Assembly: GCA_021821025.1 (NCBI GenBank)
Contig: JAKACY010000005.1
Span: forward strand, 1-32,917
Source: Bacillota bacterium
GTDB taxonomy: Bacteria; Bacillota; Bacilli; Alicyclobacillales; SLC66
Direction: 5' to 3'
Length of the DNA: 32,917 nucleotides
Below the pieces are notes generated by a model. The model ran no database searches. It was not told the origin of the DNA and saw only the letters and a program-made list of their open reading frames with translations. Shown here in pieces: positions 1 through 32,917 of this stretch. Within the stretch, counting starts at the first letter, position 1; each line of letters starts with the position of its first letter. The position numbers were made by a program, and so were the translations under genes.

Positions 1-1
1 C

Positions 2-145
2 ATAGGAATGACCATCACATCCATTTCTCAACATCAACATGGAATCAGCATCATCACGAACCGCGCAACCGAAATTGGTGCTTCGATTGCGTTTGAATCC
101 AGTTCAAGCGGCACAAAAGTCATCATTACGGGCCATGGGATCTAA
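2..145 (+). CDS. Sensor histidine kinase, C-terminal end (partial)
   Basis: The frame is open from the left edge and stops at TAA 143-145, giving 47 residues. The visible part contains HGISIITNRATEIGASI, then FESSSSGTKVIITG. This matches the last part of the HATPase domain of NarL/DegS-type (HisKA_3) sensor kinases, where the usual pattern is HGL.IM.ERA..IGG.L...S..G.GT.V.V.LP. The segment corresponds to the G2 box and the last strands of the ATP-binding fold. The rest of the gene lies outside the window, so the sensor and its response regulator are unknown. No terminator is obvious after it. The assignment rests on a short stretch and is moderately supported. Confidence 0.5.
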   Translation: MGMTITSISQHQHGISIITNRATEIGASIAFESSSSGTKVIITGHGI

Positions 146-428
146 TCTAATGATGCCACAAGTTTTTTATGTACAACATGGCCTAATAGGGTCATTTTTG
201 CGGCGTTGCGGATATCCGACACGGTTAAACAGTGGCTAGTCGTGAACGATGCCGTATGCCATCGAGACCATCCCAGTAATCCGCTCCAATCCACTCAGCA
301 AGCGCATAAGTCTCATACATTGATAGAGAAGTGAACAACCACTCGGGTTTTGTTGCGGGGTTAAGAAAGGCGACCTTAGTACAAGGTTCTACACAAGGAC
401 GTGGAACAGGTAAGCGAGGGTGAATATT
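146..428. other. Intergenic stretch, no supported gene
   Basis: Nothing convincing is encoded here. A 70-codon minus-strand frame (225-437) overlaps the start of the next gene and has no ribosome site. Its translation includes EWIGADYWDGLDGIRHR, which looks somewhat protein-like but which I could not assign. It may be debris from a lost gene or simply chance. Confidence 0.4.
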
Positions 429-1460
429 GTGGGTCAAACGGAGAATGGAGCAGTTGGGTATTTCTTAGACACCAAGGATTACATCGAAGAATGTTGGTGC
501 CAAGGGCAGACGAACCTGCAGTACTTTGAGTTCAAATTACCAGATTCAGTTGCAGCGAGCTTCGTGGCTGTTGTGCCGCATGGCAGGGTTTGGGGGGGAG
601 ACGGATGTGTTCTAACTCCCAATCACAAAATCCTTTGGGATGTCTCGAGAGAGTGGGATACTTCCCCGGCAAGCCATTCCGTTTTCCAACAGACCTCCCT
701 GCCGAAATGTACGTACATCCCGCAAACCGTGGCGGTCCTAAGCAAGATCGGGTGCAACAACTACTATCACTGGATGTTTGATGTACTGCCTCGCGTACAT
801 CTGTTGAGGTTAAGCGCACTGTCTATTGAAAAGTACATTGTTCCACATCCCCTTGCTCCGTTCCAACTGGAAACCTTAATCGCACTGGGAATACGTCGGG
901 AACAGTTGATCGAAGCCGGTGCTGATTTCCACATAGAAGCCGAACGACTCGTCGTTCCTTCCCTCCCGCTGGAGGCCAAATGGGCCTGTGATTTTGTCCG
1001 CAGCCAGATGCTCTGTAAAGTGCGCCGTTTCCGACCACATTCGAGACGGTTGTATATCAGTCGGGAGAACTGTATCGGACGGAAGGTTGTGAATGAGCCG
1101 GAATTGCTTGCCGCACTAGCTCCGCTTGGGTTCGAGAAAATCGTTCCTGAAACCATGTCTGTGGCCGAACAGGTTGCGGTTTTCTCTCAAGCGAATGTCA
1201 TTGTCGGTCCACAGGGGGCAAGCTTTACCAACACGTTTTTTTGTCGACCGAAAACGCACATTATCGAATTCATGGCGCCGACCTTTTTTATCACAGCAAC
1301 CGAAAAAATTTCTTCGTATCTCAATTTAAATTATCACCGGATTATGGGGACCAGTCAGCACAATCCAAATTACATCAACGGTGAGTGGTATTGGCACGGC
1401 CTCGACAACATTATTGTTGACCTTGAGGATATGATGCGGCTCATAAGCACGGTAGTTTAA
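429..1460 (+). CDS. GT61-family (DUF563) glycosyltransferase
   Basis: Predicted cytoplasmic glycosyltransferase of the GT61/DUF563 type, probably acting in cell-surface glycan synthesis. The central motif YYHWMFDVLPRV (about residues 110-125) and the late motif VGPQGASFTNTFF (about 255-270) are the two family landmarks. In most members the second motif reads GxHGA, and here His is replaced by Gln. Length (343 aa) is normal. The frame also allows GTG at 420, but GTG 429 is preferred because GAGGGTGA (416-423) sits five bases upstream. Two GT4 glycosyltransferases follow on the same strand, which supports a polysaccharide or glycoprotein locus. Sugar donor and acceptor cannot be inferred. Confidence 0.8.
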   Translation: MGQTENGAVGYFLDTKDYIEECWCQGQTNLQYFEFKLPDSVAASFVAVVPHGRVWGGDGCVLTPNHKILWDVSREWDTSPASHSVFQQTSLPKCTYIPQTVAVLSKIGCNNYYHWMFDVLPRVHLLRLSALSIEKYIVPHPLAPFQLETLIALGIRREQLIEAGADFHIEAERLVVPSLPLEAKWACDFVRSQMLCKVRRFRPHSRRLYISRENCIGRKVVNEPELLAALAPLGFEKIVPETMSVAEQVAVFSQANVIVGPQGASFTNTFFCRPKTHIIEFMAPTFFITATEKISSYLNLNYHRIMGTSQHNPNYINGEWYWHGLDNIIVDLEDMMRLISTVV

Positions 1461-1520
1461 CCTGACTTGTTAAAAATCTAATTCACCGTCTCCAGTAGAG
1501 TAGCAAAGGGGGGAATTGAG

Positions 1521-3068
1521 TTGAGAATTTTAATTGCTACTCATTTCCCTTTACCTGGTCACGGCGGAGTCGACACGTACATTCATGGACTCGAGAAGGG
1601 TTTAACACGTCGTGGCCACGAGGTGGAAATTCTCGCACCGCATGCCACTTTGCCACGTATTTGCCTGTTCCGAAACGGAAATTACGTCGAAAAGGCGAGT
1701 ATTGAACCCCTTGTCAATCGCAAGATTCGCGACTTCTTTCGCCTTTATTTCACTTCTTATACGGTAAATACCACCATACAAAAGGCCGAAAGTCACGGTG
1801 CAATTGTAGAAAATCCTGCATTCGAATCTATATCTTTGATGCGCTCGCTGGAACTTCAGCGCTACTACCTAGAAATCGCAGCTCTGTATTTTGGCCTGCA
1901 GGACTATGACCTGATCCACACTCAAGACGTTGTCTCGAGCCTGGCACTTGCGCGGGTGAAACCCGCACATATTCCATTGGTCGTTACTTTGCATGGGTAT
2001 TTTGAGGAAGAACTAAGAATTCAAGATCGAATCTCAGAGAACAATCACATTCAACGTGAGTACGTAAAGCTACTTGAGCAGAGCGGGATTTCGGCTAGCG
2101 ACATCAGTATTACACCCTCGAATTGGTTGAAAAATCAGATGCTGCAAAATCACAACTTCAGGCATCTACAATTCGCGGTGATTCCATCAGGCATCGACGT
2201 CTCAGATTTTCACAATCGGCTCAATGAGGTACCACAATTGATCTTTGATTCTGACCAAAAAAACCTCATTTGTCCCGCGCGCTTAGATGCCGTAAAAGGG
2301 CATCACGACCTACTCAATGCACTCGCAAAATTGAAGCAAGAACGACAAGACTGGCTGTGTTGGTTCGTTGGGGACGGACCGTTGCGACAACAATTAGAAA
2401 GACGCTGTAAAGACCTCGGCCTCTCTTCATACGTAAAGTTTACTGGAGCGCGAGGCGACGTTCCGAGTTTGCTTAAACAAGCAGATGTGATGGTCTTGGC
2501 AAGTCTGCAAGAAAATCTGCCGTTTGCCGTGATGGAGGCACAGCTTGCCGGTAAACCCGTGGTTGTCACAAATGCTGGCGGGATGCCTGAGATGGTGAGT
2601 CATGAACAAACGGGGCTCGTTTGTGATGTCCATGATAGTGACTCTCTCTATCTGAATCTCAAGTGCATGCTTGACGATGAAGAATTGCGACGCCGGACGG
2701 GTAGGAACAGTCAGAAATTTGCCTACACACAATGGTCGCTAGAAGCCATGATGCATCGCATCCATGTCGTTTACGAAGATGCTCTGCGGAAAAAGAGAGA
2801 ACAGATTGACCCAACCAACGCAGCTGGTGTAGTGCAAACCTTGTCACGGGGGGACTGGAAGCTGTCCCACGAAGAGTCGAATCACTCGCGGGACCGTTTT
2901 AGGTATGTCCTGGCAAAAACCTATGAACGGTTGTTTCGCAATGAACTCCCTCCGAGCACCATTCGACTCGACCGTTCGGTCTGGGACCGGGTTCTCCAGC
3001 ATGCTCCGAGCACTTATTCATTACCCGATGCCCTCGTGCTCCAAGCATTAAGCCAAGTCATGCGCTGA
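1521..3068 (+). CDS. GT4-family glycosyltransferase with C-terminal extension
   Basis: Retaining GT-B glycosyltransferase of family GT4. The N-terminal acceptor half begins RILIATHFPLPGHGGVDTYI, with the usual glycine loop. The C-terminal donor half carries GDGPLRQQLE, TGARGDV and the EX7E signature in ENLPFAVMEAQLAG, followed by GGMPEMV. The start is TTG 1521, with AAGGGGGG about eight bases upstream. At 515 aa it is about 100 residues longer than its neighbour. The extra C-terminal part (from about residue 420) is polar and unassigned. The next gene is a clear paralogue: both share HTQDV, a TLHG segment and a GDGP segment in the same places. It probably adds one sugar to a surface glycan. 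Confidence 0.88.
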   Translation: MRILIATHFPLPGHGGVDTYIHGLEKGLTRRGHEVEILAPHATLPRICLFRNGNYVEKASIEPLVNRKIRDFFRLYFTSYTVNTTIQKAESHGAIVENPAFESISLMRSLELQRYYLEIAALYFGLQDYDLIHTQDVVSSLALARVKPAHIPLVVTLHGYFEEELRIQDRISENNHIQREYVKLLEQSGISASDISITPSNWLKNQMLQNHNFRHLQFAVIPSGIDVSDFHNRLNEVPQLIFDSDQKNLICPARLDAVKGHHDLLNALAKLKQERQDWLCWFVGDGPLRQQLERRCKDLGLSSYVKFTGARGDVPSLLKQADVMVLASLQENLPFAVMEAQLAGKPVVVTNAGGMPEMVSHEQTGLVCDVHDSDSLYLNLKCMLDDEELRRRTGRNSQKFAYTQWSLEAMMHRIHVVYEDALRKKREQIDPTNAAGVVQTLSRGDWKLSHEESNHSRDRFRYVLAKTYERLFRNELPPSTIRLDRSVWDRVLQHAPSTYSLPDALVLQALSQVMR

Positions 3069-3134
3069 AGGTTAGGGTCTCTGTCAACCGCGATCAGATT
3101 TTCATCATGACGACCTTCAAAGGAGTGACAGCTT

Positions 3135-4349
3135 ATGAACATACTGCTCGCAACACTCTATTCCTATCCACAAAAAGGGGGACTCGGGAGTTACATTAAA
3201 GCACTTGCCGGCGAATTAGAACGAGCAGGGCATTTTGTGGATATTCTAGCCTGTCATCCTAGTTTTACGGGTTACTATATGGTTCGCAACAATCACTTAG
3301 TCAGGACGTTGCAAGCGCGTGAGGGTCTATACGAAGTACATCCAGAATTAGGACCAGAGGCGGCGCTGCTCGACACATGGGTACGCGATCGTGAACTTGA
3401 ACGACATACATTTCAACGTGCTGCGGCTCATTTCCATCTCAACAAATACGATGTCATCCATACTCAGGATGTGATCTCGACCGTTGCTCTTGCCGAACTT
3501 AAGGACGAGAGGACGAGAATCATCCAGACCCTTCATGGTTCACTGACTTACGACCTGTTGATGGCTCATGGTAAGGACATTGAAACAACGGAAGCATGGA
3601 AGCATGCCGCCATGCTCGAGCGAGCAGGCGTCGAAGCAAGTACATTTACAGTCACCCCTTCCAAATGGCTGCAGGACATCCTTGTTGATAACTCACATGC
3701 GCCACGAGAGCGGATGCGAGTCATTCCGAACGGAATAGCCGTCCATCAATTCGTGCCGGTTTTTCGAGGGACCATGAGCCAATCAAGCTCGATGCGAAAA
3801 CAAGTCATCACATGCGTGGGCCACCTAAGCAAACTGAAGGGTCAACAACACCTCCTGGAGTCATTAGCGCTTTTGAAGCAACGACAAACCAACTGGGTGT
3901 GCTGGTTGGTCGGGGATGGACCTGAGAAGACAGAGTTCGAGCAGTTGCGCGACCGCTTGGGTTTAACAGACCACGTGCTTTTTCTCGGAGCACGGGACGA
4001 TATTGCGTCCATCCTAAGGCAAACAGACGTGTTTGTTCTTCCTAGTTTGACCGAGAATTGCCCCTACGCCGTTCTCGAGGCCCAAGTAGCCGGTGTTCCT
4101 GTGATTGCTTCCAAGGTGGGCGGTGTCCCAGAAGTCATTGAACATGGCGTGACAGGTTTTCTCACACCGGCCGCGGATCCGTTCGCATTATATCAGACAA
4201 TTGTGCAAGTACTCGAGGACGACTCCCTCCAGCAAGTTGTGAGAAAAAATTGCGAGCGTCGTTGCCGCGTTCAGTGGTCTATTGAAAACATGGTGAAAAC
4301 TCTTGAAAGTCTCTACCACACGACTTCAGGGAGGGGTTCGGCGGTATGA
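3135..4349 (+). CDS. GT4-family glycosyltransferase
   Basis: Second GT4 enzyme, 404 aa, the normal family length. The N-terminal loop is YPQKGGLGSYIKALAG, and the donor domain shows VGDGPEKTEFEQ, LGARDDI and the EX7E signature ENCPYAVLEAQVAG, then GGVPEVIEHG. ATG 3135 follows AAAGGAGTGA, a strong ribosome site. It is a tandem paralogue of the preceding gene, so the pair probably arose by duplication and then specialised for successive sugar transfers. Its stop overlaps the ATG of an epimerase remnant (ATGA at 4346-4349), showing that it was once translationally coupled to a sugar-nucleotide epimerase gene, now broken. Confidence 0.9.
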   Translation: MNILLATLYSYPQKGGLGSYIKALAGELERAGHFVDILACHPSFTGYYMVRNNHLVRTLQAREGLYEVHPELGPEAALLDTWVRDRELERHTFQRAAAHFHLNKYDVIHTQDVISTVALAELKDERTRIIQTLHGSLTYDLLMAHGKDIETTEAWKHAAMLERAGVEASTFTVTPSKWLQDILVDNSHAPRERMRVIPNGIAVHQFVPVFRGTMSQSSSMRKQVITCVGHLSKLKGQQHLLESLALLKQRQTNWVCWLVGDGPEKTEFEQLRDRLGLTDHVLFLGARDDIASILRQTDVFVLPSLTENCPYAVLEAQVAGVPVIASKVGGVPEVIEHGVTGFLTPAADPFALYQTIVQVLEDDSLQQVVRKNCERRCRVQWSIENMVKTLESLYHTTSGRGSAV

Positions 4350-4460
4350 AGATCCTTATCACAGGCGGTGCCGGCTTCATTGGTGCCCACATTGTTGACA
4401 CCTATTAACTTAGGCCGTCAAGTAGTGGTCGTCGACACTCTGATTAGCAATTTGATATGA
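4346..4460 (+). pseudogene. NAD-dependent epimerase/dehydratase, N-terminal remnant (frameshifted)
   Basis: ATG 4346 overlaps the stop of the GT4 gene. The first 20 codons read MKILITGGAGFIGAHIVDTY, the Rossmann start of UDP-glucose 4-epimerase-like SDR enzymes with its GxxGxxG motif, and then stop at TAA 4406-4408. The expected continuation appears in another frame at 4407-4457 as NLGRQVVVVDTLISNLI, matching the GHEVVVVDNL strand of the family, and stops at 4458. The rest of the gene (about 300 codons) is missing. This is therefore a frameshifted and truncated pseudogene. Loss of the epimerase suggests that the glycan locus has decayed or that the activity is supplied elsewhere. Confidence 0.8.
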
Positions 4461-4614
4461 AAAGCAGGCCTGAAACGCGACATATGACAACGACGACTCG
4501 ACCGCTCAGGCGCGCCAAGTCCATTGCTTTTTCCATCCCTTGCGCTCGCTGGCGATACCTCAACATTGTATATACCGAGTTCCAAAACAGTCGCCCCCTC
4601 AAAATAACTATCTA

Positions 4615-4636
4615 GCCACTCGCGCGTTTGAGTGGC
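4615..4636 (-). terminator. Hairpin behind sugar operon 1
   Basis: A 7-bp perfect stem (GCCACTC 4615-4621 / GAGTGGC 4630-4636) with an 8-base loop lies 35 bases beyond the stop of the MalG-type permease. On the minus strand it is followed by a modestly T-rich stretch, so it is a weak terminator candidate for that operon. Confidence 0.45.
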
Positions 4637-4670
4637 CAGACTAAGTCACGTTTTTTCGAGGTGATCCACG

Positions 4671-5543
4671 TCATCCCTTAAGTCCCGACAGTGAAATGCC
4701 CTGAATGAAGGTCTTTTGGGCTAGGAAGAATAGGACCACTATCGGCAAAGTAGCAACGGTTGAAGCGGCCATCAGCAATCCCCATTGAGTCCCATACGAG
4801 CTTACATAGTTTTGTAGCCCCAATGAAATTGTAAATGTGGACTGATCATTGAGGTATATAAGCGGACCTAGGAAGTCGTTCCAACCATAAATAAATTGAA
4901 AAAGCGCAACGGTCGCCAAAGCAGGCTTAGCTAATGGAATAATTATCCTCCAGAAGATTACTAATTCGTTTGCACCATCGATGTAGGCTGCCTCGGATAG
5001 CGAGTTAGGAATAGTCATAAAAAACTGTCTCAGAAGAAATATGTTAAATGCACTACCGAAAAATGTTGGAACAATCAGCGGTTTATAAGAGCCTACCCAA
5101 CCCAGAGTTTTAAAGAGTACGAATAATGGTACCATCGTCACTTGAAAAGGAAGCATCATAGTAGCCAACATAAGGATGAATAGGAAATTTTTTTCCGGCC
5201 AATCGATTCTGGCAAAACCATAGGCCACCAATGTACTTGAGACTAGGGTCCCAACGACAGTGAGGACACAGTAGACCAAGGTATTTGTGATGTATTGAAA
5301 AAACGGTTCAAAGTTCATGGCATTCGGATAGTTGGAGAAGTCAAAAGGGTTCGGAATCCATACGGGAGGCCAACGCAACTGTTCGAAATCAGGTTTGACC
5401 GAGGTTGACATCATCCAAAACATCGGAAAGACGAAGGATATCGCCAATAAAATCAGTACCAGATGCTTGATGGTTGACGCCGTCATGAGTTTAAATCTTC
5501 TAGACGAATACCGCGCCGATAAATTCCTTTCCAGTATAACCAT
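4671..5543 (-). CDS. Carbohydrate ABC transporter permease, MalG type
   Basis: Inner-membrane subunit of a CUT1 sugar importer. It is about 290 aa with six predicted helices. The cytoplasmic EAA loop that docks the ATPase is at residues 184-203 (EAAYIDGA, then the IIPL end). The frame is open further upstream, but ATG 5543 is chosen because GAGGAGG sits nine bases before it and because this gives the usual family length. It is the last gene of the lacI-permease-binding protein-permease operon. No ATPase gene is present nearby. A short hairpin (5593-5619) separates it from the binding-protein gene. The substrate is unknown. Confidence 0.9.
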   Translation of the reverse strand: MVILERNLSARYSSRRFKLMTASTIKHLVLILLAISFVFPMFWMMSTSVKPDFEQLRWPPVWIPNPFDFSNYPNAMNFEPFFQYITNTLVYCVLTVVGTLVSSTLVAYGFARIDWPEKNFLFILMLATMMLPFQVTMVPLFVLFKTLGWVGSYKPLIVPTFFGSAFNIFLLRQFFMTIPNSLSEAAYIDGANELVIFWRIIIPLAKPALATVALFQFIYGWNDFLGPLIYLNDQSTFTISLGLQNYVSSYGTQWGLLMAASTVATLPIVVLFFLAQKTFIQGISLSGLKG

Positions 5544-5592
5544 TAACAATGTCCTCCTCACATATGACTCTCCGAAGTACAAGCCTAAGGCA

Positions 5593-5619
5593 GGCCAGAT
5601 CACACTCAGTAACCTGGCC
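5593..5619 (-). promoter_or_regulatory. Intercistronic hairpin between binding protein and permease
   Basis: A 6-bp stem GGCCAG (5593-5598) / CTGGCC (5614-5619) with a 15-base loop lies just after the binding-protein stop. In malE-malF type operons such hairpins protect the upstream message or cut read-through, so that the binding protein is made in excess. That role is inferred here. Confidence 0.35.
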
Positions 5620-5639
5620 AAAAACCCATTATGTTCAAT

Positions 5640-6974
5640 CTATTTGGTTTGCTGCAATTGTTGGTTAGCGACCTGTTGCAAATGAAGCAGTGCCTGGTAA
5701 GGAGTCTTCTTACCTTCCAGCACGTAGTCTTGTGCATTGGCTAGCTTTTGCTCATAAAACATGTCAACGGGTGTCACAGGCGTGATGGCATCATGGACAC
5801 TTAACATCACATCCACAAACTTCTTGCGCAACGGTGCTTGTTTGAGAAACTTCTGATAGGCAGGCTGTTTGGTAATCACAGCAGAGTTGGGAATCCAACC
5901 ACCAGTGGGATATGCCCGAGCCGCCCATGCCGCATTCTGATATCCAGATAACCAAGCGATAAATTCAAAGGCCTGCTGAGGATGTTTTGATCCTGTTGGA
6001 ATTTCGTTGTAGTTACCATTGACCCAGGTTGTGTTATAATATCCGCCCGGGTTCACCGGTATGGGCACTACACCGTATTGTAATTTTGGATTAAATTGCT
6101 GAATAGTTGGCATTTCCCACATGCCGTTAACGATGAACCCAGCCTTACCAAGTTCGAATGGGTCCTCAGATCCACCAGCTGCCCCCGTCAATCCCTTCTC
6201 GAAAGCATTTACCTGGGTATATGGATACTTCTTAAACTTGGCGAAGAAATTCATAATAGACATGGCTTTGGGGCTAGTCATTGTGTACTTCTTGCCATTA
6301 AAGAAATCTCCGGGTGTCGCACCAAACATCGGCATAAGCTGTTCGAAATTCCCCGCCGGGTAATATCCAATTTGTTGCACTACTCCATCTTTAGTTATCT
6401 TCCACTCTTTAGCTTGGTCTGCCCATAACTGAGCCAAAGTCCGCGGCGGGTTGTTAGGATTCAAACCTGCCTGTTTCATGAATGTCTTGTTGTAGTAAAG
6501 CAGGAATGAGTTCATCGTCCAGGGCATGGCGTACATGGAGCCCTTGTACTCACCCCACTTCGCAGCCACGGGATAAAACCAGTGTTTAAGACCCGCATAT
6601 TTTCCAGTCATGAACGTGCTCAAGTTCATTAAAGCGTGTTGTTGTGCGAAAGCTGCGATATAGGGGTTCCATTCTGTAAACACATCAGGTGCATCACCTG
6701 CGGCAATTGCCGTCAGAAGCTTCTGCTCACCGTTGGCCGATGGAACAGATGTCATCGTAACTTGTATGGTTGGATGTGTTTTGTTGAACTCATCAACCAT
6801 CTTTTGAACGACTTGGGTCCAAATTCCAGACCACATGTTCCAATAAGTTAGGTGTACAACTGGTGCATCACGGCGGACAGTAGGCGCAGCCGCAAACGCG
6901 CTGGATGCCAACAGACCGCTAGTCATAATGATTGCACTTGAAACGACCGCGAATCCTCTTTTCCAGTTTCCCAC
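5640..6974 (-). CDS. Extracellular sugar-binding protein of ABC importer 1
   Basis: Family 1 solute-binding protein (MalE-like), 444 aa. After the signal sequence it shows VVHLTYWNMWSGIW, IAAGDAPDVFTEWNPY and WTMNSFLLYYNKTFMKQAG, all typical of this fold. GTG 6974 is preferred over a longer TTG start because AGGGGGA lies seven bases upstream and the product then begins directly with a signal peptide. The signal peptide ends SSAFA-AAP, a type I cleavage site. There is no lipobox cysteine, which is unusual for a Gram-positive binding protein that must stay near its permease. It is followed by the MalG-type permease and preceded by the MalF-type permease, so it defines the substrate, probably an oligosaccharide. 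Confidence 0.9.
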   Translation of the reverse strand: MGNWKRGFAVVSSAIIMTSGLLASSAFAAAPTVRRDAPVVHLTYWNMWSGIWTQVVQKMVDEFNKTHPTIQVTMTSVPSANGEQKLLTAIAAGDAPDVFTEWNPYIAAFAQQHALMNLSTFMTGKYAGLKHWFYPVAAKWGEYKGSMYAMPWTMNSFLLYYNKTFMKQAGLNPNNPPRTLAQLWADQAKEWKITKDGVVQQIGYYPAGNFEQLMPMFGATPGDFFNGKKYTMTSPKAMSIMNFFAKFKKYPYTQVNAFEKGLTGAAGGSEDPFELGKAGFIVNGMWEMPTIQQFNPKLQYGVVPIPVNPGGYYNTTWVNGNYNEIPTGSKHPQQAFEFIAWLSGYQNAAWAARAYPTGGWIPNSAVITKQPAYQKFLKQAPLRKKFVDVMLSVHDAITPVTPVDMFYEQKLANAQDYVLEGKKTPYQALLHLQQVANQQLQQTK

Positions 6975-7086
6975 GTTAATTCCCCCTATAGGATTTGACC
7001 AAAGTTTAATTTCTCTACTAATGGAAAGCGCATTCAATTGCTATATTTATGTGCCAGTCTCACCCCCTTATGGATAAGGACGCTTA

Positions 7087-8025
7087 CTATTGTTCCCCCC
7101 CGTAATACACCCACCGTGCTGATGATCGAAATACAAACAGAGTTGCCACGAGTATCAGCACAAAGAGCAACCAAGCCATTGCAGATGCATATCCCAAGTG
7201 CAAGCACTGAAATGCCTGCTGATACAAGTACAGAGCAAAGAAGAGAGAAGAATTGTCTGGTCCACCCTGTGTCATAACGTAAGCCTGAGTGAAATATTGA
7301 AACGACCCAATGAGGCCCAATATCACATTAAATAATATAACTGGACTAATCATAGGGATTGTTACATACCAAACTCGTTGCCAGGTATTCGCACCTTCGA
7401 GTACAGCCGCTTCATAAAGGTCATTTGGAACACCCTGCAGACCAGCCAAATAGATTACGATAGGCTGACCAATTCCCCATAGGCTCATCAAGACCAACGA
7501 GGGTTTAACCCAAGCATCAGAATACAGCCAGCCAGGAGCTGGTAGGCCGATCGCCCTTAAAAATGCATCAATAAAACCGAATGATGGATTAAAGAGCCAA
7601 ACCCACAATATTGAAGACGCGACCAGTGGAACGACACTTGGCAGATAAAACAAAGTTCGATAGATCGCTAACCCTTTAATCTTCATGTTGAGCAACAGTG
7701 CAATTGCGATTGCAATAACGGTAGAAATTGGAACAAACACCACGGTATAGTAGAGTGTATTGTACAGCGACTGCCAAAACAGAGGATCCTTTATCATTTG
7801 CTGATAATTTTGCCCCCCTATCCATTGCGGAGGGGACAGTATATTGTAATTCGTGAAAGAGTAGAATAATGATGCAATGAATGGGTATAACGCAAAAGCT
7901 AGAAATCCAATAATCCACGGCGAAATAAACAGCCAACCTATTAGTCGATTCCTACGCAACCGGGCACGAGATGGTTTTGGCTTAACAGACTTTTTACCCA
8001 TAACCACATTGACAGTCGTGCTCAT
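7087..8025 (-). CDS. Carbohydrate ABC transporter permease, MalF type
   Basis: Membrane subunit of the CUT1 importer, 312 aa with six predicted helices. The EAA loop is at about residues 205-224 (EAAVLEGANTWQRVW, then TIPM). The late periplasmic motif VMTQGGPDNSS is typical of MalF/UgpA-like subunits. ATG 8025 follows GAGGTGGGACG and gives a normal length. A longer start at 8094 would overlap the regulator gene and has no ribosome site. The gene lies about 20 bases downstream of the lacI-type gene and upstream of the binding-protein gene, so the four genes form one operon. Confidence 0.9.
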   Translation of the reverse strand: MSTTVNVVMGKKSVKPKPSRARLRRNRLIGWLFISPWIIGFLAFALYPFIASLFYSFTNYNILSPPQWIGGQNYQQMIKDPLFWQSLYNTLYYTVVFVPISTVIAIAIALLLNMKIKGLAIYRTLFYLPSVVPLVASSILWVWLFNPSFGFIDAFLRAIGLPAPGWLYSDAWVKPSLVLMSLWGIGQPIVIYLAGLQGVPNDLYEAAVLEGANTWQRVWYVTIPMISPVILFNVILGLIGSFQYFTQAYVMTQGGPDNSSLFFALYLYQQAFQCLHLGYASAMAWLLFVLILVATLFVFRSSARWVYYGGEQ

Positions 8026-8045
8026 CGTCCCACCTCGCTTATGAT

Positions 8046-9119
8046 CTATGCGTGCTTGGTGGACATCGAATGCAACTCCGCACCATCCCAGCACTGCTCA
8101 CCTAACACTGACTTATCAGATAAATTCTTTAGACTCCCGCAACTCTCTCTCACTATCAAGCGCGTTGGAATTGTAACTTGCAACGGTAGCTCCCACGATC
8201 CAAACTGTCGCAAAAGCAAGTTTACTGCCTCACGCCCCATGTCTTTTGTAGGAACGTGTACGGTCGTAAGTGAGGGCGTAACAAATTCAGCAATATCCAC
8301 GTCGTCGAACGATACAATTGCCACATCCTCAGGAATCCGCAACCCAGCCTCAGAGAGTGCGCGAATCACCCCAATTGCCATTGGATCACTTCCAACAAAG
8401 TAAGCGCTTGCTAAATTGCCACTTAAAACAACCCTCCTAGCCAGTTCATAGGCAGTGCTAGTGAACCAATCGCCTAAATGTACATGTTTCTCTTGGAAAA
8501 TTCCTCGGGCTTGTAAGTATAATCGAAATGCTTCTAAACGCGGATCTACCCCATATTCCGCCGGCCCGCCAAAAAATCCAATTGCCTTGTGACCCAGTCC
8601 TATCAAGTGATCTAAAACTCCGAACGTAGATCTTGTGAAATCTACCACCACGGAATTAAATCTAGTTGGGTCTGGACATCGGTCCACAAACACAACTGGC
8701 TTTTGGATCTGCGGATTTTCTCGCAAGTAATTCGCAATCAACAAATTCTCACCAACAACAATGATGCCATCAGTTTCACTGAATGTTTCGTTCAGATTTA
8801 GTAAATCTGCCCAGTGAAGCGATACTGCACCAAACAACCCACGTGCACGACACTCATTCTCTATACCCCTACGAATGGAATAAAAGTATTGATCCGTTGC
8901 CTCCACCTTTTCATTCTTAAAAGCTACGATGCCGACCCGTTTGAGTGAAGGTTCCTTCCTGCTAACCCTAGGTCTTACGTACCCAACCTCTTCAACAGCT
9001 CGCATGATGCGAGCCTTGGTGCTCTCCGGTATGATCAGATCGGAGTGACCATTCAGGGCACGTGAAACTGTCGTTATGGAGACCTTTGCTAGGCGGGCGA
9101 CATCCTTCAGCGTCGCCAA
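8046..9119 (-). CDS. LacI-family transcriptional regulator
   Basis: 357 aa. The N-terminal helix-turn-helix and hinge helix read ATLKDVARLAKVSITTVSRA and continue to about residue 56. The remainder is a periplasmic-binding-like effector domain containing SDPMAIGVIRALSEAG and IVSFDDVDIAEFVTPSLTTV, typical of the family. The start is TTG 9119, with AGGGGGG about seven bases upstream; no ATG is available near it. It is the first gene of the operon and so probably represses its own operon until the imported sugar or a derivative binds. A promoter and palindromic operator lie 75-115 bases upstream. Confidence 0.92.
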   Translation of the reverse strand: MATLKDVARLAKVSITTVSRALNGHSDLIIPESTKARIMRAVEEVGYVRPRVSRKEPSLKRVGIVAFKNEKVEATDQYFYSIRRGIENECRARGLFGAVSLHWADLLNLNETFSETDGIIVVGENLLIANYLRENPQIQKPVVFVDRCPDPTRFNSVVVDFTRSTFGVLDHLIGLGHKAIGFFGGPAEYGVDPRLEAFRLYLQARGIFQEKHVHLGDWFTSTAYELARRVVLSGNLASAYFVGSDPMAIGVIRALSEAGLRIPEDVAIVSFDDVDIAEFVTPSLTTVHVPTKDMGREAVNLLLRQFGSWELPLQVTIPTRLIVRESCGSLKNLSDKSVLGEQCWDGAELHSMSTKHA

Positions 9120-9194
9120 TAATAGCCCCCCTAACTATCGATATAAATCTTACGCCGCACCCCCAATCTAGATTTTCAAACTAGTCTATTTCAG

Positions 9195-9234
9195 TGAATA
9201 TATTCATGCTAATTCACTAAATTATATATGTCAA
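9195..9234 (-). promoter_or_regulatory. Promoter and operator of sugar operon 1
   Basis: On the minus strand TTGACA (9234-9229) is followed after 17 bases by TAGCAT (9211-9206), a good sigma-A-type promoter. The perfect 12-bp palindrome TGAATATATTCA (9195-9206) lies at the expected transcription start. A wider inverted pair AGTGAAT/ATTCACT (9193-9199 and 9212-9218) surrounds the -10 element. This is the classic position for LacI-family autorepression. The regulator-operator pairing is inferred from context. Confidence 0.6.
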
Positions 9235-9440
9235 TACCATTACATATTATCTGTAAAATTATTTGTTTGACCAGACATAAGGGTTTCCCAATAGTCGTTC
9301 TATGGATTACTCCCCCTATCGTCCTTCGGCCTAGTTGTGGTATGTCACGTTTGTGTTATATTTGTGAAACGCTTGTGTGGTAACATGCCCTTGTGGAAAT
9401 CGATGGACGACTTTTGTTTTGTCCCTAAACGAAACTACAT
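9235..9440. other. Gene-free stretch
   Basis: No protein-coding frame, RNA gene or clear repeat was recognised in these 206 bases. The region looks AT-rich and separates the promoter of sugar operon 1 from the dehydrogenase stub. Confidence 0.4.
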
Positions 9441-9481
9441 ATCAAGAAGCACCACCTCGAATGCAGGTGGTGCTTCTTGAT
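9441..9481 (-). terminator. Strong hairpin terminator of the lost dehydrogenase gene
   Basis: A perfect 17-bp stem (9441-9457 with 9465-9481) encloses a 7-base loop. It lies 20 bases beyond the stop of the alcohol dehydrogenase stub on the minus strand. The bases that follow in that direction are T-rich but broken by G and C. It is best read as the surviving transcription terminator of that gene. Confidence 0.65.
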
Positions 9482-9500
9482 GTCATTTTCATAGTGGCTA

Positions 9501-9632
9501 TCACGTCCTCATGACCACTTTTATACACCCATCCTCTTTGTTGTCAAAGAGATCGTATCCTTTTTGCGCATCTGCTAGTGACAACCTGTGCGTGATGATA
9601 TCTGTTGGCGCAATGCCTGCCGCACATTTGCA
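9501..9632 (-). pseudogene. Zinc-dependent alcohol dehydrogenase, C-terminal stub
   Basis: Reading the minus strand to TGA 9501-9503 gives KCAAGIAPTDIITHRLSLAD and then KGYDLFDNKEDGCIKVVMRT. This matches the last 40 or so residues of medium-chain zinc dehydrogenases, whose usual ending is PTDIITHRLPL..A..GYDIF..KEDGCIKVVLKP. No start codon or upstream dehydrogenase sequence precedes it; the next gene upstream is an unrelated membrane protein. It is therefore a 5'-truncated remnant that still has its terminator hairpin. It shows that a rearrangement or deletion occurred between here and the ger operon. Confidence 0.8.
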
Positions 9633-9668
9633 TTTACTGGGACGCCGCCTGAACGATTGCATAGCGCA

Positions 9669-9857
9669 TCAATAAGGAATGGTGCTTTGCCAGTTGATAT
9701 ATGCGATATAACCCACCGCTGCCGCCGCGCTTTGCACAATTAAGAGCACTGCGAGCCCAATGGAAGATGCCTTTTCTTTTTTCCACAAATGAACGACCAC
9801 TGGACCCGACAAAATCCACGCAGCAATCCCCGGAAGCATGAATACAGCCGTATTCAT
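9669..9857 (-). CDS. Small two-helix membrane protein behind gerC
   Basis: 62 aa. Two hydrophobic segments (about residues 3-24 and 32-55) are separated by a charged loop HLWKKEKAS. ATG 9857 follows GAGGGTGA by about six bases, a good ribosome site. It lies 96 bases beyond gerC on the same strand, and an imperfect hairpin occupies the gap. Small two-helix 'D' proteins that modulate receptor function are known from some Bacillus ger operons. Size, topology and place fit that role, but I recognise no diagnostic sequence. It could also be an unrelated small membrane protein. Confidence 0.6.
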   Translation of the reverse strand: MNTAVFMLPGIAAWILSGPVVVHLWKKEKASSIGLAVLLIVQSAAAAVGYIAYINWQSTIPY

Positions 9858-9897
9858 GTTCGTTCACCCTCTTTTGCGAAAAATGCCTCGCTGTCTT

Positions 9898-9937
9898 TGC
9901 ATCATGATCTATGTATCATCCATGTGATCATCATGCA
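9898..9937 (-). promoter_or_regulatory. Imperfect inverted repeat between gerC and small membrane gene
   Basis: TGCATCATGATC (9898-9909) pairs with GATCATCATGCA (9926-9937) with one mismatch and a 16-base loop. It has no T-run on either side, so it is not a typical terminator. It could reduce read-through from gerC into the small gene or be an operator. Confidence 0.35.
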
Positions 9938-9953
9938 CAAGGGACGCGGTCGA

Positions 9954-11234
9954 TCAGGTGCCATATGGTGATCGCTGCTTGCCAAAGGCAGTCATTCGAA
10001 ACATAAAGTGTACATCGATCTTGGCATTGCAAAACTTCTTTGTGTATTGAAATGCCTTCCAGTCCTGCTCCGTCAAAAACCACCATTTGAGAGAAGACAA
10101 GCCCAGCCCGAAAATATCGCCGTGAAATTCGGTCTGACAGCGCTTTATAAGCTCCTGCGCCTCATTTTCAAACTCTTTATCAAGCGCTCGTTCAAGAACA
10201 CGAGTATAACGGGCGGTTTGCACATAATCGATTTTGGCGTTGCTGCCAATAAGTGCGCAGCGCAGCGGAACCCTGATGATAAAGTGTAGCCGGCCACGAT
10301 CCAAGTGGCAAGAGATACGCGGAGGAAACGACTGTTCAACCGATACCGCATCGCTTGCCGCAGGTACGATCGGGTCCTGAATATTCTCCAAAAACCACCT
10401 GATCTGGTTCGTTAAAAGCAGATAGATTCGCACCTCTGCGCCCATCAGCCGCCCAACAGCATGCCCGCTGTTGTACACTTCCGCACCTGTAAATTCAATC
10501 TTGTTGTCACCCCCTTTAATCGGTGTCTGACCTGCCACCACCTCATCCGCCCTCGGTATCACTGATTGCTCATGTAACTCCTTGCGAGGGCCTATGATCG
10601 GCGTGATCGCAAGTTGGTCCCCCAATTCAATCGTTGTAAGAAAGTCATTTAAGGACGTGTTTGGCACCATGCCAGTATATCGGTATTGAAAACGCATGTT
10701 TTCTATCACTTGGTCGGGCGGCGTGGTAAACTTGCTGTCGATCATGGGAATCAATTTTTCCGCAGGTTCTATGCTCGTTACAAGCAGTAAGTCGCGGCGA
10801 TATTCGCGTTCACGAACCAACGCCTCGATCATCTCCGCCAGATCTTCACGTTTCACCAGTTCTTCATTCACGATTACGGCCTTTGTCTGCACGTTGGTCA
10901 ATATTCGATCGGAGTTGGCGTTGGCTATGGTTCTGGCAGCCCCAAACGATGGCGTCACAAACGTTTCATACATGCCTTTCGATCTGCCTCTGGATTGGCC
11001 AGCCTTTCCAGCTTCGGTAGCGGCATTGATGATTTCATACGTAATGCGCAAGTTCCTGCCAGGCGCGGGATCGATACCGACGATGCCGATGAAAGCCATA
11101 TCTTCAAGCTCGTGATTGTCTAAGCAGCCTGGCACCAAGAATATAGTGCACAATAAGAGCACAATAACTACCTTTCTCCTGATGCCACTGGCTATACTAA
11201 GCCTGGTTTTGTAACGCTTGACCCGTCTTACCAT
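9954..11234 (-). CDS. gerC: Spore germination receptor lipoprotein, GerC subunit
   Basis: Ger(x)C-family lipoprotein of about 426 aa, part of the nutrient germinant receptor in the inner spore membrane. The N-terminus is basic, followed by a hydrophobic segment and the lipobox LVPGC. The mature protein begins CLDNHELEDMAFIGIVGIDP, which is highly typical of GerC. The C-terminal domain (SLKWWFLTEQDWKAFQ region) is also recognisable. ATG 11234 follows GGAGG by ten bases. A start at 11267 is possible but lengthens the already long overlap with gerB. With the chosen start the two genes overlap by 38 bases, which suggests coupled translation. It is the third gene of the operon. Confidence 0.92.
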   Translation of the reverse strand: MVRRVKRYKTRLSIASGIRRKVVIVLLLCTIFLVPGCLDNHELEDMAFIGIVGIDPAPGRNLRITYEIINAATEAGKAGQSRGRSKGMYETFVTPSFGAARTIANANSDRILTNVQTKAVIVNEELVKREDLAEMIEALVREREYRRDLLLVTSIEPAEKLIPMIDSKFTTPPDQVIENMRFQYRYTGMVPNTSLNDFLTTIELGDQLAITPIIGPRKELHEQSVIPRADEVVAGQTPIKGGDNKIEFTGAEVYNSGHAVGRLMGAEVRIYLLLTNQIRWFLENIQDPIVPAASDAVSVEQSFPPRISCHLDRGRLHFIIRVPLRCALIGSNAKIDYVQTARYTRVLERALDKEFENEAQELIKRCQTEFHGDIFGLGLSSLKWWFLTEQDWKAFQYTKKFCNAKIDVHFMFRMTAFGKQRSPYGT

Positions 11235-12321
11235 TTCTCTTTTGCCTCCACTTCCGAATATAGGCAACTAATCCAAGTGCGAGTGGGATCGAAACATAAA
11301 GTAGAAACGATCTTTGCATCGACACGATATCCTTGAAACTCAGATCTGACATGATACTCGGCGGTATCAGCGATCCATAGAACGAAATGGCGCCCACAAC
11401 TGCTATAAACCTGCGATAGTTCGCTGTCCGTAATAACTCAGCACATAGTAGCGATGCCGCGAATATGAAGATATTTAACCGAATCAAGGACGATGCCACC
11501 CACGCGACGGCATATACGGCCTCTATATGCTGGATAAACCGGCCAAAATACACAATCTTGGCCGACTCAAGAAATGGGTACATGAGGTGATCAGAGGTGG
11601 GATATGGAATCACAAGATTAAAAACGAATAGCGCTAGGGCGATCCACAGTACTGATGCGATGTACCCAGTCAAAAAACTCCATCGAAATTCTCGATATGT
11701 GCGAAGGTATGGCCTGAATATGAAAAACAACAACATTTCCGCAAAAAAGCCGAGGTGCAGTACACCCTGTTGAAGCAAATTAGGAAGACCTGGCCCTAGC
11801 ACCGGCGGCATGTAGGAAAGATGGGCCCTCGTCAGCATAAAGAGTAGCAACGAAATAAGTGTGATAAATAGTAAAACGAACATGATCAAATTTGACCTTC
11901 CAAGGCCCTCAATGCCAAAGTAGACGGGCAGCGACATGGCCGCCACATATATCATTACAATGAGAATAGGAGAGGTCGTTGGCAAAAAGGCAACCTCAAT
12001 CTGATGAACGTCAAGACGAAGGGTTGTGCAAATATCTATCAACAGGGCTAAAAGCAGCAGCAGCCCTACGATACTGCCGATGACGTTGCCAAATTGTTCA
12101 AACAGGTGGTCAAACAAGCTCTTATCAGGTTGGCGAAAAAGCCACAGCATGGGAAGCACACATAAGAGCATCATCGCGCCTGATAGAAGTGCTAGTAAAT
12201 AAGCGGCGCCATGCCCCCAATGAATCAGGATATCGGCGCTGGGATCAAGTATCTTGCCAACCATAATCACCATACTGATGGCGAGCAAATGGACTCCGCT
12301 GATATGCCCTACCCTGATCAC
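11197..12321 (-). CDS. gerB: Spore germination receptor permease-like GerB subunit
   Basis: 374 aa integral membrane protein of the APC-type spore permease family. About ten hydrophobic segments are visible. They begin GVHLLAISMVIMVGKIL and end YVSIPLALGLVAYIRKW. In GerA-type receptors this subunit binds the germinant together with GerA and GerC in the spore inner membrane. The start is GTG 12321 with AGGGGTGA about five bases upstream, only four bases after the gerA stop. The tight packing gerA-gerB-gerC shows a single transcription unit. The particular germinant (amino acid, sugar or nucleoside) cannot be told from the sequence. Confidence 0.92.
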   Translation of the reverse strand: MIRVGHISGVHLLAISMVIMVGKILDPSADILIHWGHGAAYLLALLSGAMMLLCVLPMLWLFRQPDKSLFDHLFEQFGNVIGSIVGLLLLLALLIDICTTLRLDVHQIEVAFLPTTSPILIVMIYVAAMSLPVYFGIEGLGRSNLIMFVLLFITLISLLLFMLTRAHLSYMPPVLGPGLPNLLQQGVLHLGFFAEMLLFFIFRPYLRTYREFRWSFLTGYIASVLWIALALFVFNLVIPYPTSDHLMYPFLESAKIVYFGRFIQHIEAVYAVAWVASSLIRLNIFIFAASLLCAELLRTANYRRFIAVVGAISFYGSLIPPSIMSDLSFKDIVSMQRSFLLYVSIPLALGLVAYIRKWRQKRNGKTGQALQNQA

Positions 12322-12325
12322 ACAA

Positions 12326-14416
12326 TCACCCCTTTACAGAGTTTTTTTGCTTTCTCCACAGCCTGGGTTTTCTCCATGGTTTGGCCGATTGGCTGGATTG
12401 CTGGTATTCCTGTGAAACTGGTTGCTCGTTAGACACGGTCGATTGCTGCTGAGATTCTCCAGCCGACGCAGCCGCCATGAACGGCAACTTTTCACGCCAG
12501 TCGCCCGTCGTTGCACTTGACCCTTGACTTGACCCTTGCGAAGAGGCCTGTGGTGAATCACCATGCCAAGCGGTGGTGCCAGGTAATGAGACTTCCGGTT
12601 TTAGTCGCATTCTATCACTAAGCTGTACCTCTTTATTCTTTGTGGGCAGCGCATGTACCGAGGCCGGAAAATACTTGTACTTTGTAACAGAGCTTCTCAT
12701 GAGGCCCTCTTCTTTCGGTCGGTATGGCGTGATGGGCGTCAAATACGGTACGCCAAACGACTGCATGATCGACAAGTACCAGACCATTAAACTAAGGAAC
12801 ACAGCGATGCCAAAGAATCCCAAGAGAAAGCTGGCAAAAGTGAAGAAAAATCTCAGGATCCTTGCGGCAAACCCAATTTCTTGATTCGGAATAGCAAATG
12901 AACCTAGCCCCGTCACGGAAATCAGAATGACGATGGTCGGACTCACCAGATTTGCCTCGACGGCAGCCTGTCCCAAGATGAGTGCGCCAACGATACCGAT
13001 CGTCGATCCGATCACGTGCGGAACGCGGATGCTCGCCTCACGAATCAGTTCAAACGCGATATCAAGGATCAAGATCTCAATCACGGTAGGAAACGGAATG
13101 TTGAGCCGAGATGCCTTGATCGCAAGAAGAAGTGGCGACGGAAGCATCTCATGTTGAAAGTTCACCAAACCGATGTAAATAGATGGCAGCAAAATCGCCA
13201 CGAAGAGTGCGATTACACGAATGATCCTCAGAAAATTTGCGTACCAAACTCGCTGATACAAGTCTTCAGCCGTGATGAGTTGCATCCACAAAGTAGCAGG
13301 TACGATGAGCACTTGCGAGTGATTATCAACGACAAGAGACACATACCCACGCAAAAGATAGCGAGCTACAAGGTCCGGACGTTCGGTATATATGGTCGTT
13401 GGAAATAAGGATCTGGAATGATCTTCGATATATTGCACCACGAGCCCCGAGGCATTGAGTGGAACCCGACCGATATTTTGCAATCTACGATTCACTTCGG
13501 CCAGAATACGCGGATTCGCATACTCAGCAACTGATACGACGCAGATTCTGGTATTTGCCGTATCCTGCAAAGTGATTTCCGCGAATGTGAGGTCAGGTCG
13601 TGGTACCACCCGGCGCAAGATCGAGAGGTTCGTTTCCATCTTCTCCGCAAATGCTTCCTGCGGACCGCGAACGACAGACTCGTTCATCGTCGTGGACACA
13701 GCGCGGGACTGCAGCTTGGTCACTGAGCAAATAAACGCACGCAAGCCACCGATGAGAAGCACTACCTTGCCAGTGATCACTGCCCGCGCCAAGTTGGACG
13801 GATGGTCGTCAAAAGTAAAGTCGCTGCAAGGCAAGCGGCGCGCCAACACCTCCACATCGGGGAGCGGTTCCTCAATCTCCGATAGCGGCCTCAGCACGAG
13901 ATCCTGCAGCGAAGTTTCGTCACAAGTGACTGATGAATGCACGACGACTACCCTTTGGCCCAACATTGTAAAATGGTCCCTGAATAAGATATCCATATTG
14001 ACCGACGCATTGAGCAGTCCGCGAAGGACCTTCTCCTGTTCTGTCAATTCAATCGCGAGAACATCGTCTGCCGGGTCGGATTTTTGGCCGACTGCATGGC
14101 TGTCTTTTACTCCCTCTTCGCCAATCTTTGCACGTCGGCGCTCCCAAACGCTGAGTTGTTCTGTCAAGGGCTCATTTTTTTCACCTACACCTCGCGACTG
14201 AATTGGTTCGCCACTTGCCTGCACATTCGGTGGCTGTTGGCTCGTCGAGCGTTCAATCTGATCGGGTTGGCCACTTGCTTTCTGCTTCTCGGCGCTTTCG
14301 GGAATCATCCCCTCGCGCCCTTGCGCGGACGGACTGAGACTAAACCGGCCGCGATAAGGCGGCGTTCCCTCTGATATTTGAACAATCCAGTCGTAGAGCT
14401 TTCGCACCGTCGACAC
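12326..14416 (-). CDS. gerA: Spore germination receptor GerA subunit with long N- and C-terminal extensions
   Basis: GerA-family subunit of the germinant receptor, 696 aa from GTG 14416, against about 480-540 for most members. The conserved soluble part starts near residue 125 (LTEQEKVLRGLLNASVNMDI). The membrane part carries LPSIYIGLVNFQHEMLPSPL and IGIVGALILGQAAVEANLVS. The first 120 residues or so are polar and rich in Gln, Glu and Ser. The last 110 or so are likewise polar, with SSQG repeats, an ESQQQS stretch and a basic end. GTG 14416 is chosen over GTG 14425 because GAGGTGA lies five bases before it. It is the first gene of the operon, presumably expressed in the forespore. No clear sigma-G promoter was found. 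Confidence 0.92.
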   Translation of the reverse strand: MSTVRKLYDWIVQISEGTPPYRGRFSLSPSAQGREGMIPESAEKQKASGQPDQIERSTSQQPPNVQASGEPIQSRGVGEKNEPLTEQLSVWERRRAKIGEEGVKDSHAVGQKSDPADDVLAIELTEQEKVLRGLLNASVNMDILFRDHFTMLGQRVVVVHSSVTCDETSLQDLVLRPLSEIEEPLPDVEVLARRLPCSDFTFDDHPSNLARAVITGKVVLLIGGLRAFICSVTKLQSRAVSTTMNESVVRGPQEAFAEKMETNLSILRRVVPRPDLTFAEITLQDTANTRICVVSVAEYANPRILAEVNRRLQNIGRVPLNASGLVVQYIEDHSRSLFPTTIYTERPDLVARYLLRGYVSLVVDNHSQVLIVPATLWMQLITAEDLYQRVWYANFLRIIRVIALFVAILLPSIYIGLVNFQHEMLPSPLLLAIKASRLNIPFPTVIEILILDIAFELIREASIRVPHVIGSTIGIVGALILGQAAVEANLVSPTIVILISVTGLGSFAIPNQEIGFAARILRFFFTFASFLLGFFGIAVFLSLMVWYLSIMQSFGVPYLTPITPYRPKEEGLMRSSVTKYKYFPASVHALPTKNKEVQLSDRMRLKPEVSLPGTTAWHGDSPQASSQGSSQGSSATTGDWREKLPFMAAASAGESQQQSTVSNEQPVSQEYQQSSQSAKPWRKPRLWRKQKNSVKG
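12515..12538. repeat. 12-bp tandem duplication in the gerA tail
   Basis: ACTTGACCCTTG occurs twice in direct succession (12515-12526 and 12527-12538). It encodes the SSQG repeats of the GerA C-terminal tail. It keeps the frame and could vary in copy number by slippage. Confidence 0.7.
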
Positions 14417-14497
14417 AGCCCTCACCTCATTTTGCTAATTTACCCGCTGTATGCCATCACTATGTAAATTCACGTCTACGCACAAAGGGTTATACGC

Positions 14498-14704
14498 CTA
14501 CGCAAAAAGATGACGGCCAACCCCGATAAACTCCTGGGTCCTATCGCCAATAGTCCACGGTGCATTTTCAACCAAATGTACAAATACAAATCCACTTCTT
14601 GGTTCCAGACAGATCAGACCTTCGATTCTGTAGTTCAGGGTCACTGCAGCAAAAAAGCCGGTCAGAATCAACCGATTCCAACCGACTTTTTCGTTAAAAT
14701 ACAT
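14498..14704 (-). pseudogene. Possible GNAT-like protein fragment behind the toxin gene
   Basis: From ATG 14704, which overlaps the 3' end of the toxin gene, a 68-codon frame reads MYFNEKVGWNRLILTGFFAA, then EGLICLEPRSGFVFVHLVEN, APWTIGDRTQEFIGVGRHLFA and stops. The pattern LVENAPWxIG...GVGxxLFA resembles the middle of GNAT-type acetyltransferase domains, where further helices and strands should follow. The frame instead stops at TAG, so the product would be truncated. I infer a decayed fragment. An intact small protein coupled to the toxin is the alternative. Family assignment is tentative. Confidence 0.4.
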
Positions 14705-15041
14705 CCTTGCACTTTTGTATAACCCGCTGCAAGTCGAAGAAATGTAGTTCTCCGAGTTGCCGTTGCAATTGATCCATACTGACCGAAAATAGCTTAGATG
14801 TTCTTGCCACAGATGGCTTTGACAACCCGGCTTCCTTCCAATACTCGATAATGACATCAAATTCCGATCTAGGCTGTTGGCTTGAAACCGAAATCGCCAC
14901 TACATCGATGTCTGTGGCGCGATCATTGGAAACGATGACTATCGGACGCACTTTTCTTGTCGACGGGTCGTCCCGAAAAGTTACGGCGGTCAGGTAAACT
15001 TCTCCCTGTTTGGGTTTCTCGTTCGGCATAAAGCTCGTCAT
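14694..15041 (-). CDS. PemK/MazF-family toxin (type II toxin-antitoxin)
   Basis: 115 aa, the usual size for MazF/PemK-type mRNA endonucleases. The N-terminal strand KQGEVYLTAVTF and the motif KVRPIVIVSND (about residues 30-40) match the conserved KxGDI...RPxxVxS pattern. The later block AGLSKPSVARTSKLFSVS and the C-terminal LQRVIQKCKDVF are also characteristic. ATG 15041 is preferred: GAGG lies nine bases upstream. In-frame ATGs at 15050 and 15029 and a start at 15074 are possible. The start lies well inside the upstream small gene, in another frame. Type II toxins of this fold cut RNA and are held inactive by the antitoxin encoded just before them. Confidence 0.8.
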   Translation of the reverse strand: MTSFMPNEKPKQGEVYLTAVTFRDDPSTRKVRPIVIVSNDRATDIDVVAISVSSQQPRSEFDVIIEYWKEAGLSKPSVARTSKLFSVSMDQLQRQLGELHFFDLQRVIQKCKDVF

Positions 15042-15144
15042 AAATGTCATCCTCTTCGTTGAGCCAAAAGTCAAACGACGGGCCCAGTACGATAAGTTTA
15101 TCTTCGTCGAATCGCACTTTTTGCTCCCCTTGTTTGTTGTTCAT
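14923..15144 (-). CDS. Probable antitoxin of the PemK/MazF pair
   Basis: 73 aa, acidic in its middle. The sequence KVRFDEDKLIVLGPSFDFWL and then NEEDDIYDELYAE resembles small antitoxins that precede PemK-like genes, in which a DFW...DDxY/W motif forms the toxin-binding tail. ATG 15144 follows GGAGGGT. Antitoxins of this kind usually end soon after that acidic motif. Here the frame runs on for 29 more codons inside the toxin gene (119-base overlap), giving a basic tail. Either the original stop was lost or the long tail is functional. Confidence 0.6.
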   Translation of the reverse strand: MNNKQGEQKVRFDEDKLIVLGPSFDFWLNEEDDIYDELYAERETQTGRSLPDRRNFSGRPVDKKSASDSHRFQ

Positions 15145-15281
15145 TTGATGACCCTCCGTTGGCGAATCTGCTTTTCTACAGTGTGCCGCAGAAATACTGC
15201 ATCGTCAACGCAGAGACCATTCAATCGCCAAAGATCGAGCGCACAGGCATGTTTCGAATCTCGTGGATCAATAACTATATA
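15141..15281 (-). other. 46-codon open frame coupled to the antitoxin start, no standard start codon
   Basis: A frame open from just after TAA (15282-15284) to TGA (15141-15143) reads IVIDPRDSKHACALDLWRLN, then GLCVDDAVFLRHTVEKQIRQ and a short basic end. The TGA overlaps the ATG of the antitoxin in an ATGA arrangement typical of coupled genes. The frame has no ATG or GTG; its only TTG is internal and lacks a ribosome site. It may be the truncated end of a former gene or may start at ATT or ATA. I do not recognise the family. Confidence 0.35.
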
Positions 15282-15306
15282 TTATCACAGTGATTAGAAT
15301 GATTAA

Positions 15307-15345
15307 TTGTACAAATTATCAATGAGGACGTATACTGCAAAGTAT
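15307..15345 (+). promoter_or_regulatory. Promoter with inverted repeat before the DsrE-like gene
   Basis: TTGTAC (15307-15312) and TATACT (15331-15336) are spaced by 18 bases and resemble a sigma-A promoter. ATACT-GCAA-AGTAT (15332-15345) forms an inverted repeat that covers the -10 element, a position suited to a repressor. The gene start lies 34 bases from the -10 end. Confidence 0.5.
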
Positions 15346-15369
15346 CCCGGGGTAAAGGAGAATAAACTT

Positions 15370-15765
15370 ATGGGAAAGCGTGTGGCGATCATTGCATCTC
15401 ACGGTGGAGTAGAGACGGCGTACAAGGTAATGAACATTGCAATGGCCGCAACCGCGACAGATGCACAGGTGGGAATTTTCTTCACTTTTGATGGGTTGGA
15501 CATTATCCGGAATAATGCTTCTGAATTACTGTCTTTTGCATCTGGGAAGGAACACTACGCAGAAGGTTTTAAAAAGGCAAATGTGCCACCTGTTGAACAG
15601 ATGATACAAATGGCCGTGGAAAGCGGTGTGCGGTTGATTGCCTGTCAGATGACCATGGATGTGATGGGATTGACCAAACAAGATTTCCTTGACGAAGTGG
15701 AAGTCGCGGGTGCTATGACCTTCCTGGATTTCGCGTATGATGCAGACATTACGCTAACATTTTAG
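15370..15765 (+). CDS. DsrE-like sulfur carrier protein
   Basis: 131 aa. DsrE/DsrF-like fold, with the N-terminal strand RVAIIASHGGVETAYKVMNI and the conserved block LIACQMTMDVMGLTKQDFL. Cys92 in that block is the single conserved cysteine of the DsrE3-type family, which can carry persulfide sulfur. ATG 15370 follows AAAGGAGAA by about seven bases; an upstream start at 15307 lacks this and adds no conserved sequence. It precedes a TusA-rhodanese fusion. In sulfur-oxidising bacteria and archaea rhd-tusA-dsrE genes occur together and pass sulfane sulfur between cysteines. Cytoplasmic location is expected. Confidence 0.85.
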   Translation: MGKRVAIIASHGGVETAYKVMNIAMAATATDAQVGIFFTFDGLDIIRNNASELLSFASGKEHYAEGFKKANVPPVEQMIQMAVESGVRLIACQMTMDVMGLTKQDFLDEVEVAGAMTFLDFAYDADITLTF

Positions 15766-15811
15766 AGACAGTTTTCCATTGATTGAAATCGAGAATGGTG
15801 GAGGAACTGAC

Positions 15812-16402
15812 ATGAAGGCTTACGTGTTAGAACAAGTCGATAAACGTGTGGATTGCAGGGGTTTGTCGTGTCCGATGCCGATTGTTAAGACCAAACGGGC
15901 GATAGACGAGATTCAGCCTGGCCAGGTGCTTGAAGTTTCTGCTACAGATCCCGGTTCCGTAGCTGATGTGAAAAGTTGGGCCCAGCGAACTGGTCATCAA
16001 TTTTTGGGCACGATAGAAGAAGCGGGATTGTTTAAGCACTATATTCGGCGAGCTGATCTAAGCGATGTTAAGGAAATGAAAAAGCATCCACATACTGTTT
16101 CACATAAGCATCTGCTGCAGAAATTGAGCGAAAAACCGTTGATCCTGGATGTACGGGAACCAATGGAATATTCGTTTGGGCATATTCCTGGCGCAAAATC
16201 CATCGCGCTTGGTAAAATCAGAGACTGGATTGCCGAACTTAAAGAGCCGTCACACGCAGAGATTTACGTGGTGTGTCAAACAGGAAACCGCAGCGATATG
16301 GCTTGCCAAATTTTACATGAGCACGGGTTTTCTCGAGTATTTAACGTAATTGAAGGAATGCAAAACTGGCAAGGCCCTATCGAAAAAAACGTCGCCCTAT
16401 AA
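15812..16402 (+). CDS. TusA-rhodanese fusion sulfurtransferase
   Basis: 196 aa, two domains. Residues about 10-80 are TusA-like, with DCRGLSCPMPIVKTK and Cys20 in the CPxP motif. Residues about 98-190 are a rhodanese domain, with LILDVREPMEYSFGHIPGA and the active loop CQTGNRS (Cys155). Both catalytic cysteines are present, so sulfur could be transferred within one polypeptide. ATG 15812 follows GGTGGAGG. It is 46 bases after the DsrE-like gene. The architecture recalls part of CstA of the staphylococcal persulfide-detoxification operon and the Rhd/TusA pairs of sulfur oxidisers. A hairpin after the gene closes the unit. Confidence 0.9.
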   Translation: MKAYVLEQVDKRVDCRGLSCPMPIVKTKRAIDEIQPGQVLEVSATDPGSVADVKSWAQRTGHQFLGTIEEAGLFKHYIRRADLSDVKEMKKHPHTVSHKHLLQKLSEKPLILDVREPMEYSFGHIPGAKSIALGKIRDWIAELKEPSHAEIYVVCQTGNRSDMACQILHEHGFSRVFNVIEGMQNWQGPIEKNVAL

Positions 16403-16432
16403 GACGGCAAGTATTAGGACAACACGTTTACG

Positions 16433-16471
16433 AACCCTGTGTAAAGCGCGGCACATTCTTTGCACAGGGTT
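16433..16471 (+). terminator. Terminator after the DsrE/TusA-rhodanese unit
   Basis: A 14-bp stem (16433-16446 with 16458-16471) contains one G-T pair and an 11-base loop. It lies 30 bases after the fusion gene, and a T-run follows a few bases later (16484-16489). It probably ends the two-gene message. Confidence 0.7.
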
Positions 16472-16486
16472 TCTTGAACGATATTT

Positions 16487-16528
16487 TTTGCCCTTTTATA
16501 TACCCATGCAGGTATATAAAAGGGCAAA
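16487..16528 (+). promoter_or_regulatory. Perfect 18-bp palindrome before the TSUP gene (operator candidate)
   Basis: Arms 16487-16504 and 16511-16528 are perfectly complementary with a 6-base centre. The inner part TACC-CATGCA-GGTA, flanked by AT-rich TATA arms, resembles CsoR/CstR-type operators (TACCC...GGGTA). TATATA inside the right arm (16513-16518) could be the -10 element and TTGCCC (16488-16493) the -35, so a bound protein would block the promoter. The ATG of the permease gene lies 19 bases after the palindrome. It may alternatively act as a hairpin in the 5' leader. Confidence 0.55.
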
Positions 16529-16546
16529 GGAAAAGGTGGTTATAGC

Positions 16547-17338
16547 ATGCCTCATCTGACAATTTTGCAGTCTATCTTATCTGTCTTCTCTGGAGGTATT
16601 GTCGGCTTTAGTCTCGGACTGATTGGCGGGGGCGGGTCGATCCTTGCCGTTCCCTTGCTGTTGTATGTTGTGGGGCTTCGCGACCCCCATGTCGTGATTG
16701 GCAGCACAGCATTGGCGGTGTCCGTCAATGCCTTTATGAACCTGATACCTCATTGGCGCAGGGGAAATGTTCGTTGGAAAGCCGCAATCTTGTTTGCCAT
16801 GCCAGGTGCTATCGGTGCTTATGTGGGATCCATTTTTGGGAAAATGGTCAATGACAACGCAATCTTATTTCTTTTTGCATTGTTGATGATTATAATTGCA
16901 ATGCTCATGCTGAGACCGGCTAAAAAAGGCAGTGAAGCTACGCGCTCAATCGCGGTCAAGCCTGTGCGCGTTGTTTCGTCCGGATTCTCTACAGGAGCCA
17001 TTTCAGGGTTCTTCGGTATCGGAGGAGGATTTTTGATTGTTCCTGGACTGGTCTTTTCGACCGGCATGGGCATGATCGAAGCCATTGGCACCTCACTGTT
17101 TTCTGTAGGCACGTTTGGCCTTACGACAGCTGTATCATATGCCGTTTCAGGGCTTGTCGACTGGTACGTAGTTATGCTATATGTTGTCGGAGGCTTGGTG
17201 GGTGGATTACTTGGCGTTCGGTTGGCCACAAGGTTGTCTAAGACAAAACGGCTCTTGCAGATCGTCTTTTCCACGATTATTATCCTTGTGGCCTGCTACA
17301 TGCTGTACAAAAACCTGTCGGTGTTCCACCTTCTTTAA
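16547..17338 (+). CDS. TSUP/TauE-SafE-family sulfur-compound permease
   Basis: 263 aa, about eight predicted membrane helices in two repeats. Each repeat carries a glycine-rich signature: GLIGGGGSILAVPLLL (about residues 25-40) and GFFGIGGGFLIVPGLV (about 158-173). TSUP proteins move sulfite, sulfonates or other small sulfur anions. Placement beside DsrE-like and TusA-rhodanese genes suggests export of sulfite or thiosulfate made during persulfide handling. ATG 16547 follows AAAGGTGG. It appears to have its own promoter within or next to the 18-bp palindrome. It is convergent with the sugar operon that ends at 17403. Confidence 0.88.
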   Translation: MPHLTILQSILSVFSGGIVGFSLGLIGGGGSILAVPLLLYVVGLRDPHVVIGSTALAVSVNAFMNLIPHWRRGNVRWKAAILFAMPGAIGAYVGSIFGKMVNDNAILFLFALLMIIIAMLMLRPAKKGSEATRSIAVKPVRVVSSGFSTGAISGFFGIGGGFLIVPGLVFSTGMGMIEAIGTSLFSVGTFGLTTAVSYAVSGLVDWYVVMLYVVGGLVGGLLGVRLATRLSKTKRLLQIVFSTIIILVACYMLYKNLSVFHLL

Positions 17339-17402
17339 ACCTGAAGTCCCATTTAATGATCAAAAAGGTGTTACCGCGTCGTCAAGGGAAATCCCGATCG
17401 TA

Positions 17403-18239
17403 TCAACCTTTTACGGCACCTGCAGTCAAACCGGCGACCACCCACTTTTGAAAGATCAAAACCAGAATAACAATGGGCAGTACCGCGACCGTTGAACCCG
17501 CGAAAATTGTGCCGTACGGAATCGTGAACTGCCCCGAAAATAGCGCGATACCCACCGGAATAGTCCGGAAATTGTTGCTGCTGTTAAATACCAGCGCAAA
17601 CAAAAATTCAGTCCAGCACGCCACAAATGTAAACACACCACCAGTAAACAACCCGGGAGTGGCCAAAGGCAGAATCACTCGAAACACAGTCGTAAGAACA
17701 CCCGCCCCATCCACTCGCGCCGCCTCATCCAGTTCCTTCGGTATCCCCGCAAAATAAGTGCGCATCACCCAGATGGCAAATGGCAAATTAAAAGCCACAT
17801 ACGGCACGATCAAGGATTGATAGCTGTTCAGCCAATTCAATCGTTGCATGATTACAAACAACGGCGAGATGACTGCGACCTCGGGAAACGTCGAAATCGC
17901 CAGCAGCACCACCATTAGCGGCGCCTTCCCTCTGATCGGAAGGCGGGCAATCGCGTAGCTGGCCAAAGAAGCAAGAACCAACACAATAAGTGTCGCGATT
18001 ATCGAGACGATCACACTGTTTCGAAAGTAGATGCCGAATCCATAAGTACTAAAGGCCCGGATATAGTGTTCAAATGTTGCGGGATGCGGTAAAAAGCTGG
18101 GTGGAAAATTTCCAATGTCCAGGTTGGTTTTAAATGACGTATCCACCATCCAGAAAAAAGGCGCTATGATAATTAGCAGCATCAAAAGCAAAACGGTGTA
18201 CCCCATCGCTTTCCGAATGATTCGGCTTTGCTTACTCAC
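17403..18239 (-). CDS. Carbohydrate ABC transporter permease, MalG type
   Basis: 278 aa, CUT1 permease with six predicted helices. The EAA loop is at about residues 172-191 (EAARVDGAGVLTTVFRVILP). The N-terminus and length are typical of MalG/MsmG-like subunits. The start is GTG 18239, which overlaps the stop of the upstream permease in GTGA, so translation is probably coupled. It is the last gene of the GH4-binding protein-permease-permease operon. No ATPase is encoded after it. The neighbouring sulfur permease gene reads towards it. Confidence 0.9.
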   Translation of the reverse strand: MSKQSRIIRKAMGYTVLLLMLLIIIAPFFWMVDTSFKTNLDIGNFPPSFLPHPATFEHYIRAFSTYGFGIYFRNSVIVSIIATLIVLVLASLASYAIARLPIRGKAPLMVVLLAISTFPEVAVISPLFVIMQRLNWLNSYQSLIVPYVAFNLPFAIWVMRTYFAGIPKELDEAARVDGAGVLTTVFRVILPLATPGLFTGGVFTFVACWTEFLFALVFNSSNNFRTIPVGIALFSGQFTIPYGTIFAGSTVAVLPIVILVLIFQKWVVAGLTAGAVKG

Positions 18240-19138
18240 TCGATCTCACCCACCTGTGTGCGCAGCGCCTTTAAGGATAGCAGCGCCAATATGATCACGA
18301 TGCCCACCGTTGCAACCGCAACAGCGGTGCCTGTACCAAAATTGCCATCGTTGAAAATCGCTTTATAGGCCAGCATAGCGATCGGTGTCGTACTCGTTCC
18401 AGGCCCACCATTGGTGAGAACAAAAGGCAGATCAAACAAACCGAACGCTTGCAGGATTCGAAATAGAGCAGCCAACCCGATACTCGGCCGTAGCAACGGC
18501 AATGTAACGTTCCAAAAGCTACGCCACCCAGTCGCTCCATCAATCTTTGCCGCCTCATAGAGATCGCTTGGAATCAATTGCAGGCCAGCAAGCATAATCA
18601 TCGTCACAAAAGGCGTTGTTTTCCAAATATCCGCCACCATCATGGAGATCGTGGCTGTGACGGGCGAGCCCAACCATAGCACAGGTACATTGATGATATG
18701 CACCGACATAAGAATCGCATTCAGAACCCCATAAATGCCGTTGTATATATAGTCCCACATCTGCGCAGAGATGACTGTGATCAACGTCCAGGGAATCAGC
18801 ATCACTGCAATGGCAAGGCCCCTCCCTCTGATAGGTTGATTGAGCGCCAGCGCCACGAGCAGTCCAAGCACCAGTTCCAAAGTCACCGTAACTGCAGCGT
18901 ACGTGACAGTGAACCACAGGGCCTGCCAAAACATACTATTTTGAAATACGGTCACATAGTTATTAAGACCGTTAAAAGAAAATTGAAACCCGTTGTAAGT
19001 TGATGTGATGGTATTAAGGCTCATCCAAATCGAATACCCAATCGGAAACAGTGTCACGAGCGCAATCACGATGAGTGCGGGTGCTGTCATTAAATACCCA
19101 GCGATCACATAACCGCGCTCCAGCCTACTATGATGCAT
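18236..19138 (-). CDS. Carbohydrate ABC transporter permease, MalF type
   Basis: 300 aa, CUT1 permease. Six predicted helices. The EAA loop lies at about residues 195-214 (EAAKIDGATGWRSFWNVTLP) and the late motif FVLTNGGPGTSTTP is typical. ATG 19138 lies ten bases after GTGGGG. A TTG six bases further upstream (19144) is also possible. It is followed at once by the MalG-type gene and preceded by the binding-protein gene, with an 11-bp hairpin in the 75-base gap. Confidence 0.9.
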   Translation of the reverse strand: MHHSRLERGYVIAGYLMTAPALIVIALVTLFPIGYSIWMSLNTITSTYNGFQFSFNGLNNYVTVFQNSMFWQALWFTVTYAAVTVTLELVLGLLVALALNQPIRGRGLAIAVMLIPWTLITVISAQMWDYIYNGIYGVLNAILMSVHIINVPVLWLGSPVTATISMMVADIWKTTPFVTMIMLAGLQLIPSDLYEAAKIDGATGWRSFWNVTLPLLRPSIGLAALFRILQAFGLFDLPFVLTNGGPGTSTTPIAMLAYKAIFNDGNFGTGTAVAVATVGIVIILALLSLKALRTQVGEIE

Positions 19139-19175
19139 AATCAAGATTCCCCACTTTCAGCAATGTCATCGACAA

Positions 19176-19203
19176 AGAGGATGGAAACTCACTTCCACCC
19201 TCT
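19176..19203 (-). promoter_or_regulatory. Intercistronic hairpin after binding protein 2
   Basis: An 11-bp stem (19176-19186 with 19193-19203, one G-U pair when read on the minus strand) with a 6-base loop lies just after the binding-protein stop. Without a clear T-run, it probably protects the upstream message or lowers permease expression, as known between malE and malF. The role is inferred. Confidence 0.5.
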
Positions 19204-19213
19204 GTTTTCTCAC

Positions 19214-20527
19214 TCACAGGGCATTGGTGCTCGTAGCATTTGCCAATTGTTGATTGGCTTGTTGCAATGCTGACTGTGGACTGACCTGACCCGCTAGCGC
19301 CGCATTGATGTTAGTGTATATGGCTTGAGATACTTGCGCATATTTTGGTGTCTGACTTGGGCGCGCTATCAAATGCGTTTTTGAAACAATTGCAAGCACA
19401 GGATTCAGTTTGCGTACCTCTGGATTTTGCTGAACCGCGTAATTGGTTGGAATCTCCGATGCAATGGTTGCCAACTTTGTTTCGGCTTGGAGACTGCTCA
19501 TAAATTGAATGAATCGCAGCGCTTGCGATAGATGCTGGGTATGCGGATTTACATACATATCCCAACCTCCAATGCACGCAAATCCTGTGCTGCCATGGCC
19601 GGCGAATGCCGGGAGCGGCGCCACAGCCACCTTGCCGATCACTGTAGATTGGCCTTTTGTCTGTGAATTGGAGTATGCATAATCCCAGTTTCGTAAAAAT
19701 GCAGCCTGCCCATCATTGAAGACATTCATGGCCTGCGGCTCGGTGAAGGTCGTTACAGCCGATGGCGTCACACCTGAGGTAATCAAAGAACGCATAAATG
19801 TTAATGCCTTGAGCGCCTGGGGTGTATTCATATCTGGTCTACCGCTAGAATTAAACACATGGCCCCCTGCGTCCGCTAGATATTCCATCCAGTTGCATGT
19901 TAGGCCTTCGTAAGAGGCACCCTCCCAAACAAATCCATATCTGACTGCATGGCGCCCTTGTAGTATAGCCGCCTCAGACTTCAATTGCTCCCACGTCGTC
20001 GGTACAGGCAGATGGTACCTTGCCAGCAGATCTTTTCGGTAATATAAGAATCCGCTGTCCATAAACCAAGGAGAGCCATACACCTTTCCATGGTACGAGG
20101 CTCCCGCGACCAGACCTGGTGCGAAGCGGTTCCAATAGGATTTAGAAAGGTAATCAGACAATGGCAAGGCTAAATGCTGGTGACCAAATTGCCCTGGCCA
20201 TATGACGTCACCGAGATATACATCAGGTGTTGTGGAACCACCACTGATGGTTGCGCTCAACTGTGCCCGAGTTGTGTCTGTATTATTTGCTTCAGCCACA
20301 AGCTTTACTTTGATGTCAGGATTGAGCCGTTCAAACTGATGAATGAGATTAGCGCGCAAGCCAGTTCCTGAAATAGTGCCAGCGGCCCACTGAATGGTTG
20401 TCACGGCTGCGCCACTACTCCGCGGCTTCGTGGGGGCAGTTGCAGTATTAGATGGGCTACACGCAGACAATGCCAACGTTGGGACCACAATACTTATCAG
20501 CGTAAGCACCATGCCTCTTCTCCTCAT
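19214..20527 (-). CDS. Sugar-binding lipoprotein of ABC importer 2
   Basis: 437 aa, family 1 solute-binding protein. The signal peptide MRRRGMVLTLISIVVPTLAL ends in the lipobox LSAC, so the mature protein is anchored to the membrane by Cys23. The fold is shown by TIQWAAGTISGTGLRANLIH, then STTPDVYLGDVIWPGQFG and SPWFMDSGFLYYRKDLLARY. ATG 20527 follows GAGGAGT by about nine bases. It lies between a GH4 alpha-galactosidase-type gene and two permease genes, so melibiose, raffinose or related alpha-galactosides are likely ligands. Three GCGAAT half-sites lie in its upstream region. Confidence 0.92.
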   Translation of the reverse strand: MRRRGMVLTLISIVVPTLALSACSPSNTATAPTKPRSSGAAVTTIQWAAGTISGTGLRANLIHQFERLNPDIKVKLVAEANNTDTTRAQLSATISGGSTTPDVYLGDVIWPGQFGHQHLALPLSDYLSKSYWNRFAPGLVAGASYHGKVYGSPWFMDSGFLYYRKDLLARYHLPVPTTWEQLKSEAAILQGRHAVRYGFVWEGASYEGLTCNWMEYLADAGGHVFNSSGRPDMNTPQALKALTFMRSLITSGVTPSAVTTFTEPQAMNVFNDGQAAFLRNWDYAYSNSQTKGQSTVIGKVAVAPLPAFAGHGSTGFACIGGWDMYVNPHTQHLSQALRFIQFMSSLQAETKLATIASEIPTNYAVQQNPEVRKLNPVLAIVSKTHLIARPSQTPKYAQVSQAIYTNINAALAGQVSPQSALQQANQQLANATSTNAL

Positions 20528-20572
20528 ATGCTCTGACTCCTCATTTATTTAGTTAACAACTGGTGATCGCCC

Positions 20573-20604
20573 ATTCGCCACATTGTGTGCGAATAGGTGC
20601 GAAT
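20573..20604 (-). promoter_or_regulatory. Cluster of GCGAAT half-sites before binding protein 2
   Basis: ATTCGC (20573-20578) faces GCGAAT (20589-20594), and GCGAAT recurs ten bases later (20599-20604). GTGCGAAT at 20587 and 20597 forms a direct repeat spaced by one helical turn. Such direct half-sites are typical of AraC-family activators. Which protein binds is unknown. Confidence 0.45.
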
Positions 20605-20684
20605 GTAACTGTTCGGTTAAAGCTGAATTATAAAGTTTGCTTATACGGGAGAATTTATTCACTTATTTAACTGCACGGCCCTAA

Positions 20685-20707
20685 GCCCCCGCCTACCAGA
20701 CGGGGGC
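20685..20707 (-). terminator. GC-rich hairpin after the GH4 gene
   Basis: GCCCCCG (20685-20691) pairs with CGGGGGC (20701-20707) around a 9-base loop, 52 bases beyond the GH4 stop. No T-run follows on the minus strand. It could partly end transcription between the glycosidase and the importer genes. Confidence 0.45.
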
Positions 20708-20758
20708 CACCACACTCACCATACTCACCGCACTCACAGACGTGCGGCCACTACTAAA

Positions 20759-22246
20759 TCATGAATCCTTATGCCCCACCGACAAATCACTCACCGCAGA
20801 TGCCACTTGTGCCTGCGAGTCTCTCATACTCGGTGGAAGCTGATCTGGCCGTGATTTCGGGAAGCGGTAGACACCGCTTCTCGGCTGTGTCTTATCTACC
20901 GGAAGGTCCTGCCAGGTCCGGCCCTCACCGTTAAACTGCGGCATCCACGGGCTAAGTGCTTCGAACATCTCATCGCACATCTGCCAAACTTCTTCCGTGT
21001 TGCATACCGCAGCCGTCAAGGGATCATGCAACACAGCCTGCTTCACGAGCTCACGGTTTCCTGTTAAGGCCGCCTCCACCGTCATCTCCTGCACACTGAT
21101 GCTCGCTCGGCAAGTCGCAGCGCACGCCATCGGGAGCGGCCCCACGAATCCCGGCACGATGCCGTTTCTATCTACGTAGCACGGAATTTCAATCGTGCAT
21201 CCATCAGGCAAATTCGTGATAAGTCCCGTGTTTTCAATGTTAAAGTGGCCACGATACGCCCGCCCCGTCTCCAAGGCCTCGATGATGTATGACCCATGTT
21301 CTTCCGAGCGGTCGCCGAGTTTGATGTACTCCTCTTCACCATTTAGCCACTTCGGATAAAGCTGCTTATATTCATCCGTCTTCTCGAGACAATGGTTCAA
21401 ATACCCCGCCGTACGCCCGCCGATCCACACATCTGGATAAATCCATTTTCCGATCTCCTCTTTGCGCTTGCGGTACCACGGCAAATATTCACTGAGATGG
21501 CCGTTTGATTCCGTAGAATAATACCCAAATCGGCGCATCACGTCGATCCTCGTCGGCTCCGTCACAGACAGTTGTGGGTGCTTTTCAAACGCATCCAGCA
21601 AATACGGCAGCATGTCCTGGCCATTGTGTGTTACTTGTATGTACCAGGTCTGATGGTTGATTCCAGCACACACGATGTCCACTTCGCTTTTCTTTAGCCC
21701 AAGCGCCGCCGCGATCTGATGATGTCCACCTTGCACCCCGTGGCAAAGGCCGACGATCGGAACTCCGCCCGCACGCCTCACAGCCCAGGTGTTCATAGCC
21801 ATCGGGTTCGAATAGTTCAACAACAGTGCACCCGGTGCGACTTCGCGCATGTCTTTCGCGATATCGAGGAGCACCGGAATCGATCGCAGCGCGTAAAATA
21901 TGCCCCCAGGGCCAAGCGTGTCACCCACGCATTGGTCGACGCCGTATTTGAGCGGAATATTGATATCATGGGAAAACGCTTCCAGTCCGCCAACACGCGC
22001 CGTGCAGATCACATAATCCGCCCCCGCGATCGCCTCACGCTGGTTGGTAGTGGCGTGAATCTTTGCCGCCAAACCATTTGATGAAATCATCCCGCGGCAA
22101 AGGTTTGTGACCATCTCCAAATTCTCTTTGCTGATGTCCATAAACCGGAACTCCGTATCTTGAAATTCGGGCACCGCGAGGATATCCATCATCAGGCGCC
22201 TAGTAAATCCGATACTTCCGGCTCCAATCATTGCAATTTTGAGCAA
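20759..22246 (-). CDS. melA: GH4-family alpha-galactosidase (MelA-like)
   Basis: 495 aa, family GH4 NAD- and metal-dependent glycosidase in the cytoplasm. The Rossmann start is KIAMIGAGSIGFTRRLM. NYSNPMAMNTWAV (about 144-156), LCHGVQGGHHQIA (about 167-179) and GINHQTW (about 195-201) provide the substrate- and metal-binding residues. The CHGVQ form is typical of alpha-galactosidases and alpha-glucosidases acting on unphosphorylated sugars, not of 6-phospho-glycosidases. The start is TTG 22246, with AGGGGG about eight bases upstream. It is first in the operon with a sugar importer and is divergent from an AraC-type regulator. Alpha-glucosidase or alpha-glucuronidase activity is the main alternative. 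Confidence 0.87.
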   Translation of the reverse strand: MLKIAMIGAGSIGFTRRLMMDILAVPEFQDTEFRFMDISKENLEMVTNLCRGMISSNGLAAKIHATTNQREAIAGADYVICTARVGGLEAFSHDINIPLKYGVDQCVGDTLGPGGIFYALRSIPVLLDIAKDMREVAPGALLLNYSNPMAMNTWAVRRAGGVPIVGLCHGVQGGHHQIAAALGLKKSEVDIVCAGINHQTWYIQVTHNGQDMLPYLLDAFEKHPQLSVTEPTRIDVMRRFGYYSTESNGHLSEYLPWYRKRKEEIGKWIYPDVWIGGRTAGYLNHCLEKTDEYKQLYPKWLNGEEEYIKLGDRSEEHGSYIIEALETGRAYRGHFNIENTGLITNLPDGCTIEIPCYVDRNGIVPGFVGPLPMACAATCRASISVQEMTVEAALTGNRELVKQAVLHDPLTAAVCNTEEVWQMCDEMFEALSPWMPQFNGEGRTWQDLPVDKTQPRSGVYRFPKSRPDQLPPSMRDSQAQVASAVSDLSVGHKDS

Positions 22247-22374
22247 GCAAGATGCCCCCTATTGTGCAAAATTAGCAGCGAGTGTAAAGTGAATCCTATA
22301 AATCCCCTTAATTTTCAATCTAATCTCTTTGTGAGTCAATGATAACTTCAAGCGAAGGATGGTAAAATATTTCG
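22247..22374. promoter_or_regulatory. Divergent regulatory region between melA and araC-type gene
   Basis: These 128 bases must hold promoters for both directions. I see no strong -35/-10 pair on either strand. This fits promoters that need an activator. The GCGAAT element found before binding protein 2 is not present here. Confidence 0.4.
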
Positions 22375-23280
22375 GTGGCACATCATGAAGAGTTTCATCA
22401 CACATATGGCTTTCGATTTTCGGACACAGAGTACCTACCAGGGTTTCCATCCCATCCCGTTGCACAAGTATGGGCGGTTGGGTGGGAAAATATCACGCAC
22501 CACGATTACGATTGGGATGGAGCCAAACGCACGGATCAAGGTATCTACGTTATTCAATACACGCTTGCAGGCGCGGGCGCTATTGAAGTAGATGGCCATG
22601 TTCACATGCTTAACCCTATGTCAGCTTTTATTGTGTATATCCCTAGTGCACACCGCTACTATTTACCGTCTAAAAGCCATGATTGGGAGTTTATGTGGAT
22701 CATGCTGTATGGAGACGCGGTGGATCGGCATCTGCATACCATCATCAACGAATATAGTTCAGTTATTGAATTTCAACCAGACTCTTCCGCCGTACGGTTG
22801 CTCCGGCAAATTCACAGTCTAGCAGCAAACCGCGCAATCACCGACTCATACCAGGGATCGGCCATTGCCTATCAACTACTTATGGAAATTTCCCGAACCC
22901 TTGGACAGAGCCAACGTGATCCGGAAAAGTGGCCGATCGCCATCAATCAAGCACTCAGGTTTTTGCACGATCACTTTTCTGAACCCATTACACTAGACGA
23001 CGTTGCCGATGCAGTCTCGCTTTCAAAATACCATTTTGGTGTATGCTTTCACTCCGCAATCGGTATCTCTCCGATGCGATACCTCACCAAGATCCGCTTA
23101 GAGAAAGCTATTTCGCCTCTCCTGCAGTCCAACCGCACGATCGAGCAGATCGCTCGCGATGTCGGATTCGCAAATGGAAACTACTTTTGCAAAGTGTTTC
23201 GCCGAGCGATCGGTGTATCCCCTGGTGAGTTTCGTCAAGGTAAGACTTATGCCGCAGTTGGAGATATCAAGCTCGGGTGA
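22375..23280 (+). CDS. AraC-family transcriptional regulator
   Basis: 301 aa. An N-terminal cupin-like sugar-sensing domain (about residues 15-150, with YTLAGAGAIEVDG and a following barrel) precedes a C-terminal double helix-turn-helix (about 195-292): NQALRFLHDHFSEPITLDDV, LSKYHFGVCFHSAIGISPMR and IEQIARDVGFANGNYFCKVF. The layout matches MelR/MsmR/RafR-type activators of alpha-galactoside operons. The start is GTG 22375; its ribosome site (AAGGATGG) is about 12 bases upstream and weak. Divergent placement beside melA suggests that it controls that operon. Confidence 0.9.
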   Translation: MAHHEEFHHTYGFRFSDTEYLPGFPSHPVAQVWAVGWENITHHDYDWDGAKRTDQGIYVIQYTLAGAGAIEVDGHVHMLNPMSAFIVYIPSAHRYYLPSKSHDWEFMWIMLYGDAVDRHLHTIINEYSSVIEFQPDSSAVRLLRQIHSLAANRAITDSYQGSAIAYQLLMEISRTLGQSQRDPEKWPIAINQALRFLHDHFSEPITLDDVADAVSLSKYHFGVCFHSAIGISPMRYLTKIRLEKAISPLLQSNRTIEQIARDVGFANGNYFCKVFRRAIGVSPGEFRQGKTYAAVGDIKLG

Positions 23281-23298
23281 TCGTCATGAGGCCACACA

Positions 23299-24192
23299 TC
23301 ATCCCATATAGCGTGCGGATGGCAGGCCGCGCACACCCATTTTAACGCGAAACAGACTCCCCGCGTGCGGCTGCTTCGGCAGGTCGTGTGCAGCGATACG
23401 GTCGCGTGCCGTCGTGATATAAAGTTCATCCAGATTCTTGCCGCCAAATGCGCACGAAGAAGTATGAGCAGCCGGCACTGGTATGACGTCGAGCAACTCC
23501 CCGGTACGCGGATCGTATCGTGAAACACGCCATCCACCCCACTGCGCGATCCAGAGCATGCCTTCTTCATCGATCGCCATGCCATCAGGAACGCCTTGCC
23601 CATCCGGAATCCGCACCACTACGCGAGGATTCGCCAGATTACCGGTAGCTAGGTCATAATCATACGCGACCACAGTCATTTTAGGCGAGTCGATGTAATA
23701 CATTACTTGGTGGTCGAGACTCCACGCAAGTCCGTTGGATACGGTGACAGGGTGCAGTACTTTACGAACTTCGCGGTTTGTATCCAGCACGTAAAGGCTC
23801 CCAGCGTCCGCATGTTCATCCATCGCCATCGTGCCAGCCCAAAAACGTCCAGCAAAATCCACCTTGCCATCATTCATGCGATTATAAGCGAGGTCTTTTT
23901 CCACTTCACAGATCGGAGTCAAGTGACCAACATGACAACTTTTGTCGTCAAATTCAAGGGCATAAAAGCCATCTTTTAGTGCCAGCACCAAACCACCGGA
24001 CTTTCGTAAAACCGCTGCACCGATCGGTTGCCCCACGTCGATTGCGCGATCAGTTTGGCTCTTAGGATCGTACATGTGCAAGGATGAACCTAAGATATCC
24101 ACCCAAAACAGAAGCTCCCGATCCTCATCCCAGCATGGACCCTCGCCTAGTGCTACTTGTACATCTGCGACCAGCGACACATCGTATGCCAT
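23299..24192 (-). CDS. SMP-30/gluconolactonase-family lactonase
   Basis: 297 aa, six-bladed beta-propeller of the SMP-30/LRE family. Metal ligands are all visible: Glu in ALGEGPCW (residue 17), Asn in VSNGLAW (153) and Asp in VPDGMAID (203), plus the substrate-site segment NRMNDGKVD. Members hydrolyse sugar lactones such as gluconolactone or galactonolactone in the cytoplasm. ATG 24192 follows AAAGGTGG; the longer start at 24219 lacks a ribosome site. It converges on the AraC-type gene with only 18 bases between the stops. Next to an alpha-galactoside locus it may act on a lactone made by sugar oxidation, but no sugar dehydrogenase is present here. Confidence 0.88.
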   Translation of the reverse strand: MAYDVSLVADVQVALGEGPCWDEDRELLFWVDILGSSLHMYDPKSQTDRAIDVGQPIGAAVLRKSGGLVLALKDGFYALEFDDKSCHVGHLTPICEVEKDLAYNRMNDGKVDFAGRFWAGTMAMDEHADAGSLYVLDTNREVRKVLHPVTVSNGLAWSLDHQVMYYIDSPKMTVVAYDYDLATGNLANPRVVVRIPDGQGVPDGMAIDEEGMLWIAQWGGWRVSRYDPRTGELLDVIPVPAAHTSSCAFGGKNLDELYITTARDRIAAHDLPKQPHAGSLFRVKMGVRGLPSARYMG

Positions 24193-24284
24193 CTGTATTC
24201 CACCTTTCCTGTCTCCCATCTCATGTGATGGGTTATACTAGAACTGTTACCATTTCATCGTATTAGAAAACGAGGTGCCATACT

Positions 24285-24659
24285 ATGTCAAGCAATCGTT
24301 CGTTTACATACCTTCCAAAACGAACACGCAAGAAGTTCTCTGCAAAACGGTTGCTAAAAGAGTACCGACTGCCGGTTTTATTCGTACTGGCCCTCATCCT
24401 CACGCTCCTCATCGGCTCGTTTTCAACGCATCCCGGTGTGCATCTTGGGCTTATTACGGTTTTTCTAGACATATGGCTCGTGGTGCGGTGGTTTAAAGAT
24501 CAGCGGCCGAGAGAAACCTATATAACCCTGATCATCGGCTTTGTGATCAACCTCTTAGCGCTGATCGCCGTGAATCAGTCTGACAGCGTCGAGCTATGGG
24601 TCACCTGCCTTTACATCTTTTTTATGCTAGGACTGCTCACATTGGATTCTCGTAAATAG
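24285..24659 (+). CDS. Small membrane protein of unknown function
   Basis: 124 aa. A strongly basic N-terminus (about residues 1-27, with KRTRKKF and AKRLLKEYR) is followed by about four hydrophobic segments: PVLFVLALILTLLIG, GLITVFLDIWLVVRWF, ITLIIGFVINLLALIAV and WVTCLYIFFMLGLLTL. ATG 24285 follows GAGGTG by about seven bases, a good site. I do not recognise the family. It lies 118 bases ahead of the c-di-GMP protein on the same strand and may or may not share its message. Confidence 0.75.
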   Translation: MSSNRSFTYLPKRTRKKFSAKRLLKEYRLPVLFVLALILTLLIGSFSTHPGVHLGLITVFLDIWLVVRWFKDQRPRETYITLIIGFVINLLALIAVNQSDSVELWVTCLYIFFMLGLLTLDSRK

Positions 24660-24777
24660 TTTACTCGGAGGTTCCATAATTTCGTCTCGCGTCTACCATC
24701 ATATACCAAAGGTTTTCAACTCATTACGGCGAATTATACATATGACGAGGCCTCACTATATTTTAGGGGATTGATCT

Positions 24778-27342
24778 ATGTCTGACTCTGTCGACAACTT
24801 AGAAGAGCCACACGCTCCAAGTTATTCTATAGTAGACTTGCTTCACAATTTATACATGCAAGCATCGCAACTGCTCAGTGGCAAGACAGCCATTTACACA
24901 TTAGATTCTGACGCGTTCAACCCCAAACAAAAAGAAGTGGCCGCCACTCTTTCCAAAGAAATGATTCTGGATGAGGGCGAGGAGGTCGCTGCACAGTTCA
25001 CCGCCCAAGTAGCGATGCGTTCACACGAACTCACCGTGCAGCCTTTTCAACCTAGTAAGAAGGGAATCCATAATCGCCTCACGAACCATGATGACACAGG
25101 CTGTGTGTGGGCTATACCCTTTTCGTGTGAAGGTATCATAGCTGCCCTAGTCGTGATCAATGATAGCTTATACCCAAACGAGCAAGATCAGCGGATCGCC
25201 ATGCGGCTGATCCATGAATCCGCTACTATCTCTATCAAGAATCATGACGATAAAAGTCGTATCCTTGAAGCTATACTCGACAGTATTCCAGATACGATTG
25301 TCGTTAAGGACAAAGAGGGTAAGTGGATTTTAACAAACCGAGCTATTCGGGAGAAATACCATTTGGACGATACTGCATACGCCGGAAAGAATAGTCGCGA
25401 AGTGCTGGAAAGTCAGCAGATAAAAACGCCCTTTGTGGATTTTGGCGCCATGACGGACGAGTTGGCATTTCAAAACGGCTCGGTATGCTATAGCACTGTC
25501 GATGATGTTTCGAAACCTGATCCTCAATATTTAAGCGTGTACAAGACGATCGTACCACTATCTTGCGGGAAGCGACAACTGCTCACGATCAGCCGCGATA
25601 TCACAGAGATTCACGATTCGCATAGTCGATTGCGTAACAGTTTGCGCGAATTTCGAGGGCTATTTGAACACGCGAACGATGCCATGTACTTGTATCCACT
25701 TTTAGCTGATGGCGGTACAGGCACATTTGCCAATGTGAATCAGGTTGCGCGCGAACGCCTAGGCTATAGTAAGGAAGAATTGGCGTGCATGACGGTTTGG
25801 GATATTACAGAAAAGTCATGTGTTCAAACGGTTAAGGACGGTATAGCGAAGCTTCTGAGCGATCATCACGTCATCGCTGAAGTCACGCACGTCTGTAAGG
25901 ATGGATCGCACATCCCTATGGAGATTTCGGGTCAGCTGTTTGTAAATAGCGGTGAAAGATGGATTGTGACCATCGCCCGCGATATCACGCAACGAAAACT
26001 AACGAGGGCAGAACTAGAAAAAAGAACATACTTCGATGATTTGACCGGGCTACCAAACGTTCGCTGGCTGACTGACCACGTCCGAACCTTAGTCGATCGC
26101 ATCAACCGTCGTGACCCTAGCATTTCACAAGACCCTGTGGCAATGCAAATGGCTCTCGTGACAATTCATATTAACGACTTTCAGCAGATTATCGACTCAT
26201 TTGGGCGTGATTTGGCGGATGAAGTCGTGAAGCAAGTCAGTCTACGCATCAAAGCTAGCTTGCCGGGCGATTGCGAAATCGGGCGCCTCAGCCCAGACGA
26301 ATGGCTCATCGTGATGGCACACTTGCAATCAGCAGAGCAGTACCAGAATGTAGCGCAGGCCATCCGTGATCAGTTGAACCGTGAATTCATCATAGGTGGA
26401 TTAGATATCATCGTCGCGCCAAATATCGGTGTTTGCGTTTACCCGACGCTCGTCGATAGCAACGCGCGTGACGCCGAGACGCTGATTCGCCAAGCGAGCA
26501 TGGCCAGTCATGCGGTAAGAAAAGGCAGTCGTACGCAAATTGAATGCTTTCATCCGGACATGGAAGCATCGATGCGATCTCGCAGGACAATGCATACCAG
26601 TTTGCGAGAAGCGATCGGCGCGTCTCAGTTTTTTTGCGAGTATCAGCCACGCTTTAACTTGCAACGCAAGATGGTGGGCATGGAAGCGCTCGTTCGCTGG
26701 CATCACCCTGATCGAGGGATCGTGATGCCCTCGGAATTTATTGAGATCGCTGAAGATACTGGCCTGATTCTGCCGCTCGGCGAGCAAGTCTTGCGGCTAG
26801 CATGCCAACAGGCAAAGGTGTGGCTCAATGAGACGAAGAGTCACTTTAAAGTCGCGGTTAACGTTTCGGTCAAACAGCTGGAACAGCGTGATTTTGCCGA
26901 CATCGTCTTGCAGATTTTAGATGAAACAGGACTGAATCCTGAGGATCTTGAGCTAGAGGTGACCGAAAGCTGTCTGATGGATGGCGATACGGGAATCGAC
27001 CACCTGCATTTTTTAAAGCAGCGAGGCGTTACCATTTCAATCGACGATTTTGGAACGGGGTACTCATCGTTACAGTATTTACATCAACTACCGATACACG
27101 CGCTGAAAATCGATCGATCATTCGTACAGGCTTATGATGGACACGGATCACAATCGACCAAGATCGTGCACGCGATCATTCATTTGGCGCACCACCTAGG
27201 GCTCTCGGTAGTCGGTGAAGGCATTGAAACTCCGGCGCAGCTCTCCTGGCTCTCGCGCCTTCGTTGCGATGAGATGCAGGGGTTTTGGCTAGGCCGCCCT
27301 ACTCGTGCAAGCAAGTTTTCGACATTTTTCCCACTCTTATAA
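24778..27342 (+). CDS. GAF-PAS-PAS-GGDEF-EAL protein, predicted c-di-GMP phosphodiesterase
   Basis: 854 aa, no membrane segments. Order: GAF-like region (about 20-155), PAS (about 163-275, ILDSIPDTIVVKDKEGKWIL), PAS with PAC-type end (about 287-407), GGDEF domain (about 415-590) and EAL domain (about 605-850). In the GGDEF domain the active motif is SPDEW (505-509), so cyclase activity is unlikely; it may bind GTP or act as a scaffold. The EAL domain keeps the catalytic set: EAL (636-638), Asn695, Glu730, DDFGTG (756-761), Lys777, Glu814 and Gln834. It should therefore cleave c-di-GMP under control of the PAS/GAF sensors. ATG 24778 follows AGGGGA. A terminator hairpin follows the gene. Confidence 0.92.
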   Translation: MSDSVDNLEEPHAPSYSIVDLLHNLYMQASQLLSGKTAIYTLDSDAFNPKQKEVAATLSKEMILDEGEEVAAQFTAQVAMRSHELTVQPFQPSKKGIHNRLTNHDDTGCVWAIPFSCEGIIAALVVINDSLYPNEQDQRIAMRLIHESATISIKNHDDKSRILEAILDSIPDTIVVKDKEGKWILTNRAIREKYHLDDTAYAGKNSREVLESQQIKTPFVDFGAMTDELAFQNGSVCYSTVDDVSKPDPQYLSVYKTIVPLSCGKRQLLTISRDITEIHDSHSRLRNSLREFRGLFEHANDAMYLYPLLADGGTGTFANVNQVARERLGYSKEELACMTVWDITEKSCVQTVKDGIAKLLSDHHVIAEVTHVCKDGSHIPMEISGQLFVNSGERWIVTIARDITQRKLTRAELEKRTYFDDLTGLPNVRWLTDHVRTLVDRINRRDPSISQDPVAMQMALVTIHINDFQQIIDSFGRDLADEVVKQVSLRIKASLPGDCEIGRLSPDEWLIVMAHLQSAEQYQNVAQAIRDQLNREFIIGGLDIIVAPNIGVCVYPTLVDSNARDAETLIRQASMASHAVRKGSRTQIECFHPDMEASMRSRRTMHTSLREAIGASQFFCEYQPRFNLQRKMVGMEALVRWHHPDRGIVMPSEFIEIAEDTGLILPLGEQVLRLACQQAKVWLNETKSHFKVAVNVSVKQLEQRDFADIVLQILDETGLNPEDLELEVTESCLMDGDTGIDHLHFLKQRGVTISIDDFGTGYSSLQYLHQLPIHALKIDRSFVQAYDGHGSQSTKIVHAIIHLAHHLGLSVVGEGIETPAQLSWLSRLRCDEMQGFWLGRPTRASKFSTFFPLL

Positions 27343-27399
27343 GATCCAGTCGGTCTTAGAAAATTTGCGATTCGAGGGTTAATAAGCTCAAATCTGGTG

Positions 27400-27432
27400 A
27401 AAGATGGCTAGTAACGTCTACTAGCCATCTTT
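27400..27432 (+). terminator. Terminator after the EAL gene
   Basis: A perfect 14-bp stem (27400-27413 with 27419-27432) and a 5-base loop lie 58 bases beyond the stop. The right arm ends in CTTT and a T-rich stretch follows. It separates this gene from the LysM-3D gene. Confidence 0.75.
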
Positions 27433-27488
27433 GGCTTTGCCAATATCAAGAGCTTATAGGCGATTTCACGAAATGGGAGAGGGTCTCC

Positions 27489-28574
27489 GTGAAAATCCGC
27501 TATTTGATCGCAGCCGCTTCAGTCTTATTGTCAGCTGCACGTGCATTTGCGTCGCAAACTCCGGATGCGTCCGGTCACCCGCTGGCACAAGCACCACTTA
27601 CGACCACGTACATCGTGCAATCCGGCGACACCTTATCTACCATCGCACAAGAGTTTCATACCAGCGTAGCTGTGATCGCCGATCTCAATCACATCGACAA
27701 TCAAAATTTGATCAACGTCGGTGAACAGCTAGCTGTTCCCTCGCCAAATATCGGACTTCCACAAGGATCGCAGGCCATGGTAGCCAACCTGACCGCTTAC
27801 ACGGACGGCTTTGCTTCAACTGGCAAAGTGCCTGGGGATCCGGGTTACGGGATCACTTCGACAGGACAACAGGCAATCCAAGGGCTTACGGTCGCTGTAG
27901 ATCCGAGCGTGATTCCATATGGCACTCCTGTCTTCATCCCTGGGGTGGGGCTTCGCCTGGCCGAAGATACGGGTGGCGCGATCATCGGCCATCATATCGA
28001 CGTGTTTTACAACAGCGATCAGACAGCCATCGATTTCGGAGTAAAACGAGGCGTTTTAGTGTATCTATTGCCGAAACGTTCCGTGACGCTGTTCGATCAT
28101 CGAATTCCCGTTTTGGTCAGCCGTAAATCCTGGTTAAGTGCACAGTCAAACGTGGGTGGCGCCTCACGCGAAACGCAACCCAATATTAACCAACCTATCG
28201 GTCTGCAGACTGGTAGTAGCCAAGCATCTGGCACAAAGGCAGACTCTAGCCAACCTGCGCATACGCAGACAGGCAGCGCATCTAGTTCAGTCACGACTGG
28301 CACGCTTCATACTATCGCTCTATCTGACCACCAAACATGGGCTAAAGATGCTCCCCTTAAGATCATTCAGCCAGCTTTCATTGCACCAGCCATCCCCCAT
28401 GTAGATCCGCCGACGCAGAGTAACGAACAGTCAACCGCTGCGCAAGCGTACACGCCGACACCCTCTCAGCACCCTACGTTTACTCGCCGCCTCGATGTGC
28501 TTGATGTATGGGATGTTGTGCTCGATCGCTACGTGTGGCAGCCTATTTTGGAAGCAACTAAGCATCATTTGTAG
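27489..28574 (+). CDS. Secreted LysM-3D domain cell-wall protein
   Basis: 361 aa. The signal peptide (about residues 1-22) ends ARAFA-S. A single LysM domain (about 40-84, YIVQSGDTLSTIAQEF) binds peptidoglycan. The 3D domain (about 98-196) shows YGITSTG, VAVDPSVIPYGTPVFIPG and AEDTGGAIIGHHIDVFY, with the conserved acidic residues Asp138, Asp160 and Asp171. 3D domains are related to MltA-type lytic transglycosylases; YocH of Bacillus subtilis has a similar arrangement. The last 160 residues are Ser, Thr and Gln rich and may act as a spacer. The start is GTG 27489, close behind GGGAGAGGG. Confidence 0.88.
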   Translation: MKIRYLIAAASVLLSAARAFASQTPDASGHPLAQAPLTTTYIVQSGDTLSTIAQEFHTSVAVIADLNHIDNQNLINVGEQLAVPSPNIGLPQGSQAMVANLTAYTDGFASTGKVPGDPGYGITSTGQQAIQGLTVAVDPSVIPYGTPVFIPGVGLRLAEDTGGAIIGHHIDVFYNSDQTAIDFGVKRGVLVYLLPKRSVTLFDHRIPVLVSRKSWLSAQSNVGGASRETQPNINQPIGLQTGSSQASGTKADSSQPAHTQTGSASSSVTTGTLHTIALSDHQTWAKDAPLKIIQPAFIAPAIPHVDPPTQSNEQSTAAQAYTPTPSQHPTFTRRLDVLDVWDVVLDRYVWQPILEATKHHL

Positions 28575-28620
28575 ACACAAAGACACCTGCGACCGAAGTG
28601 TCAATCGAAAATTAGCATGA

Positions 28621-28650
28621 TAGCCCAACGTCGAACTTTGACATGGGCTA
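28621..28650. terminator. Hairpin between convergent genes
   Basis: TAGCCCA (28621-28627) pairs with TGGGCTA (28644-28650), and GTC/GAC extends the stem inside. It lies between the converging LysM-3D and cupredoxin genes and may end transcription from both sides. There is no clear T-run. Confidence 0.45.
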
Positions 28651-28675
28651 GCTTCCTGCTCTGAGACACTGATCT

Positions 28676-29317
28676 TTAGGAGACAGTGATCGTACCTTTC
28701 ATGTAGCCTGGCTGCGCCATAGCACCGCTCCAACCGGTGCTTCCTGACCCACAAGCGGCCATGCACTGCCAGTTTAAAGTGCGTTTAGCGTTCGGCGTAT
28801 GAAACGTGAAGCTGATGACATTAAAGCGTTCACTTTTCGTACGCACCGGAATTGGCACATTCAAACCGATACCAGGTACCGTAAGGGTATGAGCGACACT
28901 TTTTAGTGGGATCGATGAAAATGGCTTCCCGTCCACAAACTCCTGATTGCCGACCGTCCCTGTGACTTTGTTCAAGCCGTTCGGCAGTGGCGCCGAACCA
29001 TCATCATAATTGACGATTGATATTCGAACGGTTTTTCCTGCGGGCACAGTGAAGTTCGCTGGTAAAAATTTTGGCCATCCAGCCTTGCCTGACATCTTAC
29101 CTGTTAAAACCTGCAATGTAACAGTCGGGATGGATGCTGCGTTTGATACTGCGTTCGTAGGTTTCCCTGGTGTTTGTTTAGACACGTGTAGAGGTTGTTG
29201 CCCCGTTTTTCCCTGTGGATTGCTTGCAGTATTCGTTCCGCAGCCGCTAAATATCAGCACAGCGGCTCCGAGCAACCCTAAAACAGTGCCACGATTCCAA
29301 TCTCGGGCTTTTATCAT
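28676..29317 (-). CDS. Cupredoxin-like lipoprotein
   Basis: 213 aa. Signal peptide with lipobox FSGC (Cys26), so the protein is anchored outside the cell. After a polar linker (about 30-65) comes a beta-rich domain with NFTVPAGKTVRISIVNYDDG, VAHTLTVPG (His143) and NWQCMAACGSGSTGW (Cys185, Cys189), ending QPGYMKGTITV (Met206). This fits a cupredoxin with His, Cys and Met ligands, but the usual second His between Cys and Met is not seen and a second Cys occurs instead. It may bind copper for electron transfer or copper handling. ATG 29317 follows GGAGG; the longer start at 29332 has none. Confidence 0.65.
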   Translation of the reverse strand: MIKARDWNRGTVLGLLGAAVLIFSGCGTNTASNPQGKTGQQPLHVSKQTPGKPTNAVSNAASIPTVTLQVLTGKMSGKAGWPKFLPANFTVPAGKTVRISIVNYDDGSAPLPNGLNKVTGTVGNQEFVDGKPFSSIPLKSVAHTLTVPGIGLNVPIPVRTKSERFNVISFTFHTPNAKRTLNWQCMAACGSGSTGWSGAMAQPGYMKGTITVS

Positions 29318-29423
29318 CGACAACGCCTCCACTTCGATGAACGTTTGTCTGTCGTGATCATTTCTTCGTATGTAATGTCACCATTGAAATAAGAGAGTAT
29401 GCGCGAGGGATGAATATAGCAGC

Positions 29424-29474
29424 AAAAAAAATGCAGACATGACAGCCGAGTACTGGATTTGGCCGTCAATGTCT
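29424..29474 (-). terminator. Terminator of the ABC1-kinase operon
   Basis: On the minus strand an imperfect 13-14-bp stem (29461-29474 with 29435-29447, one bulge) is followed three bases later by eight T (29431-29424). This is a standard intrinsic terminator and lies 120 bases after the ABC1 gene. Confidence 0.7.
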
Positions 29475-29596
29475 ACATGACACAAAACCCACATGATCAC
29501 CTCACTACCAAAGCATCGGTGTGGGATATGATCTCATAAGGGAGATTAGGGAAGGTACTACACTAAAATATTTACCACGTCAATCTTAAATTTATC

Positions 29597-31324
29597 TTAA
29601 TGGCTGCGCGTTCGGGCCCTTCTTCGTGGCCTGCGGCGGGGCAAGAGCGTACTTAGTGTAAACAACAGGAACAGAAAAGAAAGACCAAATGCTATATCTT
29701 TCTCAAGACCATACCCTTTTGCCAGCAACCACAACCCGGCCGCGCCAACCGCGGCAAAAAGAACAGACCAGATGGCTCGGGCAAAAATTCTTTCTTGACG
29801 CTCTAAACGAGTTAATACTTCACTTAACTCCAATTGAATTTGAAGATCCCCGCGATCAACCCGCTTTAAAACCTGCTCGAACTGTTCTGGTAGTCTGACC
29901 AAAGACAGACTGGTTCGTTGCGCTTGATCGAGCGCTACATCGACTACAGCGGCACTCGTCGCGCCGAAGATCGCTTCGACTAAATCTTTAATTGGAGTCT
30001 TCCAAGACCTCTCCGATGCCTCGTTCTCCCGAATTTGCGCGGTCAACAGAGGCAGCGCCTGTTCTTTTAGCACCTTCATCCAATCGATGTCAGGCTCTAG
30101 ACTTGTAACAACTCCACTTGCGATTCCGATCGCTCGACCTAGGAACATGTACTTGGCCTGAATCACAATCGGTTCCTCGCGAAGAAAGTCCTGAAACTCA
30201 CCCAAAAACTCATCTAATTCCAGACCGCGTTTGAGTCGTACTCCGCCCAAGCGATCGAGCATAAAGCTGACTGCACGTTTTAAAAATTCGCGATTCGCAT
30301 GGGGTTGCAAGAAACCTAGTTGATCGATCGCTTCAATCACGCCATCAAGATTGCGAACAAGCGCGTAACTGACCAGACGTGCAAAGGACCGGACGTCCTC
30401 TTTTGGCAAGTCGCTCATCATCCCAAAATCTAAAAAGCACAGCCGACCATCTTCCATCACCTGAAGATTTCCAGGATGTGGATCGACGTGCACAAATCCC
30501 GTGACCAAAACCTGCTTCAAATACGACTCGATCATCAGTTCTGCGATCCGCTCTGGTTCAATGCCCCACCCGCAAAACTTTGCTACATCGCTAATTTTCG
30601 CGCCATCCACAAACTCCATCACCAGCACACGCCGCGTCACAAATTCATCGTATAAATGAGGCACGACGATGCGTGAGTCACCAGCAAACTCCTTTTTAAA
30701 CCGGCGCAGATTGCCACCTTCCACGCGATAGTCGAGTTCCTGGTCGACCATGGCTGCAAATTCATGGTACAGTGCGCGGATGTTCAATCGTTTACCCGTC
30801 TTTGTGAAGCGTTGCATGAACCGAACAACTTTATCCAGCGCAGCCAAATCGATCTTCGCTAATCGTTCAATGCCTGGGCGTAAAACCTTCACGGCAACGA
30901 CTTGCCCATCTGGAAGCTTGGCATGATGAACTTGCCCCAAGGACGCGGCCGCGATCGGATCTTGTCCAAACTCCGAAAATAAAGTAGAAAGCCCTGCCCC
31001 AAGCTCATCTTCTACCACACTTTTCACGCGTGAAAATGATGCGCCCGGAACGGCATCCTGAAGCTGTGTCAATTCACGTGTAAAAGTCAGTGGCAATACG
31101 TCTGTGCGAGCACTAAGAAATTGACCCACCTTGACGATAAGCCCCTGTAAACGCAGTGCGGCACGCCGCACACGCGCGCCAGAGCGCGCGTACACCCGTG
31201 CCACAGACTGTTCGCGGGCTGTGCCGCTTTTGCGCTTTTCTATGAAGCGAATTCTCCAGTAATCTCCGATAAAAGAGAGCGCCAACCAAAAAATCATAAA
31301 AGAACGAATCAACTGACCTTGCAC
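29597..31324 (-). CDS. ABC1/AarF/UbiB-family kinase-like membrane protein
   Basis: 575 aa. Protein-kinase-like fold of the ABC1/UbiB family. Visible landmarks are LQGLIVKVGQFLSARTDVLP (the KxGQ motif), PIAAASLGQVHHAKL (Ala-rich nucleotide loop), VVAVKVLRPG (catalytic Lys), FVHVDPHPGNLQV (catalytic loop) and CFLDFGMMSDL (metal-binding DFG). Two C-terminal hydrophobic helices (about 515-560) and an Arg-rich end anchor it to the membrane. Such proteins support isoprenoid-quinone synthesis or lipid homeostasis through an ATPase-like activity. The start is GTG 31324, with AAAGGAGT about seven bases upstream. It lies 14 bases after a small membrane protein gene. Confidence 0.9.
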   Translation of the reverse strand: MQGQLIRSFMIFWLALSFIGDYWRIRFIEKRKSGTAREQSVARVYARSGARVRRAALRLQGLIVKVGQFLSARTDVLPLTFTRELTQLQDAVPGASFSRVKSVVEDELGAGLSTLFSEFGQDPIAAASLGQVHHAKLPDGQVVAVKVLRPGIERLAKIDLAALDKVVRFMQRFTKTGKRLNIRALYHEFAAMVDQELDYRVEGGNLRRFKKEFAGDSRIVVPHLYDEFVTRRVLVMEFVDGAKISDVAKFCGWGIEPERIAELMIESYLKQVLVTGFVHVDPHPGNLQVMEDGRLCFLDFGMMSDLPKEDVRSFARLVSYALVRNLDGVIEAIDQLGFLQPHANREFLKRAVSFMLDRLGGVRLKRGLELDEFLGEFQDFLREEPIVIQAKYMFLGRAIGIASGVVTSLEPDIDWMKVLKEQALPLLTAQIRENEASERSWKTPIKDLVEAIFGATSAAVVDVALDQAQRTSLSLVRLPEQFEQVLKRVDRGDLQIQLELSEVLTRLERQERIFARAIWSVLFAAVGAAGLWLLAKGYGLEKDIAFGLSFLFLLFTLSTLLPRRRPRRRARTRSH

Positions 31325-31338
31325 GGTTTGACTCCTTT

Positions 31339-31539
31339 TTAAGCCTCTTCGGTTGATTCTGTTTCTTCATCGTCCCACACAGCAAACGCCTCGCGCATCT
31401 TATGGCGGAACGCCTTTCTCTTCGCTCTAAACTCGGCCCTCTCTTCATCTGAAGGCTGCTCTTTGCGGAGCCATTTAACCCCTAAGAAAATCAGTAACAA
31501 CGTCAGAAGCGGACTTCTCCGCCTGCAGCGAAAGAACAT
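31339..31539 (-). CDS. Small membrane protein upstream of the ABC1 gene
   Basis: 66 aa. One hydrophobic helix (about residues 9-23, SPLLTLLLIFLGVKWL) follows a basic N-terminus, then a charged, probably helical tail with ERAEFRAKRKAFRHKMREAF and an acidic end. ATG 31539 follows GTGAGG by about four bases. Its stop lies 14 bases from the ABC1 start, so the two genes are probably co-transcribed and may work together at the membrane. I do not recognise the family. Confidence 0.65.
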   Translation of the reverse strand: MFFRCRRRSPLLTLLLIFLGVKWLRKEQPSDEERAEFRAKRKAFRHKMREAFAVWDDEETESTEEA

Positions 31540-31608
31540 CGAACCTCACACCTTTCTGCCGACTGTAGAACTGGTATATGTTCAGTATCGACCCATCGGC
31601 CCAAAAGA

Positions 31609-32917
31609 TCAACTACCATTTCTAACCCGAAGCGAGACGAGCAACAACAAAATGAGGGATATTGCAATTACCGCAATCCCTCCAATAACCGTGGAAGATG
31701 GTCTGTTCAACGATGCGCGAGCGACCAACTTTTGCTTTTGCCGGAGTTGTGCGGCACTCCAGACCGTATAGTTTTTGGTATCCGGAGCAAACCACTTGAC
31801 GCCGACGGTATGGGGGCTTCTCATCAGGAATTTGTTCGCAATTGGCACCCCCCGCAGCAAGATCGCTGTGTTTTGCGGACTTACCACTGTAAAGGTGATA
31901 CCATGAAGCTGCGTGTAATCTGGGATAAAGGCCCCATCGACCGGATCTGCCACGTACAAGATGTCTATCGCGGTCTTTCCATGCCACGGTATGACACGGT
32001 AGCGTAGATACTGGTGTACGAGATTATACATCAACAGCCGGCTTGTTCTCGCGACCAAAATCAGGCCACGATCCTGCATATGCGAAAGCCTCGTCAAAGC
32101 CTCGACCGCGCTGGTAGATAGAGCCTCCTTGTCCGCATTACCTTCAAGGTGCGTAGCGATCACGGTCATGCCATGTGTATGGATCAAATGGTTCAGTCTA
32201 GCGACGGATAGTTCCTGCGCCAGCTGCCCGGGGTTCCATAGATCCGTCCAGTCGTAGCGCCAGAGCCGCCGCTTATGATAGATATGAAGCGTGCCCGTGA
32301 AACGCCAGAAGCCCCACATCTCTTTACCATCGCGCAAGTGAATCGGATAGATGACCGACTGATAGCTGTACTCGCTCTTATACAGATCAGCCCATACAAA
32401 CCTCACCCCTTCTTTTCGCAAAAGGTCCGTGACAAAATAAGGGGATGCCGGGTTGTCACCTTGCTGGTAATCCTCAAAGTGGTCAATCCCGTAGGCGCCA
32501 AAATTGGCGACGTTAGACTGGTTGCCATGGTCTGTATAAACCGTCAAGTGAACACCGTGACTGAGAAGATAAGCGATCGCATACTCAGCTTGTTGGCGGC
32601 TAAACCTTGTCCCTTTCGCCCGTATAAGAGAAAAGTCACCCATGGAGTGCAGCGTATCGATCCACCCTGCGCGGATGTAGTGCAATATCAATCGCCCGTC
32701 ATTTAGTTGGTGCGATGTCCCCTTAAAGAATGTCATCTCTGACGGGACCCTTTGCCCGTTATAATCGATCACATCACTTAGGTTCGACCCGTTGTATAAA
32801 AAGAAGGAGTCTGCTATATCGAGGCCAAGTCCCCGTCCTAACGAAGACTCTGAATTGGTATTGATAAACTCATGGATCATGTTAAACTTTCGCAGCGTCA
32901 TATGATCTGCGTCTGAT
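31609..32917 (-). CDS. Polysaccharide-deacetylase-like membrane protein (partial)
   Basis: The frame is open to the right edge, so the N-terminus lies outside. ATG 32901 is available, but the codons before it (SDADH) keep the frame and fit the family, so it is probably internal. The visible 435 residues contain GDFSLIRAKGTRFSRQQAEY, TVYTDHGNQSNVANFGAYGI, GDNPASPYFVTDLLRKEGVR and FVWAD. These resemble a NodB-type deacetylase-like barrel of uncharacterised proteins. A C-terminal helix (about the last 35 residues, VIGGIAVIAISLILLLLVSL) is followed by a short basic end and predicts membrane anchoring. Catalytic metal ligands cannot be judged because the start is missing. Confidence 0.6.
   Translation of the reverse strand, partial: SDADHMTLRKFNMIHEFINTNSESSLGRGLGLDIADSFFLYNGSNLSDVIDYNGQRVPSEMTFFKGTSHQLNDGRLILHYIRAGWIDTLHSMGDFSLIRAKGTRFSRQQAEYAIAYLLSHGVHLTVYTDHGNQSNVANFGAYGIDHFEDYQQGDNPASPYFVTDLLRKEGVRFVWADLYKSEYSYQSVIYPIHLRDGKEMWGFWRFTGTLHIYHKRRLWRYDWTDLWNPGQLAQELSVARLNHLIHTHGMTVIATHLEGNADKEALSTSAVEALTRLSHMQDRGLILVARTSRLLMYNLVHQYLRYRVIPWHGKTAIDILYVADPVDGAFIPDYTQLHGITFTVVSPQNTAILLRGVPIANKFLMRSPHTVGVKWFAPDTKNYTVWSAAQLRQKQKLVARASLNRPSSTVIGGIAVIAISLILLLLVSLRVRNGS

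Follow-up and report, generated by a model that had tools for sequence, protein, structure and literature searches.

The locus

The stretch of DNA analysed here (the window) is 32,917 nucleotides long and belongs to an Alicyclobacillales MAG of 2.5 Mb that is 81% complete. On its plus strand lie a gene for a DsrE/DsrF-family sulfur carrier (15370–15765; PF13686 and PF02635), a gene for a TusA-rhodanese fusion (15812–16402; PF01206 and PF00581) and, downstream of the latter, the target gene of this study, which encodes a TSUP/TauE-family sulfur-anion permease of 263 amino acids (16547–17338; Pfam PF01925, TauE/SafE family, E = 6.8e-53). Repeat search and folding revealed a hairpin 3' of the TusA-rhodanese gene (16433–16471, plus strand), which is a probable transcript end or processing signal. 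Its T-run begins only ~10 bases past the stem and none follows directly, so that it is no textbook terminator. Similar hairpins with different letters occur upstream of the TSUP gene at two related loci (L006 and L007). On the minus strand, the window also encodes a PemK/MazF-like protein (14694–15074; PF02452, E = 2.5e-11). A short open frame closely precedes its gene, and the two may form a toxin-antitoxin pair. The same strand carries a spore germination receptor set with GerA-, permease- and GerC-type genes (9954–14425), consistent with a spore-former.

In front of the permease gene lies a perfect palindrome (16487–16528, assigned to neither strand) with the 6-nt centre CATGCA. A preliminary description of this DNA had reported perfect 18-bp arms at 16487–16504 and 16511–16528, and a repeat search of the window returned the same 18-nt arms, 100% complementary. 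For a window of this size, chance predicts only ~1e-5 pairs of perfect 18-bp arms around a loop of at most 20 bases. The palindrome had rightly been placed before the TSUP gene, but its end is 18 bases from the ATG at 16547, not 19. Its middle (16500–16515, likewise without strand) reads ATACC-CATGCA-GGTAT, a candidate CstR-type operator core recognised by its published form, its copies in the genome and the alignment of TSUP upstream regions; the operator consensus does not reach the outermost ~10 bp on either side. The core is the sole match in the window at 0 or 1 mismatch. The other 11 core-like matches in the window have 2 mismatches each, which is the chance level; the search for further operators, such as one upstream of dsrE, gave nothing above chance in the window, and no exact copy precedes dsrE.

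A possible promoter can be read from the sequence on the plus strand (16474–16502), consisting of TTGAAC (16474–16479), a 17-bp spacer and TATATA (16497–16502). It overlaps the left half of the operator, as had been suggested earlier, but the promoter itself stays putative because it matches 8 of the 12 consensus positions and is absent from the promoter-scan output. A likely ribosome-binding site, AAGGTGG, follows at 16533–16539 (plus strand). A run of T followed by GC stands 8 bp before ATACC (16484–16491, plus strand), and similar T-runs at similar spacing occur in the TSUP operators of several genera. Many of these operators have 5–8 T and then GC (or AC), 7–8 bp before ATACC (L006, L007, L008, L017, L104, L107, L109 and L110), without a consistent -35 box. 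The T-run has the look of an additional, conserved part of TSUP operators.

Operator copies and CsoR-family regulators in the genome

The 42-bp palindrome is single-copy in its own genome, which rules out the end of a repeat or mobile element. Its 16-bp core does recur. The pattern ATACC-N6-GGTAT has seven sites in the genome, compared to none for the reversed control pattern, and five of the seven precede sulfur genes. One of these heads a cluster of genes for a rhodanese, a thioredoxin-like protein, a second rhodanese and a CsoR-family regulator (C110:3353). Another lies 51 bp upstream of a gene for a CoA-disulfide-reductase-rhodanese fusion (C110:5211), a CoA-persulfide-reductase-like protein whose solved relatives include the CoA-disulfide reductase 3icr and the CoA-persulfide reductase 8a56. 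The others stand before a single rhodanese gene (C88:510), before the TSUP gene of the window (TSUP1) and before a second TSUP gene (TSUP2; C50:4321). The remaining two sites, one within an apparent IclR-type regulator gene (C244:4553) and one without a nearby sulfur gene (C47:2773), are probably due to chance. The thioredoxin-like gene of the C110 cluster (L093, 2265–2912) is apparently split by a frame change, and what seem to be longer relatives lie, for instance, beside the site in L236 or L241.

Two arrangements of operator and promoter were found. At C110:3353 and C88:510, the operator makes up the 16 bp that separate TTGACT from TATAAT, while the operators of both TSUP genes overlap the -10 element and the probable start. 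The promoter of TSUP2 is TTGACA-17-TATGAT. The TSUP2 site carries less weight, because its permease is 99% identical at the protein level to a Ferroacidibacillus TSUP and its contig (L095) is nearly identical to Ferroacidibacillus DNA; the contig may be a recent transfer or may have been mis-binned. Transposase-type genes flank TSUP2 and its operator, and a convergent multicopper-oxidase-like gene lies beyond TSUP2.

The CsoR-family protein anticipated in the preliminary description is present; the genome encodes two, on contigs C110 and C253, and further members may be missing from the assembly because the MAG is 81% complete. The gene on C110 (1058–1345, minus strand; PF02583, E = 1.2e-23) adjoins the rhodanese genes, and its product is CstR-like. 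It belongs to the CsoR/RcnR (DUF156) fold family, and its PDB relatives are nearly all of the CsoR/FrmR/InrS type; it falls below every curated NCBIfam cut-off and was called by no NCBIfam model. The best solved relative, with which it shares a cysteine pair, is 7mq1, an entry titled CsoR that we take to be pneumococcal CstR. In the alignment, C40 and C69 fall on the cysteine positions of 7mq1 and relatives, and they are the equivalents of C31 and C60 of the Staphylococcus aureus protein. The dithiol that had been predicted is thus there, but its description as a CxxC motif was wrong, because the two cysteines stand 29 residues apart. At the position of the copper-ligand histidine, four residues before the second cysteine, the protein has Asn65. 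The resulting C-N-C set does not make the Cys-His-Cys copper site, and 39 of the 43 aligned CstR-like sequences likewise have C/N/C as sensor residues.

The C253 protein, by comparison, has the Cys-His-Cys site of the copper type. Its best match is 4m1p, titled CsoR and presumably the Geobacillus CsoR, and its gene is closely followed by that of a CopA-like ATPase. The operator before TSUP1 might belong to this copper-type CsoR, since operators within the CsoR family resemble one another, and the permease would then answer to copper. However, the promoter of the C253 csoR gene carries another, G-rich element (TTGACACTTGGGGTGGGGGGGTATAGTAT) without ATACC-N6-GGTAT, and none of the seven sites precedes copper-efflux genes. 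Nor is there an excess of sites in the four near-complete relatives whose CsoR matches are all weaker and copper-type-like. Control by copper is therefore very improbable, and the different promoter element together with the lack of target overlap led us to reject copper CsoR as the regulator.

Conservation across the Alicyclobacillales

The comparison of sites and control matches covered 41 genomes of the order. In the 35 genomes with a CstR-like gene, 169 sites were found against 48 control matches. The four near-complete genomes without a CstR-like gene, which are those with only the weaker, copper-type-like CsoR matches, had no excess (7 sites against 8 control matches). Rhodanese, TSUP, CstR, CoA-reductase, thioredoxin or DsrE genes adjoin 84 of the 131 distinct sites, a count that has no matched random sites as comparison and is a lower bound for the regulon, because the references were the window genome's own proteins only.

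The core precedes TSUP orthologues in Alicyclobacillus tolerans, Alicyclobacillus sp. ALC3, A. fastidiosus, A. sendaiensis, Ferroacidibacillus and others, and is missing before some orthologues (L010, L012–L014 and L016). When seven TSUP upstream regions were aligned, only ATACC, GGTAT and a few Ts were invariant, so that the half-sites form the main invariant block. Conservation of the palindrome before TSUP genes of relatives thus holds for the 16-bp core, though not in all of them, and does not extend to the 18-bp arms. Relatives also carry the core before rhodanese, CoA-persulfide-reductase-like, DsrE, thioredoxin and cstR genes. The order DsrE, TusA-rhodanese, site, TSUP is preserved at three loci (L006, L007 and L099). 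In several genera the regulator gene follows the TSUP gene (L008, L009, L017, L023, L104, L107, L108, L109 and L110). At three loci, two operator cores stand head to tail with zero gap before DsrE or rhodanese-type genes (L268, 2432–2463; L238, 2001–2032; L246, 2001–2032), possibly accommodating two repressor assemblies.

A chance palindrome without regulatory role would be in keeping with the reversed-pattern control, which predicts ~1 site per genome, and with the two sites of the window genome that look like chance (C47 and C244). The conservation, the target genes, the co-occurrence with CstR and the arm length all contradict this explanation, to which we assign a negligible probability.

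The long outer arms

In the symmetrised consensus of 84 sites, information is confined to the core and ~3 bp on either side of it (TATATACCC...GGGTATATA). The arms in the window are the longest of the 131 sites examined, and the extrapolated chance of arms of at least 18 bp with random flanks is ~1.5e-7 per operator. The ~10 outermost bp on either side are not a product of chance. The next-longest arms, of 16 bp, also precede a TSUP gene (L248, the same locus as L023, of A. sendaiensis), and in the genus of A. sendaiensis long GC-rich arms are kept upstream of TSUP, often with a spacer of 12. In relatives, the degenerate operator before TSUP is enclosed by a very long but broken dyad at three loci (L116, L122 and L123), reading GAACGCCATTTTAT ... 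ATAAGATGGCGTTC in L122 and L123.

One explanation is that the outer arms are a mutational by-product, in which template switching perfected an imperfect dyad without adding a function. Such a correction fits because the left outer arm TTTTTTGCC, with its T-run and GC, matches relatives, whereas nothing in the aligned relatives corresponds to the right outer arm, which is a mirror image of the left. It is also in line with the operator-consensus information, which stops ~3 bp outside the core, and with the occurrence of long arms with different letters in separate lineages (L248 and L110). The persistence of long arms across several species of an A. acidocaldarius-like genus (g10) speaks against it, and we give this explanation even odds. 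It bears on the outer arms alone and agrees with a CstR operator in the centre.

Alternatively, the TSUP operator might have been built out into a long dyad that provides a second control layer on top of CstR binding, which we consider unlikely. It is similarly doubtful that, as part of such a development, the long dyad arose separately in the window species and in the A. acidocaldarius-like genus. The nature of the second layer, whether an extended repressor contact, a cruciform or a read-through RNA hairpin, possibly with the T-run, is a tentative suggestion of no greater likelihood.

The palindrome might also act mainly as an RNA hairpin in read-through from the TusA-rhodanese operon, where it would affect processing, stability or attenuation, and its likeness to an operator would be secondary. 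The two hairpins together give a very stable fold (z = -8.4). In g10, the TSUP upstream regions retain long arms (CCCGGATCAATACC/GGTATTGATCCGGG) with one compensatory pair (A-T to C-G), and at L118, L120 and L121 the arms are kept despite a half-site spacer of ~12 instead of 6. Yet, the stem has no T-run on either strand, with GGAAAAGG after the right arm and AAATATC on the other strand, which excludes an intrinsic terminator. Moreover, the putative promoter, if used, would yield a transcript without the left arm, arms are short at most TSUP operators of other genera, and unrelated sulfur genes are also preceded by the core. As a class, TSUP sites fold no better than other operators (p = 0.17); a tendency to stronger hairpins came from few loci, and we rejected it as a class property. 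We therefore consider a primary role as RNA hairpin improbable.

A predicted persulfide switch

We conclude that the centre of the palindrome is very probably (about 92%) the operator of the CstR-type repressor, a CsoR-family protein with a dithiol, that is encoded on C110. The resemblance to CsoR/CstR operators noted in the preliminary description was borne out, as ATACC-N6-GGTAT is the published ScCsoR form and recurs before sulfur genes. The proposal that TauE permease and TusA/rhodanese genes are CstR targets likewise agrees with the sites before TSUP and rhodanese genes. At the level of sequence, CstR-type control of the permease is well supported, and C110 CstR would control sulfurtransferase, persulfide-handling and TauE genes, as judged by operator position only. 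The cstR gene is not adjacent to the TSUP gene in the window, which counts against such control. The extra 10 bp of each arm are dispensable for it.

Reduced CstR would bind ATACC-N6-GGTAT over the -10 region and the probable start of the TSUP gene, and thereby block its transcription. A rise in persulfides or polysulfides would lead to cross-linking or persulfidation of C40 and C69 on adjacent subunits, and the modified CstR would leave the DNA. The permease would then be made together with the rhodaneses, the CoA-persulfide-reductase-like enzyme and CstR itself. Possibly, excess sulfane sulfur is then transferred and reduced, and oxidised products are exported by the permease.

Our results extend predicted CstR-type persulfide control to the acidophilic Alicyclobacillales, with a likely regulon of TSUP permeases, rhodaneses, the CoA-persulfide-reductase-like enzyme, DsrE, thioredoxins and CstR. 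A literature search limited to open-licence papers found no publication on CstR in Alicyclobacillus.

Comparison with known systems

The proposed switch is of a known kind, given the precedents of ScCsoR, S. aureus CstR, E. faecalis CstR and YrkD; the basic mechanism is already known and the bacterial group is new. In S. aureus, CstR is likewise a dithiol persulfide sensor of the CsoR family; it represses tauE, which is derepressed in a cstR mutant (PMC5480029). S. aureus has apparently one CstR operon (PMC5480029), whereas the sites in the window genome are spread over several transcription units. In Enterococcus faecalis, the parts of the published account drawn on here describe CstR control of a CoA-persulfide reductase, a CoA-disulfide-reductase-rhodanese fusion as in our genome, and of rhodaneses, but name no TSUP permease in the regulon (PMC9405070).

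TTHA1953 of Thermus thermophilus also belongs to the CsoR family and represses sulfur genes through a TAC/GTA dyad operator (PMC10318464). It differs in the operator itself (TACNNTACNNNNGTANNGTA), in controlling Sox genes and in not responding to NaHS (PMC10318464). YrkD of Bacillus licheniformis, from a spore-forming genus, is a CstR-like repressor that senses sulfane sulfur, and its cluster contains TusA, DsrE and rhodanese-like genes (PMC9918477). In contrast to our genome, the B. licheniformis arrangement is a single cluster of 11 genes, together with a second system, a two-component one that senses sulfide (PMC9918477). The suggestion of persulfide-responsive control in a non-staphylococcal spore-former is thus supported as to CstR-type control, but it is not new, because YrkD had already been published (PMC9918477).

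The CstR-like ScCsoR of Streptomyces coelicolor, a sensor of sulfane sulfur, binds ATACCn6GGTAT before the genes for a persulfide dioxygenase, a rhodanese, TauE and ScCsoR itself, and hydrogen polysulfide weakens this binding (PMC7533328). The two systems share an identical 16-bp operator form, a two-cysteine CsoR-family regulator, and targets that include the TauE permease, a rhodanese and the regulator. They differ in that S. coelicolor is an actinobacterium with a persulfide dioxygenase among the targets, while in the window genome the regulator is not beside the permease and the palindrome is far longer. Our results support ATACC-N6-GGTAT as an operator common to the CstR-type regulators of actinobacteria and Alicyclobacillales, and genomes can be searched for persulfide-stress genes with this simple motif.
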